DNA of 64,000 nucleotides from positions 248,001-312,000 of the forward strand of contig NZ_JAKFUM010000003.1 of the NCBI RefSeq assembly GCF_021732705.1, given 5' to 3'. Positions 1-64,000 of the stretch are shown here, piece by piece. This DNA comes from Nevskia sp. (GTDB taxonomy: Bacteria; Pseudomonadota; Gammaproteobacteria; Nevskiales; Nevskiaceae). The translations under genes were made by a program, and so were the position numbers. Positions within the stretch are counted from its first letter, which is position 1; the number at the start of each line of letters is the position of its first letter. The notes under the pieces were generated by a model. The model was not told the DNA's origin, ran no database searches, and saw nothing but the letters and a program-made list of their open reading frames with translations.

Positions 1-1204
1 AGCCACCGACCGGTTCCGGCTTGCTCGGCACGTAGATCGCGTACGGCTGCAGGCGGCCGCGCAGTTCGCCGAGACAGCCCTCGTTGCCGCCACAGACGAC
101 GCTGTAGTTCGCGCCCTGCGCGGTCTCGAAGCGGCTGGCCATGATCCGGTTCAGCGCGCCGACGGTCGGCGTGCCGCCGGGCTGGTTCGCCATGTCGTCA
201 TTGACGTTGCCGGCGAGCTTGGCGAAGTCGACCGTCGCATAGAAATTGCCGAAATCGCCGCCGGCCAGGGTCGTGGCCTGTCGACGATCGCGCCACCACG
301 CCGGCAGCACCAGCGTCTGGGCGATGGCGTTGACGTCCGGCAGCAACTCGTCGTACCGGAAGCCGGCATTGAAGAAGGCGCTCGGCGTCAGCAGCCGGCC
401 GCGGCCACCCGGGCGCGTCTGGCTCGCCGCCGTCAGCGGCAGCAGGTAGCGATCGGATGCGACATCCCACAGGCCCACGCCGATCGCGAAGCGCGCGACG
501 CCGGTGCCGGGATTCCAGACGCTGCGCGGCACGCGCACCTCGATCTGCCGCCGCACCGGATCGACGGAAACGACCGGCGCCACGGCGGAGACCGCGCCGG
601 TGCGGGCATTGCTGAGCACGGCGGTGTTGCCGTGCACGGTCAGGAACCAGTCGGCGCGGGCGCGGGTATTGGCCCCGAACGGGGCCTCGGCCGCGGCACT
701 TCCCGGCGTGCCGAGCGCGATGGTGAAGGCGCTGCGCGTCGAATCGAGCAAGGTGTTGAGCGTGACGCGGAACGCCGTGGCGTCGGTCAGCGCGCGCACC
801 CGGAACTCGACCAGATCGGCTGCGTTGTTCGCGTAGATCGGATCGCGCGGGTAGGTGTAGCTGCCGGCCGGGCGCGAGAACAGGTTGCCGGCCAGCGGGT
901 TGCCCGGAATGCCGGTACGCGGGTCGGTCGGGTCCGGCACGCCGAGCGCGCCGTGATCGTCGTAGAGATAGTCCTGATACAGGAATTCGCCATCGCGATA
1001 GGCGCTGGCACCGGAAATCAGGATCGGCGCGGCGCGCCAGATGCCGGTGTTCTGCAGCTGCGGCGCATCGAACGCCGGGGCGTACAGGATGTCCGGACCG
1101 GGCCGCGGGCCGGGCCCGGTATACAGCGACGCAGCCTGCGCGCCCGCCACGGTCGCCAGCAGACAGACAGTCACGGCGGCAAGCGCCGCCGAACGGATCG
1201 ACAT
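1..1204 (-). CDS. Secreted protein of unknown function (3' end cut by window edge)
   Basis: The frame is open from an ATG at 1204 to the left edge with no stop, giving 401 codons of an incomplete gene. The N-terminus has a basic start, a hydrophobic stretch of about 15 residues and an AQA-type cleavage region near residue 25, so export is likely. The mature part is rich in Gly, Pro, Asp and aromatic residues, and contains a Cys pair (VVCGGNEGC) near residue 375. I do not recognise a catalytic motif. The mix of short beta-prone stretches resembles DOMON-like or glucodextranase C-terminal-like binding modules, but this is only an impression. The other five frames look like shadows of it. Confidence 0.7.
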   Translation of the reverse strand, partial: MSIRSAALAAVTVCLLATVAGAQAASLYTGPGPRPGPDILYAPAFDAPQLQNTGIWRAAPILISGASAYRDGEFLYQDYLYDDHGALGVPDPTDPRTGIPGNPLAGNLFSRPAGSYTYPRDPIYANNAADLVEFRVRALTDATAFRVTLNTLLDSTRSAFTIALGTPGSAAAEAPFGANTRARADWFLTVHGNTAVLSNARTGAVSAVAPVVSVDPVRRQIEVRVPRSVWNPGTGVARFAIGVGLWDVASDRYLLPLTAASQTRPGGRGRLLTPSAFFNAGFRYDELLPDVNAIAQTLVLPAWWRDRRQATTLAGGDFGNFYATVDFAKLAGNVNDDMANQPGGTPTVGALNRIMASRFETAQGANYSVVCGGNEGCLGELRGRLQPYAIYVPSKPEPVGG

Positions 1205-1555
1205 CGTGTTTCTCCCATGCACCGCAGTCGAGCCGTGATCGGCTCAGAGGTTCTTGTTCGGAACGAGCGGGAATGGACCTATCGATATTCCCGCCGCTCG
1301 GCAGGTATACGAACAAGTGTTCACCGAGTCAATCGCACGCGATGACCCAGCGGGCCGCGGTGAAACGGGGAAAGCCGCCGGCACGGGGCCGTGAAGTTGG
1401 AGCGGGTGATGGGAACAGTTCCAATCATCCAACCCGTTGATTGATAACGGATTTATCCCGTTCGCTCCTCGGGATATGGCCGCTTAGTGTACCGCAGCCG
1501 CTCGCTCGAACGCGAGGTACTTTCGCTGCCGTCCGGTGACGGCCAGCGGCAGCCA
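1205..1555. other. Intergenic region with palindromes, no gene
   Basis: This 351-bp gap lies upstream of the secreted-protein gene and downstream of the LysR gene. It holds GCGGGAAT / ATTCCCGC arms at 1267-1294, the palindrome GAACAAGTGTTC at 1311-1322, and an imperfect palindrome at 1404-1430 with 12 of 13 positions pairing. These could be operators or leader hairpins for the gene starting at 1204. No coding frame or clear promoter is convincing. Confidence 0.4.
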
Positions 1556-2479
1556 TCAAGGTTCGCTCAAGTACGTGCTGGGCTCACCATTCGGTGCCTT
1601 GCTCATGCTCTTCACTCGCTTGATGAACCGCGCCAGCGGCTCGGAGGGCTCGCCACCGCGACGCACCAGGTAAGTCGAGAGGATCGGTGGCGTGCCCGCC
1701 AGCGGCCGTGTCGCAATGTCCGGCCGATTCAGCGCCTGCACCTGCGAAGCGATAGCGAAACCGATGCCGTAGCCGGCGCCCACGAGGGTCAGCATCACCC
1801 CCAGGCTGGTCACGTGGTCCACAACTTTCAGCGGCAGCCCGGCATCATCGAGCACCGCCTTGATCTGGTCGTGGCATCCCGAGGCCGCGTCCGGGTGGCA
1901 CAGCACCAGCGGGAATTTCAGCGCGTCGGCGAGCTTGACCTGCGTGTGTGCCAACAGCGGGTGCCGCGCCGGCACGATCACCGATAGCGGATCGGTCCAC
2001 ACCAGCTCGGCCACCAAGCCATGGTTGACCGCCGCCGACAGCGCAAAGCCCACGTCCAGCAGGTCGGTGTGTAACCCTTTGAGCTGCTGTGAGAATGGCA
2101 GCTCGAAGACGCGAATCTCCAGTTCCGGTTCTTCCTCGCGGCTGCGCGCGAGCAAGGTGGCGATGCGCGGCTGGGCCAAGCTGTCGCAGATGGCGATGCG
2201 CACGTAGTTCTGGTAGCCCTGCGCGGCGCCCTTGGTGGCCTTGATCGCCTGATCGACGGTCGCCAGAACGCGGCGGCACTCCACGAGCAGCACCTGGCCG
2301 GCCCAGGTCAGACGCGTCTGGCGGCTGCTACGGTCGAACAGCGCTACGCCCAGCAGCTTTTCGAGGTCACGCATCGCACGCGACAGAGGCGACTGGTCGA
2401 TGCCCAGCCGCTCGGCAGCGCGCGCCAGGTGCAACTCCTCGGCCACCGCCGCGAAGTAGCGCAGTAGTCTCAGTTCCAT
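1556..2479 (-). CDS. LysR-family transcriptional regulator
   Basis: The 307-aa protein has the usual LysR length. Residues 1-60 form the winged helix-turn-helix (MELRLLRYFAAVAEELHLARAAERLG, with SPLSRAMRDLEKLLG following), and residues about 90-295 the substrate-binding domain. The ATG at 2479 is chosen because AAGGAGG lies 5 nt upstream. It is the last gene of the minus-strand propionate cluster, 162 nt downstream of the prpB-like gene, so it may act on that cluster or on a neighbour. Its effector domain resembles those of the LysR proteins at 10493 and 63228. The true target and ligand cannot be read from sequence. Confidence 0.85.
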   Translation of the reverse strand: MELRLLRYFAAVAEELHLARAAERLGIDQSPLSRAMRDLEKLLGVALFDRSSRQTRLTWAGQVLLVECRRVLATVDQAIKATKGAAQGYQNYVRIAICDSLAQPRIATLLARSREEEPELEIRVFELPFSQQLKGLHTDLLDVGFALSAAVNHGLVAELVWTDPLSVIVPARHPLLAHTQVKLADALKFPLVLCHPDAASGCHDQIKAVLDDAGLPLKVVDHVTSLGVMLTLVGAGYGIGFAIASQVQALNRPDIATRPLAGTPPILSTYLVRRGGEPSEPLARFIKRVKSMSKAPNGEPSTYLSEP

Positions 2480-2641
2480 GGCGGCCTCCTTGTTCGTTGT
2501 TCTGGCTCCGCCGTTCCAACCCATTTGATTTCAAACCCATGCGAGCGGCTGGTGTTGCGATCACCTCCTGCTTAGATCGTGTTGTTTGCCGCGCGGCCAG
2601 CGACGCCGCGAGGCAACGAGTTGTCCACCTTGATGGCTCTC

Positions 2642-3502
2642 TCAGGTGTAGCGACGTTCAAGCTCGTCCCATTGCGGTTTGCCAACCAGGCGCTGACGCT
2701 CGGCGAAGGATGCAACCAAGCCGCTCGACTCAAGAACCTGCTTGTCGTCACGCAGCGCAGTCAGCGCCTTTTGCATGCCCATCACGGCACCCTGGAGAGC
2801 CGCGTTGGCGTACAGCACGATGCCGTAGCCCAAACGTCCTAGTTCCTCGGCCCTGAAGATGGGCGTCTTGCCGCCGATGACCATGTTCATGAGCTGAGGC
2901 GTGGACAGCCGCTGGGGCAACGCTCGCACTTCGTCCTCCTTCGTGACGGCTTCGACGAACAGAATGTCCGCACCCGCCTCGGCGAACTTCTGTGCGCGCT
3001 CGATGGCAGCCTCGAAGCCCAGCGTGGCGGCAGCATCGGTGCGGGCCATGACCATGAAGTCGGCATCACGACGCGCATCTACGGCAGCTTGGATCTTGCT
3101 GACGGCCTCCTCGGTGGAGATAACCTCCTTACCCGAGAAATGGCCGCAGCGCTTAGGGGCAACCTGGTCTTCGAGTTGGATGCAGTCGGCACCGGCACGC
3201 TCTAGCGTGCGCACGGAGTGATACACGTTCAGCGCATTGCCGAAGCCGGTATCGGCATCAACGATGAGCGGCAGGCTCACGGCATCGCGGATGCGAGCCG
3301 TGTGGTTGGCGATCTCGGCTAAGCCCATGAAGCCCTGGTCAGGCATGCCAAACCACATGTTGGTGACGCCGGCGCCGGTGACATACAGAGCCTCGAAACC
3401 GAGGTCTTCTATGACCTTAGCGGACAAGGCGTTGAAAGCGCCCGGCACGAGCACGCCACGGCGCGCGCCGACGAGGGACTTGAGTTGCTTGCGGGTAGAC
3501 AT
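2642..3502 (-). CDS. prpB: Isocitrate lyase/PEP mutase-family lyase, probably 2-methylisocitrate lyase
   Basis: The 286-aa protein belongs to the ICL/PEPM superfamily. It shows the metal-binding DADTGFGN motif and the catalytic lyase signature KRCGH. In the methylcitrate cycle this enzyme cleaves 2-methylisocitrate to pyruvate and succinate. It sits directly after prpF and acnD, which supports the role. The ATG at 3502 starts the conserved sequence; longer in-frame starts run into the prpF coding end. A 2,3-dimethylmalate lyase or oxaloacetate decarboxylase activity is an alternative in this superfamily, because the wider sequence is not a textbook PrpB to my eye. Confidence 0.75.
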   Translation of the reverse strand: MSTRKQLKSLVGARRGVLVPGAFNALSAKVIEDLGFEALYVTGAGVTNMWFGMPDQGFMGLAEIANHTARIRDAVSLPLIVDADTGFGNALNVYHSVRTLERAGADCIQLEDQVAPKRCGHFSGKEVISTEEAVSKIQAAVDARRDADFMVMARTDAAATLGFEAAIERAQKFAEAGADILFVEAVTKEDEVRALPQRLSTPQLMNMVIGGKTPIFRAEELGRLGYGIVLYANAALQGAVMGMQKALTALRDDKQVLESSGLVASFAERQRLVGKPQWDELERRYT

Positions 3503-3516
3503 CTGGAATTCCGTGT

Positions 3517-4710
3517 TTAGAAACTGTCGCTGGGTACACGCACCCAGCCTTCCATCAGGATGCGAGCGCTGCGGCTCATAACGGCCTTGGTGACGGTCCA
3601 CTGGCCATCGACCTGCCGGGCCTCGGCACCAACCCGCAGCGTGCCGGATGGATGGCCGAAGCGCACGGCATGACGCTCGCCGCCGCCGGCTGCGAGATTG
3701 ACCAGTGTGCCGGGGATGGCGGCCGCCGTGCCGATGGCCACGGCTGCCGTGCCCATCATGGCGTGGTGCAGTTTGCCCATGGACATCGCGCGCACGAGCA
3801 AGTCCACATCACCGGCCTCAATGGCTTTGCCACTGGAGGCCGTGTAGCTGGCCGGCGGTGCCACGAAAGCGACCTTGGGTGTGTGCTGGCGCTGGGCTGC
3901 CTCGGCCACATCGCGGATGAGGCCCATCTTCACAGCGCCCCGGGCCCGGATGGTCTCGAAACGGGACAACGCCAGGGCGTCGCCGTTGATCGCATCCTGC
4001 GACTCGGTGCCGGTGTAGCCGATGTCCTGCGCGTTCAGGAAGATGGTGGGAATGCCGGCATTGATGAGCGTGGCCTTGAACGTACCGATGCCCGGCACTT
4101 CCAGGTCATCGACAAGTCGGCCCGTGGGGAACATCGCACCGCCACTGTCGTCATCGCCTTCGTCAGCGGGGTCGAGAAATTCGAGTTGCACCTCGGCGGC
4201 CGGGAAGGTGACGCCGTCTAACTCGAAGTCGCCAGTCTCCTGCACTTGGCCGTTTGTGATGGGCACATGGGCCACTATGGTCTTGCCGATGTTGGCCTGC
4301 CAGATGCGCACCGTGCAGATGCCGTTTTCGGGCACGCGGTCGGCCGGCATCAGGCCGCTCGCGATGGTGAACGGACCGACCGCGGCGGACAGGTTGCCGC
4401 AGTTGCCAGACCAGTCCACGAAGGCGCCGTCGATGGAAACCTGGCCGAACAGGTAGTCCACGTCATGGCCGGGTTTTGTCGGCGGCGCCACGATGACGGT
4501 CTTGGACGTGGACGACGTGGCGCCGCCCATGCCGTCGATCTGCTTGCCGTAGGGGTCCGGGCTGCCGATCACGCGCAGCAGCAGTTGGTCTCGCGCAGGA
4601 CCTGGCTGCTGGCAGGGCTCGGGCAAGTCCTGCAGGCGGAAGAACACACCCTTGCTGGTGCCGCCGCGCATATAGGTGGCGGGAATGCGAATCTGTGCGG
4701 GATGCGTCAT
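3517..4710 (-). CDS. prpF: 2-methylaconitate cis-trans isomerase PrpF
   Basis: The 397-aa protein has the PrpF opening RGGTSKGVFF near residue 15 and the family's usual length. PrpF belongs to the diaminopimelate-epimerase fold and works with AcnD, isomerising the 2-methylaconitate that AcnD makes so that it can be hydrated. The gene starts 7 nt after the acnD stop, and the prpB-like gene begins 14 nt after its own stop, so all three are probably cotranscribed. The prpF-acnD pair marks the AcnD-dependent version of the pathway rather than the PrpD version. Confidence 0.9.
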   Translation of the reverse strand: MTHPAQIRIPATYMRGGTSKGVFFRLQDLPEPCQQPGPARDQLLLRVIGSPDPYGKQIDGMGGATSSTSKTVIVAPPTKPGHDVDYLFGQVSIDGAFVDWSGNCGNLSAAVGPFTIASGLMPADRVPENGICTVRIWQANIGKTIVAHVPITNGQVQETGDFELDGVTFPAAEVQLEFLDPADEGDDDSGGAMFPTGRLVDDLEVPGIGTFKATLINAGIPTIFLNAQDIGYTGTESQDAINGDALALSRFETIRARGAVKMGLIRDVAEAAQRQHTPKVAFVAPPASYTASSGKAIEAGDVDLLVRAMSMGKLHHAMMGTAAVAIGTAAAIPGTLVNLAAGGGERHAVRFGHPSGTLRVGAEARQVDGQWTVTKAVMSRSARILMEGWVRVPSDSF

Positions 4711-4717
4711 GTCGTCC

Positions 4718-7342
4718 TCAGGGGGTCTTCCGTGCGGCCAGGAAGTCTTGCGCGAAGCGCTGCAGCACGCCGCCGGCTTCGTAGACCGAGACTTCCTCGG
4801 CGGTGTCCAGCCGGCACTTCACCGGCACGGAGGCGGTCTCGCCGTTCTTGTGGCGAATGCGCAGCGTCAGGACGGCCCGCGGCGTGCGCTCGCCGATGAC
4901 GTCGAAGGTCTCGCTGCCGTCGAGACCCAGCGTCAGCCGATTGGTACCGGACTGGAACTCCAGCGGCAGCACGCCCATGCCGATCAGGTTGGTGCGGTGG
5001 ATGCGCTCGAAGCCCTCGGCCACCACGACCTCGACGCCGGCCAGGCGCACTCCTTTGGCCGCCCAGTCGCGCGACGAACCCTGGCCATAGTCGGCGCCGG
5101 CGATGACGATGAGCGGCTGGCGGCGGGTCAGGTAGCTCTCGATAGCCTCCCACATGCGCATGACGCGACCTTCGGGTTCCACGCGCGCCAGCGAGCCCGC
5201 GCGCACGCTGCCATCGTCGTTGCGTACCATCTCGTTCTTCAGCGTCGGGTTGGCGAAAGTGGCGCGCATCGCGGTGAGGTGGTCGCCGCGGTGGGTAGCG
5301 TAAGAGTTGAAGTCCTTCTCGGGCAGACCCATCTTTGCCAAGTATTCGCCGGCCGCCGAGTCGAGCAGGATGGCGTTGGACGGTGACAAATGGTCGGTCG
5401 TGATGTTGTCGGGCAGGATGGCTAGTGGCCGCATGCCGGTGAGCGTGCGCGGGTTGGCGGCCAGCGCGCCGACGCCTTCAGTGTCCCAGTACGGGGGGCG
5501 GCGGATGTAGGTGGACTGCGGGCGCCAGTTGTATTGCGGCGCGGCGCGCTCGGCCTCCACGGGGCGGATGGCAAACATTGGGTCGTAGACCGCGCGGTAT
5601 TGCTCCGGCTTCACGGCGGTACGCACCACTGCGTCGATCTCCTCGTCAGCGGGCCAGAGATCCTTCAGGCGTACTTCTCGTCCGTCCACGGTGCCCAGTA
5701 CATCGTTTTCGATGTCGAAACGCACCGTGCCAGCCAACGCGTATGCGACGACCAACGGCGGAGACGCGAGGAAAGCCTGCTTCGCGTAGGGATGGATGCG
5801 GCCGTCGAAGTTGCGGTTGCCGGACAGCACGGCAGTGGCGTACAGATCGCGGTCGATGATCTCCTGCTGGATCTTCGGGTCCAGCGCGCCGCTCATGCCA
5901 TTGCAGGTTGTGCAGGCGAAGGCGACGATGCCGAAGCCGAGCTTTTCCAGTTCGTGCAGCAGCCCGGCCTCCTTCAGGTACAGCTCCACGGCCTTTGAGC
6001 CCGGCGCCAGCGAGGTCTTGACCCATGGCTTACGCACGAGGCCCAGGCGGTTGGCTTTCATCGCCAGCAAGCCGGCGGCGATGACGTTGCGCGGGTTGCT
6101 GGTGTTCGTGCAGCTCGTGATCGCCGCGATGATGACAGCGCCATCGGGCATCTGGCCCCGCGCCTCCTGGGCGTGAGCCTTGTCCAAATCCACCGCGATG
6201 CCTCGCTCGCGGAGCGCCGAGGTCGGCAGCCGGCGGTGTGGATTGGACGGACCGGCCATGTTGCGTACCACACTGCCGAGGTCAAAGCGCAACGTGCGCT
6301 CATACTGGGCCGCTTTCAGTTCGCTGGCCCAGAAACCTGCCGTGCGAGCGTAGTGCTCTACGAGGCGCACCTGCGCGTCGTCTCGGCCGGTGAGCTTCAG
6401 GTAGTCGATGGTCTGCGAGTCGATATAGAACAGAGCGGCGGTCGCGCCGTACTCAGGGCACATGTTGGCGATGGTCGCGCGGTCTCCGATGGACAGGCTC
6501 TCGGCGCCTTCACCGAAGAACTCCAGGTAGGCACCCACGACCTTCTGCTGGCGCAGGAACTCAGTCAGCGCCAGCACGATGTCGGTCGCCGTGATGCCTG
6601 GTTGGCGGCAGCCGGTCAGCTCGACGCCAGCGATGTCCGGCAACCGCATCCACGATGCGCGGCCCAGCATGACGTTCTCCGCCTCCAGCCCGCCCACGCC
6701 CACGGCGATGACGCCCAAGGCGTCGACGTGCGGTGTGTGGCTGTCGGTACCAACGCAGGTATCCGGGAAGGCCACGCCCTCGCGGACATAAACCACCGGC
6801 GACATCTTCTCCAGGTTGATCTGGTGCATGATGCCGTTGCCCGCCGGGATGACGTCCACGTTGTCGAAGGCCGACTTGGTCCACTCGATGAAGTGGAAAC
6901 GGTCCTCATTGCGGCGGTCCTCGATTTCACGGTTCTTGCGGAAGGCATCGGGGTCGAAGCCGCCGCACTCCACGGCCAGCGAATGGTCCACAATGAGCTG
7001 CACAGGCACGACGGGGTTCACCGCGGCCGGGTCGCCGCCTTGGGCCGCGATCGCGTCACGCAAACCGGCCAGGTCCACTAACGCAGTCTGACCTAGGATG
7101 TCGTGACAGACCACGCGAACCGGGAACCATGGGAAGTCCAGGTCACGTCGGCGCTCTATGAGTTGCAGCAGGTAGCTGTTCAGATGTTCGGGGTCCGCGC
7201 ATCGGACCAGGTTCTCGGCATGGACACGCGCTGTGTAGGGCAGCATCGCCCACGCGCCCGGGCGGATCGCGTCAACAGCTTCGCGGGCGTCGAACCAGTC
7301 CAGCGCCGTGCCGGGCAGGGGCTTGCGGAACTGGGAACTCAT
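4718..7342 (-). CDS. acnD: Fe/S-dependent 2-methylisocitrate dehydratase AcnD
   Basis: The 874-aa protein is a full-length aconitase-superfamily enzyme. The SCTNTSNP and CTTCNG motifs carry the three cysteines that bind the 4Fe-4S cluster. [10 protein letters not shown] and [16 protein letters not shown] mark the linker and the swivel domain. It dehydrates 2-methylcitrate to 2-methylaconitate in the cytoplasm. Its ATG overlaps the prpC stop as ATGA, which suggests translational coupling. Pairing with prpF distinguishes AcnD from the ordinary aconitases AcnA and AcnB. Confidence 0.92.
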
Positions 7343-8493
7343 GCGCGTTCGTCAATGGGCACGAAGCGCTGGTCTTCAGGGCCGGTGTAATTCGCGCTGG
7401 GGCGAATGATCTTGTTGTCCACGCGCTGCTCGATGACGTGCGCGGCCCAACCGCTGGTGCGGGAGATGACGAACAGAGGCGTGAACATCGCCGTGGGCAC
7501 GCCCATCATGTGATAGCTGACGGCGCTGAACCAGTCGAGGTTGGGGAACATTTTCTTGACGTCCCACATGACTGACTCCAGCCGTTCTGCGATGTCAGAC
7601 ATCTTGGTGGAGCCCGCCTCGTCCGATAGGCTCCTGGCCACGCCCTTGATGACGACGTTGCGCGGGTCGCTGACGGTGTAGACCGGGTGGCCGAAGCCGA
7701 TGACCACCTCCTTGGCCTCCACGCGGCGGCGGATGTCCGCCTCAGCCTCGTTCGGGTTGTCATAGCGCTTCTGAATCTCGAAGGCCACCTCGTTGGCGCC
7801 ACCATGCTTGGGGCCGCGCAGCGCGCCGATGGCGCCGGCAATGGACGAGTACATGTCGCTGCCCGTGCCGGCGATGACGCGCGCGGTGAAGGTGCTAGCG
7901 TTGAACTCATGCTCGGCATAGAGGTTGAGCGACGTGTGCATGGCGCGCACCCAGCTCTCAGGCGGCGTCGTGCCGTGCAGCAGACGCAGGAAGTGGCCGC
8001 CGATGGAGTCGTCGTCCGTCTCCACCTCGATGCGGCGGCCCTGCGTGCTCCAGTGATACCAGTACAGCAGCATGGAGCCCAGGCTGGCCATGAGCCGGTC
8101 GGCGATGTCGCGGGCGCCGGGCAGGCTGTGGTCGTCCTTCTCGGGCAGGATGCAGCCCAGCGCCGACACGCCGGTGCGCATCACGTCCATCGGGTGGGCG
8201 CCAGCGGGCAAGCGTTCCAGCGACTCTTTCACACTGGCAGGCAAGCCGCGCATGGCCCTGAGCTTGGCCTTGTAGGCGCGCAACTCGGCGCGCGTGGGCA
8301 GCTTGCCGTGCACCAGCAGGTGGGCGATCTCCTCGAACTCGCAGACCTCGGCGATGTCCAGGATGTCGTAGCCGCGGTAATGCAGGTCGTTGCCGCTGCG
8401 GCCGACGGTGCACAGCGCGGTATTGCCGGCCGTCACGCCGGACAGCGCCACAGATTTCTTCGGCTTGAAGCCGGTGGTCGGGGTTTCGCTCAT
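7339..8493 (-). CDS. prpC: 2-methylcitrate synthase / citrate synthase
   Basis: The 384-aa protein has citrate-synthase hallmarks: HGGANE, GFGHPVY and the signature region around [20 protein letters not shown] with the catalytic Asp-containing C-terminal part. In this context it should condense propionyl-CoA with oxaloacetate. The length fits the short bacterial type II-like methylcitrate synthases. The ATG at 8493 (MSETP) has GGAG 9 nt upstream; an ATG two codons earlier is too close to that site. It lies 20 nt after the thioesterase gene and is translationally coupled to acnD. Confidence 0.9.
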
Positions 8494-8513
8494 GGGCATG
8501 TTCTCCAGGAAAT

Positions 8514-8954
8514 TCAGTGGGCTTGATCGTTCAGAGCTGCGGGCATCAGGCCGTCATCGCGGGGCTCCAGCGGCACCGGACGGCCATTGGCGTTGACAGA
8601 CACCATCTCGAAGCTGGCGCGCAGCACTTCTTGCGGCTTGGTGCCGGGCGCCGCATCCAGCGCGGCGCGCACGTCCACCGTCATTGAGCTGCGGCCCAGC
8701 CGCGTGACGCGCGCATGCAGGTGCAACAGCGAGCCGATGGCGATCGGGGCCAGGAACTCGATGCCACGCGATGCGGCCATCACGACTGACTGACGACTGA
8801 AGCGTGCAGCGGCTAGATACGCGGTCTTGCCGAGCATCGACAAGGCCTCAGGACCGAAGAGCGTGCCGTAGTGGTTGGATTGCTGAGGCAGCACCAGCTC
8901 AGTGCGGTTCAACTCGTTCAGCGGTGTGGAAGCCAAAGTCTTGATCCAGTCCAT
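8514..8954 (-). CDS. Acyl-CoA thioesterase, hotdog fold
   Basis: The 146-aa protein has the [12 protein letters not shown] motif of YciA/ACOT-type hotdog thioesterases, where the Asn-His and FG elements shape the active site. It hydrolyses acyl-CoA to free acid and CoA. As first gene of the propionate operon it may relieve propionyl-CoA overload; this is inference. The ATG at 8954 begins the conserved protein but has no clear ribosome-binding site. An ATG at 8993 would add 13 residues and run into the operator. Confidence 0.8.
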
Positions 8955-8976
8955 GGTGGGGAGGGAAAGTCGTATT

Positions 8977-9070
8977 ATTCGCAATCTTCGCATCCACTTC
9001 TTTGGTACTCAATGACTAAAATTGCCAATGAATGCGAAGGTTTTTGATGCAGTTTGCGATATTTGCGAAT
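8977..9070. promoter_or_regulatory. Divergent operator region for the propionate operon and its regulator
   Basis: ATTCGCAATCTTCGCAT at 8977-8993 and TTGCGATATTTGCGAAT at 9054-9070 are inverted copies of one another (13 of 17 positions agree). Each is a tandem pair of TTGCGA-like half-sites. A further ATGCGAAG lies at 9032-9039. PrpR/RamB-type regulators are known to bind TTTGCAAA-like sites, so these are likely operators for the adjacent regulator, controlling both its own gene and the prp operon. Confidence 0.6.
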
Positions 9071-9088
9071 ATTCAGAGCCCCATTCTT

Positions 9089-10489
9089 ATGCGCAAGACC
9101 TTTCTGGGCGTGAAGCTCAAGACGCTGCGAGAGCAGCGTGGCCTGACCCAGGTAGCCCTGGCACAAGTGCTCAAGCTCTCGCCGAGCTACGTGAATCAGC
9201 TTGAAAACAACGAGCGCCCCCTGAGCGTTGCCGTGCTGCTGCGCCTGCAGTCGTCGCTGGGCATCGACCTACAGTTCTTCTCCGAGGACGATGAGGCCCG
9301 GCTGTTCGCACAACTTCATGAGATCGTGACCGAGGTCGCCGTGCCGGGCGGCGTGCCGGATGCCGAACTGCGCACGCTCGCGCAGCAGATGCCAGCAATG
9401 GCCCAGTTGCTGCTGCGTCTTCAAAGTCGCGCCCGTGGGGCCGAGCAACGTCTTGCGAGCTTGGGGCTAGGCGACCGCGACAGCGGCTTGGCGGCCAGCC
9501 AAGGGCCGCACGAGGAGGTGCGCGACTTCTTCTACGCCCACCACAACCACATGGACGAATTGGATCGCGCTGCCGAGGCGCTGTCCTCCCAACTCGGCGT
9601 TGCCGACAGCACGCAGGACCTGGCACCCAAGTTGGAAGCCCACTTGCTCGCCGCACACCGCATCCAGGTGCAAAGCCTGCCGGAGGAGCGACTGCGACGC
9701 TTCGAGCCCGCCCAGCGCCTGCTACTGCTGTCCGACACGCTTTCCGCCGGTCAGCGCGCGTTCCAACTCGCGACCCAACTCGCTTACCTGGAGGCCGGCG
9801 CGGAGATTGACCGGCTTGTTGCCTCCAACGCCTTTAGCACCGAGGCGGTGGCATTGGCCCGCATTGGCTTAGCCAGCTACTTCGCTGGGGCGCTAGTGCT
9901 GCCCTACGGCCGGTTCCTCGCCGCCACCCAGGAATTGCGGTACGACATCGCGCTGCTGGCCCGCCGCTTCGGCGTGAGCTTCGAGACGGTGTGCCACCGC
10001 CTGTCCACGCTGCAGCGCCGCGAGGCCCGTGGCGTGCCGTTCTTCTTCGTTCGCGTGGACCGCGCCGGCAACATCTCCAAGCGCCAGTCGGCCACGGACT
10101 TTCACTTCTCTCGCAGCGGCGGCACCTGCCCGCTGTGGAACGTCTATGAGGCCTTCGCCCGACCAGGCCGCGTACTCACGCAGATCGCTGGCATGCCGGA
10201 TGGGCGAAGCTACTTATGGATTGCCCATTGCGAATCTCGACCCACGGGCGGCTATGGCTCACCGAGTAGAGAGTTTGCGATTGGCCTGGGTTGCGACCTT
10301 CGGCATGCCAGCCAACTCGTCTATGCCAAGGGACTGGATTTGGGCGAACCTGGCAGCGCAACACCCATTGGCCCCGGCTGCAAGCTCTGTGATCGTGAAG
10401 GCTGTGCTCAACGCGCATTTCCCGCCTTGGGCAAGCAGTTGCGCATCGACGAGAACGAGCGGGTAGCTGAGCCGTATGCTGCTCGGTAG
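9089..10489 (+). CDS. Short-chain fatty acyl regulator (PrpR/RamB type, XRE HTH)
   Basis: The 466-aa protein starts with an XRE helix-turn-helix (about residues 6-60: LREQRGLTQVALAQVLKLS). A middle region corresponds to a degenerate ImmA/IrrE-like segment, and no HEXXH is visible. The C-terminus ends in GPGCKLCDREGCAQRA. In the mycobacterial PrpR family that Cys-rich tail binds an Fe-S cluster and the middle domain senses acyl-CoA. It is divergent from the prp operon and probably controls it. ATGs at 9032 and 9047 are possible but would place the operator inside the gene, so 9089 is preferred. Confidence 0.85.
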   Translation: MRKTFLGVKLKTLREQRGLTQVALAQVLKLSPSYVNQLENNERPLSVAVLLRLQSSLGIDLQFFSEDDEARLFAQLHEIVTEVAVPGGVPDAELRTLAQQMPAMAQLLLRLQSRARGAEQRLASLGLGDRDSGLAASQGPHEEVRDFFYAHHNHMDELDRAAEALSSQLGVADSTQDLAPKLEAHLLAAHRIQVQSLPEERLRRFEPAQRLLLLSDTLSAGQRAFQLATQLAYLEAGAEIDRLVASNAFSTEAVALARIGLASYFAGALVLPYGRFLAATQELRYDIALLARRFGVSFETVCHRLSTLQRREARGVPFFFVRVDRAGNISKRQSATDFHFSRSGGTCPLWNVYEAFARPGRVLTQIAGMPDGRSYLWIAHCESRPTGGYGSPSREFAIGLGCDLRHASQLVYAKGLDLGEPGSATPIGPGCKLCDREGCAQRAFPALGKQLRIDENERVAEPYAAR

Positions 10490-10492
10490 TGC

Positions 10493-11176
10493 TCATTCCG
10501 ACCTGCCGGCCTTGTTCATCCTTGGTTGCTCTGCGCTTTGGTTCTTTGCGCCTGACATCAAGCGGGCGCGACGTGCGAATCTCTGCTGGTGGCCCGCCAA
10601 TGACGCACAGGGGTGAAGCAGGTAAGCCATCACGATCGTTGGTGCGTTCGCAAGCGGCCGCATTGCAATGCCTCTGCACTGGTAGCCCGCCAGCCGAGCA
10701 ACGGGCGCGATGGCGATGCCGTATCCAGCGGCGACGAGTGTCATCGCCATGTCGAAGGTGCTGACTCGCGATCCCTGGTCCTGTGGCGTGTCGACGAGCA
10801 TGCAGTGCACCACGGCATCCCAGGGTTCACGGGCAGTTGACTGGGCGCAGATCACTGGCTGCTTCGGCAACTCATTGCGAGGCACTTCGCGGTAGGCCAA
10901 GAGGTGGGAGCGTTTGGCAACGGCGACCGCGAGCCTGTCGGTCCACAGCGGCTCGCACACCCAGCCTGGCCAGTCCAACTCAATCATGGACACTGCGAAG
11001 TCGATGCGACTGCCTGGTGACGGCGCTCGGGCCGGCTCCGCAGCGGAACATGCAACCAGAGCGGCGGTTGTTTCGGGCTCCTGGGAGCGCTGAAGCGCCA
11101 GCACGTCGGCGAGTTGTGAGGGCACCCAGTCGCCCACTACGGCCACCCGGATGGTGGCGGCGTCGCTTGATGTCAC
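10493..11176 (-). CDS. LysR substrate-binding domain protein lacking the HTH
   Basis: The 227-aa product aligns by eye with the effector-binding half of the LysR proteins at 1556 and 63228 (shared TFDMAMTLVAAGYGIAIAP-like core). It has no N-terminal winged helix. The start is a GTG at 11176 with GGGAGG about 9 nt upstream. Just upstream, in another frame, ATG codes for MQLRDI, which looks like the first residues of a LysR protein. An internal frame-shifting deletion of the HTH is therefore plausible. It may be a decaying gene or a stand-alone ligand-binding protein. It converges with the fatty-acyl regulator, 3 nt apart. Confidence 0.65.
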   Translation of the reverse strand: MTSSDAATIRVAVVGDWVPSQLADVLALQRSQEPETTAALVACSAAEPARAPSPGSRIDFAVSMIELDWPGWVCEPLWTDRLAVAVAKRSHLLAYREVPRNELPKQPVICAQSTAREPWDAVVHCMLVDTPQDQGSRVSTFDMAMTLVAAGYGIAIAPVARLAGYQCRGIAMRPLANAPTIVMAYLLHPCASLAGHQQRFARRARLMSGAKNQSAEQPRMNKAGRSE

Positions 11177-11245
11177 GGAGCTGCATCCTCCCAGGGTAGA
11201 AAGCTGGTGGCGACGAAAGCATGAACCGTGCAGCCGTCCATCTGA

Positions 11246-11257
11246 GTTAAGTTTAAC
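11246..11257. promoter_or_regulatory. Palindrome GTTAAGTTTAAC before the XRE gene
   Basis: Five-bp arms flank a 2-bp centre in an AT-rich patch, 38 nt upstream of the XRE start. The patch continues to TATATC at 11265-11270, which could serve as a -10 element. It is a plausible operator/promoter for the XRE gene and for the divergent LysR remnant. Confidence 0.35.
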
Positions 11258-11294
11258 GTGGTTTATATCGGAGCCATGCCCGACGCTTTTGCTA

Positions 11295-11597
11295 ATGCAG
11301 AAGCGTCCGATTCAGAGAGGCCGACCGAGCGGCACGACCACCTACGAAGCAGAACCTGCCATCGCGTTTGGGGCCGCCGTTCGCCATGAGAGAACCAGCC
11401 AGGGCATCGCCCAGGAAACGCTGGCTCACATGGCCGGCATCGAACGCTCGCACATGGGAAAGATCGAGCGCGGCGAGCATGTCCCCACACTCCCCCTGAT
11501 CCTCAAGATCGCCCGCGCGCTGAAGTGCAGTTCTGCCCACTTGATGGCCTTGACCGAGGCCAAGCTGGCCGAACCGGCTTCCAAGTCCGAGGATTGA
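11295..11597 (+). CDS. Small XRE-family DNA-binding regulator
   Basis: The 100-aa protein carries a single helix-turn-helix at about residues 28-83 (IAQETLAHMAGIERSHMGKIE followed by LPLILKIARAL), the Cro/CI type. Small XRE genes next to the MobH relaxase are common in this ICE family, so a role in silencing transfer genes is plausible but not shown. ATG 11295 lacks a strong ribosome-binding site; an upstream non-ATG start cannot be excluded. It converges with the relaxase gene, with 31 nt between them. Confidence 0.75.
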   Translation: MQKRPIQRGRPSGTTTYEAEPAIAFGAAVRHERTSQGIAQETLAHMAGIERSHMGKIERGEHVPTLPLILKIARALKCSSAHLMALTEAKLAEPASKSED

Positions 11598-11628
11598 AGT
11601 CGGCCCGACGCGCGGCCGTGCCCTATCC

Positions 11629-13485
11629 CTACTGCTCGCTATCGGTATCGCGCTTACCTGGGGAATTTTTGCGCTTCGGGGCTTCGCTGGCGAGGCTTAG
11701 ATATGGGTTGTCAGGCGGTATTTCCCCGAACAGTGCGCCGGGGTTGGCCAGCAGGTAGCCGTGTAGCCGCCGAGTCTTGCGCGGCCCCGTGACCTCGCAA
11801 GCCCAGATGTTGAGTCCGCTAGCCTGCTTGCGGTGCTGCCCCAGCTTCTCGAAGCGCTTCTGCACCCACTGCCATGCCTCCAGCTTCTCCTGCCGGGCGA
11901 CGGTCGCAACGTGCGGATGTTCCTGCGCGTAGCGCTGGAAGACGCCGGGGCTGACCAAGTAGGCCGTGCCGACGACGGTATGCACCAGGGCCTTGGCATC
12001 GTTGATGATGAGCTTGTGGGTCTGCACGCCCTGAGTCAGCCAGGCCATGAAGTCCTCGCTGGGAGGCTCGGCCCGGCGCTGGGGCTGCGCGACGGGCGCG
12101 ACCGAAGCTGTGGGGGCTACCGCAGCAACGACAGCTTCGTCCTCGGTGTCGGCCGCCAACTCGGGCACGCTCGGTAGCACCGAGGCGGCGGGTATCGCGT
12201 CCAGCAGATCGAGCAGCGCACCGACGCCGTTGTCCGCGGGCGCAAGCGGCGCCGTGCTTGCCAGCGCCGGTCCTTGCGCAACGTAGGGCGTACCGGGCGC
12301 GGGACTCTGCTGCGCCGGTTCGCCCTGTTCTTGTTCGACCCGCACCTGTCCTGCGAAGGGCTCGGGACGCTCGGTCGCCTCCCAAATCAGCGCGGGCGAG
12401 AGCTTCAGGAACGTGAAGCTGTGCGACCAGCCGGCATCACTCGCGACCGTGGCCTTCCAGATCGCCTTGCCGTCCGGCGTGGGCAAAGCGATGCCGTGGT
12501 CCTGCAACACGTTGAACACCGCCGTGTTGCTGACCGGGATGCCGTCGATGCCTTGCTGCAGCAGATGAGCGCGCAGCTTGTCCGAGACGGTCTTGCTCAC
12601 CAGCCACAATGCATCCTGGGTCAGCCAGCCGTCCGAAGCCTGGGGCTGGTTCAGCTTGAATTCCTCGCGCAGCAGGAAGCGCAGGCCATCGAGCAGCTTG
12701 CGCTGCAGGGCGTGCTTGGGTGCCGCCAGTGCCTTGCTGGGATCGCCGCCGAGTTCCTGGGCTACCGAGGCCTGGTCGGCCTGCACGACCAACTCGCCGA
12801 GCGTGCCAGCGTGCTCGTACTGGCCGGCCAGCACGTACAGGAGCGCGGCCCACAGGTCGGGGTAGTCGGCGAGCCAGTCGAAGATGCCTGGATCGAGCAG
12901 CCGGGCGTAGAGCAGTCCGGTGGCGGCGCTGTGCAGCCGGTACTCGCGCTCCTTGCGATAGCGGAAGCGGTACGGCCGCCGCAGCGGGCCGTGCCAGGGA
13001 TGCCAGACCGTGCCGTCCGCATACTCCACGTGCAGATCGACGGCGACCTTGCCAACGTCGTGCAACAGCGCCGCATAGGCGGTGCCGGCCGTCCAGGCTT
13101 CGGCCTGGGCCGCTTGTGCCTCCGGCGTGGTGCCGGCGGGCAGCAGGTGCGACTGCCGCAGCTTCAGGGCGTAGGCGACGATCTCTAGGCCATGGTCCAG
13201 CATGCCACCCGGATAGGCATGGTGATGCGATTCGGACGCCGGGAACTGCTGGACCAGTTCGGCGTAGCGCTCCAGCGGGCCGAGATACAGCGTGGCGAAC
13301 TGGCGGCGCGATAGCGAGGTGCGCTGCCAGATGTGTTCCAGCAGCCGCTGCCGGCGTGGTGTCGCCAGCAGCGATGCGGCCGGCTCCGGCCGCATCAGCC
13401 CTTTGCCGGGATTGGCGGGAGGTGTGGGTGTCGGCGCGGCGCCAGAGGTAGACGGCGGCCGTTTGCGTTGGAACAGCGAGAGCAT
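11629..13485 (-). CDS. traI: MobH-family relaxase (TraI_2)
   Basis: The 618-aa protein is the conjugative relaxase that should nick oriT and pilot the transferred strand. The N-terminal TraI_2 domain shows the MobH signature HHHAYPGGMLDHGLE near residue 85 and the HD motif (LLHDVGK) near 143, typical of this HD-hydrolase-like relaxase class. A Pro/Ala-rich linker (about 380-480) leads to a C-terminal winged-helix-like domain. ATG 13485 (MLSLFQRKRPP) matches the family start. The upstream region has repeats that could be oriT. Confidence 0.88.
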   Translation of the reverse strand: MLSLFQRKRPPSTSGAAPTPTPPANPGKGLMRPEPAASLLATPRRQRLLEHIWQRTSLSRRQFATLYLGPLERYAELVQQFPASESHHHAYPGGMLDHGLEIVAYALKLRQSHLLPAGTTPEAQAAQAEAWTAGTAYAALLHDVGKVAVDLHVEYADGTVWHPWHGPLRRPYRFRYRKEREYRLHSAATGLLYARLLDPGIFDWLADYPDLWAALLYVLAGQYEHAGTLGELVVQADQASVAQELGGDPSKALAAPKHALQRKLLDGLRFLLREEFKLNQPQASDGWLTQDALWLVSKTVSDKLRAHLLQQGIDGIPVSNTAVFNVLQDHGIALPTPDGKAIWKATVASDAGWSHSFTFLKLSPALIWEATERPEPFAGQVRVEQEQGEPAQQSPAPGTPYVAQGPALASTAPLAPADNGVGALLDLLDAIPAASVLPSVPELAADTEDEAVVAAVAPTASVAPVAQPQRRAEPPSEDFMAWLTQGVQTHKLIINDAKALVHTVVGTAYLVSPGVFQRYAQEHPHVATVARQEKLEAWQWVQKRFEKLGQHRKQASGLNIWACEVTGPRKTRRLHGYLLANPGALFGEIPPDNPYLSLASEAPKRKNSPGKRDTDSEQ

Positions 13486-13514
13486 GGCGAACCCCGGACG
13501 GCGGGCGGGTCGGG

Positions 13515-13606
13515 AGAGCCTTTTGGCCTTTTCGGGTAGGGCCATTCCCCTTGGCCCCATTCCCTTGCCCCTTCCCCAGCCCTTTGGCCTTTTGGAAGCC
13601 TTTGGA
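13515..13606. other. Repeat-rich region upstream of the relaxase; candidate oriT
   Basis: The stretch GCCTTTTGGCCTTTTC at 13518-13533 recurs in modified form at 13579-13605 (GCCCTTTGGCCTTTTGG, then GCCTTTGG). Between them lies a strongly C/T-skewed run with CCTTGCCCC and CCATTCCC repeats. Being next to the relaxase gene, non-coding and rich in direct repeats fits an origin of transfer, but no nick site is recognisable. Confidence 0.35.
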
Positions 13607-13743
13607 TATAGGGCAACCGAGGCGAGCCAGCCACAACCAATGCGGGCCTGGCCCAAGGCGGATTGATGCGGGAAGGCTGGCTGTGCCGTCCCTACGATGG
13701 AGCTGGATTCATACACCCGGAAACAGCACTATGCGCCCTCACA

Positions 13744-13772
13744 TTGACAGCGTAAGGAAACTTCCTTACCAT
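13744..13772 (+). promoter_or_regulatory. Promoter with overlapping operator for the toxin-antitoxin pair
   Basis: TTGACA at 13744-13749 and TACCAT at 13767-13772 are 17 bp apart, a good sigma-70 spacing. The palindrome GTAAGGAAACTTCCTTAC (13752-13769; 8-bp arms, 2-bp centre) fills the spacer. This layout fits autorepression by the PrlF antitoxin or the antitoxin-toxin complex. Confidence 0.65.
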
Positions 13773-13799
13773 CCAGGCATTGCCATCAGGAGTGCCGCC

Positions 13800-14117
13800 A
13801 TGCCCGAAATCCACGAAGTCGCGACGCTGACCTCCAAGGGTCAGATCACGCTGCCCAAGTCCATCCGGCAGGTGCTGGGCGTGGACACCGGCGGCAAGGT
13901 GGCGTTCGACCTTCGCGGCGGCGAAGTGGTCGTGACCCGTGCCGATGCCGAGCATGAAGACCCTGCCATCGCCGCGTTCCTGACCCTGCTGGCTCACGAC
14001 ATCGAGGCTGGCCGGAACATCCGCGGCCTGCCCGAGGATTTGGCTCGCACGATGCTGGAGCATGCAGGCCACAAGGTTGTCTTGGGCGATGACTTCGATG
14101 AGGACGTGGAAATCTGA
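13800..14117 (+). CDS. prlF: Type II antitoxin, PrlF (SohA) family
   Basis: The 105-aa protein has an AbrB/SpoVT-like swapped-hairpin DNA-binding domain at residues 5-50 (TLTSKGQITLPKSIRQVLGV). An acidic C-terminus (GDDFDEDVEI) is suited to masking the toxin. AGGAG lies 6 nt before the ATG at 13800. The stop overlaps the toxin start as TGATG, typical of coupled antitoxin-toxin operons. It should neutralise YhaV and repress the operon through the palindrome upstream. Confidence 0.9.
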   Translation: MPEIHEVATLTSKGQITLPKSIRQVLGVDTGGKVAFDLRGGEVVVTRADAEHEDPAIAAFLTLLAHDIEAGRNIRGLPEDLARTMLEHAGHKVVLGDDFDEDVEI

Positions 14118-14581
14118 TGCAGCAGCATGGCTGGACGCTGCTGTTTCACGATAACCTGATCGAGCAGTTGATGAAGCTGCGCGCAGCCGTGCTGCGTGCG
14201 CAAGAGAACGACTCGGAAGGCTTTGCGTCCAACGCCAACGTCAAGTTCTTCCGGGCCTTGGTGCAATTGATGCAAGACGTGGTGCCGAGCGATCCGGCAC
14301 GCGACGAGTATCGTCAGGGCAACACCATGGGACCGGACTATCGCCACTGGCGGCGAGCCAAGCTCGGACGACGGTATCGGCTGTTCTTCCGCTACGACTC
14401 GAAGGCGAAGGTCATCGTGTACGCCTGGGTCAACGACGAGCAGACCTTGCGGTCGGCGGGCAGCAAGTCCGACCCCTACGCCGTGTTCGAGAAGATGCTG
14501 GGACGCGGCAACCCGCCGGACGATTGGGCGGCGCTGGTGGCAGCGAGCAAAGCCGATTGGCTGGGCCAGCACAAAGGCTGA
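14117..14581 (+). CDS. yhaV: Type II toxin, YhaV family ribonuclease
   Basis: The 154-aa protein matches the YhaV family in length and motifs: GWTLLFHDNLIEQL at the N-terminus, DYRHWRRAKLGRRYRLFFRY in the centre, and WVNDEQTLR followed by PYAVFEKMLGRGNPPDDW. YhaV is a RelE-superfamily endoribonuclease that inhibits translation. On an ICE the pair probably selects against loss of the element. An IS1380-family element begins 18 nt after the stop but leaves the gene whole. Confidence 0.9.
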   Translation: MQQHGWTLLFHDNLIEQLMKLRAAVLRAQENDSEGFASNANVKFFRALVQLMQDVVPSDPARDEYRQGNTMGPDYRHWRRAKLGRRYRLFFRYDSKAKVIVYAWVNDEQTLRSAGSKSDPYAVFEKMLGRGNPPDDWAALVAASKADWLGQHKG

Positions 14582-14599
14582 CACGCCGCTTGCCTTGGC

Positions 14600-16315
14600 C
14601 CTGAATCCGTGACCCCGATACCCGCCTGAGCGAGTTCGTCGTACGCCGGCCATGAACAGCGTTGTTTTCCACGCCGACGGTGCTCAATTCGGTCGCCTCG
14701 TGGCGTTTAGTTGCGTGCGCGGCGCGTCGGATGCGGGTCTGGCCGCTGTTCCCGCTGCATCGACCACGCCGCAACGTGCGCGGTGCGCGTATTTCGGGAT
14801 CCGTGAGTGGGCTCGCCTGGCACCAGGCCTCTTCGCTTCAGCCGCAGGCTGCAGCAAACAGCTCGCCGTTGAGCCGCTCGAATGCCTGGGCCGCCCGGTC
14901 GTTGGCGCCCAGTCCCAGGATCAGTCTGCGCCCGCTCTCGATGATCCGGCCTGCGCGGTAGATCAACTCCTGTATCACCGTCTTGATGCGCCTGCGTTTG
15001 GCCGCGTGGCGCACCGGTGCATCCGGCCCCAGCAGGCCGCGCTGGCCCATCAGGCGCAGGATGTCCATCGCCAGCGCCGCGAGCTGGCACACAAGGTAGT
15101 TGGTGTCGAACTTGCCCGAAGGCAGCCGCTCCAGGTCCAGGTCGGTCTTGAACTCGGCGTGGAACTGCTCGTGTGTGCCGTGGTCGGCGTACAGCGCGAT
15201 GATCTTCTCGGCGTTGAACGGCTCTGCACTCAGGCTGGTGCTCCAGCCTTCGAGGTCGATCTCGGGAACGATCAACTGTTGGCCGTGTCGGTCAATGGTG
15301 CGCTCGACCAGCCTGAGCACGCGACGCAGTGGTCGGCTGATGTCTTCGATCTGCAGGGCCTCTTCCCACACCGTCACGCGCTTGCCTTCGCGCGGCTGGT
15401 GCCACTGGGTGTTGGCGTCGACGTCCAGCCGCGCCAGCAGCGCGGCGCGGTCCACGCTGCGTGGGTTCCACTTGATCAGCCAGTCCACCTGCGGCTGCCC
15501 GGCCTGGTTGCAGGCCTCGATGCTGCGCATCAGCGCGACCGAGTCGAAGCCGGCGTCCAGCCGCGCCAGGATCGGCGCCTTCGGTCCGCCCGCGCTCAGG
15601 CGCTGGGCCATCGGGATCACTCGTTCGAGGTTGAAGTCGGTCTCACGCGCCGAGTGCTGCACGCCAGGGCGCAGCGCCAATTCCAGGCAGAAGCCGTGTG
15701 CGCCCAGATAGGCCGCCAGCGGGCAGTAGCCGTCCACCCCGGCGTAGGTGCGCCCCACGCCTTCCTTGCGCGTGCCGCCGTTGTCCATCGCGAAGGTGTC
15801 CACGTCCAGCGGCAACCAGCCGCAGGGCAGCACGCCGTAGTCGGGCCGCTGGCTGCCCAGCAGCCGCTCAATCATCCCGGGCACATGCTCGAACAAGGCC
15901 TGGGCTTGCCCGTCCAGGCGCTGGCGCAGCGTTGGGCTCGACGGCAGCAGCCCTATGCCCAGCGATTCCTTGAAAAACTTGTCACCCCGGTAGTTCTCCA
16001 CCGCGTCGAAGTCGCTCTTGCCCTGCGCCAGCAGCCCCAGGTAGCTGCGCAACACGTCGCTGTTGCTCACGCCGGCGCGCACCGGCAGCGCCCGCTCCAG
16101 CGCCGTCCACTGCGGCCCCAGCGCCTTCAGGTAGTGGCCCACCAAGGCCAGCCCGCCAACGGGCGTCAGGTCGTAATCCAGTTGCTTGACTTCGATTCGG
16201 CGCATCGCCCAATTGTCGGGCGACCCCGGCAATCCCAACCTCAATCCCGGACTCAACTCCTGCGCAGCTCACCCGCAGGGTGTGCTGTTCTACGAGGTGG
16301 GGCCACGGATTCAGG
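14600..16315 (-). mobile_element. IS1380-family insertion sequence, intact
   Basis: The 1716-bp element is bounded by 17-bp inverted repeats, CCTGAATCCGTGACCCC at 14600-14616 and its complement at 16299-16315 with one mismatch. The 5-bp target duplication TTGGC flanks it at 14595-14599 and 16316-16320. It carries one complete transposase gene. Removing it joins the yhaV 3' end to the DUF3742 gene region with no gene broken. Intact ends, duplication and gene suggest a fairly recent insertion. Confidence 0.92.
14838..16205 (-). CDS. IS1380-family DDE transposase
   Basis: The 455-aa protein is a full-length IS1380-type transposase. Visible parts are the N-terminal region MRRIEVKQLDYDLTPVGGLA, a first acidic motif LDVDTFAMDN, the second ARLDAGFDS, and the C-terminal HGTHEQFHAEFK containing the catalytic Glu. 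ATG 16205 is taken as start because the family begins with this sequence. It should cut and paste the surrounding element by its inverted repeats. Confidence 0.92.
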   Translation of the reverse strand: MRRIEVKQLDYDLTPVGGLALVGHYLKALGPQWTALERALPVRAGVSNSDVLRSYLGLLAQGKSDFDAVENYRGDKFFKESLGIGLLPSSPTLRQRLDGQAQALFEHVPGMIERLLGSQRPDYGVLPCGWLPLDVDTFAMDNGGTRKEGVGRTYAGVDGYCPLAAYLGAHGFCLELALRPGVQHSARETDFNLERVIPMAQRLSAGGPKAPILARLDAGFDSVALMRSIEACNQAGQPQVDWLIKWNPRSVDRAALLARLDVDANTQWHQPREGKRVTVWEEALQIEDISRPLRRVLRLVERTIDRHGQQLIVPEIDLEGWSTSLSAEPFNAEKIIALYADHGTHEQFHAEFKTDLDLERLPSGKFDTNYLVCQLAALAMDILRLMGQRGLLGPDAPVRHAAKRRRIKTVIQELIYRAGRIIESGRRLILGLGANDRAAQAFERLNGELFAAACG

Positions 16316-16424
16316 TTGGCGTTTGGCATGATTAGATATTGCACATAATTTCCACCATGATTTGAAAACCCATGCAGGATTCAATCAAACGAGCAGCGCA
16401 CAGGACGACCATGAGGTAGCCACC

Positions 16425-16799
16425 GTGAAGACCGCCGCACAGACCACCTTCGCAGAACGCCTCGGCCACACGCTGGGTCGGGCCTGGCGAGGCTGTGCGC
16501 GTCTAGATCGGCGGGCCAATGGTTGGCTGCTCTCTCGCGGATGGGCGCCTGGCGCTGCCAAGACCGTGTTGCTGGTCGTCAAGCTCGCTGTCCTTGCTGT
16601 GTTGCTCTACAGCGCGTTCTGGCTGGCCCTGCTAATCCTTGGTCTGGCGGCCGTAGCGTGGATGGCGCGACCAGACCACGACGAAGATGATTCTGACTTT
16701 CTCGGTCGTAAAGCGGAGGAAGTCGATCACCGTCAGGGCCTGTTCTATCACCCGGCGTCTTACGACGATGATCCAGACCCTCGATTCAAAGACGACTGA
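16425..16799 (+). CDS. DUF3742 family membrane protein
   Basis: The 124-aa protein has the DUF3742 look: a basic amphipathic N-terminus with ERLGHTLGRAWRGC and one long hydrophobic stretch at about residues 48-82 that probably forms two membrane helices. An acidic C-terminus ends in PDPRFKDD. The family is found at the end of the secretion operon in PFGI-1/PAGI-2 ICEs; its function is unknown. The start is taken as GTG 16425 after GAGG; a TTG at 16362 would add 21 residues. It converges with the TraG-like gene. Confidence 0.7.
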   Translation: MKTAAQTTFAERLGHTLGRAWRGCARLDRRANGWLLSRGWAPGAAKTVLLVVKLAVLAVLLYSAFWLALLILGLAAVAWMARPDHDEDDSDFLGRKAEEVDHRQGLFYHPASYDDDPDPRFKDD

Positions 16800-16818
16800 T
16801 GCAGATCCGTGGCCCGAG

Positions 16819-18339
16819 CTACTTCTTGGCGGCGCTGATCAGCATGTTTGAACCCCTGCTGCCTGCTTGACCGGCTTCCCTGGTCCCGTTGGCCAAGCCC
16901 TGAAGCGCGCCGCCCACGCGAACGCCCACCCAACCGAGTGCAGTGACCCACAAGCTGGGAAGCACAAGAAACATCGTCGCCATCACGAAGTTCAGCAGCA
17001 TGTCTCCGAAGGCGTTGTTCAGCCCGATCAGCGGATCGAAGTTGCTGTGTGGCCGGTTTGCGCCGAACCCCCAGCCGTAGAGCGCATCGAGGATGGTGGA
17101 GTCGAGCCAGCGCGCGAGCTGGAACCAGAAGTCCACGAAGAACAGCGCGAATTGCACACAGCTCACCGCGACCAGCGCCTTCAGCTCGTAGGTGCCGAAG
17201 ACCAGCACCAGCGGGATGCAGACGACCAGCGCCATCTTGAGCAGTGACAGCACCATCGGCAGCGCCTGGCGCACTACGTCCATCGCCGGGAAGAAGCCGA
17301 GCGAGCCCATCGTCATCCCGAGGTCGCCGGCGCCGCGCGTCACGATGTTGGGCAGCGTCTTCTCGATCTGCCCGCCGTAGTCGGTGTAGACCGAACCCTG
17401 GTTCATCTTCTGCTGCCGCGGCGACACCACGGCCCGGATCACCGAGTCGTTCATCTCCGCCTGTGACAGGAAGCCCGCCCAGCGGCCGATGCGCGTCAAC
17501 AGGTCCGGATCGACCTGGGCCAGCAGGCGCGCGCGCAGGCCGCTGTTGCCGTCTGACCACCACTGCCGGCATGTGGGGTAGCCCCCGCCGCTGTCCACCT
17601 GGGCCAGCCCCGCATCGCGTGTCGCGTCGTAGGGCCAGGCCGTGCGGGGCGTGTTGGAGTGGTACGTGTCGTAGAAGCCCGTGTTGCCCAAGAAGTAGCT
17701 CGACCCGATCCAGGTGACGTCGTTCATCTGCTCGTCGGAAAGCGTGGGCCGGCTCATGAACAGCTTGGCCCGCGACGGCCCGTAGCAGTCGTGCACGAAG
17801 TCGCCGACCTCCTGGGCCAGCACCGGGTCATCGATGCGCGTGGCGTCCACGTCCATGCGCATCTGCCGCAGGTCCGTGCCGCAGGGGATCGCCGCTACCG
17901 CGCCGCCCGTCACCGCCTTCGAGATCGAGTGCATAAAGAACCACCACACCGGCACCAATGCGCTCTGGTTGTTCAGCGTGGTGTAAGCGTTCGACCAGCC
18001 CGTGTCGTTGGGCTGCGGGACGCTGACCTGGCACTGCGCCGAGCGCGTTGTGTCGAACTTGATCGTGCTGAGATCGACCGGGATGAAGGGGATGCCGGCG
18101 AACAGGATGACGACGATCGCCACCCACACGCGGTTCTCAATGCGCATCGAGGACAGCACGCCCTTGTTGCCCTCGTCGGCGCCTTCGGCGCGTGCGCGCA
18201 GCCACTCCTGCACGACGATCACTACGAAGGGCAGCGCAAACACGCCGCTGGCCACGAGAATGTTCCAGATGCCGTTGTTGACGATCCACCCGACGAGCGT
18301 CAGGTAATACTCCAGGTAGTCGGTCGTGTAGAGGGTCAT
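16819..18339 (-). CDS. TraG N-terminal-domain conjugation protein
   Basis: The 506-aa protein has an N-terminal membrane segment (about residues 25-45), another near 75-90, a Cys-containing periplasmic region to about 370, and clustered hydrophobic segments at 375-480. This is the layout of TraG_N proteins, which span the inner membrane and help pilus assembly and mating-pair stabilisation. It is the last gene of the leftward secretion operon. Start ATG 18339 is unambiguous from spacing to the upstream gene. Confidence 0.85.
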   Translation of the reverse strand: MTLYTTDYLEYYLTLVGWIVNNGIWNILVASGVFALPFVVIVVQEWLRARAEGADEGNKGVLSSMRIENRVWVAIVVILFAGIPFIPVDLSTIKFDTTRSAQCQVSVPQPNDTGWSNAYTTLNNQSALVPVWWFFMHSISKAVTGGAVAAIPCGTDLRQMRMDVDATRIDDPVLAQEVGDFVHDCYGPSRAKLFMSRPTLSDEQMNDVTWIGSSYFLGNTGFYDTYHSNTPRTAWPYDATRDAGLAQVDSGGGYPTCRQWWSDGNSGLRARLLAQVDPDLLTRIGRWAGFLSQAEMNDSVIRAVVSPRQQKMNQGSVYTDYGGQIEKTLPNIVTRGAGDLGMTMGSLGFFPAMDVVRQALPMVLSLLKMALVVCIPLVLVFGTYELKALVAVSCVQFALFFVDFWFQLARWLDSTILDALYGWGFGANRPHSNFDPLIGLNNAFGDMLLNFVMATMFLVLPSLWVTALGWVGVRVGGALQGLANGTREAGQAGSRGSNMLISAAKK

Positions 18340-18363
18340 GGCGTGCTCCTCGCCTTCGGCGGT

Positions 18364-18723
18364 TCAGCCGCTGCGCAGCAGTTGGCTGCCTTCGAGCAGC
18401 ACGAGGGTGACGACGGCCGCGATCTCGACGCGCAGCAGGCGCTGGTGCACCTCGGGCGAAGGCTCGCGCTTGCGCAGGCGCCGACGCATCCACCACCAGC
18501 CGTAGGCCGTGGCCGCGTAGACCAGCAGCCGCCACATCAGGAAGTGGGCCGAGTGCTCGCGCAGCCACCGCTCCCAGCCATCGATGCTGCCGACGACGCG
18601 CAGGCCGACGACGTTCACGCCCGCGGCAATGCCGGCAACCGCCAGCACCCACAGCAGCGCGACGGCCACGCGCCGGTTGAACAACCAGGCGGGCCGCAGC
18701 CAGGTCCATGCGCGCGTGACCAT
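18364..18723 (-). CDS. ICE conserved membrane protein
   Basis: The 119-aa protein has a basic N-terminus, a hydrophobic segment at about residues 19-42, a second around 62-75 and a third near the C-terminus. The ATG at 18723 overlaps the stop of the upstream TIGR03755 gene, so translation is likely coupled. A small membrane gene in this position is usual in G-type secretion operons. I assign no function beyond a probable accessory role in the membrane complex. Confidence 0.7.
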   Translation of the reverse strand: MVTRAWTWLRPAWLFNRRVAVALLWVLAVAGIAAGVNVVGLRVVGSIDGWERWLREHSAHFLMWRLLVYAATAYGWWWMRRRLRKREPSPEVHQRLLRVEIAAVVTLVLLEGSQLLRSG

Positions 18724-20123
18724 CAGTTGTTCCTCGGCTTCTGCACTTCCTTGAGCCGGTCGCGCGTGGTATCGCCCTCGAAGATCCCGCGTGAACCGGC
18801 GGCGCGCGTTCCGTGCCGCTGCACGATCGCCATCGCCGAATTGCCGGCCAGCGTGCGCCGCAGCTCCAGCTCGGTCTTGAGGTTGTTGATCTCCTGGTCC
18901 AGCGCGTTGTTCTCCTGATCGACCGCCTTCACTGCCAGCTCGTTGGCGGCGACGTTCGGCTCCTTCTTGCCGGTCAGCAGCGTGCGCTGCAACAGCAAGG
19001 CCTTCTCCAGCACGCTCGACAGCGCGGCCTCGGACGCCAGGCGCTTGCCGAGCAGGTCTTGATCGGGCTCGTCGCGCAGCGCCTCGATCACGCCGCGGGT
19101 GATCGGCAGCGAGTTGCTGCCGGCGGCTTCGAGGTTCGCCACCGTCATCGGCGTCGAGCCCGTCACGAGGCCCTGCAGGGCCTGCAGCTTGGTCTCGTAC
19201 TCTTCCTGGATCACCGGCGTCAGGCCGACGCCGGGTGTGGTCTGCGTCTTGGTGCAGGTCTCGCAAGTGCGTTGCTCGCGCTCGCCGAGCACACGGGTTG
19301 CGAAGTCCGCGGCGGCCTGCGGCGAGGACCAGGTTTGGCACGTCAGCCGGTTGCCGCAGGATGCGCGCGGGATGGACGAGGTGTCCGTGACGCCGCGGCT
19401 GTTCAGCAGGTTGTAGCCCGCGCGGGTCACGTCGCCAACCACCTTGATCGAGCCCTGTCCCGAACCGCCCGCGTTGCTGCCGCCGACCCAGGGCACGCCG
19501 TTGTTGCCCTTGTTGGATTCGGCTTGCTCCACGGCGGAGACCGCATCGGTGCTGCTCACCGCATCGCGCAGCGCGAAACCTTCGGCGAGCTGGTCCCAGC
19601 CCGCCTGGCCGCCCGCCATGTCCGCCATCCGGTTGGCCATCGCCTTGCACGTCAGCTTGCTGCGGTCGAAGTCGAGCCGGGCCTGCAGCACGCCGTTGGT
19701 CAGCAGGTTGTAGAGGCCCGGATCGGCACGCTGGATGATCAGCGCCGGCAACGAGGCGACGGCGCTGGTCGCGCTCTGGATCACGTTGCTCATGATCTGC
19801 TGGAAGCCGTTGGTGATGCCGTTCAACTGGTTCTGCAGCGTCGTCGTGATGCTCATGTCGCCGCAGATGAGGTTGCTGTTCCAGCCGATGCCCACACCGA
19901 TGCTCTGCATGTTCCCAGCGCCGCCCATGGACACGGCGCGGCCGCCGCCGATGCTGTAGAGCACGTCGTCGCCGATCACGCTGCCGCTCACGCCGACGCC
20001 GGTGGGGTTGATGCGGGTCTGCGCCCACGCGACGCCGGCCGCGGCGGTGACGGCGCAGGCGAGCGCGATGCTGAGCGTGTAGGGCTTGGCACGTTGTACG
20101 AGACGGGAGAGAGACGTTTTCAT
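18723..20123 (-). CDS. ICE protein, PFL_4711 family (TIGR03755), TraH-like position
   Basis: The 466-aa protein has a signal peptide (hydrophobic stretch 18-35, AWA-Q cleavage site). A Gly-rich start of the mature part follows, then a CXXC (CETC) near residue 285 and a heptad-like helical region at about 390-440. It belongs to the conserved set of the genomic-island type IV secretion system and is thought to be periplasmic, in the place of TraH of F-like systems. ATG 20123 follows a good ribosome-binding context. It lies between the TIGR03756 gene and a small membrane gene, 9 nt from the former. Confidence 0.82.
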   Translation of the reverse strand: MKTSLSRLVQRAKPYTLSIALACAVTAAAGVAWAQTRINPTGVGVSGSVIGDDVLYSIGGGRAVSMGGAGNMQSIGVGIGWNSNLICGDMSITTTLQNQLNGITNGFQQIMSNVIQSATSAVASLPALIIQRADPGLYNLLTNGVLQARLDFDRSKLTCKAMANRMADMAGGQAGWDQLAEGFALRDAVSSTDAVSAVEQAESNKGNNGVPWVGGSNAGGSGQGSIKVVGDVTRAGYNLLNSRGVTDTSSIPRASCGNRLTCQTWSSPQAAADFATRVLGEREQRTCETCTKTQTTPGVGLTPVIQEEYETKLQALQGLVTGSTPMTVANLEAAGSNSLPITRGVIEALRDEPDQDLLGKRLASEAALSSVLEKALLLQRTLLTGKKEPNVAANELAVKAVDQENNALDQEINNLKTELELRRTLAGNSAMAIVQRHGTRAAGSRGIFEGDTTRDRLKEVQKPRNN

Positions 20124-20132
20124 GGGCACACC

Positions 20133-21083
20133 TCAGTTGAAATCGACGCTGCCGAGGAAGACCTGGCCGCGGCGCTGGCAGCAGGCATAGGGCCGCCACA
20201 GCGCCCAGGCGTAATCGCCCTGTTGCGCCTGCGTGAGGCTTCCGCTGTGCGGGAAGACGACGCAACTGTTCGAGAGCGTGGGCGTCAGCGGTTGCCACTT
20301 GCCCGTCGAGGCATCGGTCTCCATCAGCGCGCCGGCCGGCCAGTAGCCGTCGCGGGCGCTGGCGAGCAGCGGCTGATACACGTGGATCTGGTTGCGGCGC
20401 GTTACGACGTCGCCGGCGCGTTGCGCGACGACGGCTCCGCTCTTGTGGTCATCGGTCTGGTGCAGGAAACCCCCGCGCGCATACACATTGCCCCACAGAT
20501 TCAGGCCGGTGCGCGTGCCGATCTCGCGCCGGCCGGGAATGAGCGCTTCAGGGTAGAAGGCTTCGGGGATGTTGTAGCGCCAGGCGATGGTGTCCAGCGT
20601 GCTGAGTAGGTACGGCATGAAGGCCGTGCCTGCGCCCTCGCACGAGTAGCCGAACGAACTCGCGAATTGGCTGAACACGTAGCCGCCGGGGTGGCCGATG
20701 ACGTCGGCGTTCTTGAACTTGGCGAGGTTGTTCTCGTTGTCGTGGTTCGTCGTGCCGTCGTCGCCAGCCTGCGCAGTCGGGTTCGGCGTGCTCATCGCGC
20801 GCACCTCGACCCAGGGGTTCTCGCCGGTGTTGCTGTAGCTCGATACCACCGCGTCCGGCACGTAGTGCCGCACCTTCACCGACGTGCGCACGGTGCAGCC
20901 CGTCCAGGTGCAGAACAGCCAGTAGCAGATGCCGACGACGCGGTACTCGATGCAGTCCGGCGACAGGGCCGACGACACGATGGTGGCCGTGTTCAGCGCG
21001 AAGCTCGATGCCGCACCGCCCAGCAGCACCGAGGCGATGGCGAGGCGAGCGCGGCGCGACGATGCCGACAGCAGGCGCTTCAT
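20133..21083 (-). CDS. ICE protein, TIGR03756 family (TraU-like)
   Basis: The 316-aa protein has a basic signal peptide and a Cys-rich mature part (DCIEYRVVGICYWLFCTWTGC near residues 43-63, and CCQRRG near 298). Cys-rich exported proteins with ICYW motifs correspond to TraU of F-like systems, which acts in DNA transfer in the periplasm. It overlaps the upstream gene by ATGA. Disulfides would need the nearby DsbA-like protein, a functional link inferred from the gene order. Confidence 0.85.
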   Translation of the reverse strand: MKRLLSASSRRARLAIASVLLGGAASSFALNTATIVSSALSPDCIEYRVVGICYWLFCTWTGCTVRTSVKVRHYVPDAVVSSYSNTGENPWVEVRAMSTPNPTAQAGDDGTTNHDNENNLAKFKNADVIGHPGGYVFSQFASSFGYSCEGAGTAFMPYLLSTLDTIAWRYNIPEAFYPEALIPGRREIGTRTGLNLWGNVYARGGFLHQTDDHKSGAVVAQRAGDVVTRRNQIHVYQPLLASARDGYWPAGALMETDASTGKWQPLTPTLSNSCVVFPHSGSLTQAQQGDYAWALWRPYACCQRRGQVFLGSVDFN

Positions 21084-21526
21084 GGCTGTGTCCTCCGATG
21101 GGCTTCGACGCGGGCCACGGCACGCGCCACGTCGGGCTCGCCGTAGACCACGTAGCGGCGATCGACCACTACGGCGGGCACCTTGGCGATGCCCAGCCCC
21201 CAGGCATCGGCCACACCCTGGTAGGCGCTGCCGATGCGTCGTTGCAAAGCCTGGCCGCCATCACGCAGTCGCTGCTGCACGATTGCGGTTGCGCGGTTGG
21301 GGTCGTTGGGCAGACTGGCCGCCAGCTCGGCCTCGATGCGCTCGGGCAGGTCCAGCTCGACCACGCGGGCGCCGGCAGCGGGCTGCACGGGATGGTGGCT
21401 GTCGGTCACGACGAGCACGTCGGCGGCCGATGCGGTCTGGCAGAGCAGGCACAGCAGAAGTCCTCCCGCGCACGCGATGCGCGTGACCCCCAGCCGCGGA
21501 ATGGAATAGAACAAGGGAGCCGTCAT
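21080..21526 (-). CDS. ICE protein, TIGR03757 family (TrbC-like thioredoxin fold)
   Basis: The 148-aa protein has a signal peptide (residues 17-35, ASA-A cleavage). A compact domain follows with the sequence GLGIAKVPAVVVDRRYVVYGEPDV, the cis-Pro-like region of thioredoxin folds as found in TrbC_Ftype proteins. It is secreted to the periplasm as part of the mating apparatus. Its stop overlaps the TIGR03756 start, and its own start follows a 142-bp gap with a terminator, so a separate upstream promoter may serve this downstream part of the operon. Confidence 0.8.
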   Translation of the reverse strand: MTAPLFYSIPRLGVTRIACAGGLLLCLLCQTASAADVLVVTDSHHPVQPAAGARVVELDLPERIEAELAASLPNDPNRATAIVQQRLRDGGQALQRRIGSAYQGVADAWGLGIAKVPAVVVDRRYVVYGEPDVARAVARVEAHRRTQP

Positions 21527-21639
21527 GGCGGGTGTCCTGGAAATGAGAGCAAGGCCCCTAGTCGAACGCCGAAGGCATGTCTGCTGCGACAAGGAATGCG
21601 CACCGCGCACACCCCGCTTTCGCAAGCGGCACAAGGAGG

Positions 21640-21663
21640 AAAAACGGGAGCCGAAGCTCCCGT
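21640..21663 (-). terminator. Rho-independent terminator
   Basis: On the minus strand CGGGAGC and GCTCCCG pair around a TTCG loop (21645-21662), followed by TTTTT. It lies just after the stop of the 192-aa gene at 21669 and would separate it from the TIGR03757 gene downstream. Confidence 0.88.
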
Positions 21664-21668
21664 GGGAA

Positions 21669-22247
21669 TCAGGCGCCCGCAGCCGAGGCCTGAATGGCGC
21701 GGCGGGCATGGACTTGCCAGAACGGATCGACCAACCGGCCGGCCAGTACGCGGGCGCGCAGGCGCAGGCGCTCGGCCGTGCTGTGGTTGTCCCAGCCAGC
21801 TTCGTAGGACGCCTCGCCGCGCAGGTCATCGACCTGCTTCGCGACGTCGGCGGCTTCCGCATCTGAGGCGGTGGGTTCGCACCAGCGGATGCGGCCGCCG
21901 CACTGCACCTCGCCAGTGACAACCAGCCGATCGAGCGAATCGCGGATCAGGACCAGTTCCGGCCGAAAGTCCAGCGCCTCGATCTCCGACCTCAGATCGA
22001 ACTCGTCTTTTGACAGCTCGTCCGCTGCGAGGGCCAGGGCATCCTCGATCAGGCCGTGTTGGCCCAGCTCAAGGATGTGAGGTGTCCACCAGGTCCCGAA
22101 AACGCGATCGTCCTCGGGGTACTCGATATAGCCTTGGCAGGTGATCGTGAACTGGCGCCAGAACACATCCTCGCGGACGAAGGTTCCGGCGCGGTAAGGC
22201 GTGGCCACGAAGGTCACACCATCAACAACATGAGTCTTGGGTTGCAT
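21669..22247 (-). CDS. ICE accessory protein of unknown function
   Basis: The 192-aa protein shows no signal peptide or membrane segment. Notable parts are the aromatic-rich YPEDDRVFGTWWTPHILELGQHG region and a C-terminal half rich in charged helices. I do not recognise the family. It is an independent unit inserted among the secretion genes: it has a terminator right after it and one copy of the three-hairpin element 154 nt upstream of the start. ATG 22247 is chosen; an ATG four codons earlier is possible. Confidence 0.65.
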   Translation of the reverse strand: MQPKTHVVDGVTFVATPYRAGTFVREDVFWRQFTITCQGYIEYPEDDRVFGTWWTPHILELGQHGLIEDALALAADELSKDEFDLRSEIEALDFRPELVLIRDSLDRLVVTGEVQCGGRIRWCEPTASDAEAADVAKQVDDLRGEASYEAGWDNHSTAERLRLRARVLAGRLVDPFWQVHARRAIQASAAGA

Positions 22248-22401
22248 GGCAGTCTCCATAGAAGGTGCGGAACGCCATGCCGCCCCTGCGGGCGTGGGCG
22301 ACCCGCGTGGGATGAACAACAAGCGATGGAAGAGCGGGCATCCGCCACCGCAGCGCGGCGGCTGTTCGCGTCGAAGGATGCGAGGCGAACGGGGTCGATC
22401 A

Positions 22402-22470
22402 GCGCGGCCAAGGCCGCGGCGTAGCCTTGAAGATCGGGGGCTACCTGGGCATGTCGCCGAGGGACTCGGC
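22402..22470 (-). ncRNA. Three-hairpin repeat element, copy A
   Basis: Read on the minus strand: hairpin I (arms GCCGA/TCGGC), linker with CATGCCCAG, hairpin II with arms GTAGCC/GGCTAC around a CTTCAA loop, and hairpin III (GCGGCC-rich). Four other copies at 42128, 46831, 48381 and 50726 keep the pairing with different bases. This copy overlaps the last ten codons and the TAG stop of the DsbA-like gene. Confidence 0.7.
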
Positions 22471-23196
22471 AGGCATTTCCTTCGATGCAGTGTCGGTGGT
22501 GCCGCCGGCCGCCAGCAGGTCGATGGCCGACAGCAGCGCATCGCCTTCCACCGGGCCATGCAGCAGCAGCGTCTTGCCGGACTGGCGATCCTGCAACCGC
22601 AGCGTGGGCGTGACCTTGACGCCCTCCTGCGCGGCGCTCGCCGACTGCGCGCGGATCAGCGTGTCAGGGCGATCACTGTCGAGGCACTGCTGGGCGGCCG
22701 GCGTGATGCCTGGATAGCCCAGGCCCTCGGGCAGGCCCTGGCCGTCGCCGCGGGTGTGCGCATAGACCCATTCGACCGCCCGCCAGAACGCGGCCGAGCC
22801 GCCGGCCTCACCAACGCACTCGACCAGGCGCGCATTGGCAGTCGCCGCAGGCTCGTGCGGCGCCAGCGGCAGGTGGTGCCACTGCCAGTTCACCTCGGGG
22901 TGCGCGTCGATCCACTGCTTCAGCGCCGGGAAGTACGCGCGGCAGAACGGACATTCGAGGTCGGCGTACTCCACTACCGTGAAGCGCGCATCGTCGCGAC
23001 CATAGCGCCAAGGCGGGCCGCTCGCGGCGGCGAGTGCCAGCTTGGGCGCCTGGCTGAACTCGGCCGACGCTGAAGCGTCTTCGGCGATCGGCGTTTGTGG
23101 CTGTAAGCCCAGCCAGGCCGCCGCGATCAGCGCAACGATGAGCAGCACAGAGACCAATGCGACTGAGCGGGATGGAATGAAGCGAGCGACCTGCAT
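22441..23196 (-). CDS. DsbA-family thioredoxin-like protein, membrane anchored
   Basis: The 251-aa protein has an N-terminal hydrophobic anchor (about residues 12-32). A DsbA/DsbC-like domain with the active site CPFC (EYADLECPFCRAYFPALKQW) lies near residues 75-95, and the cis-Pro region KVTPTLRL near 200. It should work in the periplasm as a disulfide oxidase or isomerase for Cys-rich conjugation proteins such as the TIGR03756 product. It starts 10 nt after the ATPase gene. The stop codon lies inside the three-hairpin element. Confidence 0.87.
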   Translation of the reverse strand: MQVARFIPSRSVALVSVLLIVALIAAAWLGLQPQTPIAEDASASAEFSQAPKLALAAASGPPWRYGRDDARFTVVEYADLECPFCRAYFPALKQWIDAHPEVNWQWHHLPLAPHEPAATANARLVECVGEAGGSAAFWRAVEWVYAHTRGDGQGLPEGLGYPGITPAAQQCLDSDRPDTLIRAQSASAAQEGVKVTPTLRLQDRQSGKTLLLHGPVEGDALLSAIDLLAAGGTTDTASKEMPAESLGDMPR

Positions 23197-23206
23197 GGTG
23201 TTTTCC

Positions 23207-26101
23207 TTACGCCAGCGCATCAAGCGCCAGCGATTCGATGCCGCGAGCGCGGTCGATCTTCTCGGCGATCTTGAAGGCCGCATCCAGCTCGCCGATGCCG
23301 TACTGCTGCATCAACTGAAAGCGTTCCGCCTTCTCTTCCGGCTCGGTCTGAGCCAGCGCCAGGTACAGGCTGGGCGGAACCGCACGGAACAGCACTTCCA
23401 TGCTCTTGGAGAGGATGACGCCCTCGGTGAACTTGCCCGCCTCCTTGCGGGCCGACAGCATCAGGGCCTTCTGCGCCGGGTTCAGCTCGCGGAAGCGCGC
23501 GATCTTCTCCACCTCGTCCGGTGGCATCGAGAGGCAGATCCACCACTCGATCATGTTGAGCATGGGCTCGGCCGCTTTGGGCAGGTCGTCGATGTTCTGC
23601 GTTGCCAGCCAGTACCAAGCGCCGAGCTTGCGCCACATCTTCGTGATCTTCACGACGTAGGGCGCGAGCAGCGGGTTCTTGGTGATGATGTGGCCTTCGT
23701 CCGTCACGTTGATGATCGGCCGACCCAGGAACTGGTCGCGCTCGGCGATGTTGTTCACCGTGTTGATGAGACTGATGTACGCGATCGAGAGCTGCGCGTT
23801 GTAGCCCTCGCGCGCGAACGTGGCGAGGTCCACGATGGTGATGTCGGCCTCGGGCCAGGGCGTGCCGGGCCGATCGAACATCTCGCCGTCGACGCCCTGG
23901 CAAAACATATCCATCGCGTCCGCCATCTCCAGCAGGCGCGCGCGGCGCATCTCGGGCAGCGATGAGTCCCGGGCGCGCTCGCGCAGCGCGTCGCGCACGT
24001 CGCGCGTGAGTACGGTGCGCAGCTCGGTCACGCAGCGCTGGGCCGCATCGAGGATGCACTGCCGGATCAGGCTGCGATCGGCGCGCGTCATGCGCGCTTC
24101 TTCCTTGTCTTCGCCGCCGGTGATCATCAACCGCGCGGTGATCTCCAGCTCGCCGAGCACGTCGCGCTGCTCTTCCGCTTCCTCGCTGCGATTCGCTGCC
24201 TGCGCCGCGGGCTCCTCGTCCTCGTCCAGCGCATCGGCGTCCAGCGTCTGCACCTGGCTGGGCGTATCGACCAGCCGGTGCGCATCCGCGAACGGCGCGA
24301 GGCTGACCCCGGCGCCGGGCGCGAGCTTCACGCGATGCACCTTGAGGCCCAACCGCATGGCGAAGTCGCCGAACAGGCCGAAGCTGTTGCCGGCCTCCAC
24401 GATGAACAGGCGCGGCCGGTAGATGGCAGTCACCTGGTTCAGGATGTTGTTGAGCGTGGCGCTCTTGCCCGAGCCAGTGGGGCCGAACAGAAACAGGTGG
24501 GCGTTCATCTGCCGGTCGAGCCGGTTCAGCGGGTCGAAGGTGATCGGCCCGCCGCCGCGGTTGAAGAACGTAATGCCCGGATGTCCCGTGCCCTGACTGC
24601 GGCCCCATACCGGCGCGAGGTTTGCGGCATGCTGCGCGAACATCAGTTGCGTATACCACTGGCGCTTGTCCAGCGCCGGATCGAACACGCACGGGAGCCA
24701 GCGCAGGTAGCTGTTCAGCGGCGCCACTTCGTCTTCCTCGCGCACCGGCTGTAGGCCGGCGTTGAGCATGACGTTCACCAGTTGCAGGCCGCGGCTGTCG
24801 AGCTGCGCCAGGTCGTGCCCGCGCAGGTAGAAGGCCAGCGCACCGCGGTAGAGCTTGTGCGCACTGCCGATCAGCCCACGCGCTTCCTGCACGTCGCGGC
24901 GAGTCTGCTCCGAGGCCAATGTCTCGCCGACCGACTTCTTGCTCAGGTGGTTCAGGTGCGCTTCGAGCACGTCCTGCGGCGTTGCCACGATCGTCAGGCA
25001 CATCACCGTGTCCTCGGGCATCTGGTCGAACAGCGCATTGACCGCATCGCCGCCCTTGCGCGTCTCGCCAGTGACGTGGCCTGTGGCGGGTGGCATGCGC
25101 AGGCGATCCATCACGATGACCCGGTGCGGCATGCCGTCGAACACCCAGGTGCCGTTCGCCACATCCGAGCGGGGCTGGCCGAAGAACAGGCGTTGAGCGA
25201 AGTCTCCGCTGGCCAGCTCGATCTCGCCGTCTTCGGCTGCCTCGGGGTAGCGCGTGAGCGCATAGAAGCGCTCGCGGTCGTCGGCGCTGGGGCCGAGCAG
25301 CGTCGGGTGTGGGTTGAACCAGCGCAGCAGCCAGTCGTGGATGTCGGCCGCCTCCATGCGGCGGGATTTCACGCCAGCGTTGGCGAGGCCGCCCACGAGC
25401 CGATCGCAGATCGTCGTCAACGCCTGCTCGGGGGACTGGCCGCGCCGCGATGCTGTCACCGCATTCGCGCGCCGGTAGACCACCATGCGCACGCGCCGGA
25501 CCTGGCCGCGCCACGGCAGGCGCGTCACGGTCGTGTCCTCGAACAGGCCCCCGGGCTTGGCGATGGCGCGAAGGTGGTGCGCGAAGAACCTCACGTAAAA
25601 CTCTGTGAAGGTGCTGCCCTGCGCTCGCGGCCGCACGTAGTCGGACAGGCCGCGCAGGTAGTTGTCCCAGGTCGATTCATCCTGGGCGTAGAGCTGCACG
25701 ACCCAGGGGTTCTCGTCGAGTTCATCGAAGGAGTCCTGCAGCGCGTTTTCCAATGCATCGCGCGCCTGCCACAGCCAGGCCATCTCGCGGCCTTCGGTGC
25801 CCACCGGCGCCAGCTCGAAGAAGCCCGCGACCGACTGACTGTCTTCCAGAAGCATGCTCTTGGAGCCGGGCAGGTACTCCACCCAGGGGAGCAGATCGGC
25901 GAAGGACGGCGACACGCCGTAGAGGGCCTGCAGGTCCGCCTCGGCGGCCGGACGGCGCGGCCGGTCATCGGTTGCGGTTCCCGGCTCGGGAATGCCGTGC
26001 GTCGCCAGCGACGTCAGATGCTGCGACCAGGCGTCCTCGCCATGCGGCTCAGGGCCAACCGATGCGAGGCCCTCGCGCGGCCAAGGCAAGGTCCAGGCCA
26101 T
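23207..26101 (-). CDS. Conjugative transfer ATPase (TraC/VirB4 type, TIGR03744)
   Basis: The 964-aa protein is the large secretion ATPase. Walker A is GPTGSGKSAT near residue 540, and the Walker B/DEGH region (INVTDEGHIITKN) lies near 800. The N-terminal half is the VirB4-type docking domain. An acidic insert (DADALDEDEEPAAQ) near 620 is unusual in composition. It energises pilus assembly at the inner membrane. The ATG shares one base with the stop of the upstream lipoprotein gene. Confidence 0.92.
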   Translation of the reverse strand: MAWTLPWPREGLASVGPEPHGEDAWSQHLTSLATHGIPEPGTATDDRPRRPAAEADLQALYGVSPSFADLLPWVEYLPGSKSMLLEDSQSVAGFFELAPVGTEGREMAWLWQARDALENALQDSFDELDENPWVVQLYAQDESTWDNYLRGLSDYVRPRAQGSTFTEFYVRFFAHHLRAIAKPGGLFEDTTVTRLPWRGQVRRVRMVVYRRANAVTASRRGQSPEQALTTICDRLVGGLANAGVKSRRMEAADIHDWLLRWFNPHPTLLGPSADDRERFYALTRYPEAAEDGEIELASGDFAQRLFFGQPRSDVANGTWVFDGMPHRVIVMDRLRMPPATGHVTGETRKGGDAVNALFDQMPEDTVMCLTIVATPQDVLEAHLNHLSKKSVGETLASEQTRRDVQEARGLIGSAHKLYRGALAFYLRGHDLAQLDSRGLQLVNVMLNAGLQPVREEDEVAPLNSYLRWLPCVFDPALDKRQWYTQLMFAQHAANLAPVWGRSQGTGHPGITFFNRGGGPITFDPLNRLDRQMNAHLFLFGPTGSGKSATLNNILNQVTAIYRPRLFIVEAGNSFGLFGDFAMRLGLKVHRVKLAPGAGVSLAPFADAHRLVDTPSQVQTLDADALDEDEEPAAQAANRSEEAEEQRDVLGELEITARLMITGGEDKEEARMTRADRSLIRQCILDAAQRCVTELRTVLTRDVRDALRERARDSSLPEMRRARLLEMADAMDMFCQGVDGEMFDRPGTPWPEADITIVDLATFAREGYNAQLSIAYISLINTVNNIAERDQFLGRPIINVTDEGHIITKNPLLAPYVVKITKMWRKLGAWYWLATQNIDDLPKAAEPMLNMIEWWICLSMPPDEVEKIARFRELNPAQKALMLSARKEAGKFTEGVILSKSMEVLFRAVPPSLYLALAQTEPEEKAERFQLMQQYGIGELDAAFKIAEKIDRARGIESLALDALA

Positions 26102-26535
26102 CAGTAGTCCTCCAGGCGTTCGCCGGGCATGGCGTACTGCACCCTCTGATACAGGGGAAAGACGGTGGTGTAGCCGGGCACCGGCACCGGATCGGTGCCG
26201 GCCAGGTGTGGGAACACGTACATGACCAGATCGGGGTTGGGGAGCCGGTGGAACTGGCGGTAGATCTCGTTGGCCGCGGTGCGCGTGTAGGCAGCAGCGG
26301 TGGCAGGCGCCGCCTGCACGTCGGCCTCGGTCAGCGGCCGGCGCAGGCCCTGACGCGCATCGAGCAGTTGCCGCGCCGCTTGCCCGCCACCGGCGCTGCC
26401 GCCCGTCTCCTGGTTCCACACATCGAGCATGGTGTGATCGCCGTGCGGCAGCAGCTTGTCTTTGCTGGTGGCGCAGCCGCCCAGCAACACGACCGCGCAC
26501 AGGATCGCGGCCGATTCAATCCAAATCCGACGCAT
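26101..26535 (-). CDS. ICE lipoprotein, TIGR03751 family
   Basis: The 144-aa protein has a lipoprotein signal (hydrophobic residues 8-18, lipobox LLGGC with Cys 21), so it should be anchored in the outer membrane. Its C-terminus YTTVFPLYQRVQYAMPGE is typical of the family. It stands in the TraV/VirB7 position between the TraB-like and ATPase genes. It overlaps the TraB-like gene by 20 nt. Confidence 0.85.
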   Translation of the reverse strand: MRRIWIESAAILCAVVLLGGCATSKDKLLPHGDHTMLDVWNQETGGSAGGGQAARQLLDARQGLRRPLTEADVQAAPATAAAYTRTAANEIYRQFHRLPNPDLVMYVFPHLAGTDPVPVPGYTTVFPLYQRVQYAMPGERLEDY

Positions 26536-27988
26536 GCTTGCCTCCGATGCGGTGATTGACCCGGCGCCCCTTGGCGTCGTAGTCGATGTTGAGCGGCTGC
26601 TCCAGGTGCACGGCGACTTTGGCGCCGGGGCGCACGTACACCGCGGCGAAGGCCTGCCCGTAGAGCTTGTTGACCCAATCGGCCATGTCGCGCACGCCGC
26701 CGGCGAGGATGCGGCCCATGGCCTCGTTGCCGCTGATGCCCACCGTGCCGAGCGAGCCGTTGCTGTTGGCGACGACGGCCACGCTGCCGTTGTCCGACTT
26801 GATCAGGGACGCCGCGCCGGCGCCCGCCGCGGTGATGAGGGCCTGCGAGCCCAGGTACTGCTGCGCGTTGCTGCGCCGCTCGCCGCTGACGCAGGGGATG
26901 CCATAGGGATCGCTGATCCAGCCCAGGCCGCCGTGCGTGGTGCTGTTTGCGTTGCCGCCCGAGCCCCCGCCGCCGTTCTGGTTGCGGTTGCCGTCCTCCG
27001 GCATCGTGCGCACCGTGCCGTCGTTAAAAACGAACGTCACCGAGCGAATCTGGCCGCGCACGCAGGAGAGCGTCCAGTCGCCCGAGGCCGTGCCGCTGAC
27101 CACCGCGCCGGCCACGTCGGGAATGTCGATGCCGTTGGCGGTCAGGTTGTCCGGGCCGATCAGCACCTTGAAGGGGTACGGGTCGTTGACCGTGCCGTCG
27201 ATGGGCACGCGCCCGATCAACGCGGTCATCGCGATGGAGCCCATCAGCGTCGAGTTCGACGGCACCGTGTAGACCGGCTTGGCCGACGCGCCCACCGCGC
27301 GGCTGCCCGCATCCGCCACCGTGCTGGCCACGTTGTCGGCCGTGTCGGAAAGCGTCTTCTGCGCCGGCCCGAAGCTGGTCGGGAAGTTCAGCCCGCCGCC
27401 GCTGCCGCTCTTCGCCGAAGGCTTCGCATCGTCAGGCTCAACCCAGCGCGTGCCGCTGGTGCTGCGCGCGGCGCCGCCCTGGGTGCCGCCGAAACCCTTG
27501 CCATCGCCTTCCTCCAGGCCGAGGCCCACCGGCAGGTCGGCCTGGCCGCCCTTGCCGGAGAGACCGTCCAGGCGCCGCTGCAGGTCTTGCAGCAGGCCCT
27601 GGGTCTGCTGGCGGTCGCTGGAGAGTTGCTCGCGGTCCTGCTGCAGGCGGCCGCGCTCGCCGTCGAGCGCAGACTGGATGCGTTGGTCGATCGCGCTTTC
27701 CCGCGCGCGCATGCGTTCGTTCTCGCTCTTCTGGTTCTTGTTGTCGTTGAGCGCCGTCTGCAGCTCGTTGCGCAACTGCTTGACCTGGGCCACCAGCGTC
27801 GCGACGGTATCGCGCGGCGTGTCGCCCTCGATGCCTAACGCCTTCATCTCCTCGGGCGTGAGCGGGTTGGCGCTGCCGGCCGGCGCCGGCCTGGCGCCGC
27901 GATCCCCGGAGAGCATCTTGATGCCGACGAACAGCAGCACCAGCGCCATCGGGATCAGCAGCCACTTCAGGAGGGGGTTACTTTTCAT
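26516..27988 (-). CDS. TraB/VirB10-like conjugation protein (TIGR03752)
   Basis: The 490-aa protein has an N-terminal membrane anchor (about residues 7-25). A coiled coil at about 60-150 (VAQVKQLRNELQTALNDN) and a Gly/Ser-rich linker follow, then a C-terminal beta-rich domain with PSNSTLMGSIAMTALIGRVP and a late NKLYGQAFAAVYVRPGAKVAVHLEQ. This is the VirB10/TraB layout, bridging inner and outer membranes. ATG 27988 begins MKSNPLLKW; it overlaps the TraK-like gene by 11 nt. Confidence 0.88.
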   Translation of the reverse strand: MKSNPLLKWLLIPMALVLLFVGIKMLSGDRGARPAPAGSANPLTPEEMKALGIEGDTPRDTVATLVAQVKQLRNELQTALNDNKNQKSENERMRARESAIDQRIQSALDGERGRLQQDREQLSSDRQQTQGLLQDLQRRLDGLSGKGGQADLPVGLGLEEGDGKGFGGTQGGAARSTSGTRWVEPDDAKPSAKSGSGGGLNFPTSFGPAQKTLSDTADNVASTVADAGSRAVGASAKPVYTVPSNSTLMGSIAMTALIGRVPIDGTVNDPYPFKVLIGPDNLTANGIDIPDVAGAVVSGTASGDWTLSCVRGQIRSVTFVFNDGTVRTMPEDGNRNQNGGGGSGGNANSTTHGGLGWISDPYGIPCVSGERRSNAQQYLGSQALITAAGAGAASLIKSDNGSVAVVANSNGSLGTVGISGNEAMGRILAGGVRDMADWVNKLYGQAFAAVYVRPGAKVAVHLEQPLNIDYDAKGRRVNHRIGGKHASDLD

Positions 27989-28907
27989 GGCGGGCACCTC
28001 CTTCGGCCTGGCCGGCCGCCGCGGCCGGCGGCAGGTTCACCGTCGCGTCGATCGGTGAGAGCTTGGGCAGCAGCGACTCGGCCAGGCCGTGGCCACGGGT
28101 AACGAGGTAGACGACCGTGGTGTCGGCGGCGCGGCCGGCCGGCGCTAGGTTCGGGTGCTGGAAGGTCGCGGCGAGGAAGTCGCCCTGCAACGCGCGCGGG
28201 TCCAGGTCGAGCCCGCGGGCGGAGATGTTGGTGAGCTTCACCGCCGTCACCCACTGGTCTTCGAGCCGCCACGCGGCCAGTGCCTGCGCATGCACCGGCA
28301 GCGTCGGCAGCAAGGTGGAAAGCTCCAGGCCGCGCCGCAGGTTGACGCGGCCGATGCCGGGAACGGGCTCTACGGTGCGCAGCGGCGCGTAGAGGTTCTG
28401 CGCTGCATAGCGCGTGAGCACGACCGCCACCGGCGTGGCCTGCTTTGCAGCAGGTGCCGTGCGTTCCGCATCGTCGTCCGCAGTCGCTGCAGGTTTTGCG
28501 GGCTCGCCGTAGCGGGTCGCCGGCACGTCACCTTCCACGATGCGCACGGGTTCGAGCGCCGGCTGACCTGCCTTGGCCGGCTCGGCCGCAATGTCGAGCA
28601 GGATCAGCGCGCCCGATTCCACGTCCTGCAATTGCAGCCGCGTGGGCAGGATTGGCGCATTGGCGCGCAGGTAGATCGCGCCTCCGGCGCTCTGCACGCG
28701 CAACTGCTCGCCGACCGTGGGCGGCACACCGATGCGCACGTCGCGTTCGATGAACACCACACGCTCCTGGCCGACCACCAGCGGCACCGCCAGCGGCAGG
28801 CGCTCCCAGCGTAGGATTTCGACGGCATGGACCGCAGGCACGAAAGCCAGGCACAGCAGCAGGCCGGCCAGGGCCGCCGCAGATGAACGCTTCACGAGGG
28901 ACTTCAT
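27978..28907 (-). CDS. TraK/VirB9-like conjugation protein (TIGR03749)
   Basis: The 309-aa protein has a signal peptide (hydrophobic stretch 10-26, VHA-V site). A beta-rich domain around VPLVVGQERVVFIERDVRIG is like TraK/VirB9 secretins. The C-terminal part (TAVKLTNISARGLDLDPRAL) is the conserved ICE block. It should form part of the outer-membrane core with the TraB-like protein and the lipoprotein. It overlaps the TraE-like gene by ATGA. Confidence 0.86.
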   Translation of the reverse strand: MKSLVKRSSAAALAGLLLCLAFVPAVHAVEILRWERLPLAVPLVVGQERVVFIERDVRIGVPPTVGEQLRVQSAGGAIYLRANAPILPTRLQLQDVESGALILLDIAAEPAKAGQPALEPVRIVEGDVPATRYGEPAKPAATADDDAERTAPAAKQATPVAVVLTRYAAQNLYAPLRTVEPVPGIGRVNLRRGLELSTLLPTLPVHAQALAAWRLEDQWVTAVKLTNISARGLDLDPRALQGDFLAATFQHPNLAPAGRAADTTVVYLVTRGHGLAESLLPKLSPIDATVNLPPAAAAGQAEGGARHEK

Positions 28908-29596
28908 GGGGTGTCTCCCTGCAGGTTGGAGCCGGCGCTCGTGGCCCGGCCGGGTGGCGCCGCAGGCGGAGGGGTTTCGATGCGCTCCGGCGCGCGTGCA
29001 TGGCAGTCCAGCGCCAGGCCGAAGGGGTTGCGCTCGGGGTCCACGTCCATACGCACGACCTTGAGCGCGTAGCGCACGAGCGCGCGCTTGACCTGCTCGG
29101 CGCCCAGGTACTCGTCGGCGCTCACGTCCAGCGTGACGATCCAGTTGTTGGCCGACACGGTGCGCACGCGCGCGGCCGGGTCGTCGCCGTAGCCGCGGCC
29201 GGGAATCTCGTAGATGCCGCGCACGCGCTGCCGCAGCTCGCCGTTGCTGCGCCGAAACTCGAAGTCCTGTTGCAGAAAGGCGCGGCAGCTCGGCGTGAAG
29301 TACGCAGACAGCGCATGCAGGTTGCGCGGATAGTCCTGCTCGCCGTTGGTCGGCCAGCGCTGGGCTTGCTGCCAAATGTAGAAGGTGAAGGCGTAGACGC
29401 TCTCGGGCGGAACGTCCCACCACTTGCGCGTGCTGCCCGAGCGCAGGTCGGGCGGCACGTGGATGGTCAGGCTCTTGGGCGCGCTCCACCAGCCGAAGCC
29501 AAGCAGCAGCGCCACGATGAACAGCGCGGCGCCGGCCAGGCGCAAGGTCTTCACGTGCGCCTGCAGGTGCGCGACCTCGTTCTTGAATCGGCTCAT
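28904..29596 (-). CDS. TraE/VirB8-like conjugation protein (TIGR03746)
   Basis: The 230-aa protein has a short cytoplasmic start, a single membrane helix at about residues 20-40 and a periplasmic domain. The NTF2-like fold typical of TraE is suggested by VYAFTFYIWQQAQRWPTNGEQDY and FTPSCRAFLQQDFEFRR. It is a bitopic inner-membrane scaffold of the secretion channel. ATG 29596 overlaps the TIGR03750 stop by 4 nt. Confidence 0.86.
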   Translation of the reverse strand: MSRFKNEVAHLQAHVKTLRLAGAALFIVALLLGFGWWSAPKSLTIHVPPDLRSGSTRKWWDVPPESVYAFTFYIWQQAQRWPTNGEQDYPRNLHALSAYFTPSCRAFLQQDFEFRRSNGELRQRVRGIYEIPGRGYGDDPAARVRTVSANNWIVTLDVSADEYLGAEQVKRALVRYALKVVRMDVDPERNPFGLALDCHARAPERIETPPPAAPPGRATSAGSNLQGDTP

Positions 29597-30021
29597 GGTC
29601 TACCTCGACGCAGGGACGGATCGGGCCGCAGGCGCCGCGTGGACCACCAGCCCGACCGGGTGATGAGCTGGCCCCCACCCGCATGCGCAGCCAGCGCGGG
29701 GTAGCGCAGCGCGAGGCGCCACTGGAGCTGGCGGTACAGCCAGGTGTCGGGCCGGCCACGCTTCCACCGCCGCAGCAGGCCGCCGCCCACGAAGACACCG
29801 ATGCCGATGCCGGCGACGATCAGCGTGGGCACCATCGCGATGCTGCGCGTCAGCCAGGCCAGCGGCACGCCGGCCACGAGACCGGCCGCGCCGGACAGGC
29901 CGGCGCAGACCCACAGCTCGTCGGCCGTGAGCCCGCGCACGACCACCGGGTGGCGGTTGAGGCGGTGCGGCAGGAAGGTCACGAGCCCGTCGCGTGACGG
30001 ACTCTCCAGGGCGCCGGCCAT
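29593..30021 (-). CDS. TraL-like membrane protein (TIGR03750, DUF3487)
   Basis: The 142-aa protein begins with LPHRLNRHPVVVRGLTADELWV, the family mark. Two membrane helices follow at about residues 36-58 and 60-82, then a basic tail. TraL/VirB3-like proteins sit in the inner membrane and assist pilin handling. It lies between the pilin-like and TraE-like genes, 12 nt after the former. Confidence 0.86.
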   Translation of the reverse strand: MAGALESPSRDGLVTFLPHRLNRHPVVVRGLTADELWVCAGLSGAAGLVAGVPLAWLTRSIAMVPTLIVAGIGIGVFVGGGLLRRWKRGRPDTWLYRQLQWRLALRYPALAAHAGGGQLITRSGWWSTRRLRPDPSLRRGRP

Positions 30022-30033
30022 CGTTGCCGGGCC

Positions 30034-30417
30034 TTACAGGACGCCGGTGGCCTTGGTCAGCAGCCAGATGCCGACGACCAGCAGGATCGCGCCCACCGCC
30101 ACCGTCAGGCCGAACTGGCCCCAGGTCGCGCGGCCGGTGTGGATCTCGGCGTAGCGGGTGTAGGCGTGGTAGCAGACACCGACGAACATCGAGGCGACGA
30201 CGAGCAGCGCGATCAGCAGCACGATGTCGTAGCCGTAGTTTTGCAGCGTCTGCATGATGCCGCTGCCGGTGCCGCGCGACGGGTCTTCCAGCGTGGGAAG
30301 GTCGGCGAACGACGGCAGCGGCGTGGCGGCGATGCCCAGCGGAATCAGCAGCGCGGCGATGCGCGAAGGCCGCAAAGGCAGCGAAGTGAGACGGGGAGAA
30401 GTAGCGGGAGCGTTCAT
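30034..30417 (-). CDS. Pilin-like ICE membrane protein (TIGR03745, DUF2976)
   Basis: The 127-aa protein has a signal-like segment (22-38, ending SFA-D), a short polar part and two hydrophobic segments at about 60-82 and 103-122. This is the VirB2-type pilin layout. It is probably processed and assembled into the conjugative pilus, though the pilin role is inferred from position and topology. Confidence 0.82.
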   Translation of the reverse strand: MNAPATSPRLTSLPLRPSRIAALLIPLGIAATPLPSFADLPTLEDPSRGTGSGIMQTLQNYGYDIVLLIALLVVASMFVGVCYHAYTRYAEIHTGRATWGQFGLTVAVGAILLVVGIWLLTKATGVL

Positions 30418-30438
30418 GGCGAAGTACCTTTCATGGGG

Positions 30439-30678
30439 TCAGGACAGGAGGAAAAAGCCCAGCACCAGGTACATCGCGATGAAGCGCACGATGACGCCGA
30501 GGAACTGGCGTTGGGTCAGGTGGTGCTCGGCCCAGCCGACATAGGCGGTGCGCATCGCCCACACGCCCCACAGCAGCAGGACGGCGAAGACGAAACCGAG
30601 CACGACGGTGGAGACGGCCCCGGGCGCGAAGCCGCTGTTGGCCGTGAAGGCGGCGACCTGATCGGCGGAAGGCGTCAT
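30439..30678 (-). CDS. Small ICE membrane protein (TIGR03758, DUF3262)
   Basis: The 79-aa protein starts with a polar MTPSADQVAAFTANSGF and has two hydrophobic helices at about 22-42 and 60-78. It is a conserved small inner-membrane partner found between RAQPRD and the pilin-like gene in this ICE family. Its ATG overlaps the RAQPRD stop by ATGA, so it is probably made in fixed ratio with it. Confidence 0.82.
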   Translation of the reverse strand: MTPSADQVAAFTANSGFAPGAVSTVVLGFVFAVLLLWGVWAMRTAYVGWAEHHLTQRQFLGVIVRFIAMYLVLGFFLLS

Positions 30679-31082
30679 GGCGACGGCGCCTCCTTGGCCG
30701 GCGTCGCAGGCGCCGCGTTGCTGCGCGTGTAGCCGCCGGCCAGCGGCACGGGATCACGCGGCTGGGCGCGTTGCGGAACGAGGTAGTCGCGCACGCCGGT
30801 GCGCACACGCTCCAGGTCGGCGCGCAGCCGCACGTAGTCGAAGTGGTAGCGGGCGCGCTCCTGCGGCGCGGTGGCTGCGGCACGCTCGGCGAGACGGTCC
30901 AGCAGGTCGAGCTGGTGCGTCACCGCGGCGAGCATCTCGCGCTCCGCGGCGTTGTCGGAGGCATCGGCCGCGATGGCGGGCTGCAATCCGGCAGCGGCAA
31001 GCAGCAGCGCGGCAAGACGCACGGCCCAGGGTGCCGCGACGGCGAAACGCCGAACCTGCGCGGGATTGCGAGTGGTTTCCAT
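30675..31082 (-). CDS. RAQPRD family ICE protein
   Basis: The 135-aa protein has a signal peptide (about 20-38, AIA-A) and a helical mature part. The name-giving motif QRAQPRDP lies near residue 108, followed by a short proline-rich tail. It is an exported protein of unknown function that is strictly tied to G-type ICE secretion operons. Its start at 31082 follows a 113-bp gap after the DUF4400 gene, room for a promoter or hairpin that I could not identify. Confidence 0.9.
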   Translation of the reverse strand: METTRNPAQVRRFAVAAPWAVRLAALLLAAAGLQPAIAADASDNAAEREMLAAVTHQLDLLDRLAERAAATAPQERARYHFDYVRLRADLERVRTGVRDYLVPQRAQPRDPVPLAGGYTRSNAAPATPAKEAPSP

Positions 31083-31195
31083 CGAGCCGTTCTCCGAGGG
31101 ATGCGGATGGCTCGATGCTCAAACGGCCGGTCTTCCAGCGCCGCAATCAATCGGAACCGGCCCGCCACCGCTTTCCGCGGCGGCGGCCGATGCGG

Positions 31196-31945
31196 CTACA
31201 GGTACTTCTTGAACGTCGCCGACGCGATGCACACCGCTACGCCCAGCAGCGCCGCGCTGGGCAGCAGAATCAGCAGCGGATGCACGCTGACCGGCAACGC
31301 CAGGTAAGTGACCCAGGGCAGCACCGCCAGCGGCATCAGGCTGGCTCTCGCCCGGTGGTAGACGAAGCCCGATTCGCGCCCGGCGCCGAAGCCGCGCACG
31401 TCGCGGCGCACAAGGCCATCCACCAGGCCGGTGAAGGCCGCCATCAGGAACAGCGGCAGGGTCAGGACCAGCACCAGCAGCCGCACGAGGAACACCAGCA
31501 CCGTGTAGGCCGAGGCGATCAGGTAGCTCTCCACGTGCACGTAGAGCTGACTGATGTAGTGGCGGAAGTCCTGTACCTGGCTGTGCGCACCGGCGCGTGA
31601 TTGCGCCGCCGCGTCGCGTATCCAGTCCAGCAGGCCCGTCTTCACGAACAGCCCTTGGTAGGCCCACTCGACGAGCTGGCGTGCACTGCGCCCCGGTTCC
31701 TGCACCAGCACGCTTTGCGTGAAATGCTCCGAGACCTGCGACAACTCGTAGTCCAGCATGCCCTGCGCGTGGCGCCAGCCCTGCTCGGGCCAGAAGAAGT
31801 GCATGCCGATGCACTCGATCGCGATGCACAGCACCAGCGAACCGGCCAACACCCCGAACAGCCGGAACGGCAGCGTGATGAGGCCCGCGATCAGGCCCTG
31901 CTGGCGAACCTGCTGGCGCTGGACGGCGACGGCGGGGTCGCTCAT
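31196..31945 (-). CDS. ICE membrane protein (TIGR03747, DUF4400)
   Basis: The 249-aa protein has membrane helices at about residues 23-45, 145-185 and 205-245, with an amphipathic middle region (VSEHFTQSVLVQEPGRSARQLVEWAYQGLF). It is the conserved membrane gene that follows the coupling protein in this ICE family. It overlaps traD by 4 nt. Its exact role is not known; partnership with TraD is inferred from the overlap. Confidence 0.86.
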   Translation of the reverse strand: MSDPAVAVQRQQVRQQGLIAGLITLPFRLFGVLAGSLVLCIAIECIGMHFFWPEQGWRHAQGMLDYELSQVSEHFTQSVLVQEPGRSARQLVEWAYQGLFVKTGLLDWIRDAAAQSRAGAHSQVQDFRHYISQLYVHVESYLIASAYTVLVFLVRLLVLVLTLPLFLMAAFTGLVDGLVRRDVRGFGAGRESGFVYHRARASLMPLAVLPWVTYLALPVSVHPLLILLPSAALLGVAVCIASATFKKYL

Positions 31946-34101
31946 GCCGTGGCCCCTTCATCCGCGCTCGCCATCTGCTTGAAGTCGGCGAGCAGATCGT
32001 CGGGCAGCGCCTGGTCCTGCAGGCCGGGAAGCCCCTTGTTGTCCCACCAGTCGCCGGCCTCGACGTAGTGCTGGCGCATGTAGCCGGCCAGCTCCTGCAG
32101 ATCCTTGGGCATGGCCTCGTCGGGGTCCGGTGCCGGCAAAGGCATACGCACCTTCCACAGGTGACCGCCTTCGATCAGCGCGAAGGCTTGGCCCTTGGGC
32201 AGGCTGACGACGTGCGCGGGCTCGATCAGCGGCACGCTGTTGCTGCTGATGCGGTCCTGCGTGTTGGACGTGAAAGCGGTGTTGCCGGTCGGATCGGAGC
32301 TGTCGGTGGCACCGCTCATCACCGTCGTCGTGTAGACCTCGACCTTGGGCAGTTGCCGCGTCAGCAGCTCGGCCGTGGCGGTCTCGCGCACGCGCAGCAT
32401 GAACAGGTTGTTGAAGTTGCCCACCACCTGACCCGCCTTCGCACGGTTGCCGATGCGCGCCTCGATGTCCGAGAGGGTCTGCGTGTATGCCGTGACCTGC
32501 ACGCCTGCGCCGCCGCCCTTGTTGACCATCGGGATGAACTCGTCGCCCATGAGTTCGTTGAACTCGTCGGCGTGCACGTTGATCGGCACTTTCACGCCGG
32601 TCGCAGCGCCCGGCAGGCCGTCGTCGATGCCGAACTTGTAGATGTGCCCGGCGACCGAGACGAGATCGCTGAACATCGAGTTGCCGACCGCCGCCGCGAC
32701 TTCCGCGTCCGACAGCGCATCCAGCCCGACGTAGACCACGGCCCGCTTTCGGATGATCTGCATCCAGTCGAAGATCGGTCGCGGGTCGGAGAGGTCCGAA
32801 TAGTTCGGCGCGAGCAACTGCGCGATCTTGCCGGTGGTGAGCTTTTCCAGCAGCGGCAGCAGCGACGCGACGATCTTGTCGAAGTAGGTTCGGTCGTAGC
32901 GCACAGCGCTGCGCAGGCCGTCGAGCACCGGGTCGTAGATGCGTACCTGCGAGAGGTACTGCTCCAGCGCGACGACGCGCTTCTCGCGGCCGATCATGTT
33001 GCGCGGGATGTTCTTGTCGTTCAGCTTGGCTTCGAGCTGGACGATGACCTCCCAGGCTTTCGGCTCTTCCCGTGCGAAGTAGTGCTGGGCATACTCGATG
33101 AACAGCGCATCGATGTTGATGACGTGGCGCTGGATCAGCAGGTAGTCGGGCCGCTGTCCCAACTCCACCAAAGCCCGCGCGATGATGTTGACGAAGCGCC
33201 AGGCGAACTCGCGGAAAGCCGCGCTGTTGCCTTCACCGGAGAGCTGGCCCGCGATGCGCGTGGCGACTTCGCTGATGCGGCCGAAGCGTCCCACCGCGTT
33301 GTAGCGTGCGGAGATGTCCGGCCAGCCTAGGTGGAAGACATAGAACTCGCCTTCGCGTCCGGCGCGCTTGGCCTCCACGTACATGCGCTTCAACAGGTCC
33401 GCGTCGCCCTTGGGGTCGAAGACGATCACGACCTCGTGCTGCCCATTGACCTTGCGCCGGATGTCCTGCGTGATGAACAGCTCGGCCAGGCGGGTCTTGC
33501 CGACGCGCGTGGTGCCTAACACCAGGCTGTGGCCGACGCGCTCGGCCAACGGCAGGGTGACGTCGACCTCGTGCGGCTCAATGCCGTGCAGCCGCGGCAG
33601 GCCCCCCACCGGCGGCAGCGGCCGCGCCGGGTTCAGCGGACTGTCCCAGGCCAGGGCCTTTGCCATCTTGGACAGCGGATACGGCGCGAACTCCAGGCGC
33701 TCTTCCATGCGCCGCGCCATTCGGTAGATCGCCGCCGGTTCGACGTAGCGCCTGAACTCCGGCCGGTAGGTCTGCATCAGCCGGTGCGTGTGCCGCTGGT
33801 CCCAGCGGAAGCCCCGGCCGACGAACAGCCGCTGCTGGCTGACCGGCACGTCGCGGCTGGTCATCACGTAGCGCGGCAGGCGCCGGATGTTGCGCCGGTA
33901 GCGCAGGATGGCCCAGGCGTCGTGAAAGCGCAGCGCGCCGAAGGCGATGAAGGCGAGCGCGCTGCCCAGGCCGAGTAGAGGGCTCAGCGCGAGCGACCAC
34001 GGGGCCACCAGGCATAGAAACGCGGCGCCCGCACAGACCGCGACGGTGTATAGCTCCACCGCTGGCCGCAGCAAGACTTCGACGGCTTGGGACTGGTCCA
34101 T
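31942..34101 (-). CDS. traD: Type IV coupling protein TraD (SXT/TOL subfamily)
   Basis: The 719-aa protein has an N-terminal membrane part with two helices (about 18-60). The ATPase domain shows Walker A GTTRVGKTR near residue 197 and Walker B VIVFDPKGDADL near 222. A C-terminal region holds LIEPAHVVSLPKGQAFALIEGG. It links the relaxosome to the secretion channel and pumps DNA. Its sequence places it with the TIGR03743 coupling factors. It starts 20 nt after the TIGR03765 gene. Confidence 0.93.
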   Translation of the reverse strand: MDQSQAVEVLLRPAVELYTVAVCAGAAFLCLVAPWSLALSPLLGLGSALAFIAFGALRFHDAWAILRYRRNIRRLPRYVMTSRDVPVSQQRLFVGRGFRWDQRHTHRLMQTYRPEFRRYVEPAAIYRMARRMEERLEFAPYPLSKMAKALAWDSPLNPARPLPPVGGLPRLHGIEPHEVDVTLPLAERVGHSLVLGTTRVGKTRLAELFITQDIRRKVNGQHEVVIVFDPKGDADLLKRMYVEAKRAGREGEFYVFHLGWPDISARYNAVGRFGRISEVATRIAGQLSGEGNSAAFREFAWRFVNIIARALVELGQRPDYLLIQRHVINIDALFIEYAQHYFAREEPKAWEVIVQLEAKLNDKNIPRNMIGREKRVVALEQYLSQVRIYDPVLDGLRSAVRYDRTYFDKIVASLLPLLEKLTTGKIAQLLAPNYSDLSDPRPIFDWMQIIRKRAVVYVGLDALSDAEVAAAVGNSMFSDLVSVAGHIYKFGIDDGLPGAATGVKVPINVHADEFNELMGDEFIPMVNKGGGAGVQVTAYTQTLSDIEARIGNRAKAGQVVGNFNNLFMLRVRETATAELLTRQLPKVEVYTTTVMSGATDSSDPTGNTAFTSNTQDRISSNSVPLIEPAHVVSLPKGQAFALIEGGHLWKVRMPLPAPDPDEAMPKDLQELAGYMRQHYVEAGDWWDNKGLPGLQDQALPDDLLADFKQMASADEGATA

Positions 34102-34121
34102 GGCGGGCGCTTCACGTCACA

Positions 34122-34676
34122 TCAGGGCTCGATGCCCGTGGCGGTGATCAGCACCGGGTAGTGCTTGAGCCCCAAGCGCTGCGCCAGCTCGTCTCCCGAG
34201 ACCGGCGAGAGCATCAAACCAGGTGCCAGGCGGCGCAGCGCGGCCAGTGCTTCGGGCGTCGCCACGTTGACCACCAGGCCCACGGCGCGCAGCGCCTGCA
34301 AATCCTTGCCCCGCTGTTTGAGCCATGCGCGCGAGGCGTCATCGTCGCCGACCAGGAACAATGGCGTGAGGCCTGGCGCGCGGATCACGCGACGCGGCTC
34401 GTCGCCCGGGGTGAGCCGCGCCGAGCGCACCGGCAGCATGGCCGCCTCGGCATCGGCAGGATTGCCGATGCGGGGTACTGGTTGCGGCATGGCCGGTTGG
34501 CCTGGCTGCGCATCTTGCGGGTTCAAGGCGCGGTAGTACGGCAGCGCCGAGGTGCCGCCCTTGTCCTCGACCACGATCAGCGGCGGTGACGCCGGCTTGG
34601 TATAGGGGCTGCGGTCCTGCGCGTCGGCGGTGGTGGCCAGCAGCGCCGCAGTCGCGGCAACGAGGATGCGGTTCAT
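34122..34676 (-). CDS. ICE protein, TIGR03765 (PFL_4695) family
   Basis: The 184-aa protein has a signal peptide (residues 4-19, ADA-Q). A C-terminal block follows, ALRAVGLVVNVATPEALAALRRLAPGL then LGLKHYPVLITATGIEP, which has the look of a small thioredoxin-like fold. It is exported and conserved at the head of the traD operon, between the transglycosylase and TraD genes. Function unknown. Confidence 0.83.
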   Translation of the reverse strand: MNRILVAATAALLATTADAQDRSPYTKPASPPLIVVEDKGGTSALPYYRALNPQDAQPGQPAMPQPVPRIGNPADAEAAMLPVRSARLTPGDEPRRVIRAPGLTPLFLVGDDDASRAWLKQRGKDLQALRAVGLVVNVATPEALAALRRLAPGLMLSPVSGDELAQRLGLKHYPVLITATGIEP

Positions 34677-35257
34677 GGCATGGGACTCCGGGCAGAGGGA
34701 AGTGAGGCGCCTGGCCCGAGCACGCGGGTCAGGTGCTGGTGGACGCTGCGGCGGTAGCGGGCGGCCGGCTCGCCGCCCGCGGGGCGGTGGTAGCGGCCGA
34801 TGGCGACCAGCCAGTCCTCGCCCGGCGTGTGCTGCTCCTGCAGGATTTCCGCGGCGATGGCGAGGTTGCGGTACGGGTCCAGCAGCTCGCAGGGATGCGC
34901 GTAGCGGTGCGCGTGGTAGCCGAGGTTGACCTGGCCGAGGCCGGCGTCGATGCGGTTGGCCGGCGTGCTGGCGAGCGCCCGGCGGATGCCTGCGCAGGCC
35001 TCGGCCCGCGTGGCGTAGCGTTCGGCGCGGCCGGCGACGTTGAGCGTCCACGGCCACGGGATCAGCCGGCCGCGCAGCCGGGCGCCGCTCTCCTGCAGCG
35101 CCACCGCATACAGCACCGGCGACGGCACGCCCGCCTGCTGAGCGGCGAGCTGGTAGGCAGGTGGCGGCACCTCCTGGCCGAAGACGATGGCGGCATGGGC
35201 GCAAAGGCCGAGGACCAAGGCCGCGCAGCCTGCACGGCGGGTTACTGCCGCTGCCAT
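34673..35257 (-). CDS. Lytic transglycosylase (SLT fold)
   Basis: The 194-aa protein has a signal peptide (about 10-27) followed by a goose-lysozyme-type catalytic region. The catalytic Glu is in YAVALQESGARL near residue 56, then GLGQVNLGYHAH and YRNLAIAAEILQEQ. It should open peptidoglycan locally so that the secretion channel can span the wall, the VirB1 role. It overlaps TIGR03765 by 4 nt and TIGR03759 by 16 nt. Confidence 0.9.
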   Translation of the reverse strand: MAAAVTRRAGCAALVLGLCAHAAIVFGQEVPPPAYQLAAQQAGVPSPVLYAVALQESGARLRGRLIPWPWTLNVAGRAERYATRAEACAGIRRALASTPANRIDAGLGQVNLGYHAHRYAHPCELLDPYRNLAIAAEILQEQHTPGEDWLVAIGRYHRPAGGEPAARYRRSVHQHLTRVLGPGASLPSARSPMP

Positions 35258-35964
35258 TGGCCGTTGACCTCGCGCACCACAGCGGGCAGATCGCCGGGCA
35301 GGCCGAGCGACAGCCAGCGCCCGGCGTCATGGTTGAGCGTGATGGTGCGCGAGCGCACGCGGCCGGCGTCGATGCCGGCCTGCGTCGCCCACTGGCGGAT
35401 GCGGGCGTCCTCCTGGCGGCTGCCGACCATGTAGAGGTCGAAGGCGGTGCCGGCCGCCTGCAACTGGCGCACGCGCTGCTCGCACGGCGGGCACTCGGCC
35501 TTCACGAAAACCGCCAGCCGGCCCGAGCCCCGGTTGCCGGCGCCCGGCACCTTCGCACCGGGCATGTTCACGCGCTGCTGTCCCGGATAGAGCCGCTTCC
35601 ACGCCGCGTCGTAGGCCCGCTGGTACGCCAGCGTCTTGCCCACGCGCTTCGATTCCGCCTGCACCTGCAGCTCTGCATAGCGGTTGCGTTCCTCGTCGCT
35701 GCGCGCCTCGATGCCCAGCGCCGTCAGCGGATCGAGGTTCGGGGAATAGATGCCCAGCGGCCCCTGCATCAGTTGGCGGTAGCGCGCCCACTCCTCGGGG
35801 CGCAGCCCCCAATCGCGTGCCAGGCGCTCGTCCAGCGCAGCGTCGCTGCTGTTCTGCACCTGGGCGGGAACGGTGCGCGAGGACGCGACCGGCGCCGACT
35901 GCGCCGAGGCCGTGCCTGCGACAGCGGCGAGGATGGCGGCGAAGCAGATCGCGGCGTGCTTCAT
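35242..35964 (-). CDS. ICE protein, TIGR03759 (PFL_4693) family, CXXC motif
   Basis: The 240-aa protein has a signal peptide (AQS region near residue 22), a helical domain with WGLRPEEWARYRQLMQGPLG, and a C-terminal thioredoxin-like domain with CPPC in FVKAECPPCEQRV. It is periplasmic and could act in disulfide formation or reduction of pilus parts. Its family-typical place is between the anchored coiled-coil gene and the transglycosylase gene, starting 9 nt after the former. Confidence 0.86.
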   Translation of the reverse strand: MKHAAICFAAILAAVAGTASAQSAPVASSRTVPAQVQNSSDAALDERLARDWGLRPEEWARYRQLMQGPLGIYSPNLDPLTALGIEARSDEERNRYAELQVQAESKRVGKTLAYQRAYDAAWKRLYPGQQRVNMPGAKVPGAGNRGSGRLAVFVKAECPPCEQRVRQLQAAGTAFDLYMVGSRQEDARIRQWATQAGIDAGRVRSRTITLNHDAGRWLSLGLPGDLPAVVREVNGQWQRQ

Positions 35965-35973
35965 GGCCGGCTC

Positions 35974-36618
35974 CTATGGCAGCGCAAGGCGCTGGGTCTG
36001 GCCGTCCACGCGGAACACGGCGGCGCGCGCCTCGATCGCCAGCAGATGCCACGCGCCTACGGCATCGCCTTCGCGCAGCAGCCACACGTCCAGCACCGAC
36101 GAGGCCTTGGGCGCCGCCACCGACAGGAAGCGCTCGCCGCCGCGCAGTTCCACGCCCACGACGTTGAACGGCGGTTCGGGCACCTTGGGATTGGCCGGCT
36201 CGGCGGTGCGCCGGGGTGCCGCGGCAGGCGCGGCGGTTCGCTTCATGCGCGCTTCGAGGTCGCCCATGCGCGCCTGCAGCGCCTGCAAGTCGCCGGTATG
36301 GGCGTCTGCGGCCTGGGCCTGCTCGACCTGCGTCAGGCGCTCGTCCAGCGCCTTGCGCGCGGCCTCGAAGTCGGGCTGGGTGACAGGCTTGGGCTGGTTC
36401 TTCGAGGCCGCCGCCTGCTGTTCGAGTTCGGCGACGCGCGTGTTGAGCGCCTGCACGTGCGCATCCTGGGCGCTGGCCTGGCTCTGCTCGCTCAGGCGCG
36501 ACAGGCCCACGCTGTTGACCACCGCGAGGATGCTCACGAGCAGCAGCCACGCGGCCGCTGCGATGTTCAACCAGCGCGCGCGGCCGGCGTTCTCGTCGGG
36601 AAGCTGCGGGATGGTCAT
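35974..36618 (-). CDS. Membrane-anchored coiled-coil ICE protein
   Basis: The 214-aa protein has one membrane helix at about residues 17-35 and a long coiled coil (about 40-125, ALNTRVAELEQQAA). A compact C-terminal domain follows with GVELRGGERFLSVA and VWLLREGDAVGAWHLLAIE. The shape resembles type IV pilus PilP/PilO-like alignment proteins, but I do not assert homology. It is encoded with pilL, overlapping it by 4 nt, so a part in the ICE pilus is plausible. Confidence 0.7.
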   Translation of the reverse strand: MTIPQLPDENAGRARWLNIAAAAWLLLVSILAVVNSVGLSRLSEQSQASAQDAHVQALNTRVAELEQQAAASKNQPKPVTQPDFEAARKALDERLTQVEQAQAADAHTGDLQALQARMGDLEARMKRTAAPAAAPRRTAEPANPKVPEPPFNVVGVELRGGERFLSVAAPKASSVLDVWLLREGDAVGAWHLLAIEARAAVFRVDGQTQRLALP

Positions 36619-37217
36619 GGCTGGGCCTCCTGGGGCACGTGGGGTTCGGCGGCGGGCGCGCTCGATGCGGCAGCCGCAGGAATGGGGCTGGCGCTCGGCG
36701 CACGCGCAGTCGTCAGGCGCGCGAAGCACACCGCGCGCGCCGCGTCATCGACTGACAGATCCCAGGCCGGACCGGCCAGCGCCAGCAAGGCATCGCGCAG
36801 CGGCAGTGGCCCGAGCCGCAGGTGCGCCGCCGGCAGCGGCAGCGTGAACAGCGAAGCGGCGTCCGGCGCATCGCAAAGGCGGTAGCCGGTGCGCAGCAGC
36901 ACGTGCCGCAGGGCATCGCCGACGCTCGCGTCCAAGGTCGGCGGAATCGAAATCTCGATCACCTGCCGCAGCAGGTCGCGCTGCGCCGGTTCCGGCACCA
37001 TCTCAACCAGCGTGTAGCGCCCATAACGGGCCACCGGGATCAGGCTCGGCTCGGGCTCCGGGGCGATGGTCCTGACCAACACCGCAGGCTCGGGAATCGA
37101 GTCAGGGGCAGTCGGGGTGCTCGCCGTGCCCGTGGCGGCGCAGCCGGTGATGAGCACGCAGCCAACCAGCAAGGCAGGCGCAGTCAGGCGATGAACGACG
37201 CAGGTGAGTGGTTGCAT
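36615..37217 (-). CDS. pilL: PilL N-terminal-domain lipoprotein (TIGR03748)
   Basis: The 200-aa protein has a lipobox (VLITGC, Cys near residue 25). The PFGI-1-type PilL domain contains GRYTLVEMVPEPAQRDLLRQVIEISIPP and a GDALRHVLLRTGYRLC helix. It is an outer-membrane lipoprotein related to the N-terminal part of PilL of conjugative type IV pili. The C-terminal part is a Pro/Ala-rich tail. It is the first gene of the minus-strand transfer operon. Confidence 0.85.
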   Translation of the reverse strand: MQPLTCVVHRLTAPALLVGCVLITGCAATGTASTPTAPDSIPEPAVLVRTIAPEPEPSLIPVARYGRYTLVEMVPEPAQRDLLRQVIEISIPPTLDASVGDALRHVLLRTGYRLCDAPDAASLFTLPLPAAHLRLGPLPLRDALLALAGPAWDLSVDDAARAVCFARLTTARAPSASPIPAAAASSAPAAEPHVPQEAQP

Positions 37218-37331
37218 GGGGCAGTTCCCTGGAACACGGAGCCCTCACCATCGCCGCCGCAGGGCGTTGGGGCAGCAAACAAAGGGAACTGGCATGCGCC
37301 CGACTTCATGGCCTGCCGTCGATGCGCAGAA

Positions 37332-37367
37332 CAAAAAAGAAGCCGGCGCCCCGAAGGGCAGCCGGCG
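37332..37367 (-). terminator. Rho-independent terminator after the helicase gene
   Basis: On the minus strand a GCCGGC / GCCGGC stem is extended by GCCC/GGGC around a TTCG loop with one bulge (37343-37366), followed by TTCTTTTTT. It lies 14 nt after the stop at 37381 and separates the helicase gene from the pilL operon. Confidence 0.88.
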
Positions 37368-37380
37368 TGGGTGGGTGGGA

Positions 37381-39663
37381 TCAGGCCGCGACGAGTTGCC
37401 GGGCCAGTGCCACCTCGACGGAATCACCGTCCTGGTTCAGCACATCCAGTCCCGACTCGGGCACGTCTCCCGACGTGCTCTGCGAGACCATGATCTTTCG
37501 CGCCATCAGCCCCAGGCAGGTCATCTGCGAGGAAGCCGCATAGCCGAGGTAGATCACGCGAACCGGCAGCTTCTGGCCGATGCGCCATGAGCGCCGGGCC
37601 GCCTGCTGCAGGCTGTAGACGTTGTAGCCCGACTGCATGAACACGATCGTCGGAAACTCCAACAGGTCGAGACCCGTCTTGACCAGCTCCGGGTTCGTGA
37701 CGAGCACGTCGATGCCACGGTCCAACTGCTCGGCGATCCAGTCTTCGCGACGGCTGGCGTCTACGCTCGCGCGCAACACCGCCACCTTGAAGCCCTCCTG
37801 CTCCAGCAGCACCTTCAAACGCGACGTGGTGTCGCGCGTTCCGGTGTAGACCGAGTAGACCAGCGTCTTGCGACCCGCAGCCTTCTCCTGCTTGCAGATC
37901 TCGATCAGCTCGCGCTCCTTGGGCATCACCTCCAGCTCGTTGAACTGAGCCGGAACGAAGGCCAAGGTCTGGCGCGTGCGAGGGTGCACCACCGTCTCCG
38001 ACCGGAAGCAGCAATCCGGCCAGGCCAGCAGCACGTTGAGGACCACGCCGAGCAGCGTCGTGTCGCGCTTGGCCAGCGCCTGTTTCAGCGCCGAGGTCAG
38101 ACGAAACGACAGATCGCGATAGGCCGCGGCTTGCGCCGTGTCCATCGCCACCTCGCGGAACTCCTCGTCGTAGGACGGCAGCACATTGCCGCCGATGTCC
38201 TTGAGCTTGAGAAATACCGTGAACGGCAGGACGCAACGTAGCACGCCCTTCGGGCCGAAGCCCGGCGCCTTGACCGTGCGCACCGATACCTTGGTGCCCT
38301 TGGCCGTCTTGTGCGCCGTGCCCGTGCTCTCGGAATAGATGTCCTTGAGAATCCCGTGATCGCGCATGAACGCCATCGCGGCCGAGGTCATGCTGCCGCT
38401 CTTGGTCGGGCGGTAGCCGTCTTCGATCATTCGCCCCGGCAGGGCTCGGAACAGCAGGTGGAACAGGTCGTCGCCGTAGCCACCCATCAGCGTGCCGGTA
38501 AGCAGCAAGGTCTTGCGCGCCTTCGCAGCGAGCACGCCCATGGCCTGGCCCTGGGCGCTACCGCCGTTCTTGTACTCGTGCGCCTCGTCGGCGATGAGCA
38601 GGTCGAACGTGCCTTGCGGCAAATACCTCTTGATGAACTCGGACGGCTGGTAGCCACCCTCACCGAAGCCGAACTCCATGTTCGCCATCGCCCGCTCCAT
38701 GCGGTGCGCTTGGGCGTCCGAGAAGACCAGCTCGCCGTTGGCATCCATGAGGTTGATGAACTCGTGGATGTTGTCGCCCAGCATCGAGGCCAGGAAGCCG
38801 TCGCCGAACTTCTTCATCAGCTTCTGCGCGGTGACTTCCCCGATGGTCGGGATGCGCTGCAAGGCTTTGAAGACGGCCGTGGACTGGTCGCTGGCGGACA
38901 GGCTGCGCGGTCGCATCAGCGTCCACAGCGGTGCGGCGCAATGGCTGCACCGGCGGCGGTAGTCCTCAGCTTCGAGTTCGACCGGGTTGATTGGCTCGCC
39001 GTCGAGGTTGGTGATGACCTGGCCGCAATCCGGGCATGCGCCGACTTCGCCGTGCTTCGTGTGCCGCACGTTGAAGACGGGCTTCCAGTGGAAACCCATG
39101 CGCATCCGCACGCGCCCGAGCACGTAGAACTCCTGGCCGCGCACCGGCACGCCCAACTGCTCGCGCAGCTTGATGAGCTTGACCAGCGTGTCTGGGCCGT
39201 TGAGCACCCAGACCTTCGCGCCGGCCACGGTTTCCTGGATTTCCCGGCGCCACTTGTAGACCAGGTGAGGCGGTGAGAGGACCAGCGTGCGGCGGTAGCC
39301 TTCGGCGTGCAGCACGGCCGCCGTGGCAATGCCAACGGTGGTCTTGCCGCAGCCCATTTCGCCATTGACGATCGCGGCGCGTTCGCCGCGGTCGGCCAGC
39401 AGCTCGGTGACGGCATGCACCACCTCGGCCTGCGCGCCGAACAGCTTGCGCTTGAGACTGGCCAGCACGAGCTGGCGATGCGGCCGGGCCTGGCTGGTGT
39501 AGACGGGAGGGTTGGCGCGGTTGAGCGAGTCCAGCAGTTCGTCGCCGAATTCGGCAACGAAATCCTGAAGGCTCATCGCCAGGGGAGAAGCAGCCGCTTC
39601 GAGCAGGTCGCCCTGGACGGGAGTGCCATCGGCGGCGGGAACAATGTTGGTATCGAGGGACAT
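37381..39663 (-). CDS. SNF2/DEAD-type helicase of ICE accessory region
   Basis: The 760-aa protein is a superfamily 2 helicase. Walker A is GEMGCGKTT near residue 103, the DEAH box is ADEAHEY, motif III LTGTLMGG, and the C-terminal motif VI region QAARRSWRIGQ. A zinc-ribbon-like insert (CPDCGQ with CSHC) sits between the lobes. It should translocate on DNA, possibly in replication or protection of incoming ICE DNA; this is inferred from the neighbours. Its upstream gap contains a nested hairpin. Confidence 0.88.
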   Translation of the reverse strand: MSLDTNIVPAADGTPVQGDLLEAAASPLAMSLQDFVAEFGDELLDSLNRANPPVYTSQARPHRQLVLASLKRKLFGAQAEVVHAVTELLADRGERAAIVNGEMGCGKTTVGIATAAVLHAEGYRRTLVLSPPHLVYKWRREIQETVAGAKVWVLNGPDTLVKLIKLREQLGVPVRGQEFYVLGRVRMRMGFHWKPVFNVRHTKHGEVGACPDCGQVITNLDGEPINPVELEAEDYRRRCSHCAAPLWTLMRPRSLSASDQSTAVFKALQRIPTIGEVTAQKLMKKFGDGFLASMLGDNIHEFINLMDANGELVFSDAQAHRMERAMANMEFGFGEGGYQPSEFIKRYLPQGTFDLLIADEAHEYKNGGSAQGQAMGVLAAKARKTLLLTGTLMGGYGDDLFHLLFRALPGRMIEDGYRPTKSGSMTSAAMAFMRDHGILKDIYSESTGTAHKTAKGTKVSVRTVKAPGFGPKGVLRCVLPFTVFLKLKDIGGNVLPSYDEEFREVAMDTAQAAAYRDLSFRLTSALKQALAKRDTTLLGVVLNVLLAWPDCCFRSETVVHPRTRQTLAFVPAQFNELEVMPKERELIEICKQEKAAGRKTLVYSVYTGTRDTTSRLKVLLEQEGFKVAVLRASVDASRREDWIAEQLDRGIDVLVTNPELVKTGLDLLEFPTIVFMQSGYNVYSLQQAARRSWRIGQKLPVRVIYLGYAASSQMTCLGLMARKIMVSQSTSGDVPESGLDVLNQDGDSVEVALARQLVAA

Positions 39664-39764
39664 GGTGATGCTCCATAGGAATGAGGCATGCACCTCCCCT
39701 GCGGGGCGATGGCATGCCCCGGGTTGGGAAGAGAAGAGCGGCGCGCGGCCGCGGTGGATGAAGA

Positions 39765-40070
39765 TCAGTATTCGCTGGGCAACAGCAGCGTGGTCACGCT
39801 GCGATCCCACTCGGTGATGATCCAGAGCTTCAGGTCAGGCGCGACCTGGTAGGACGAGAAAAGCCGATCCTCGCCGGAGCGCAACGCGGCGTCGTTCTGA
39901 CGCCGGTCGCTGTCGTCGAGGTCGCCCCAATCGCCGCTGAGATGGCGGGACAGATACGGTGCCGGGTTGAGCCGGCCTTGCTGGACCAGCGCATCGATGC
40001 CGCGGGTCATGACCAGGTGTCCGGGGGCAAAGCGTGCTTGCGACGCCAGGTTGAGAACTGCGAGTGCCAT
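39765..40070 (-). CDS. Small ICE accessory protein
   Basis: The 101-aa protein resembles plasmid- and ICE-borne proteins with the core RHLSGDWGDLDDSDRRQNDAA followed by LFSSY and WIITEWDRS. The catalytic or binding role is unknown to me. It has its own leader hairpin (arms GGGGCCA/TGGCCCC at 40094-40126) and a purine-rich ribosome-binding site before ATG 40070. It lies between the helicase and methyltransferase-like genes. Confidence 0.72.
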   Translation of the reverse strand: MALAVLNLASQARFAPGHLVMTRGIDALVQQGRLNPAPYLSRHLSGDWGDLDDSDRRQNDAALRSGEDRLFSSYQVAPDLKLWIITEWDRSVTTLLLPSEY

Positions 40071-40182
40071 GGTGTTTCTCCTTCGGATGAAAGAGGGGCC
40101 ACGGCACCCGGCGGGGTGACATGGCCCCGTTGGGTGGATGAGTTGGTGGATGAAGCGACGGCGAATCGTCAGGGAACAGCGA

Positions 40183-41298
40183 TCAGCGGATGGTCAGCAC
40201 CTCGCCACACGTCGACGAGCCCGGCGTCATGTCCCAGGCGCGGATGACCGGCACGAACTTGTCGGTCAGGATGCGCGTCTCGGCCACGGTGCCGTCGTCG
40301 CGCTCGGTGTACTCCGTCTGCAAGGTCTTCTCCTTGTGGGTGTCGCCCTTGACGACGAGCACGCGGCCCGTCTTGGACTTCACCACGCCGGAAATCGCAC
40401 CCGCGGCGAGCGCTAAGGCGAGATGCCAATGCGATAACCCTCGCGCCGGGGGCCGCAGCGACTGCTGCGCGGCGCCAAGGTGCGTGTCGAGCGTCGGCCA
40501 GAGTCCTTGCAGCCGGCCGACTTCATCGGCGAACTGCTCGGGCTCCATCGTCACGCGGTAGAAGTGCTCCGGCTCGGCCGTGGCAGGCACCGTGTACGGC
40601 AGGAACGGCCATTCGACCGGCAGCTCTTCCGCTTCGGCGTCGCCGAGACCTATCTGCAGCAGCAGTGCGCGCGTGGCCTTGACCGAATCCGACACCTGGT
40701 CGCGCTGGCGAACCTTGCGACCGAAGATCACGACCTGCCTGAACTGCGTGTCCACCGCGCGGTAGATGCGCAGCTCGGCGAAGTGCCGGGTCAGCCATCC
40801 GACCAGTTCGGCGTCGAGCACGTAGTGCGGCACGATGTAGATCAGCACGCCGCCGTACTGCAGCAGCGGCAGCGCCTTCTGGTAGAACAGCTTTTCCAGC
40901 CGCGCGCGGCCCTGGCCCTGGTAGCCGACGTTGCCGTTGGTGTCCTTGGACAGGTCGCCATACGGCGGGTTGAGCCACAGCAGGCCAAAGCTCTGCCGGC
41001 TGATCAGCGTGTCCATCAGGTCGCCGTGGATGCAGCGATCGACCAGTTGCCGGGCGTGGCGTGCGCGCTCCGCCTCGTACTCGACGGCGAAGGCCTGGAC
41101 CCGTTCGCGCCCGAGGGCGTGCGCGGCTTCGGCGATCGCCACGCCTTCGCCGGCGCAGGGATCGAGGATGCACAGCGGACCGGCCGAGGGAGCAGCGGGC
41201 GCCAGCGCGGCGAGTGCTCTTTCGAGCGTGGGTTCATCCGTGGGGAAGTACCCGTTCTTGACGAAGTTGCGGGCGAGCCGCGGGAACATGAGGGCCAT
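40183..41298 (-). CDS. DUF6094-type DNA methyltransferase-like protein
   Basis: The 371-aa protein has a Rossmann methyltransferase core: ILDPCAGEGVAIAEAA near residue 45 binds SAM, and the NPPY motif (WLNPPYGDLS) near 110 is typical of adenine-N6 or cytosine-N4 DNA methylation. A second domain of unknown use follows after about residue 200. On a conjugative element such an enzyme may protect DNA from host restriction, but no cognate nuclease is nearby. AGGAG 7 nt before ATG 41298 supports the start. Confidence 0.8.
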   Translation of the reverse strand: MALMFPRLARNFVKNGYFPTDEPTLERALAALAPAAPSAGPLCILDPCAGEGVAIAEAAHALGRERVQAFAVEYEAERARHARQLVDRCIHGDLMDTLISRQSFGLLWLNPPYGDLSKDTNGNVGYQGQGRARLEKLFYQKALPLLQYGGVLIYIVPHYVLDAELVGWLTRHFAELRIYRAVDTQFRQVVIFGRKVRQRDQVSDSVKATRALLLQIGLGDAEAEELPVEWPFLPYTVPATAEPEHFYRVTMEPEQFADEVGRLQGLWPTLDTHLGAAQQSLRPPARGLSHWHLALALAAGAISGVVKSKTGRVLVVKGDTHKEKTLQTEYTERDDGTVAETRILTDKFVPVIRAWDMTPGSSTCGEVLTIR

Positions 41299-41365
41299 GG
41301 GAATCTCCTGGCATTGAAGATGAAAGGATGCGGACATGCGCGCGTGCATGTCCGGTGAAGGAACC

Positions 41366-42022
41366 TCAAGCCACCGCTTCGAGCGGTCGTGCCGAGGGGA
41401 TGCGGCTGGCCGGCGTGCCGGCGACGAGCGCGCCGCTGCGGATCAGGCCGCCCAGCACCTGGGTCAGCGCCGGCACGTCGATGGCGAGCCGATGGCCTTC
41501 CAGAGGCCCGAGGGCGAACGGCAGGCGCGTCAGCATCGACTTCGCCTGCAGCAGTTCCAGCACGCTGTCGCGCCAGGGATCGAGAAGCGGCAGCGGGCAG
41601 GTGTCCCGCACCAGCGTCCACAGCCGGTCGAGCCGGTACTTGGAATCGCGAGGCAAGAGCGCCAGTGCGCTGGCGTTGGCCTTGTCGGGTTTGACGCAGC
41701 GCCGATCGAACAGCCAGATGTTGGTCAGCGAGCCGAACAGCGTGCGCCGGTAGGCGCGTGCGCTGCGCTTCTCCAGGTTCTCGACGTTGCCGACGAAGAC
41801 CGGGATGCTCGCGCCTTGCTCGGTGATGATGTGGAACTGATCCAGTCCCTGCTCGTCCCGGCCCAGGGTGAGACGGGCCAGGAATTCCTGGACGGCGGTG
41901 TCGCGCGCCCAGAGGGAGATGAAGACCAGGTTGCCGTTCTCGTCACCGACGACGCCATCGGCCATCAGGTCGGGGCATTCGTCGATGCGATAGAGCGTCT
42001 TGGGGGAAGAATGTGCAGGCAT
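41366..42022 (-). CDS. ICE accessory protein of unknown function
   Basis: The 218-aa soluble protein shows no motif I can name. Its N-terminal half has the pattern YRIDECPDLMADGVVGDENGNL and the middle TNIWLFDRR. It sits downstream of copy B of the three-hairpin element, 105 nt from the end of hairpin III. Start ATG 42022 follows GAGGA. It is a single-gene unit of the accessory series. Confidence 0.68.
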   Translation of the reverse strand: MPAHSSPKTLYRIDECPDLMADGVVGDENGNLVFISLWARDTAVQEFLARLTLGRDEQGLDQFHIITEQGASIPVFVGNVENLEKRSARAYRRTLFGSLTNIWLFDRRCVKPDKANASALALLPRDSKYRLDRLWTLVRDTCPLPLLDPWRDSVLELLQAKSMLTRLPFALGPLEGHRLAIDVPALTQVLGGLIRSGALVAGTPASRIPSARPLEAVA

Positions 42023-42127
42023 GGTGATGTCCTCGAAGTGAGCGGAGACAGCACCACCCGCGAGGGCAGTCACTGCCCCAGGGGGATGGAAGAAGACGCG
42101 GTGAACGTCGTTGTGAAGAATCAGACC

Positions 42128-42193
42128 GTGCGTCGCAACGCACCGTAGCCTTGAAGGTCTGGGCTACCTGGGCATGTTGTCGGCTACGCCGAC
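42128..42193 (-). ncRNA. Three-hairpin repeat element, copy B
   Basis: On the minus strand: hairpin I GTCGGC/GCCGAC, linker ACATGCCCAG, hairpin II GTAGCC/GGCTAC with the CTTCAA loop, hairpin III GTGCG/CGCAC. The bases of stems I and III differ from those in the other copies but the pairing is kept. It is upstream of the 218-aa gene at 41366. Confidence 0.75.
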
Positions 42194-42316
42194 GGACACG
42201 AGTCATAGCCTGCGCCAAGCTGCGTACACCGCGTGAGCGAAAAACCGACCCGGCGCCCAACCCTGTTTGCGCTGGCGCATCGCCCGCGGCGCCGGAAGGA
42301 CGGCCGCAAAAGAAAA

Positions 42317-43402
42317 GGCTCAGTTCGCGTTGAATGGTGACAGGCTCGCCCAGTGAGCCTGTTGAGTTCGAGACTGCGTCGGTGGTGACAGAAGAGTCAC
42401 CGGGAGACGCAAATGAAGGCGGACGAATTGAAGCGGCTGCGCGATGCGCTGGGGCGGCTGACAGCCAACCAGCGCAAGCTGGTGCTCCATGAGCTTGCAC
42501 ACGCCCAGGCCATCGACGAAGTTGCCGACTGCATCGAGAAGCGGTTGGCCGCGCGACCGATGTGCCCGGCTTGCAACGGCGAGCACGTGGTGCGCAATGG
42601 CTTTGCCAATGGGTTGCAGCGATACAAGTGCCGCGACTGCCGTATCACCTTCAATGCGCTGACCGGCACACCGCTGGCGCGGTTGCGCTACCGCGACAAG
42701 TGGCTCGACCAAGCCAAGGTGCTCGACGAAGGACTGAGCGTTCGCAAAGCGGCCACCCGACTCGGCGTGCACAGCACGACCGCCTTTCGTTGGCGCCATC
42801 GCTGGCTGGCCTGCCCTCGCGAGGCCAAGGCAGTGCACATGGCCGGTGTTGTCGAGGCTGACGAGACGTACCAACTGCTCTCGTACAAGGGCCAGCCAGC
42901 ACGGCTGGCCCGACAAACGCAACGGGCACCTCGCCGGCGCGGCGGCAAAGCTGCCAAGCGCGGGGTGTCGTCCGAACAAGTGCCCATACTGGTGATGCGC
43001 AACCGCTCCGGCGAAACCAGCGACTTCGTGCTGCCCAACACCGGCAAGGCTGCGCTCAAGGCGGTGCTGCCACAGGCACTGGCCGACGACTCTGTGCTGT
43101 GCTCGGACGGCAGCAATCACCTTCACCAGGCCGCCGTGGAACTGGCGATTGAGCACCAAGCCATCAACATGTCTGCCGGCGAGCGCATCCGCGGGCCGTG
43201 GCATGTCCAGAACGTCAACGCGTATCACAGTCGCCTGAAGACCTGGCTGCGGCGCTTCAACGGCATTTCCACGCACTACCTGCCGAACTACCTCGGCTGG
43301 TTCCGGGCGCTCGACCGCAACGCGCGACTCAGGGTCGATGCGGTTTCCCTGCTCGCACTGGCCATCGGCCCCGGGCCATCCGCACTCAACGCGAACTGAG
43401 CC
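42317..43402 (+). mobile_element. IS1595-family insertion sequence, intact
   Basis: The 1086-bp element has perfect 17-bp inverted repeats, GGCTCAGTTCGCGTTGA at 42317-42333 and its complement at 43386-43402. The perfect 8-bp target duplication AAAGAAAA flanks it at 42309-42316 and 43403-43410, the duplication size expected for this family. It carries one complete transposase. The target was the T-tract of a terminator. Confidence 0.95.
42413..43399 (+). CDS. IS1595-family transposase (ISXO2-like)
   Basis: The 328-aa protein has an N-terminal zinc ribbon (CPACNGEHVVRNG with CRDC near residues 49-80), then a helix-turn-helix (LSVRKAATRLGVHSTTAFRWRHR). The DDE domain starts with VVEADETY, continues through LCSDGSN, and ends around HVQNVNAYHSRLKTWLRRFNG, where His-Asn-Asn replaces the usual last acidic step in this family. 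ATG 42413 lies 80 nt inside the left end. Confidence 0.93.
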   Translation: MKADELKRLRDALGRLTANQRKLVLHELAHAQAIDEVADCIEKRLAARPMCPACNGEHVVRNGFANGLQRYKCRDCRITFNALTGTPLARLRYRDKWLDQAKVLDEGLSVRKAATRLGVHSTTAFRWRHRWLACPREAKAVHMAGVVEADETYQLLSYKGQPARLARQTQRAPRRRGGKAAKRGVSSEQVPILVMRNRSGETSDFVLPNTGKAALKAVLPQALADDSVLCSDGSNHLHQAAVELAIEHQAINMSAGERIRGPWHVQNVNAYHSRLKTWLRRFNGISTHYLPNYLGWFRALDRNARLRVDAVSLLALAIGPGPSALNAN

Positions 43403-43433
43403 AAAGAAAACCGCCCCGGGGACACCGAGGCGG
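43403..43433 (-). terminator. Rho-independent terminator, hit by the IS1595 element
   Basis: On the minus strand CCGCCTCGG pairs with CCGGGGCGG (43411-43433), followed by TTTTCTTT. The last bases are the target duplication, so the element landed in the T-tract. With the 8-bp duplication the terminator probably still works. No gene is evident between it and the next terminator at 43575. Confidence 0.75.
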
Positions 43434-43574
43434 CAAAGATGACTGCTTGGCTCAGGGAGGAAAAGCCAAGGAGGTATGCAGTCGAATCTCGATTTTCGAG
43501 GCAGCGGCGAATTGGCGCATTAGGGTTACACCGAACCAAATGGAACGCGGTGCGCTGGCAGCACAGCACCAGCC

Positions 43575-43611
43575 AAAAAAAAAGCGGACCATGCCGTGAG
43601 GCACGATCCGC
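43575..43611 (-). terminator. Rho-independent terminator after the DUF932 gene
   Basis: A 12-bp stem (GCGGATCGTGCC on the minus strand against GGCATGGTCCGC, two weak pairs) with a 4-nt loop at 43584-43611 is followed by nine T. It lies 7 nt after the DUF932 stop. Confidence 0.9.
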
Positions 43612-43618
43612 TTGTGGG

Positions 43619-44446
43619 TCAGGCTTTGAGCTGGCGTAGGCCGTCCGCCAGCAGCCACAGCGCCCGGTTGAGCCGGACGTTCTGGTCGATGCCCTGGACG
43701 GCTCGCGTGCGCTGCCGGCGCCCGTTGGCAGCACGGCCGCTCAGGCCGCCCTTGACCAGGTTCTCCTGGACTCTGTTGAAGACAGTCCACAGGTCGGCGC
43801 GGTTGTCGTCGTAACGACGGGGCCGCAGGATCTGGGTCTCCGTGATGGGCAAGGCCTTGCCCGAATCGTCGTACTTCAAGGTCAGCGCCGACTTGGCGAA
43901 GACCTCGGCCTCGCCGTTGTCCAGCGTGATGCCCTGCATGGCGTCGCGCGAGTCCTGCACGCGCTCGAAGCCGTGCAGCACCTCGTAGGCGCCTTCGATC
44001 ACGTGATCGGTGACGTTGCCCTTGTGGGGCACCCGCACGTCGGCGAAGGTGTCGCCGCACACCAGGCCGTTGTGGCAGACGAATCTGAACAGGCCCGCGA
44101 GCATCTGGTAGCTGCTGCTGCCGTCGTGCGAGTTGAGCAGGATGATCTCGTTCGCCTCGGCGCCGTTGATCTGGCTGGCGTGGCGAAGGCGCAGCATGTG
44201 CTTGGTGTAGTCGCGGCGGTCCTCGTGCCGCACGCGGGTCTGGCACACCATGAACGGCTGGAAGCCTTCCTTGCGCAGTTCAGTCAGCACAGCCGCCGTG
44301 GGGATGTAGCTGTACCGTTCGGAGCGGCTTTCGTGCGGGGTGTCCGCGAAGATGGACGGGGCCACGGTGCGAATCTGATCATCCGACAGCGGATAGTCGG
44401 CGCGCAGCACCGGGGAGCGAGAAGCGAAGCGGGAAGCGAGTTGCAT
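43619..44446 (-). CDS. DUF932 family protein
   Basis: The 275-aa protein matches DUF932 (phage/plasmid-like) by the central RLRHASQINGAEANEIILLNSHDG and FVCHNGLVCGDTFADVRVPHKGNV. The family is widespread on plasmids, phages and ICEs and often sits near genes for DNA entry; its biochemical role is not established. Start ATG 44446 has AAGGAG 8 nt upstream. It is a single-gene unit with a strong terminator. Confidence 0.88.
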   Translation of the reverse strand: MQLASRFASRSPVLRADYPLSDDQIRTVAPSIFADTPHESRSERYSYIPTAAVLTELRKEGFQPFMVCQTRVRHEDRRDYTKHMLRLRHASQINGAEANEIILLNSHDGSSSYQMLAGLFRFVCHNGLVCGDTFADVRVPHKGNVTDHVIEGAYEVLHGFERVQDSRDAMQGITLDNGEAEVFAKSALTLKYDDSGKALPITETQILRPRRYDDNRADLWTVFNRVQENLVKGGLSGRAANGRRQRTRAVQGIDQNVRLNRALWLLADGLRQLKA

Positions 44447-44520
44447 GATGATCTCCTTGCGGAATGAAGCAATCGGCATCCAGCGGCCGAGGCCGGATGC
44501 GCGGATTGCGTGGGACGAAG

Positions 44521-44541
44521 AAAAGCCCTGCTGAACAGGGC
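44521..44541 (-). terminator. Rho-independent terminator
   Basis: On the minus strand GCCCTG and CAGGGC pair (44525-44541) and are followed by TTTTCTT. It ends the two-gene unit whose last stop is at 44582. Confidence 0.8.
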
Positions 44542-44581
44542 CTGATGGAAGGGATGAAGAAGCGCGTCGCTGGGAAGCGGC

Positions 44582-44875
44582 CTATGGGTTCTGAACCGGC
44601 TCCCAGCCTCGGCTATGCGGGTTGAAGCAAAGCGCTTCCTGGCCTTTAAGGATCGGCGTGAAGCCTTCGAGGAAGATGTAGCGCAAGTACAGGGCGCGGT
44701 AGGTCAGTGCCTGCCACGCCTGTTCTTCGCTCAGGCCGTTGGCGATGAAGTGCTCGCGCAGCTCGTCGTCGTCGGAAACCTCGTTGTTGGCCAACTGTTC
44801 TTCGACGAAGCGAAGCAGCTCGGGCCGCATGGACGACAGGATGGTGTCCATGTGCGCCTCACTCAGTGGCTGCAT
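44582..44875 (-). CDS. Small ICE accessory protein
   Basis: The 97-aa protein has helices with FVEEQLANNEVSDDDELREHF and a C-terminal YLRYIFLEGFTPILKGQEAL. I do not recognise a family. ATG 44875 overlaps the preceding gene by 17 nt; an ATG at 44851 that avoids the overlap is possible. The two genes form one transcription unit that ends in a terminator. Confidence 0.65.
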   Translation of the reverse strand: MQPLSEAHMDTILSSMRPELLRFVEEQLANNEVSDDDELREHFIANGLSEEQAWQALTYRALYLRYIFLEGFTPILKGQEALCFNPHSRGWEPVQNP

Positions 44876-45254
44876 CGCCGGCCACACTGCTCGCCGGATG
44901 CTGCTGATGGAAGGCATGCACCCTTGCGCGCCAAGTGGCGCAGCGCTGCGGCGCCATGTCGAGATAGCGCAGCGGGCACGAGTAGTAGTACGGGTGCTCG
45001 GCCTCGACCAGGGACTTGTAGCCCCATTCGCGGCCCTCGCTTTCCAGCAGATGGCAGCCAATCAAGGTGGCCGACTCTCCGGGTGCGAGACCCAGGACAC
45101 CGGCCTGCTTGGCGGTGACGCGCACCACCGTCCACAGCACGTTGCCGACCAGCGTGTGATCGATGACCTCATTGCGCGACCGCTCGGTTTCCTCAGTTGC
45201 GGTCAGCTCGCGGATCAATTGATCGCGCGTCAATCGAACGAATGTCCAGCCCAT
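44859..45254 (-). CDS. ICE accessory protein, DUF6927-like
   Basis: The 131-aa protein starts MGWTFVRLTRDQLIREL and has a body with VGNVLWTVVRVTAKQAG, ATLIGCHLLESEGREWGYK and YYYSCPLRYLDMAP. Proteins of this kind are common in plasmid and ICE accessory regions; the DUF number is recalled and not searched. The leader before ATG 45254 contains a strong hairpin, CCCGCCGGGG against CCCCGGCGGG. Confidence 0.7.
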   Translation of the reverse strand: MGWTFVRLTRDQLIRELTATEETERSRNEVIDHTLVGNVLWTVVRVTAKQAGVLGLAPGESATLIGCHLLESEGREWGYKSLVEAEHPYYYSCPLRYLDMAPQRCATWRARVHAFHQQHPASSVAGDAATE

Positions 45255-45356
45255 GGAATGACTCCTGTGAGAAAGGGCCGGAGTCCTCCCGCCGGGGAAG
45301 GAACCCCGGCGGGTTGGTGGAAAGCCGCAGGCACGCGGCGTGAAGTGGCGATGGGA

Positions 45357-45986
45357 TCAGACCCTGGCGAGATGCCAGTCCTGGGACAGCGGAGCGAACT
45401 CGTAGCCCAGGTCGCCGAGACGGTCGCGCTGTTGACGCAGCACGCGCCGATCCACGGTGGCATCGAGCTTGACGACATCGCCCAGCGGCCAGAGCACACC
45501 GAACAGTGCCGCGTCGCCGTCTTCGTCCGCCTGGACCGGAGCCTCGGCAGACGCAGCAGCCGGTTCGCTGCCGAACGGCGTGGTATCGACCAGCGGGTCG
45601 CGCGAGCTGCGCGCCTTCTTCCGGCCGGCCGCCTTGGGGGCGGTCGTCGGCGTCGGCGTGGCGGTCTGCGCTTCCTCGTCGATCGGATCGACTTCCTGCG
45701 GACTCAGCCGGCGGGCGTCGTCACGGCTCAGGGCGTCGATGTTGGACAAGGTCATCCCGCCCAGGAGGGCGCGGATCTCGATGACCATGCGACCGTTGGC
45801 GGTGTACGTGGACGGGCGAATCTCCGCGATGGCGAAATCGCCCTCGTACTTGCCTTCGGCGTACTGGTCGAGTTCGGCGTTCTTCACGACGAACTCGCCG
45901 ATGGAGGTCGCAAGGCGCCCGACGTTGAAGTCGCCGTTGCGGCCGTGGATGGTCTTGATGGCCAATTGGCCGGGAATGGTGATCAT
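45357..45986 (-). CDS. DUF3275 family protein
   Basis: The 209-aa protein shows the DUF3275 start ITIPGQLAIKTIHGRNGDFNVGRLATSIGEF and the block YEGDFAIAEIRPSTYTANGRMVIEIRA. A variable Ala/Pro/Thr linker precedes a C-terminal repeat-like helix pair (LDATVDRRVLRQQRDRL). It is a conserved ICE accessory gene of unknown function, placed directly after the STY4534 gene as in related elements. Confidence 0.87.
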   Translation of the reverse strand: MITIPGQLAIKTIHGRNGDFNVGRLATSIGEFVVKNAELDQYAEGKYEGDFAIAEIRPSTYTANGRMVIEIRALLGGMTLSNIDALSRDDARRLSPQEVDPIDEEAQTATPTPTTAPKAAGRKKARSSRDPLVDTTPFGSEPAAASAEAPVQADEDGDAALFGVLWPLGDVVKLDATVDRRVLRQQRDRLGDLGYEFAPLSQDWHLARV

Positions 45987-46068
45987 GAAGAACTCCTGCG
46001 GACGAAGCTGCGATCACGCACACGGCTGTCATGGTGACGGTCGCATGCGCACGCGAGTGGGAGAAGAC

Positions 46069-46101
46069 AAGGCCCTGGGCTCAATTCAGAGTCAGGGCCT
46101 T
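46069..46101 (-). terminator. Hairpin after the STY4534 gene
   Basis: Arms AAGGCCCTG and CAGGGCCTT (9 bp) enclose 15 nt just after the stop at 46107. The downstream sequence GTCTTCT is only weakly T-rich, so this may be a terminator or an RNA-stabilising hairpin. Confidence 0.55.
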
Positions 46102-46106
46102 GCGGA

Positions 46107-46670
46107 TCAGAACGACTCGGCAACTTCCAATGCGGGCGCATCGGCAGTGGCTTCATCGGCAGCTTCAGCGGCGGGCCTGGCGGGCTCGGACGCAGCGGCT
46201 TGCGGCTCGGCGGACGTCGCGGGGACATCCGTGGCGCGCACGTCGCGTTCGTCGCGGTCGTCGGCGTCGGTCGGCTTGGGCTCGGCCTTGTAGACGAGCT
46301 TGCCGTCGACCTTGATCCAACTGACGAACAGCAGGCGGGCCTTGAGGCTCACCCCCTGCTCGCCGGCACGCTTGCCCTTGGAGTAGGTAAAGGTGTCGGT
46401 CCACAGGTCGCCCAGGCGGAAGCCGATCATCACCTTCTTCTCGGCATCAACCGCTTGGATGCAGCGGCGCACCAGGTGCTGCGCTTCGGAGCCCGAGACG
46501 CGCGTGTCGAAACGCACGTAGGCCACATCATCGCTGGGGCCGTTGAGCGCCGCGATGTCGCAGGCCAGGAACGCATCGCCTTTCTTGGGCTTCACTTCGC
46601 GGATGCGATTGAGATACCCGAGTCCGGTGATGTGCAGGTCGAAGAAGGACCTTTCGGTGGAAGTGGTCAT
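46107..46670 (-). CDS. STY4534 family ICE replication protein (DUF3577)
   Basis: The 187-aa protein has the DUF3577 start FFDLHITGLGYLNRIREVKPKKGDAFLACDIAALNG and a core SEAQHLVRRCIQAVDAEKKVMIGFRLGDLW, followed by an acidic Ala-rich tail. It resembles a single-stranded-DNA-binding OB fold in its strand pattern and acidic tail, which fits a replication role. Copy C of the three-hairpin element lies 160 nt upstream of its start. Confidence 0.85.
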   Translation of the reverse strand: MTTSTERSFFDLHITGLGYLNRIREVKPKKGDAFLACDIAALNGPSDDVAYVRFDTRVSGSEAQHLVRRCIQAVDAEKKVMIGFRLGDLWTDTFTYSKGKRAGEQGVSLKARLLFVSWIKVDGKLVYKAEPKPTDADDRDERDVRATDVPATSAEPQAAASEPARPAAEAADEATADAPALEVAESF

Positions 46671-46830
46671 GGTGAATCTCCTGAGAACAAAGAGGCGGAG
46701 ACACACCCGACCCAAGGCGGGGAAGGTGTGGAACCCCCGCGTGGGTTGAAGGAACAGCTTGGGTGGCATCACCATCGGGAGAACCGATGGCCGTTCGCGC
46801 TGGGATGCCGGAGCGAACTGGGTGATCAAC

Positions 46831-46897
46831 GCGGTCGGAACCGCATCGCAGTCTTGAAGATCGAGACTGCCTGGGCATGCTGCTGACGGGTGTCAGC
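46831..46897 (-). ncRNA. Three-hairpin repeat element, copy C
   Basis: On the minus strand: hairpin I GCTGAC/GTCAGC, linker GCATGCCCAG, hairpin II GCAGTC/GACTGC (a two-pair compensatory change against copies A and B), hairpin III GCGG/CCGC. It precedes the STY4534 gene. Confidence 0.78.
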
Positions 46898-46984
46898 GGA
46901 ACATGGTGATAAGCGTGGCGCCTGGCACGCGCCCGCGCGAGCGGCAATCGGTATCCGAGACGCCCCGCATTGACGGCGTCCTCG

Positions 46985-47014
46985 GGAAAAAGTGAAGCCC
47001 CTTCATGAGGGGCT
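46985..47014 (-). terminator. Rho-independent terminator after the DUF3085 gene
   Basis: AGCCCCT and AGGGGCT pair around CATGA (46996-47014); TCACTTTTT follows on the minus strand. It lies 15 nt after the stop at 47029. Confidence 0.8.
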
Positions 47015-47028
47015 GGGAAGCAGGACGG

Positions 47029-47394
47029 TCAGTGGCCGGCCGGCGCAGCGGGCATGGGCTGCATCGACAGGTGCGTGGCCGTGGCCGACACTTCGAGGTC
47101 GTCCTCGCTGTGCAGGATGCGGCTGAACACCCGTTCCCGCAGGTCGAAGAACTCGCCGAAGTCGTCGCCGCCGAATTCGGCGCGCGCCAGTTCCCACCAG
47201 TCGTCGAACACATCGACATCAGGGTTGCAGCCCACGGCATAGGCGATGGTCTTGCGCCGCCCATCGGGCCGGCTCTCGCCGCGCTCGGCCATGAAATACA
47301 CGCCCTGGTCCTTGACCAGGACGACGCGGCACTGGTTGGCCGCCGCCTCGGCAAGCACGGGCCGAAGCTCGGTGCCTTTGAATCGAACAGTCAT
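47029..47394 (-). CDS. DUF3085 family protein
   Basis: The 121-aa protein has the DUF3085 features VRFKGTELRPVLAEAAANQCRVVLVKDQGVYFMAERGE and a conserved YAVGCNPDVDVFDDWWELARAEFGGDDF. It is a small soluble protein found on many plasmids and ICEs; function unknown. ATG 47394 begins the conserved part; a non-ATG start five codons earlier is possible. The leader contains a CCCGTCCCCGCGGCGGG hairpin. Confidence 0.85.
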   Translation of the reverse strand: MTVRFKGTELRPVLAEAAANQCRVVLVKDQGVYFMAERGESRPDGRRKTIAYAVGCNPDVDVFDDWWELARAEFGGDDFGEFFDLRERVFSRILHSEDDLEVSATATHLSMQPMPAAPAGH

Positions 47395-47472
47395 GGAAGT
47401 GGTCTCCAATCGAGGTATGGGAGGAAAGGCTTCCCGCCGCGGGGACGGGAAGCCGCTTAGGAACGCAGGGGC

Positions 47473-48270
47473 TCAGTGCTGGACCAGCTTGCGGCCGGAC
47501 AGGCGCTGCACGCGGATGAGGCGCCAGCTCCCGTCGTCGATCAGCCGCTCCAGGGCCTGGCCCAGCTCGTCGAACGACACTTCATCGACCCGCTCGACCA
47601 GATTGCTGTTGCGGTGCAGCTCCACCGCGTAGAGGTCGAGGCCGCGCTCGTAGAGCACGGTGACGCGCCCCTGGAACTTCGCTGAGGCGACGGTGAAGCC
47701 GATGGCCGGCGGCGTGGCGATGATGTTGCGGGGGCTCGGATCGACCACCGTGAAGTCCCGCGCGCCGGCATCCACCAGCAGGTGCGTGATGCGGCGAAAG
47801 CCATCGGGCGCGGGCAACTGCTCCAGTTGGTGGATCAGCTCCTGCAGCTCGGGGCACTGCGGCTCGGGGATCGGCAACTTGGCCGGCGCGGAACCCAGGA
47901 TGAGCCGCTTCACCGTGTACGGCTGGCCGTCGGCGGTGAACTCGGTGCTCTCCTCGGGCGTGTCCGCGCGCATGCCGTCGAAGCGGCGCCGCGCATACGG
48001 TTCGACCTGCACCTTGGCGCCTTCGTCGGGCACATCGGTGACGAGCGCCTTGTCGAGCACCGCGAACTCGGCCCGGCCCGTCTTGACGACGATGGCCTCG
48101 TCGGTGGTGGCGATAACCTTGCCCTCGAAAGGCTTGGGATCAACGTGGAAGCCCAGCGTCGAAACCTTGGGCTGGCCGTCGAAGATGTTGAACTTGAAGC
48201 TGCGGACGTTGGAAGGCACGTGGCCGCGAACCAGCGTCGGCATCTGTGCGCGGATGGCTTGGGTATCCAT
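47473..48270 (-). CDS. ICE accessory protein of unknown function
   Basis: The 265-aa protein has a beta-rich N-terminal half (GFHVDPKPFEGKVIATTDEAIVVKTGRAEFAVLDKALV, which looks like a small barrel). A C-terminal part follows with FRRITHLLVDAGARDFTVVDPSPRNIIATPPAIGF. I cannot name the family with certainty. Start ATG 48270 has AAGGAG upstream, though copy D of the three-hairpin element ends 110 nt before it. Confidence 0.7.
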   Translation of the reverse strand: MDTQAIRAQMPTLVRGHVPSNVRSFKFNIFDGQPKVSTLGFHVDPKPFEGKVIATTDEAIVVKTGRAEFAVLDKALVTDVPDEGAKVQVEPYARRRFDGMRADTPEESTEFTADGQPYTVKRLILGSAPAKLPIPEPQCPELQELIHQLEQLPAPDGFRRITHLLVDAGARDFTVVDPSPRNIIATPPAIGFTVASAKFQGRVTVLYERGLDLYAVELHRNSNLVERVDEVSFDELGQALERLIDDGSWRLIRVQRLSGRKLVQH

Positions 48271-48380
48271 TAGGAGGCTCCTTGTGGCAATCCAAGGAAC
48301 TTCCGCCCGCAAGGGAGGCATGTCCCTTGGGGGTGAGGTGGATGGACGCGCATGCGCCCGTGGAAGGAAAAGCAACCAGC

Positions 48381-48445
48381 GCGGCGAACCGTGCCGCAGC
48401 CTCGAAGGTCTCGACTGCCTGGGCATGCTTGCCGGCAACGCCAGC
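48381..48445 (-). ncRNA. Three-hairpin repeat element, copy D
   Basis: On the minus strand: hairpin I GCTGGC/GCCGGC, linker AAGCATGCCCAG, hairpin II GCAGTC/GGCTGC (one G-U pair) with CTTCGA in the loop, hairpin III closing CGG-TTCG-CCG. It precedes the 265-aa gene at 47473. Confidence 0.75.
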
Positions 48446-48527
48446 GAACATGCGAGCAGCGTGCGTCGGGTGTGGGCCAGCGTCGTGGGGGAATCGGCAC
48501 TGCGCCGCCACCGGCTTCGTCCAGAAA

Positions 48528-48553
48528 TGAAACGAGCCCCGCGTGGGGGCTCG
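48528..48553 (-). terminator. Rho-independent terminator
   Basis: CGAGCCCC and GGGGCTCG pair around a short loop (48533-48553), with TTTCATTTC after the stem on the minus strand. It lies 10 nt after the stop of the DUF5983-like gene. Confidence 0.78.
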
Positions 48554-48563
48554 AAAGGTGGTG

Positions 48564-49280
48564 TCAGTCGTCGTAGATCGGCAGGCCGTCCAGCACCTGC
48601 GCATCGGCATCGAAGACCAGCATGCGCACGTCGGCGAGCGCGGCCAGGTGCAGCACCTGCACCAGGGATTCCGGCATGCCCTTCTTGCGGTGCTCCTGCA
48701 TCAGCCGCTTGGCCGTGGTGCCTTCGACCGCGCGCAGGTTCTCGTCGGTCCAGGGCGTGGCGATCAGCTTCAACCCGATGGCCGGGCTGTACGGGATGCG
48801 GAAGGCGACGAACAGGAACAGCGTCGGCGTGGCGATGTCCGCCAGCTCGGAGAGGAAGCGATGCGCGTCGGCGTCGAGGTGCGCGCTGCTGATCTCCCAG
48901 CACCGGCTGTAGTAGCCCGTTTCATAGCGCAGGCGCCGCACGACTTCCCGCGCCGCTTCTTCGGAGTAGGTGTCGCCCACGTGCAGCGGCTTGCCGTCTT
49001 CCTCGGCCATCACGGCATAGACAACGTTGCGGGCGAGCCCGTGGCTGCGGCATTGCGCTTGCAGTTCATCGGGGACCGCTTGGTCCTCGGTGATCAGCAC
49101 GAAGTCGTCCGAGAAGATGCAGGCCCGCCGTTCGACCTGGCTGTCCGGCAGATTCGACTGCGAGGGATGCAGGGGCAGGTAGGTCAGCGGGCAGTCGTCG
49201 TCGTAGGAGATGGCAAGCAGCCGCTGGACGGACAGGCCGTCGTAGCCGCGGACAAAGGGATTGTTGTTCGAGTAGGACAT
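48564..49280 (-). CDS. DUF5983-like ICE accessory protein
   Basis: The 238-aa protein contains CWEISSAHLDADAHRFLSELAD near residue 130, a block I associate with DUF5983, and a C-terminal LVQVLHLAALADVRMLVFDADA. The N-terminus is a polar ISYDDDCPLTYLPLHPSQSNLPDS region. Function unknown. The leader before ATG 49280 folds into CCCGCTGGGG/CCCCAGCAGGGG. Confidence 0.68.
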   Translation of the reverse strand: MSYSNNNPFVRGYDGLSVQRLLAISYDDDCPLTYLPLHPSQSNLPDSQVERRACIFSDDFVLITEDQAVPDELQAQCRSHGLARNVVYAVMAEEDGKPLHVGDTYSEEAAREVVRRLRYETGYYSRCWEISSAHLDADAHRFLSELADIATPTLFLFVAFRIPYSPAIGLKLIATPWTDENLRAVEGTTAKRLMQEHRKKGMPESLVQVLHLAALADVRMLVFDADAQVLDGLPIYDD

Positions 49281-49410
49281 GGGATTTCTCCAGCAGAGGA
49301 TGGCCGAGGCAATCCCCTGCTGGGGATTGAACCCCAGCGGGTGGATGAAGTGGCAGCCGGTCAGCCGGCAGCGGTAGAGGACGGGTCGCCCAGCACCTTC
49401 AACAGGTCGA

Positions 49411-49815
49411 TCAGGCCGCCATTCGCAAGCTGGTACAGGCTGTTGTAGTCGTCGCCTGCTCCAGGCGATCAAGCCGCGCATCCAAGTCAAGGATGCTTTG
49501 GTGTACGTTGCGGGCGATGCTCAGCGCGGAAGGTTTTTCGGCCGGCTTGCGTGCATCGAGCACCGAAAGGACTTCAGCGGGCGATGGGTAACGGCAGTTA
49601 GGGCCGTACTCGACCGGAAAAACCTCGCGCCCGGTCAATCCGGTGTTCGGAGTTCCGCTGCTGACATGCAGCACATACTCGTCTTGCACATCGTTGCCGG
49701 CGTAGTCGAATACCACCATGCGCGGCTTGCGCACGTCGGCCGGCCAACCTTCCAGGATGACCGCATCGATGTCGTCGTCGGTCACGAGCAGACCGATGGA
49801 AAAGTCAGGGGACAT
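49411..49815 (-). CDS. ICE accessory protein of unknown function
   Basis: The 134-aa protein is acidic and soluble with LLVTDDDIDAVILEGWPADVRKPRMVVFDYAGNDVQD at its start and a short predicted coiled coil (QSILDLDARLDRLEQ) near the C-terminus. I do not recognise it. Its leader has a 10-bp hairpin, GAGGGACATG/CATGTCCCTC, enclosing a smaller CCC/GGG hairpin, directly before the ribosome-binding site. Confidence 0.66.
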   Translation of the reverse strand: MSPDFSIGLLVTDDDIDAVILEGWPADVRKPRMVVFDYAGNDVQDEYVLHVSSGTPNTGLTGREVFPVEYGPNCRYPSPAEVLSVLDARKPAEKPSALSIARNVHQSILDLDARLDRLEQATTTTACTSLRMAA

Positions 49816-49915
49816 GATTCACTCCTATGAAGAAAGGAGGGACATGGCCCCGCATAGGGACGCATGTCCCTCGTGGGGTGGGAGAAAAGGAAGAACGTTG
49901 GCGGGCCGAAGCAGC

Positions 49916-50308
49916 TCACCAGCCGTTGTAGTTCAGCGTCAGGTCGGCGATGACCTTGCGCCGTTCCAGGTCGAGGCCGCCCAGGTCGGACAGACCCTCG
50001 AAGCCGCAACGCTTGAGCATCGCACCGCCCTCACGGGCGTTGTAGAAGCTCACCATCGCGGACAGGAACATCCGCTGGCCGCTGCTCAGGACGCCGAGGG
50101 CGTCGTTGAGCATCATCAGCTTTGGCCGCAGATCCCACTTGGTGGTGGCACGCCGCAGGCCTTCGCGGGTTCCGTCGCCGAACCATTCGGCTCCGGCGAT
50201 GTGGACGCCGCGCTTCCATGCCTCGAAGAAGGCTTGGGGTGCGGCAGCGAAGTGCTGGTGTTCCAGCTCAATCTGATCAAGTACCTCTTGAGGCAGGGCA
50301 CGGTTCAT
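49916..50308 (-). CDS. ICE accessory protein of unknown function
   Basis: The 130-aa protein is mostly helical, with EVLDQIELEHQHFAAAPQAF, a centre KLMMLNDALGVLSSGQRMFLSAMVSFYNA, and LDLERRKVIADLTLNYNGW at the end. The pattern of a small helical plasmid protein repeats in related ICEs, but the role is unknown to me. It lies between two other single-gene units, 24 nt after the 83-aa gene's stop. Confidence 0.68.
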   Translation of the reverse strand: MNRALPQEVLDQIELEHQHFAAAPQAFFEAWKRGVHIAGAEWFGDGTREGLRRATTKWDLRPKLMMLNDALGVLSSGQRMFLSAMVSFYNAREGGAMLKRCGFEGLSDLGGLDLERRKVIADLTLNYNGW

Positions 50309-50332
50309 GACTTGGCTCCTGGTGGTTGGACA

Positions 50333-50584
50333 TCACGGGTTGAGTCGCTGCTGCCAGCGGCCCGTTTGCAGGGCGTGCTCGGCGGCGTGGTGCGAGCGGA
50401 AGTAGCTGACCGACTCGCGCGAGACCGGGCCGTCCACATCGGCGGTGCCGATGTAGTGGCCGGCCGCGCTGCACAGCACCTGCAGGGGCAGGCGCTTGCC
50501 GACGTAGGCCAGAGCCTGGTAGCCGATGGATTCGGCGCGGGCCTGTTCAGCACTCAAAGGTGCCGATGCGAACGCAAGGGACAT
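50333..50584 (-). CDS. Small ICE accessory protein
   Basis: The 83-aa protein contains QALAYVGKRLPLQVLCSAAGHYIGTADVDGPVSRESVSYF. ATG 50584 has AGGAG 7 nt upstream. It is the first gene read after copy E of the three-hairpin element, which ends 141 nt upstream. A CCCTTCGGGAAG hairpin lies in between. Family and function unknown. Confidence 0.66.
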   Translation of the reverse strand: MSLAFASAPLSAEQARAESIGYQALAYVGKRLPLQVLCSAAGHYIGTADVDGPVSRESVSYFRSHHAAEHALQTGRWQQRLNP

Positions 50585-50725
50585 GGGTTTCTCCTGGTAG
50601 TTGAAGACCGGGAGCACCACGCCCTTTCGGGAGCGGGACACTTCCCGAAGGGTTGAACATGAAAAGCACCCGCGTCGTGATGACACGCGTCCGCGGTGGT
50701 CGGTGCGAAGCGGACTGGATCGGTC

Positions 50726-50793
50726 AACGTGGCGAACCGCGTTGCAGCCTTGAAGACCTGGGCTGCCAGGGCATGCTGCTGACGACCGTCAGC
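50726..50793 (-). ncRNA. Three-hairpin repeat element, copy E
   Basis: On the minus strand: hairpin I GCTGAC/GTCAGC, linker GCATGCCCTG, hairpin II GCAGCC/GGCTGC with the CTTCAA loop, hairpin III AACG/CGTT with GG-TTCG-CC at its tip. Against copies A and B, stem II shows the compensatory T-A to C-G change. Confidence 0.78.
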
Positions 50794-51390
50794 GACACAT
50801 GCAGGAAGGATGGAAGCCCCGAAGCGCACCGTCGCCGATCAAACGGAACTGCGCGTCGTCCGATTTGGCCCGAGCACTGCCGGCAGGAGCGGTGCACGAT
50901 CCGTCCGCCCACGACAAAGGCGCCGAAGCCCCGAGGGACTTCGGCTGGAGAGGAATCAATCCACCTGTGGGCTGCAAGCAGGCCAGGCCGTCGTCAAAGC
51001 CATTCGCTGCGTCAGCAATCTCACCCGGCCCGTTTCGTGGCTGGGGCCGGCATCCTCTGGCGTGTATCCACACACAAAGGGAACCCGTTGTTCCGCCGGC
51101 GGGCACCGGCACCGAATACCGTCGACCGCGAGCGGTCTCCTGACACCTCGCAGCATTGCAAGCCAAGGCGTCAGGAGACCGCTCACGGATGGCGGAAGCA
51201 CCTCGATCAACGGAACCGCGACGAGCGCGATTCGATGGAGCAATGACCTTCTCGCCCTGCAAGCCGTGATCGGTCCGTGCAGGACGCGCACACCGTTGCA
51301 GAAGGGAACGCGCGCTGGGGAGTCCCGCGGGGCGCGGGAGGTTTGCCCCGCCGTCGGCAGCAGCCGGCGTGGCAGAGGGAGACGTGGGCG
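50794..51390. other. Non-coding stretch before topB end, with a large stem-loop
   Basis: No reading frame here has a convincing start, codon pattern or known family. The stretch lies between the topB stop and copy E of the repeat element. Its most notable content is a perfect 15-bp inverted repeat at 51130-51184. It may hold a small RNA or decayed DNA. Confidence 0.5.
51130..51184. repeat. Perfect 15-bp inverted repeat with 25-nt loop
   Basis: GAGCGGTCTCCTGAC at 51130-51144 is exactly complementary to 51170-51184. No T-run follows on either strand, so it is unlikely to be a terminator. It could be a small RNA, a protein site or the ends of a lost small element. Confidence 0.7.
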
Positions 51391-53409
51391 TCAGCTCGCC
51401 TTGGGACGCCGATGCCGCGGGCTGGACGCGCCGCGCTTGCCTGCCGCGGCGTCTTCGATCGGCTGCGTGCCCTTGCAGTCCGGATAGCGGCTGCAAGACC
51501 AAAACGCGCCGCTCTTGCCGCTGCGCTGGCGCATCGGGGCGCCGCATTGCGGGCAGCTCGGTGCAGGCGGCAGCTTGAGATCGAGTGTGGCGCTGCGGTA
51601 CTGCTGCACGAGCTGGGCGACCCAGCTCGATTGCTTGGCGATGAAGGTGTCCAGCGTCATCTGACCGGCCTCGATCATGTCCAGCGCCTGCTCCCACACC
51701 GCCGTCGTGCCCGGATCGGCGATGGCCGCCGGCACCGCGTCGATCAGCGTGAATGCCGCATCCGACGCGCGGATGGCACGGCCCTTCTTCAAGAGATAAC
51801 CGCGGGCCAGCAACCCGCTGATGATGTTGGCACGTGTGGCCTCGGTGCCGATGCCCGTGGTGTCCTTGAGCTTCTGCTTCAGGCGCGGGTCGGTCACTAG
51901 CTTGGCGACGCCTTTCATGGCTTTGACCAGTTCGCCTTGCGTGTAGGGCTTGGGCGGCAGCGTCTTCAACGCCTTCAGTTCGACCTGGCCGACCTGGCAG
52001 GAGGCCCCGGCGCGCAACGCCGGCAGCACCTGGCCGCGCTGCGCGTCCTCGCCGTCCGTGTCGTCGGGCTCCGGCGCCGCCAGCACCTGGCGCCATCCGG
52101 CCACCGCGATCTGCTTGCCGACCGCGACCAGCGACTGCCCGCCGCACGTAAGCTGCGCCACCGTCCGGTCGAACTCGTGATGCGGCAGGAACTGCGCGAG
52201 GTAGTGCGCGCGGACCAATCGGTAGACGGCCAGCTCCTTGTCGCTCATCGCCGAGAGGTTGGCCGGTTCCAGCGTCGGAATGATGCCGTGGTGCGCCGTG
52301 ATCTTGCCGTCGTTCCAGGCCCGCGAACGCTGTTGGCGATCCAGGCGGTCGATCAGCGGTCGCAGGCTGGGATCGGTCTTGACCAGGCTGTCGAGGACGG
52401 CCGGCACATCTGCCAGCATGCTCTCGGGCAGGTAGCCTGAATCCGAGCGCGGATACGTGGTCGCCTTGTGCGTCTCGTACAGCGCCTGGGCAATGTCCAG
52501 CGTTTCCTGCACGTCGAGGCCCAACTGCTTGGAGCACACCTCCTGCAAGGTGCCGAGGTCGAACGGCAGCGGCGGGCCTTCGCGCACGCGCTCGGTCTCC
52601 ACCGACAGCACCTGGGCGGCGCCGGCCGCGCGCAGTTGTGCGGTTGCCTGCTGCGCCACCGGCTGCTGCAGGCAGCGGCCGGCGTCGTCGGCGCTGCCCT
52701 GCGGCGGCATCCAGCTTGCGACGAAGGACTGGCCCGCATGCGAAAGCGCGACCTCGATGGCCCAGAACGGCACCGAGACGAAGCGTGCGATCTCGCGATC
52801 ACGGTCCACGACCAGCTTGAGCGTGGGCGTCTGCACACGCCCGACCGACAGCACGCCGTTGTAGCCGGCCTGGCGCCCGAGCAACGTGAACAGGCGGCTT
52901 AGGTTCATCCCGATCAGCCAGTCGGCACGCGATCGGGCGAGCGCGGAGAAGTACAGCGGCAGCGTCTCGACGGACGGCTTGAGCGCCGCCAGGGCCTTGC
53001 GGATCGACGCATCGTTGAGCGCGGACAGCCACAACCGCTGGATTGGGCCGCGGTAGCCGCACAGCTCGATGATTTCGCGGGCGATCATCTCGCCTTCGCG
53101 GTCGGCGTCAGTCGCGATCACCAGCTCGCCCGCCTTGGCGACGAGCTGCTGCACGACCTTGAACTGCGCCGCGGTCGCCGCCTTGGGTTCGACACGCCAG
53201 CGCTCGGGAAGAATGGGCAGTTGCTCGATGGCCCAGCGCTTGTACTGCTCGCCATAGCCTTCGGGCGCAACCGCTTCGACCAGATGACCGATGCACCAGG
53301 TCACGACGACACCCGCACCGCTGTAGCAGCCGTTGCCGCGTTGGCCCGCGCCCAGTACACGGGCGATGTCCTTGCCCTGGGACGGCTTCTCGCACAGGAA
53401 CACGCGCAT
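51391..53409 (-). CDS. topB: DNA topoisomerase III
   Basis: The 672-aa type IA topoisomerase has an N-terminal Toprim domain (LVIATDADREGEMIAREI near residue 95). The catalytic Tyr is in THKATTYPRSDSGYL near 318. A C-terminal zinc finger (CPQCGAPM with CSRYPDC) and a basic tail complete it. It relaxes or decatenates DNA and is a core part of this ICE family next to ssb. ATG 53409 follows AAGGAGG. A 17-bp palindrome lies 212 nt upstream. Confidence 0.94.
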   Translation of the reverse strand: MRVFLCEKPSQGKDIARVLGAGQRGNGCYSGAGVVVTWCIGHLVEAVAPEGYGEQYKRWAIEQLPILPERWRVEPKAATAAQFKVVQQLVAKAGELVIATDADREGEMIAREIIELCGYRGPIQRLWLSALNDASIRKALAALKPSVETLPLYFSALARSRADWLIGMNLSRLFTLLGRQAGYNGVLSVGRVQTPTLKLVVDRDREIARFVSVPFWAIEVALSHAGQSFVASWMPPQGSADDAGRCLQQPVAQQATAQLRAAGAAQVLSVETERVREGPPLPFDLGTLQEVCSKQLGLDVQETLDIAQALYETHKATTYPRSDSGYLPESMLADVPAVLDSLVKTDPSLRPLIDRLDRQQRSRAWNDGKITAHHGIIPTLEPANLSAMSDKELAVYRLVRAHYLAQFLPHHEFDRTVAQLTCGGQSLVAVGKQIAVAGWRQVLAAPEPDDTDGEDAQRGQVLPALRAGASCQVGQVELKALKTLPPKPYTQGELVKAMKGVAKLVTDPRLKQKLKDTTGIGTEATRANIISGLLARGYLLKKGRAIRASDAAFTLIDAVPAAIADPGTTAVWEQALDMIEAGQMTLDTFIAKQSSWVAQLVQQYRSATLDLKLPPAPSCPQCGAPMRQRSGKSGAFWSCSRYPDCKGTQPIEDAAAGKRGASSPRHRRPKAS

Positions 53410-53620
53410 GAAGCCTCCTTGGAAGTGTGCGGTTCATCGGATGGCCCCCAGCTTGGCCGGGCCAGCGGATGACGGCAGCAAGGAAGCCGATCGGCATAGA
53501 CACCGCTTTGTGAACGGCGGGCGATGCGTTGCCGCAGCAGGTACGACCTGACCGCAAAGGCTGGCGCAGCGGGAGCGTCGTTTCGGGAGGGCGGCTGGAA
53601 CTCGGTGGAACACCCTGGCG

Positions 53621-53637
53621 CTATCCCCTGGGGATAG
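53621..53637. promoter_or_regulatory. 17-bp palindrome, copy 1
   Basis: CTATCCCCTGGGGATAG has 8-bp perfect arms around one central base. It lies in the 280-bp gap between topB and ssb, upstream of topB. Two identical copies lie at 55580 and 56943. It is likely a binding site for an ICE regulator or for ParB. Confidence 0.65.
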
Positions 53638-53689
53638 CTGGTGCATGGCGGGCGTCTGACGGTTGCTACAGCCGCCCCCTGCGGGGGAA

Positions 53690-54139
53690 TCAGCCCTTGG
53701 CCTTGGTTTCCTTCGGCGCCTTCGTCCCCTTGGTTTCCTTCGGCGGCGGTACTGCCGCCTCGGGTTCCAGCGTCCTGGCGCTGAGGGTCACAGCCTGGAG
53801 GCGGTACGGCAGAATGCCAATGCGCCGGGCCTCGATCTTGAAGGTGGTGCGCTCGTTGTCGTCGGCGTCTTCCCACTCGTCCTTCACGGTGCGGCCTTCC
53901 ACCAGCACCCGCATGCCCTTCTGGTACAGCGTCTGCCAGTGGTCGGCGTCGCGGTGCCACAGCTCCACGGGTGCCCAGAACCCGCCGCGGTCCTCGTACT
54001 CGCCGTCCTTCTTCGGGATCGGGTTGTCGAAGTAGACGTTCAGGCGCAGTAGCCGGCGCGGCTCGTCGTTGCCGTTGGGGAATTCGCGATAGTCCGGCGC
54101 GGAACCGATGTTGCCCTCGCCGACGAAGTGCGTGCTCAT
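53690..54139 (-). CDS. ssb: Single-stranded DNA-binding protein
   Basis: The 149-aa protein has an OB-fold pattern: MSTHFVGEGNIGSAPDYREFPNG, LLRLNVYFDNPIP, GFWAPVELWHRDADHWQTLYQKGMRVLVEGR, TFKIEARRIGILP. Instead of the usual acidic tail ending DDDIPF, it ends in a KETKGTKAPKETKAKG repeat of Lys and Thr. This basic repeat tail is odd for SSB and would not be expected to recruit host partners in the normal way. It overlaps the DUF3158 gene by 4 nt. Confidence 0.85.
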   Translation of the reverse strand: MSTHFVGEGNIGSAPDYREFPNGNDEPRRLLRLNVYFDNPIPKKDGEYEDRGGFWAPVELWHRDADHWQTLYQKGMRVLVEGRTVKDEWEDADDNERTTFKIEARRIGILPYRLQAVTLSARTLEPEAAVPPPKETKGTKAPKETKAKG

Positions 54140-54687
54140 GGTGACTCCTTGGGGGTGGTGGATGGAACGGACGCGGCATGCCCGTGGACACGCCGCAGGT
54201 AAGCCGCTTCGGCCTGCGCGGCCTTGCTGGCGCACTCCTGGGCCTGGCGGCCCAGCGTGTGAAGGAGGCTGATCTGCATGTTCAGCGCGATGCGCTGCAA
54301 CTCCATCGCGTACAGGTCATCGATCAGCGAGGCCGGCGTTGCCGGGCGGTCGAGCAGCGACTCCCACAGCGCCACGCCCATCGAGGAACGATCGTGGTTG
54401 CGCCAGCGCAGGAAGGTCGTGCCTGCGCCAGTGGTCTGCTGGGCCAGTTGCACATCGAGCAGCGAGAAGGGATAGGCCCGCGCCTGTTGCAGCACACGCC
54501 GCTGCGCCAAGCCGATCACGTCATCGCGCAGCGCCGTGCACTGGCTGGCCCAGGCCTCCAGACTCCCCTTACCCTTAAAAGGCTGTAAAAGGCCTTTTAG
54601 GTAGCCCGCGTGTTCCAGGCGCTGGAAGTCCGCCTGTTCCAGCGGCAGGAAGCGCGCCGGTTGGCCGGTCGAAGGCGATGCCGTCAT
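54136..54687 (-). CDS. DUF3158 family protein
   Basis: The 183-aa protein has the family start FLPLEQADFQRLEHAGYLKGLLQPFKGKG and a helical body (LIDDLYAMELQRIALNMQISLLHTLGRQAQ). It belongs to the TIGR03761-DUF3158-ssb-topB block conserved in these ICEs and overlaps both neighbours by 4 nt. The KGLLQPFKGKG codons contain a palindromic AAAAGGC repeat, listed separately. Function unknown. Confidence 0.86.
   Translation of the reverse strand: MTASPSTGQPARFLPLEQADFQRLEHAGYLKGLLQPFKGKGSLEAWASQCTALRDDVIGLAQRRVLQQARAYPFSLLDVQLAQQTTGAGTTFLRWRNHDRSSMGVALWESLLDRPATPASLIDDLYAMELQRIALNMQISLLHTLGRQAQECASKAAQAEAAYLRRVHGHAASVPSTTPKESP
54575..54601. repeat. AAAAGGC repeat with AAAAGGCCTTTT palindrome inside DUF3158 gene
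   Basis: AAAAGGC occurs twice in tandem, and the second copy forms the perfect 12-bp palindrome AAAAGGCCTTTT at 54587-54598. The same AAAAGGCC word is found in the repeat region upstream of the relaxase. A second transfer or replication site is one possible meaning; codon choice alone is another. Confidence 0.45.
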
Positions 54688-55457
54688 GCCTTGGCGCCTT
54701 CGCCGTCCAGATCGTCGTCCGCCACGTCGGCTGCGCCAGCGACGGGCGCGGCCTCAGCGGTTGCACCAGGCTTGCCCGCCCGCCGCGCGATCGGTGGCGC
54801 AAAGCGCGAGCGGCGCGTGCCTTCGAGCACGTCCTGCGGCAGCTCGCCGAACTTCTCCAGCGCTGCCCGCGCCACCGCGTTCTTCGAGGCGAAGTCGTCG
54901 CGAGTCGCGCCGGCGTAGCGGTACTGCTGTGCCAGGGAGAACAGGCTGCGCAGCGCGTGCGCGCCGTCGTTGAGCCAGCGTTCCAACGTGCCGCGGTCGA
55001 TTAGCGCAGTGTGGTGGGCGAGGATCAGCTTGCGTGCCAGGTCGTCGTAGTCGGCCAGCAGGTACACCGCCATGAAGCCGAGCTGCGCATTGACGAACAG
55101 CGGCAGCTTCACGGGCTGCACGTTCATGTTTTCGCCCAGCGACAGTGCGGGTGGCACGTCGGCCAGCGCCTGGTCCACCTGCTCGCGCAGCGCCTGCAAG
55201 CTCGCCTTGGTCTGCGTCAGCTTGTCCTCGATGCGCAGCATCCACCAGTCCGAGTAAGGATCGTCCTGTTCGGCCCCGCGCTTCATCTTGTTCATCACGC
55301 TGATGTAGCCGTTGAGGCCGATGATCCCGGGCCGGCCCTCAGCGGGCGCTCGGCCATGCCAGATGCGTGAAGCGTGGTGGGTGTGCAGCGTCAGTGACAT
55401 CGCGCTGCGCAGCGATCCGAGATTCAATTGCAGGGGCTGCTGGGATTCGTTGGACAT
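54684..55457 (-). CDS. ICE protein, TIGR03761 (PFL_4669) family
   Basis: The 257-aa protein contains the family blocks LTLHTHHASRIWHGRAPAEGRPGIIGLNGYISVMNKMKRGAEQDDPYSDWWMLRIE (read in parts) and LILAHHTALIDRGTLERWL, with a C-terminal Ala/Asp-rich tail. It is a cytoplasmic core protein of unknown function, first gene of the TIGR03761-DUF3158-ssb unit. A 17-bp palindrome lies 123 nt upstream of its start and may control the unit. Confidence 0.86.
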   Translation of the reverse strand: MSNESQQPLQLNLGSLRSAMSLTLHTHHASRIWHGRAPAEGRPGIIGLNGYISVMNKMKRGAEQDDPYSDWWMLRIEDKLTQTKASLQALREQVDQALADVPPALSLGENMNVQPVKLPLFVNAQLGFMAVYLLADYDDLARKLILAHHTALIDRGTLERWLNDGAHALRSLFSLAQQYRYAGATRDDFASKNAVARAALEKFGELPQDVLEGTRRSRFAPPIARRAGKPGATAEAAPVAGAADVADDDLDGEGAKA

Positions 55458-55579
55458 GGTGACGACTCGCGGTAAGGGAACGAGTCGCCAGCATCGGCAT
55501 CGCCCGGAAGGGCGTCAGTCAACAAACCGCAACCGCGCCGCTCCTGGTTTTCCAGTCGCTGGAAGGTGATCTGTGTCTG

Positions 55580-55596
55580 CTATCCCCTGGGGATAG
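55580..55596. promoter_or_regulatory. 17-bp palindrome, copy 2
   Basis: CTATCCCCTGGGGATAG lies between the divergent TIGR03761 and phospholipase D-family genes. It is 123 nt from the former's start and 100 nt from the latter's, a good place for an operator of both. Confidence 0.65.
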
Positions 55597-55695
55597 ATGC
55601 CTGGCAGGAGAGGACCGAGCCTGCAGGCAGACCTGGACAATGGCCATTGGTTGCCCCTGGTTTGGGGCTGCCGCACGCAAGAAGGGGGTCAAACG

Positions 55696-56910
55696 ATGAA
55701 GGATGAGACCGCCGTTCAACTGCTGGTGAACGAGGAACGCGGGCACGGCGACAAGCTCGTGAAACTGCTGAAGCAGGCGGAGCGCCTGGAATGCTTGGTG
55801 GCCTTTGCGAAGGCATCGGCCCTGAACGGGCTGCTGAAGTCACTGCGCAAGGCGCTTGAGCGCGGACTGGAAGCCCGATTTGCAATCGGCCTCGACTTCT
55901 ATCTGACCGAGCCCGTCGTGCTCCGAAAGCTGCTGGAGCTGACCAAAGAACACGCGCTCAAGCTGTACCTCAGTGATTCCAGCGAGACATTCCATCCGAA
56001 GATCTACGCCTTTCAGCACAGCAAGGGATGCTCGGTGATCGTCGGATCGGCCAATTTCACACAAGGAGGCCTCTACGCCAACTATGAGGCATCAGCCTTG
56101 GTCGAGGGCACGAGCGACACGCTGATGGCCTCGGTCACTCAGCATTTCGACGCTCTGATCGATGACGAAATCATCGTCCCGGCGACCAGGGACCGCATTG
56201 ACGCCTATGAACGGGAGTACGTCATCCACGACATCTTCCGAAAGGTGGCCAAGAAGCGTGCGCAGAAGGCAAGCAGCGCGATTGGCCCGAACTTCACGAC
56301 GTTGGCCGGCATTCTGGAGTTGATGAAAAGCGACGATTCAGAACATGGCTTCACGGAACAGAAAGCCCTACGAAAGGGCAACCTTCGCCAGGCAAGGCGG
56401 ATGTTGGAGGAATGGGCCGTCGCGCGTGGGAATACGAGTCAAGGGTTCCTGGCCCGATTTGAAACGTTGATCGGCCTGCTGCATTCGGGTGGCTTGCATC
56501 GCGGCAAGAACCGAATCGCGGAGCATCCAGGTCAGTTCGTCGCAGCGGTAAGAGACATCGTGGGCCAAGGCACTCTCCCACCTGGAGACGCCTTCGCAGT
56601 TCTTCATGCGCACTTCGAGCACATCCCGCGAGCAGGCATCAACCTACTGACCGAGGTGCTGCACGCACTTGACAACAAGCGGTTCGCGGTGATGAACCAA
56701 AACGCGGTGTCGGGGCTGGCATTGGCCGGGATCAGGGCATATCCCCTACATCCAAACAAGCAAAACGTCGGTCCCGACGACTACGCAAGGTATTGCCAGC
56801 ATGCCGAGGAGGTGCGACAGGCGCTGGGCCTGGCCGACTTCACGGAATTGGATGCACTGTTCAACTACGCCTATTGGGGTGAATCCTCGGGAGAGGTGGA
56901 AGCAGATTGA
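55696..56910 (+). CDS. Phospholipase D-family (HKD) protein, cargo gene
   Basis: The 404-aa protein has one PLD motif: FHPKIYAF followed by VIVGSANFTQGGLYANYEASALV near residues 100-135, with His, Lys, Asn and Glu in the right places. N-terminal residues 10-70 look like the RGLEARFAIG domain seen in nuclease members. The C-terminal 250 residues are of unknown fold. It could be a nuclease in restriction or phage defence; a lipase is less likely without a signal peptide. It is the only plus-strand gene in a long minus-strand region and is bracketed by two identical palindromes. Confidence 0.75.
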   Translation: MKDETAVQLLVNEERGHGDKLVKLLKQAERLECLVAFAKASALNGLLKSLRKALERGLEARFAIGLDFYLTEPVVLRKLLELTKEHALKLYLSDSSETFHPKIYAFQHSKGCSVIVGSANFTQGGLYANYEASALVEGTSDTLMASVTQHFDALIDDEIIVPATRDRIDAYEREYVIHDIFRKVAKKRAQKASSAIGPNFTTLAGILELMKSDDSEHGFTEQKALRKGNLRQARRMLEEWAVARGNTSQGFLARFETLIGLLHSGGLHRGKNRIAEHPGQFVAAVRDIVGQGTLPPGDAFAVLHAHFEHIPRAGINLLTEVLHALDNKRFAVMNQNAVSGLALAGIRAYPLHPNKQNVGPDDYARYCQHAEEVRQALGLADFTELDALFNYAYWGESSGEVEAD

Positions 56911-56942
56911 CGGGACGGACTTGCGGAAGAGGGGCTGTCCCA

Positions 56943-56959
56943 ACTATCCCCTGGGGATA
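56943..56959. promoter_or_regulatory. 17-bp palindrome, copy 3
   Basis: A third identical CTATCCCCTGGGGATAG lies 33 nt after the phospholipase D-family stop and 11 nt past the STY4528 stop. Without the cargo gene, copies 2 and 3 would occupy the same intergenic place. Confidence 0.6.
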
Positions 56960-56969
56960 GCCCAGACGG

Positions 56970-58196
56970 TCAAGGGCGGCGGAGGTTGGATCGAATCTGT
57001 GCCAGGTAGGCGCGCGCCACCTCGGGATCGGCGGGACGGGACTCGGCAGCAGGTGTGGCGTGTGCCGGCGCAGGTGTTCGAGCGACTTGTGGCGCTGCGC
57101 CGTTGTCACCTGCCCAGGCCTTGAACTCCCCGCGGATCGCCTTCTGGATGATGCCGAACAGATAGCCGGCCGGGTTGCGCACCGCGCTGTTGCGGCAACG
57201 CGCATCCCATTCGTCCAGCACCGCCTGCCGAAGGGGCTCGTCCACCTGCTGCAAAGCCACGAGCGCGCCGCTCTGCTGCTCGTCCTTCAATCGCAGCAGA
57301 CGCTCGGGCAGGCGCAAGTGCTGCAGCGCTTTCGCGCGCGGTACTGTACGTACTTGATTTATACGATCCATACGTACAGTACGGTCCTCCTTCGGATTCC
57401 GAAGTGAGCCGTCTGGCGCGGGCTTCGGCCCTGCTTCGGAATCCGAAGACGGGCCATCGAGATTCCGAAGTAGGCCGCCCTGGCCTTCTTCGGAATCGTG
57501 ATCCACAGGCTCTTGTGGACAACTCGCATCGGCCCATTCGTTGCGTGCCATGCGCTGTGCCAGCACCTGCAAGCGCGTGGGCAGCGTGCGGCCATTGAGC
57601 ATCGGGTCTTCGGCGATCTCGCGCAGGGTGTTCGCGCCGACGATCTGCACCGCCTTCGCGGCATGGGTCAGCGCTTGGCTGACCAGGCCGAGGTAGTCGG
57701 GGTCGAGCTGCATCGCCTCGAAGGGCGTCAGCGGTTCGTCGTGCAGCACGTAGAGATTTCCCAGGATGCGCCCGGTCTTCGGGTCGCGGCGTCGTCGCAC
57801 CAGGCTCAGCGAGCGCGTCAGCCGCAGCAGCGTCAGGGCGCGAGCCACGGTCTCGTGCGAGGCCTGCGCCGCACAAGGCATCGACGCGAGATAGGGCCGG
57901 AGCTGGTCGTAGGTCGGGAACGCCGTCACACCGTCGCTCTGGAGCTGCAGGCGGAACACCTGCCAGGCATTGCGCTCCAGTGGCGTCAGGCGCCGGTCGA
58001 GGAACAGCGCGCGCGGCACGCTCTCATGCCGGTTGCCGCTGTAGAGAAAGCCGTCGCTGACCGGCGCGGCCGGCGACGTAGGGGCGTTGCCGCGTGCAGC
58101 CGGCGGTGCGGGTGGCACCAGTTCCCGCAGCGCATCGTCGAACAGCGCCGACAGCGCCACAGGGCCATCGCGCCGGGGTGCGCCGCCGGTCGCCAT
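56970..58196 (-). CDS. STY4528 family ICE protein, candidate BisC by position
   Basis: The 408-aa protein has a conserved N-terminal half (FLDRRLTPLERNAWQVFRLQLQSDGVTAFPTYDQLRPYL, and SHETVARALTLLRLTRSLSLVRR, a winged-helix-like region). A low-complexity linker at about 233-285 is packed with DNA palindromes. A C-terminal block has AGYLFGIIQKAIRGEFKAW. It is annotated in relatives as a pathogenicity-island replication protein. By gene order it matches bisC of ICEclc, a subunit of the transfer-competence activator; that link is inference. Confidence 0.8.
   Translation of the reverse strand: MATGGAPRRDGPVALSALFDDALRELVPPAPPAARGNAPTSPAAPVSDGFLYSGNRHESVPRALFLDRRLTPLERNAWQVFRLQLQSDGVTAFPTYDQLRPYLASMPCAAQASHETVARALTLLRLTRSLSLVRRRRDPKTGRILGNLYVLHDEPLTPFEAMQLDPDYLGLVSQALTHAAKAVQIVGANTLREIAEDPMLNGRTLPTRLQVLAQRMARNEWADASCPQEPVDHDSEEGQGGLLRNLDGPSSDSEAGPKPAPDGSLRNPKEDRTVRMDRINQVRTVPRAKALQHLRLPERLLRLKDEQQSGALVALQQVDEPLRQAVLDEWDARCRNSAVRNPAGYLFGIIQKAIRGEFKAWAGDNGAAPQVARTPAPAHATPAAESRPADPEVARAYLAQIRSNLRRP
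57341..57497. repeat. Cluster of inverted repeats inside the STY4528 gene
   Basis: GTACTGTACGTA at 57341-57352 is exactly complementary to 57371-57382. Four perfect copies of GATTCCGAAG in alternating orientation follow at 57395, 57434, 57461 and 57488. Such dense symmetry inside a coding region suggests a DNA site such as an origin, iteron or partition site. Confidence 0.65.
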
Positions 58197-58199
58197 GGC

Positions 58200-58760
58200 C
58201 TATACCAGCCCCTGGTCGATCCAGTTGCGTATCGCCGACCAGATCACCGACATCGGCAGGCTCAGGGTCTCGGCCAGGTCCATGGTCAGCGCCAGCATCG
58301 CCATCTCGTCGTCCAGCGCGATGCCGCGCTCCGTGACGCCAGCCTTCCACTGCTTCCATAGCGCCGTGTCCTGCGCCTCGTCCAGCACCGGATGGCGCCC
58401 CTTGCGCTTGGGCAGGCCGAGGATGTCGCGGCGCAGGGCCACCTCCTGATGCGTCAGGCCGTAGAAGCGGCTGACCATCTCCGTGCTGGCTCCCAGGCGC
58501 AGCATGCGGTCGACCGTCGCGATCTCGCGCTCCACATCATGCACCTGGCTCAGCAATCGCTTGAGCACTTCGCGATTGACCGACACCGAGCACCACGAGA
58601 CAGTGGCGTTGACCAGCATGCTCACGAGTTCGGGATGCTTCAGCGCATCGAGTTCTTCCTCGCCGAAGCCCATCGCTTTGCAGCGTCGTAGTTGCCCGTT
58701 GCGCAGGTCGTGCAGCGCCTGCGCGATTACGGCCTGGTTGAGCGGGTGCGGTGCCGACAT
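58200..58760 (-). CDS. DUF2857 family protein, candidate BisD by position
   Basis: The 186-aa protein matches DUF2857 by VSWCSVSVNREVLKRLLSQVHDVEREIATVDRMLRLGASTEMVSRFYGLTHQEVALRRDILGL (a helix-turn-helix-like part, read in blocks). It ends with ALTMDLAETLSLPMSVIWSAIRNWIDQG. In ICEclc the gene in this place is bisD, partner of bisC in a FlhDC-like activator. It starts 13 nt after parB and is 3 nt from STY4528, so the genes form one operon. Confidence 0.8.
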   Translation of the reverse strand: MSAPHPLNQAVIAQALHDLRNGQLRRCKAMGFGEEELDALKHPELVSMLVNATVSWCSVSVNREVLKRLLSQVHDVEREIATVDRMLRLGASTEMVSRFYGLTHQEVALRRDILGLPKRKGRHPVLDEAQDTALWKQWKAGVTERGIALDDEMAMLALTMDLAETLSLPMSVIWSAIRNWIDQGLV

Positions 58761-58773
58761 GGCCGATCTCCGC

Positions 58774-60453
58774 TCAGGCGCCGTGGCCGGAAGCGCTGGC
58801 GCCCGCGCCGGCTTCCAGATCCAGAAGCCGACGCGCCAGGCGCAGCAGCCGGAACAGTTTGACCAGCCCGGCATCGCTCAGGCGAGGGTAGGCGCCGCCG
58901 CCATACAGCAAGGGCGCCAGATCATCGGCGAGCCGGGCGCGATCGAGTCCGGCTGCGGCACGTGCGGCGCACAGCGCCTGCAGCAGCGTCAGCACCGCCC
59001 GCGCAAACGGCGGCATCGCGCGCGCAGCTGGCGGCGTCACGCAGGCGAAGCCGATGCCGGCGTCGCTAGGCTCGACCTGTTCGGCCACGCTGGCTTCCTC
59101 GGCGATCTCGCGCGCGAACTGCGCGATGTGCACGCGCAGCCGATCCGGTACGTCCAGGCCCGGCTCGATGTACCAGACGTCCGAGATGGGGTAGAGCCCG
59201 CCCGCCTGGACGGGAATCGCGCGCAACGCGTCAGCCTCGAAGTCGGGCAGCTTGTCGCCCATCTGGTCGGCGACCATGCGCTGGATGGATTGCAGGCGTT
59301 CGGTGGTCGGCGCCGGCGACACGATGTGGCCCTGCAGGCGCTCGTCGTGCTGCTCGTTCTGCTGCGTGCCTTCGGCGCCAACGGCCAGTGCTGCCTTGCC
59401 AGTACCTGCCGGCACGGACGCACGAGGCTCCGACGACTGCACTGAAGGACCAGCCGGCGACGAAGCCGATGAAGGTTGCCGCAGCTCGGGGGCAGGTGCG
59501 GTCGGCGCCGCAGGTCGTGCTGCCGCTGGCGGCGCCGGATCGCTGGTCAGCGCACGTTGCCGGCTCTCCGTGTCGTCGATCTCCAGGGCCAGCGTGTCGT
59601 AGTCCGCTTCCAGCAGCTCGGCCATCTGGCCTACCAGCTCGTCCTGCACGCGCTGGGGTGAGAAGTCGTCCGGCTGCGTGTCGAACTGCGCGAGCACGTC
59701 CTGGAACAGCGCGGCGAAGTCCATCGACAGGCTGCGGCCCAGCGCACGCCGCTCCCAGGTGCGCTCGCAGGCCTTGCGCAGCACCGCGAGCCGCTCGACC
59801 TGGTGCCGCCCCAGCCCGCCGTACAACAGGTTCGGGATCGCCGGCAGCAGGTAGTGCACCGCGTCCTGCATGCGGCTGATGTGCGACTGCGGCAGCGGGA
59901 AGCCATCGGCCGTGAGCCGCCGCGCCAGCTCGCTCTGCGACAGTGGCTGGCCGCTGTCCCGCCCCATCTCCTGCTCGTAGAACTCGCGTGCCTTCTCCAC
60001 GCCCAAGGCCCGCTCGATGAAACTCAAGCCCCCGCGCAGCTCGTTCTCGGCCAGGTGGCCGGTGAGCATCACCACCTCGCCGCGCTGCGGCCAAGGGCGG
60101 AACAGGCAGGAGATGCGGAAGAAGCGTTCGTCCTTCGTCTCGCTCCACAGCTCGCGCAGGATAGCCAGGCGCGTGTTGCCGCCGTTGCGGATGATGTAGT
60201 GCGGCTCGCCGGGCCGGCGCGTGATGGCAGGCGGCGCGTCCAGCCCGCGCTCGCGGATCGACGCCTTGATGTCCTCGTAGGCTGGGTTGCGCGTCACGCG
60301 CGGGTCATGGTCATAGGAGCGTAACTGGTCCAGCGTTACGACCATCGGCGTGTCGGCGATGGGGTCGGTCAGGGCCGCGGCAGAAGGGCCGCTGCGCTCG
60401 AAGCCCGAGGCCAGCAGCTTGGCGGCCATGTCGTCCGGCGTCATGTCAGCCAT
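58774..60453 (-). CDS. parB: ParB family partition protein of the ICE
   Basis: The 559-aa protein has a ParB/Srx nuclease-like N-terminal domain (VVTLDQLRSYDHDPRVTRN, then HYIIRNGGNTRLAILREL). A helix-turn-helix region follows (LSQSELARRLTADGFPLPQSHISRMQDAV near 195-225), then a long Ala/Pro-rich linker and a C-terminal helical domain. It is the PFGI-1-class ParB and should bind centromere-like sites, possibly the palindromes in this window. It overlaps the short gene upstream by 8 nt. Confidence 0.88.
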   Translation of the reverse strand: MADMTPDDMAAKLLASGFERSGPSAAALTDPIADTPMVVTLDQLRSYDHDPRVTRNPAYEDIKASIRERGLDAPPAITRRPGEPHYIIRNGGNTRLAILRELWSETKDERFFRISCLFRPWPQRGEVVMLTGHLAENELRGGLSFIERALGVEKAREFYEQEMGRDSGQPLSQSELARRLTADGFPLPQSHISRMQDAVHYLLPAIPNLLYGGLGRHQVERLAVLRKACERTWERRALGRSLSMDFAALFQDVLAQFDTQPDDFSPQRVQDELVGQMAELLEADYDTLALEIDDTESRQRALTSDPAPPAAARPAAPTAPAPELRQPSSASSPAGPSVQSSEPRASVPAGTGKAALAVGAEGTQQNEQHDERLQGHIVSPAPTTERLQSIQRMVADQMGDKLPDFEADALRAIPVQAGGLYPISDVWYIEPGLDVPDRLRVHIAQFAREIAEEASVAEQVEPSDAGIGFACVTPPAARAMPPFARAVLTLLQALCAARAAAGLDRARLADDLAPLLYGGGAYPRLSDAGLVKLFRLLRLARRLLDLEAGAGASASGHGA

Positions 60454-60754
60454 GGCCGTTCTCCTGCGGCGATGCCTCGGCAGCCTGCGCCTGGCGGTCG
60501 GCGCGGCGAAGCTGCGCACGGGCATTGCGCTCGGCGCGGTGGTCGCTCGCCATCGAGCTGGTGTAGATCGGCGCGCAGCCCGGCTTCGTGAACAACAGGT
60601 GCCCGCCACGGGTGCGCACCACCTTCCATCCTTCGCTCAGGGCAAACTCGATCAGCACTCGCAGCCGCTTGTGGCCGCGGGCCAGTTCATGCTCGCTGGC
60701 CACGGCCGACGCCTCCTGTGCTGCCTCGGCCGGTGACGAGCGCGAAGCGCTCAT
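60446..60754 (-). CDS. Short protein between parA and parB (Shi-like), HicA-like fold
   Basis: The 102-aa protein holds KRLRVLIEFALSEGWKVVRTRGGHLLFTKPGCAPIY, which resembles the double-stranded-RNA-binding-like fold of HicA toxins (Gly-Gly-His region). It has no HicB partner. In ICEclc a short gene called shi lies in this place. It overlaps the parA 3' end by 68 nt if ATG 60754 is used; a GTG at 60700 would shorten the overlap to 14 nt. Confidence 0.68.
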   Translation of the reverse strand: MSASRSSPAEAAQEASAVASEHELARGHKRLRVLIEFALSEGWKVVRTRGGHLLFTKPGCAPIYTSSMASDHRAERNARAQLRRADRQAQAAEASPQENGHG

Positions 60755-61553
60755 GCCACGCCGGAAACAGCTCGCCGGCCAGCGCGCGCATGGTGTCCAG
60801 CGCCGCGGGGGCGGAGCGGCCCGCCGGCTGGCGGTACTCCACCCGATGCACCGGCAGGCCCTGCGTGGCAGCGCGCGGATAGGCCTCGATAGCCGGCACG
60901 TCGGTGTCGAGCACACGCACGCCGGACTGTCCCTGGAACACCTGCCGCAGCGCCTGCTGGATCAGCCGCGCGTTGGATGACACCGAATGCACGCGGTTGA
61001 TGAGCAGATGCAGCGGCGGTGGCTCAATGCCGAGGTGCCGGTACGGCGCGATGTCCTCGATGAGCTGCAAGGTGCCGCGGCGCAGCTCGCGTGCCGCGAG
61101 GATTTCCGGCGTCACCGGCGACAGTGCCAGATCCGAGGCCAGTACCGCCATTTCGAGCAACACGCTGCGCGCGCCCTGGGTGTCGATCAGCAGCAGGTCG
61201 TAGCGCGGCGCGAGCGTGGGCACCAGGTGACGCAGTCGCAGTCTGCCGTCCGGCGCATGCAGCAGCAGCGTGTTCAATTCGCCGCGGTCGTCGTTCGACA
61301 GCACCAGGTCCAGCCCGGCGATGGCGGTGTGCGACACCAGTTGCTCGGCGCGCTGCTCGTTGTAGGCCAGCATCTCGTAGATGCCGGCCGGCGCACGTTC
61401 GGTCAGCGTGAAGTAGCTCGACAGCGTGGGCTGCACGTCCAGGTCCAGCAGCAGCACGCGCAGCCCGGAGTCGGCCGCGAAGCCGCCCAGGTTGGCCGCC
61501 GTCGTGGTCTTGCCCACGCCGCCCTTGGTCGAAATGATCGAAACCACCTGCAT
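60687..61553 (-). CDS. parA: ParA family partition ATPase
   Basis: The 288-aa protein has the deviant Walker A KGGVGKTTTAANL at residues 10-22, Walker A' VLLLDLDVQPTLSSY and Walker B DLLLIDTQGA. It is a Soj-like ATPase that works with ParB to keep excised, replicating ICE copies in the cell. ATG 61553 begins MQVVSIISTKGG; a start eight codons earlier is possible. It follows alpA by 39 nt. Confidence 0.92.
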   Translation of the reverse strand: MQVVSIISTKGGVGKTTTAANLGGFAADSGLRVLLLDLDVQPTLSSYFTLTERAPAGIYEMLAYNEQRAEQLVSHTAIAGLDLVLSNDDRGELNTLLLHAPDGRLRLRHLVPTLAPRYDLLLIDTQGARSVLLEMAVLASDLALSPVTPEILAARELRRGTLQLIEDIAPYRHLGIEPPPLHLLINRVHSVSSNARLIQQALRQVFQGQSGVRVLDTDVPAIEAYPRAATQGLPVHRVEYRQPAGRSAPAALDTMRALAGELFPAWHERFALVTGRGSTGGVGRGQRA

Positions 61554-61592
61554 GGGCTTCTCCCGGTTGATTGGCATGTGCCGGAAGAAGCG

Positions 61593-61811
61593 TCAGGCGC
61601 GCTCGTTGAGGCGTTCGGCGATCCACTGCTCGATCTCCACCGAGTCCCAGCCCACGGCGCGCACGCCCAGGCGCAGCGCCTTGGGGAACTTGCCTTCCTT
61701 CATGAGGCTGTAGATGTGGGCGCGCTTGAAGCCGGTCTTGGCCTCGACTTCGGCGCGGCGCAGGATGCGGTGCTCGGCCGGCGCCGCCGTTGCTGTGGTC
61801 TGCGAAGACAT
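61593..61811 (-). CDS. alpA: AlpA family transcriptional regulator
   Basis: The 72-aa protein has a MerR-like winged helix-turn-helix of the AlpA/phage-excisionase kind (ILRRAEVEAKTGFKRAHIYSLMKEGKFPKALRLG, then VGWDSVEIEQWIAERL). It is the first gene of the alpA-parA-parB operon. In ICEclc the alpA promoter is a key switch in transfer-competence development. Two palindromes lie 77-109 nt upstream of the start. Confidence 0.9.
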   Translation of the reverse strand: MSSQTTATAAPAEHRILRRAEVEAKTGFKRAHIYSLMKEGKFPKALRLGVRAVGWDSVEIEQWIAERLNERA

Positions 61812-61887
61812 GAGAGACACTCCTTGACGCTCACTGGCGCTGTTCGGAAAGTGCCTCGCATTGAATAGACGGCCGCCGTCGGAATCA

Positions 61888-61920
61888 CTGCAATTGCAGA
61901 AGGCGCGACTGCAATTGCAG
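61888..61920. promoter_or_regulatory. Paired palindromes upstream of alpA
   Basis: CTGCAATTGCAG occurs perfectly at 61888-61899 and 61909-61920, so the centres are 21 bp apart, two helix turns. They lie in the 129-bp gap before alpA. A dimeric regulator could bind both on one face. By analogy with ICEclc a BisR-like activator is the first candidate. Confidence 0.75.
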
Positions 61921-61940
61921 AGCGGGCCCGAGGACGCAGG

Positions 61941-62699
61941 TCAGCGCGACGCTTCGAGGTGGCGGCGCGCCTGCGCGAGCTTGCTCCACAAGGTGCGTTC
62001 GCTCAGGCCCGGCCGGCCCTCGTGGTGTGCAAGCAGTGCGCTCACCACGGCATCCAGGCTGTGGAACGACGAATAGGCCGCGCCCGAGGGCGACTTGCCC
62101 AGCAGCAGCGTCAGCAGCCCGCCGATGATGTTGAGATAGGTCGTTTCGCTGCGCAGTCCCGGCCCGCGCGAGGTGCCGTTGGCATCGCCGCGCGCCGCCT
62201 GCTCCTTCGCCAGGGCTTCATGCGCGGCGCGCAGCGCCTCGTGCACCTGCAAGAGTTCGGCGAGTTGCACCTTCGCCGCTTCGCGGTCGGCCAGCAGGAT
62301 GTTGAGCGTGTCCACGCTCACCAACGGATGCACCGCGCGTTCAATCTCGTCAAACAAAAACCCCGGCCGCTCGCCGGGGTAGTAGTGGGTCATCCACGCT
62401 TTGAGGTCCACATGGCGCACGGTCAGTTGCGGATCATCCAGCGCCGGCCGTTGACCGTCCATTACGATACCGTCCCTGCCGCCGGCCAGCTCGCCATGCG
62501 TCAGCGCGTCGAAGATGCGGTCGGCATATAGGCGCAGCAGTGGCCAGCGCGGAAACTCGCCGGGCTCCGGCATCGCGCGCTGCCTCAGCGTTTGCAGAAT
62601 GCGTTGCTCGAATCGCAGCAGCCCGCACCAGCGGATCGCCGCTTCCATCGGGCGGTAGTAGGTCTTAGCACCAAAGGCAAGGCTACTCGATTTCGTCAT
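61941..62699 (-). CDS. Conserved ICE protein upstream of alpA, candidate BisR by position
   Basis: The 252-aa protein has FGAKTYYRPMEAAIRWCGLLRFEQRIL at the start, a helix-rich centre (LADREAAKVQLAELLQVHEALRAAHEALAKEQAA), and a C-terminal TTYLNIIGGLLTLLLGKSPSGAAYSSFHSLDAVVSALLAHHEGRPGLSERTLWSKLAQA (read in parts) with a possible helix-turn-helix. In ICEclc the gene next to alpA encodes the activator BisR of about this size. Homology is not shown here. It contains a terminator-like hairpin in its coding sequence. Confidence 0.7.
   Translation of the reverse strand: MTKSSSLAFGAKTYYRPMEAAIRWCGLLRFEQRILQTLRQRAMPEPGEFPRWPLLRLYADRIFDALTHGELAGGRDGIVMDGQRPALDDPQLTVRHVDLKAWMTHYYPGERPGFLFDEIERAVHPLVSVDTLNILLADREAAKVQLAELLQVHEALRAAHEALAKEQAARGDANGTSRGPGLRSETTYLNIIGGLLTLLLGKSPSGAAYSSFHSLDAVVSALLAHHEGRPGLSERTLWSKLAQARRHLEASR
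62351..62379 (-). terminator. Terminator-like hairpin inside the candidate bisR gene
   Basis: On the minus strand CCCCGGC and GCCGGGG pair around 5 nt (62361-62379) and TTTTTGTTTG follows. It lies about 110 codons into the gene and in its sense direction, so it could cut transcription short. Confidence 0.55.
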
Positions 62700-63227
62700 C
62701 GCGCTCTTCCCATCGTCGGATCGACAACTGGCAAGCGCGCACGGCCCACGTGGGCGCGGCGATTGCCCTGAACCCGATCGAGCGCGGGCCGGCCGGCACA
62801 TGGTGAGCGTTGGGTTCGGCGCTGAAGCCGAGCGTCGCACAAGGGGCAAACACTTCTTGCGATGCCCGATACGCCCCACCATAATGCGCCTGCGAAAAAT
62901 CTTGTTACCGGCGCAACGATTTGAAATGTCGCGCGTCCATCGACGGTGCCGCGCTCAACCGGAAAACCAGGGCAAATCTTTCGTAGGAAATGGGGGAAGG
63001 TAAAGCGTCAATGCGTCTGCCGGATGAGCTGGTTTGCATCCATGCAAAGCTCATGCGTTCTGCGTCAGCGCGCTGACCTCGCCAGTTCACAGGCATCAGC
63101 CTCTGGTGCCATGCGGATCGCCCTAGTCCTTAGCCGTCTACCGCAGTGACGCATGAGTGTCGGATAACGATGCAGGTCGGGTCTCGCGTCAGACCGAAAT
63201 TGCATCATCCGATCTAAAGCCCCTATG
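62700..63227. other. Non-coding region between candidate bisR and LysR
   Basis: The 528-bp gap holds no convincing gene. It contains the palindrome TTTGCATCCATGCAAA at 63033-63048, inside wider GAGCT...AGCTC-like symmetry, and an AT-richer patch around 62880-62990 that could hold the promoter of the gene at 62699. No att site or tRNA end is recognisable. Confidence 0.4.
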
Positions 63228-64000
63228 TCATACCGGACGTTGATCGCCAGCATCTTGTGTGCCAGCAACCCGTTCCGCGCGGTCGATGAATTGACGCAAG
63301 GGTTCCGGTATGACGCCATGCGGCCGCAGCAGATGCGTCGTCAACGAGGCGTCCCGTTCTGCAAGCGGTCGTGCCACCACATCGGCTTGCGTGCAGCCTT
63401 CGAGATGCGCCGCGCTGGAAAAGCCCACGCCATAGCCCGCGGCCACCAGGGCCAGCATCAGCGAATGGGTGCTGACGCACTCGGTGATCGTCGGCCGCAC
63501 GCCTGCGGAGCGGAACAGATGTTCCCGCTGCTCGTGGCAACCGTCGCACACCTGCGGGTCGCACAGCACCAGCGAATACTTCACCACTTCCTGCAGCGGA
63601 ACTTCCTTGTATGCCAGCAGTGGGTGCCGCGCCGGCAAGGCCACCAGGAACGGGTCGCGCCACAGCGGCACCGCCACGATCTCGCCTTCCACGTGTCCGA
63701 CCGACGCAAGGCCGGCGTCGAAGAAGCTCGCAGCGAGCCCGTCCAGGAGTTGCGCCAACGGCACTTCGGACAGCCGGATGCAGACCTCCGGCGCCTCCTG
63801 GCGGCACAGCGCAAGCAGCGCCGCCAGACGCGTGCGCCCGATGTCGCCCGCCAGCCCGATGCGCAGCGTGCCGTGATAGCCCGCCGCGACGGCCCGCGCG
63901 CGGGCCTGCGCCTGCTCGCAGGCCAGCATCACACGCCGGGCATCTTCCAGGAATACCTGCCCGGCTGTGGTCAGACGCACGCCGCGTCCGTTGCGGTGGA
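63228..64000 (-). CDS. LysR-family regulator (5' end cut by window edge)
   Basis: The frame is open from the right edge through HRNGRGVRLTTAGQVFLEDARRVML, the normal end of a LysR winged-helix region, to the stop at 63228. About 255 codons are present: the linker helix and full effector-binding domain, with VCDGCHEQ as an unusual Cys pair. The HTH should lie beyond the window. Being beside the candidate bisR gene, it could correspond to TciR, the LysR-type activator of ICEclc, but a chromosomal or unrelated LysR gene is possible. Confidence 0.82.
   Translation of the reverse strand, partial: HRNGRGVRLTTAGQVFLEDARRVMLACEQAQARARAVAAGYHGTLRIGLAGDIGRTRLAALLALCRQEAPEVCIRLSEVPLAQLLDGLAASFFDAGLASVGHVEGEIVAVPLWRDPFLVALPARHPLLAYKEVPLQEVVKYSLVLCDPQVCDGCHEQREHLFRSAGVRPTITECVSTHSLMLALVAAGYGVGFSSAAHLEGCTQADVVARPLAERDASLTTHLLRPHGVIPEPLRQFIDRAERVAGTQDAGDQRPV

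Follow-up and report, generated by a model that had tools for sequence, protein, structure and literature searches.

The closest described counterpart to the sites reported here comes from the ICE known as ICEclc, where bisD is the new name of what used to be parB and the gene for the DUF2857-containing BisC is bisC (PMC7423338), so that the ParB of such an element is the D half of its BisDC activator. The bisS boxes of ICEclc are described as loading sites of a BisD-CTP clamp (Antar et al. 2025, doi 10.1093/nar/gkaf802, as cited in PMC13393423, PMC13098234 and PMC12704722); there are several such boxes, and BisD is reported to slide from them and to coactivate promoters with BisC. A 27-bp motif has also been described as common to eight of nine bimodal ICEclc promoters, which that source gives as alpA, inrR, orf88400, orf81655, orf67231, orf58432, traI and intB13, with bisR lacking it (PMC9286271). 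Further afield, the ParB-parS and Noc-NBS systems likewise use a palindrome read by a helix-turn-helix, and at ParB/Noc residue 173 pairing of Arg with G and of Gln with A was measured (PMC7383237). KorB of RK2 (PMC11790492), acting at long range, and VirB at virS (PMC10770331) are described as ParB-like clamps that regulate transcription, although KorB acts as a silencer and VirB counteracts silencing by H-NS, whereas BisD coactivates with BisC. Similar too are the parS sites of IncC plasmids and their SGI1 mimics, in that the element's ParB binds inverted repeats that are dispersed and in some cases near boxes of the activator AcaCD; however, these repeats are reported as 22 bp long with another core, usually at 12-14 per plasmid, and their ParB is separate from AcaCD (PMC10954446).

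A rare palindrome in a BisDC-type module

The window, by which we mean the whole stretch of 64,000 nucleotides that was analysed, holds three perfect copies of CTATCCCCTGGGGATAG, each made of two perfect 8-bp inverted arms about a single central base (Table 1). The earlier note had reported these three identical palindromes correctly except that it began the third at 56943, which actually starts at 56944. With up to three mismatches a mean of 0.03 matches is expected in 64 kb, six were observed counting both strands, and 0 of 100 shuffles attained that number. Frequent copies at random chromosomal places, which the earlier note had named as an objection, do not occur: allowing two mismatches, the genome (28 contigs, 4,531,486 bases) holds no match beyond the three copies, so the objection does not apply, and all three are confined to one module, around the TIGR03761-ssb-topB block. 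None of the three lies inside an assigned gene, in agreement with their earlier placement outside coding sequence, though short unassigned ORFs do overlap them; in the PLD frame the first ATG begins one base after the end of the 55580 copy. A second conserved string beside the TIGR03761 site, TTTGTTGACTGAC, was considered as a shared promoter motif and rejected, as the window holds four matches with up to three mismatches against 6.33 expected and the only exact one is at its own place.

Table 1. Coordinates of the palindromes and neighbouring genes in the window
Feature	Position	Strand	Basis
bisS-like palindrome, topB-upstream copy	53621..53637	.	exact 17-mer; between ssb and topB
bisS-like palindrome, 122 bp upstream of TIGR03761 start	55580..55596	.	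exact 17-mer
bisS-like palindrome, just past STY4528 stop	56944..56960	.	exact 17-mer; between PLD gene and STY4528 end
topB, topoisomerase	51391..53409	-	ORF and tblastn relatives; name from earlier note
Single-strand DNA-binding protein (ssb)	53690..54139	-	family profile matches
DUF3158 protein	54136..54687	-	Pfam DUF3158, E 4.4e-89
TIGR03761 / AcaB-family protein	54684..55457	-	family profile matches
Cargo gene, PLD nuclease domain, between copies 2 and 3	55597..56910	+	PLDc_2, E 1.4e-11
STY4528 family pathogenicity-island replication protein	56970..58196	-	NF040582, E 4e-118
BisC, DUF2857	58200..58760	-	Pfam DUF2857, E 1.9e-63; ORF 58200-58874, start inferred
BisD, TIGR03764 ParB-family, 559 aa, proposed binder	58774..60453	-	NCBIfam TIGR03764
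BisD residues 165-235, helix-turn-helix region, co-varying 174, 189, 193, 194, 217	59749..59961	-	co-variation
ParA-like ATPase	60687..61577	-	Pfam AAA_31, E 1.9e-25

An ICE with bisS boxes should encode homologues of both BisD and BisC, and here a TIGR03764 ParB and a DUF2857 protein adjoin the sites; the TIGR03764 match (E 5.7e-118) was scored on the longer ORF 58774-60609, and the start giving the 559-aa form is our choice. By gene order the DUF3158 gene would correspond to ICEclc inrR, and the PLD gene also has a DrmC match in PADLOC (E 9.3e-13). We consider it very likely that the 17-mers serve as DNA sites for BisD, the ParB-like protein which this element itself encodes, and so are bisS boxes of an ICEclc-family element, likened to those of ICEclc through the shared protein family and regulatory module. 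The basis of this reading is the letters, placement and conservation of the sites and their co-variation with BisD residues. The earlier proposal of a protein-binding site is thus supported by comparison with relatives and by this co-variation, and its choice between parS-like and activator sites was right in substance, except that the two would not be alternatives, the ParB being the BisD of BisDC; STY4528, which it had also named for a binding test, is not part of BisDC.

Sites in related elements

Among the public-genome matches listed, 115 of 118 palindrome-bearing stretches have the same ICE module genes. The earlier note had suggested searching related ICEs, and there the sites fall in the same module at constant distances upstream of TIGR03761 and topB: TIGR03761 has its nearest palindrome 100-130 bp upstream (typically about 120 bp) at 67 of the 72 relative loci, and of the 227 sites in relatives 73 are found upstream of topB, mostly (63) at 200-215 bp from the gene start (typically about 210 bp). 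Distant relatives have different odd 17-bp palindromes at the same place, and some hold regularly spaced arrays of up to 13, with one palindrome every 36-77 bp. In the 1300 bp upstream of TIGR03761, 59 of 91 relatives have an odd palindrome whose arms are 8 bp long, against 2.95 expected, counting relatives that were not picked for carrying the 17-mer and excluding class-2 repeats; this replaces our earlier count of 65 of 96 (2.75 expected), which included the second palindrome class and chosen loci. That second class is conserved in sequence and lies inside the STY4528 gene. Chromosomal parS sites are even palindromes of 16 bp, and in this the ICE sites differ from parS and NBS, being odd, 17 bp long and varying by ICE lineage. 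The kind of site is already known; what is added here are the lineage-specific sites, the arrays and the code described below.

How the site letters co-vary with BisD residues

The site letters track the helix-turn-helix region of BisD across 64 lineages having all four proteins, which were used for the counts at residues 174 and 217 and for the tree test, while the pairwise column test used the 51 lineages left once near-duplicates were removed. Five loci with ambiguous palindromes were left out beforehand (L187, L192, L198, L199, L200), the site of L225 was set by eye as CTATCCCC, and the 64 include five, L202-L205 and the window, that were selected for carrying the 17-mer. At half-site base 2, Arg174 accompanies G in 34 lineages and Ser, Ala or Gln174 accompanies T in 29, which accounts for 63 of 63 with one gap. 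At base 8, His217 is found with C (29/29), Pro217 with A (29/30, the exception being L239 with C) and Asp217 with G (2/2), with Arg beside C and Thr beside A once each as further exceptions; moreover, each of the six times that base 8 changes, residue 217 changes along the same branch. Lys or Gln194 occurs with T at base 5 (10/10) and Arg194 with another base (50/50). Residue 189 pairs Arg with G and Gln with A at base 3, with exceptions (His with T, G or C; Ala, Leu and Pro with T; one Gln189 with T), and residue 193 pairs more weakly with base 4. By hand alignment the ParB/Noc specificity residues 173 and 201 match BisD 189 and 217, and the rule at 189 is then the one reported for ParB/Noc 173 (PMC7383237).

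In the tree test, with a tree built without BisD, the top three of 19,856 column-by-base tests were BisD 217, 174 and 194; BisD columns reached 5.7e-9 to 6e-6, and columns of topB, BisC and STY4528 came next at 1.3e-5 to 1e-4. The pairwise test was less uniform: at base 5 its top column was in BisC, not BisD, at base 1 the two top columns were BisD 446 and 50, both outside the helix-turn-helix, and across the 51 lineages no value at bases 6 and 7 rose above permutations, base 4 merely equalling the permutation maximum. In a blind ranking the code placed the right half-site first at 7 of 8 well-matched held-out loci, and gave no or weak support at all 10 that were poorly residue-matched. Two sister pairs (L248/L249 and L240/L241) have nearly identical proteins and different palindromes, and so point out the residues that read DNA: their BisDs differ at 189 (Gln or His) in L248/L249, and at both 189 (Gln or His) and 217 (His or Pro) in L240/L241. 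Taken together the co-variation favours BisD over BisC, STY4528 and TIGR03761 as the binder and suggests which of its residues read which letters; since the letters follow its DNA-reading region across lineages, the 17-mers look like putative ParB sites that BisD is predicted to recognise.

Structure models offered little detail. That of BisD (35 sequences) was weak, with a mean pLDDT of 54.9 and low-confidence helices at 173-182, 189-205 and 216-237, and that of STY4528 (43 sequences) reached 48.8. The BisD model had no meaningful match in the PDB (best E 2.2), the BisD profile against solved-structure sequences gave an unrelated match (E 1.5), and TIGR03761 and STY4528 matched none of these sequences; the BisD sequence itself weakly matched KorB (E 0.12).

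Proposed action and competing explanations

We propose that a BisD dimer reads both 8-bp half-sites through its helix-turn-helix region, with residue 174 paired with base 2, 189 with base 3, 194 base 5 and 217 base 8, and a weaker pairing of 193 with base 4. Most likely BisD would load at the 17-mers, close as a CTP-dependent clamp, slide along the ICE away from them and, with BisC, activate transfer promoters that lack any 17-mer. Clamp, sliding and co-activation are taken from the ICEclc literature, and the same role is presumed for the copies in the window. The same sites may additionally serve partition through ParA, and one could go further and see in them mainly a partition centromere, used by ParA and BisD to segregate the ICE while it is excised and replicating, with regulation secondary, a reading that we regard as unlikely though worth keeping in mind. 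In the F plasmid, sopC consists of short inverted repeats that are regularly arrayed and to which a ParB binds, and the arrays of relatives are reminiscent of such centromeres; BisD is itself a ParB, with ParA encoded beside it. ICEclc is moreover reported to replicate transiently once excised (PMC6561031). However, ICEclc BisD is described as required with BisC for activation (PMC7423338) and as sliding from bisS to coactivate promoters (PMC13393423), ParA with Shi is said to act on the host without ParB (PMC6812849), and the two roles are not mutually exclusive.

That the sites are direct promoter operators of the BisDC complex seems very unlikely to us. One copy does lie some 120 bp before the TIGR03761-DUF3158-ssb block, in what by gene order would be the PinR region, but compared by number and place the 17-mers are probably not BisDC promoter boxes, since eight ICEclc promoters share the 27-bp motif and the 17-mer occurs only three times in this genome, around TIGR03761-ssb-topB. 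Autoregulation by the TIGR03761 protein of its own operon and topB would fit sites upstream of both, the Pfam family name (transcriptional regulator AcaB) and its column 58, which attained 0.70 with base 8 in the pairwise test; its best tree-test column (1.2e-4; 8 co-changes over 21 column changes) nevertheless falls behind those of BisD, and we hold this highly improbable. We give equally little credence to a role as iterons for the replication protein STY4528: the sites lie just past its gene and form arrays in relatives, but the conserved palindrome within that gene is a better iteron candidate and STY4528 columns ranked behind BisD in the tree test. Least credible of all is that the sites are borders at which the cargo gene recombined, or else hairpins in RNA or terminators. 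The PLD gene does lie between copies 2 and 3, and among 59 neighbouring site pairs in relatives 19 are separated by 895-1632 bp and enclose ORFs of which the longest measures 170-437 aa, not all of these necessarily being genes; the remaining 40 are 80-168 bp apart, however, a further copy lies at topB, the central base varies across the 227 sites (A 141, T 77, G 6, C 3), and neither borders nor hairpins account for the co-variation with BisD. The terminator and RNA readings were dropped because no Rfam family and none of the five terminator-like sites in 53400-57600 falls on a 17-mer.

Reading the sites as BisD boxes would connect a so far unexplained repeat, from an environmental ICE, with a sliding ParB clamp, for which distant gene switching was recently described. 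Natural variants here amount to an experiment and yield a testable recognition code, which offers a means of locating loading sites where an ICE lacks annotation, together with candidate orthogonal clamp-site pairs for use in the laboratory. Indeed we think it reasonably probable that across the ICEclc superfamily one ParB clamp has diversified to at least 25 site specificities through a code that can be read from some five residues of BisD, such that loading-site letters are predictable from BisD and switchable by few residues, and clamp and site would co-evolve as an identity tag in an otherwise conserved module. We also considered whether co-resident ICEs avoid a shared site, and draw no such conclusion: among seven genomes with at least two site-bearing fetched modules the sites differ in five (G830, G984, G877, G998, G965), by our estimate no more than expected because so many site types exist, and in the other two (G415, G882) the modules have the same or nearly the same site type.

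The 17-mer in the window and in other genomes

All three copies of CTATCCCCTGGGGATAG in the window are perfect 8-1-8 palindromes, against a chance expectation of 0.03 matches at up to three mismatches. The earlier note had described three such palindromes, which holds as placed for the copies at 53621 and 55580, while the third starts at 56944 rather than 56943. Its reading of the 17-mer as a protein-binding site agrees with a search of this genome and its relatives: the genome (28 contigs, 4,531,486 bases, up to two mismatches) holds exactly these three copies and no fourth was found in it, and elsewhere the 17-mer lies mostly in the same module. With any central base and at most one mismatch, the pattern occurred in 5 of 100 relatives' genomes, the window's own counted, and scanning public genome contigs for CTATCCCCNGGGGATAG gave at least 118 stretches, mainly from Beta- and Gammaproteobacteria among the matches listed. 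Among these listed matches, 115 of the 118 stretches match, by tblastn, at least one of nine proteins from the window's module. The other three, the loci L097, L105 and L125, were listed without such a match; their exact palindromes, in Pseudanabaena, Sulfitobacter and Desulfobulbus, are perhaps due to chance.

Across the 115 loci among the matches listed we counted 227 sites, with distances to genes measured from start codons approximated from BLAST. Upstream of topB lie 73 of the 227, 63 of them at 200-215 bp. Sites upstream of TIGR03761 were seen in 72 loci (two copies in 49, one in 18, three in 5), the nearest copy lying at 100-130 bp in 67, and 23 of the 227 sites were left unclassified by position. 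In 77 of the 227 listed sites the arms exceed 8 bp by at least three extra paired bases, whose letters vary (for example GAG/CTC, GAA/TTC and GCG/CGC) and whose loci (L012-L129) are mutually related.

Coordinates of the palindromes and neighbouring features in the window
Feature	Position	Strand	Context
17-mer copy 1	53621 (start)		between ssb and topB
17-mer copy 2	55580 (start)		upstream of TIGR03761 gene
17-mer copy 3	56944 (start)		directly past STY4528 stop
TTTGTTGACTGAC	55514-55526	-	between 17-mer copy 2 and TIGR03761
PLD-domain cargo gene	55597-56910	+	flanked by 17-mer copies 2 and 3
STY4528 gene	56970-58196	-	
TTCGGA-W-TCCGAA	57391-57403, 57435-57447		within STY4528, 44 bp apart
AT-richer stretch	57341-57385, 57495-57525		adjoins TTCGGA-W-TCCGAA (by eye)

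Other palindromes at the same position in relatives

TIGR03761 loci were also sampled independently of the palindrome, with the window's own genome present in both the class and the phylum draws. TIGR03761 turned up in 30 of the 369 genomes sampled from the class and in 11 of the 398 sampled from the phylum; for two additional families the counts were 44/198 and 22/198 genomes. Only two of the 30 class-draw loci, the window being one, carry the 17-mer, and many of the remaining loci have a different odd palindrome at the same position. We took 96 regions, a subset of the matches that included four picked for the 17-mer, and called their genes with iterated profiles. Of 91 loci, 59 carry an odd palindrome (arms of 8 bp or more) in the 1300 bp upstream of TIGR03761, where shuffles predict 2.95; this count omits the window, the four picked loci and a second palindrome class that lies inside STY4528. 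The half-sites among relatives include CTATCCCC, CTATACCC, CTATGCGG, TGATGCCA, TGATTCCC, TGTTGCCA, TGCTGGCA, TGGCCACA and TGTAAACA. Some loci hold arrays, with 13 palindromes spaced 76-77 bp in L243 (10 of them TGTAAACA), 11 in L259 (one step of 72, the others of 36), 10 at 39 bp in L238, 9 in L239 (steps of 39 or 117), 5 at 37 bp in L191 and 4 at 51 bp in L248. Such a site, constant in build and neighbourhood but with letters that depend on the lineage, would be expected if a dimeric DNA-binding protein encoded by the element recognised it as its cognate site.

Co-variation of BisD with the site letters

We compared half-sites with alignment columns of the ParB-family protein BisD (TIGR03764), BisC (DUF2857), STY4528 and TIGR03761 in a set of 51 non-redundant lineages, with a correction for how far these have diverged overall. 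The top columns lay in BisD, pairing residue 174 with base 2 (r 0.92; maximum of 300 label permutations over 1,181 columns, 0.33), 217 with base 8 (0.82; 0.31), 189 with base 3 (0.71; 0.43) and 193 with base 4 (0.67; 0.67), so that the value for base 4 could be due to chance. Base 1 is led by BisD columns 446, 50 and 174 (0.77, 0.75 and 0.74; permutation maximum 0.41), of which 446 and 50 lie outside the helix-turn-helix. At base 5 a BisC column scored highest (0.40; permutation maximum 0.25), and at bases 6 and 7 the leading columns over the 51 lineages, in STY4528, were no higher than permutations. Because free permutation ignores relatedness, we also counted the branches on which column and base change together, on a tree built from TIGR03761, STY4528 and BisC without BisD (19,856 column-by-base tests, restricted to proteins that 60% or more of the lineages possess). 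BisD 217 with base 8 ranked first (6/6 base changes, 5.7e-9), followed by 174 with base 2 (4/4, 5.0e-7), 194 with base 5 (5/10, 6.0e-6) and then columns of topB, BisC and STY4528 from 1.3e-5, values that serve as rankings and not exact probabilities since parsimony ties were broken arbitrarily.

Among 64 lineages, residue 174 is Arg with G2 in 34 and Ser, Ala or Gln with T2 in 29, with one gap and no exceptions. At 217, His goes with C8 in 29, Pro with A8 in 29 and with C8 in one (L239, an exception to the code), Asp with G8 in two, Arg with C8 and Thr with A8 in one each, with one gap. Residue 189 is Gln with A3 in 40 and T3 in one; Arg with G3, Asn with C3 and Tyr with T3 in three each; His with T3 in six, G3 in three and C3 in one; and Ala, Leu or Pro with T3 in one each, with one gap. 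At 194, Lys or Gln accompanies T5 in 10/10 and Arg another base in 50/50, with Trp mixed (three) and one gap. For chromosomal ParB and Noc, published work names 173, 179, 184 and 201 as specificity residues, with guanine bonded by R173 and adenine by Q173 (PMC7383237). Aligning the recognition helix by hand places BisD 189 at ParB/Noc 173, and the 189-217 spacing equals that of 173-201, 28 residues; a structural comparison did not confirm this correspondence.

A blind test covered 19 loci with an aligned BisD row and no accepted palindrome. In eight, at least 6/7 code residues match a training lineage, and the predicted half-site came first among 25 known in seven (L201, L215, L216, L227, L241, L247, L261); in L236 it came second, behind a half-site that differs from it by one base; some of the eight are closely related to training lineages, and the test is to that extent not fully independent. 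In the 10 loci with five or fewer matches the prediction was without support or weakly supported, and in L264 the code columns lack residues. The sequences of two sister pairs approximate a mutation experiment. Over 636 aligned positions the BisDs of L248 and L249 differ in 34 columns, all from residue 181 onward, with five within 165-235, including Q189H and Q191H, and the sites go from A3 in 4/4 to T3 in 5/7. Between the BisDs of L240 and L241, with 583 positions aligned, 84 columns differ, 23 of these within 165-235, including Q189H and H217P, and the site changes from TGATTCCC to one whose halves are TGGTTCCA and TGTTTCCA.

This co-variation points to BisD as the protein that would recognise the 17-mer, and we read the window's copies as putative bisS boxes of this ICE. 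This kind of site is already known: bisS boxes are the ICEclc sites from which the BisD-CTP clamp is reported to slide (PMC13393423). Work on ICEclc identifies the former parB and orf97571 as bisD and bisC, the pair activating Pint and PinR (PMC7423338). The clamp scheme fits the window, whose sites are few and all fall in the block after bisDC, while a different motif is common to the target promoters of ICEclc (PMC9286271). By analogy with ICEclc, BisD would load at the 17-mers, bind CTP and slide; a partition role alongside clamp loading is possible. In the literature searched, neither bisS letters that differ by lineage nor a BisD code came up, but the original bisS report may contain part of this.

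The palindrome inside STY4528 and neighbouring features

In 61 of 82 STY4528 genes there are 2-6 copies of TTCGGA-W-TCCGAA (up to one mismatch) at 47-68% of the gene, mostly spaced 44, 45, 54 or 33 bp; beyond the gene these loci have two copies in total. In 53 of the 61 genes the copies sit in two or three different reading frames, so that DNA rather than protein seems conserved here. From this pattern the repeats are plausibly a candidate replication origin within the STY4528 replication gene; in phage lambda the origin likewise lies within the replication gene O. The AT-richer stretch beside them has inverted arms GTACTGTACGTA ... TACGTACAGTAC and contains, again by eye, TTGTGGACAA, which we take to be DnaA-box-like.

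The cargo gene has DrmC-like and restriction-enzyme-like matches besides its PLD domain and may be a defence nuclease; the corresponding gap in relatives is occupied by other ORFs, such as a family of ~286 aa in 11 of 19 filled loci. Allowing two mismatches, TTTGTTGACTGAC occurs nowhere else in the window; it recurs in the relatives listed and is possibly a promoter element.
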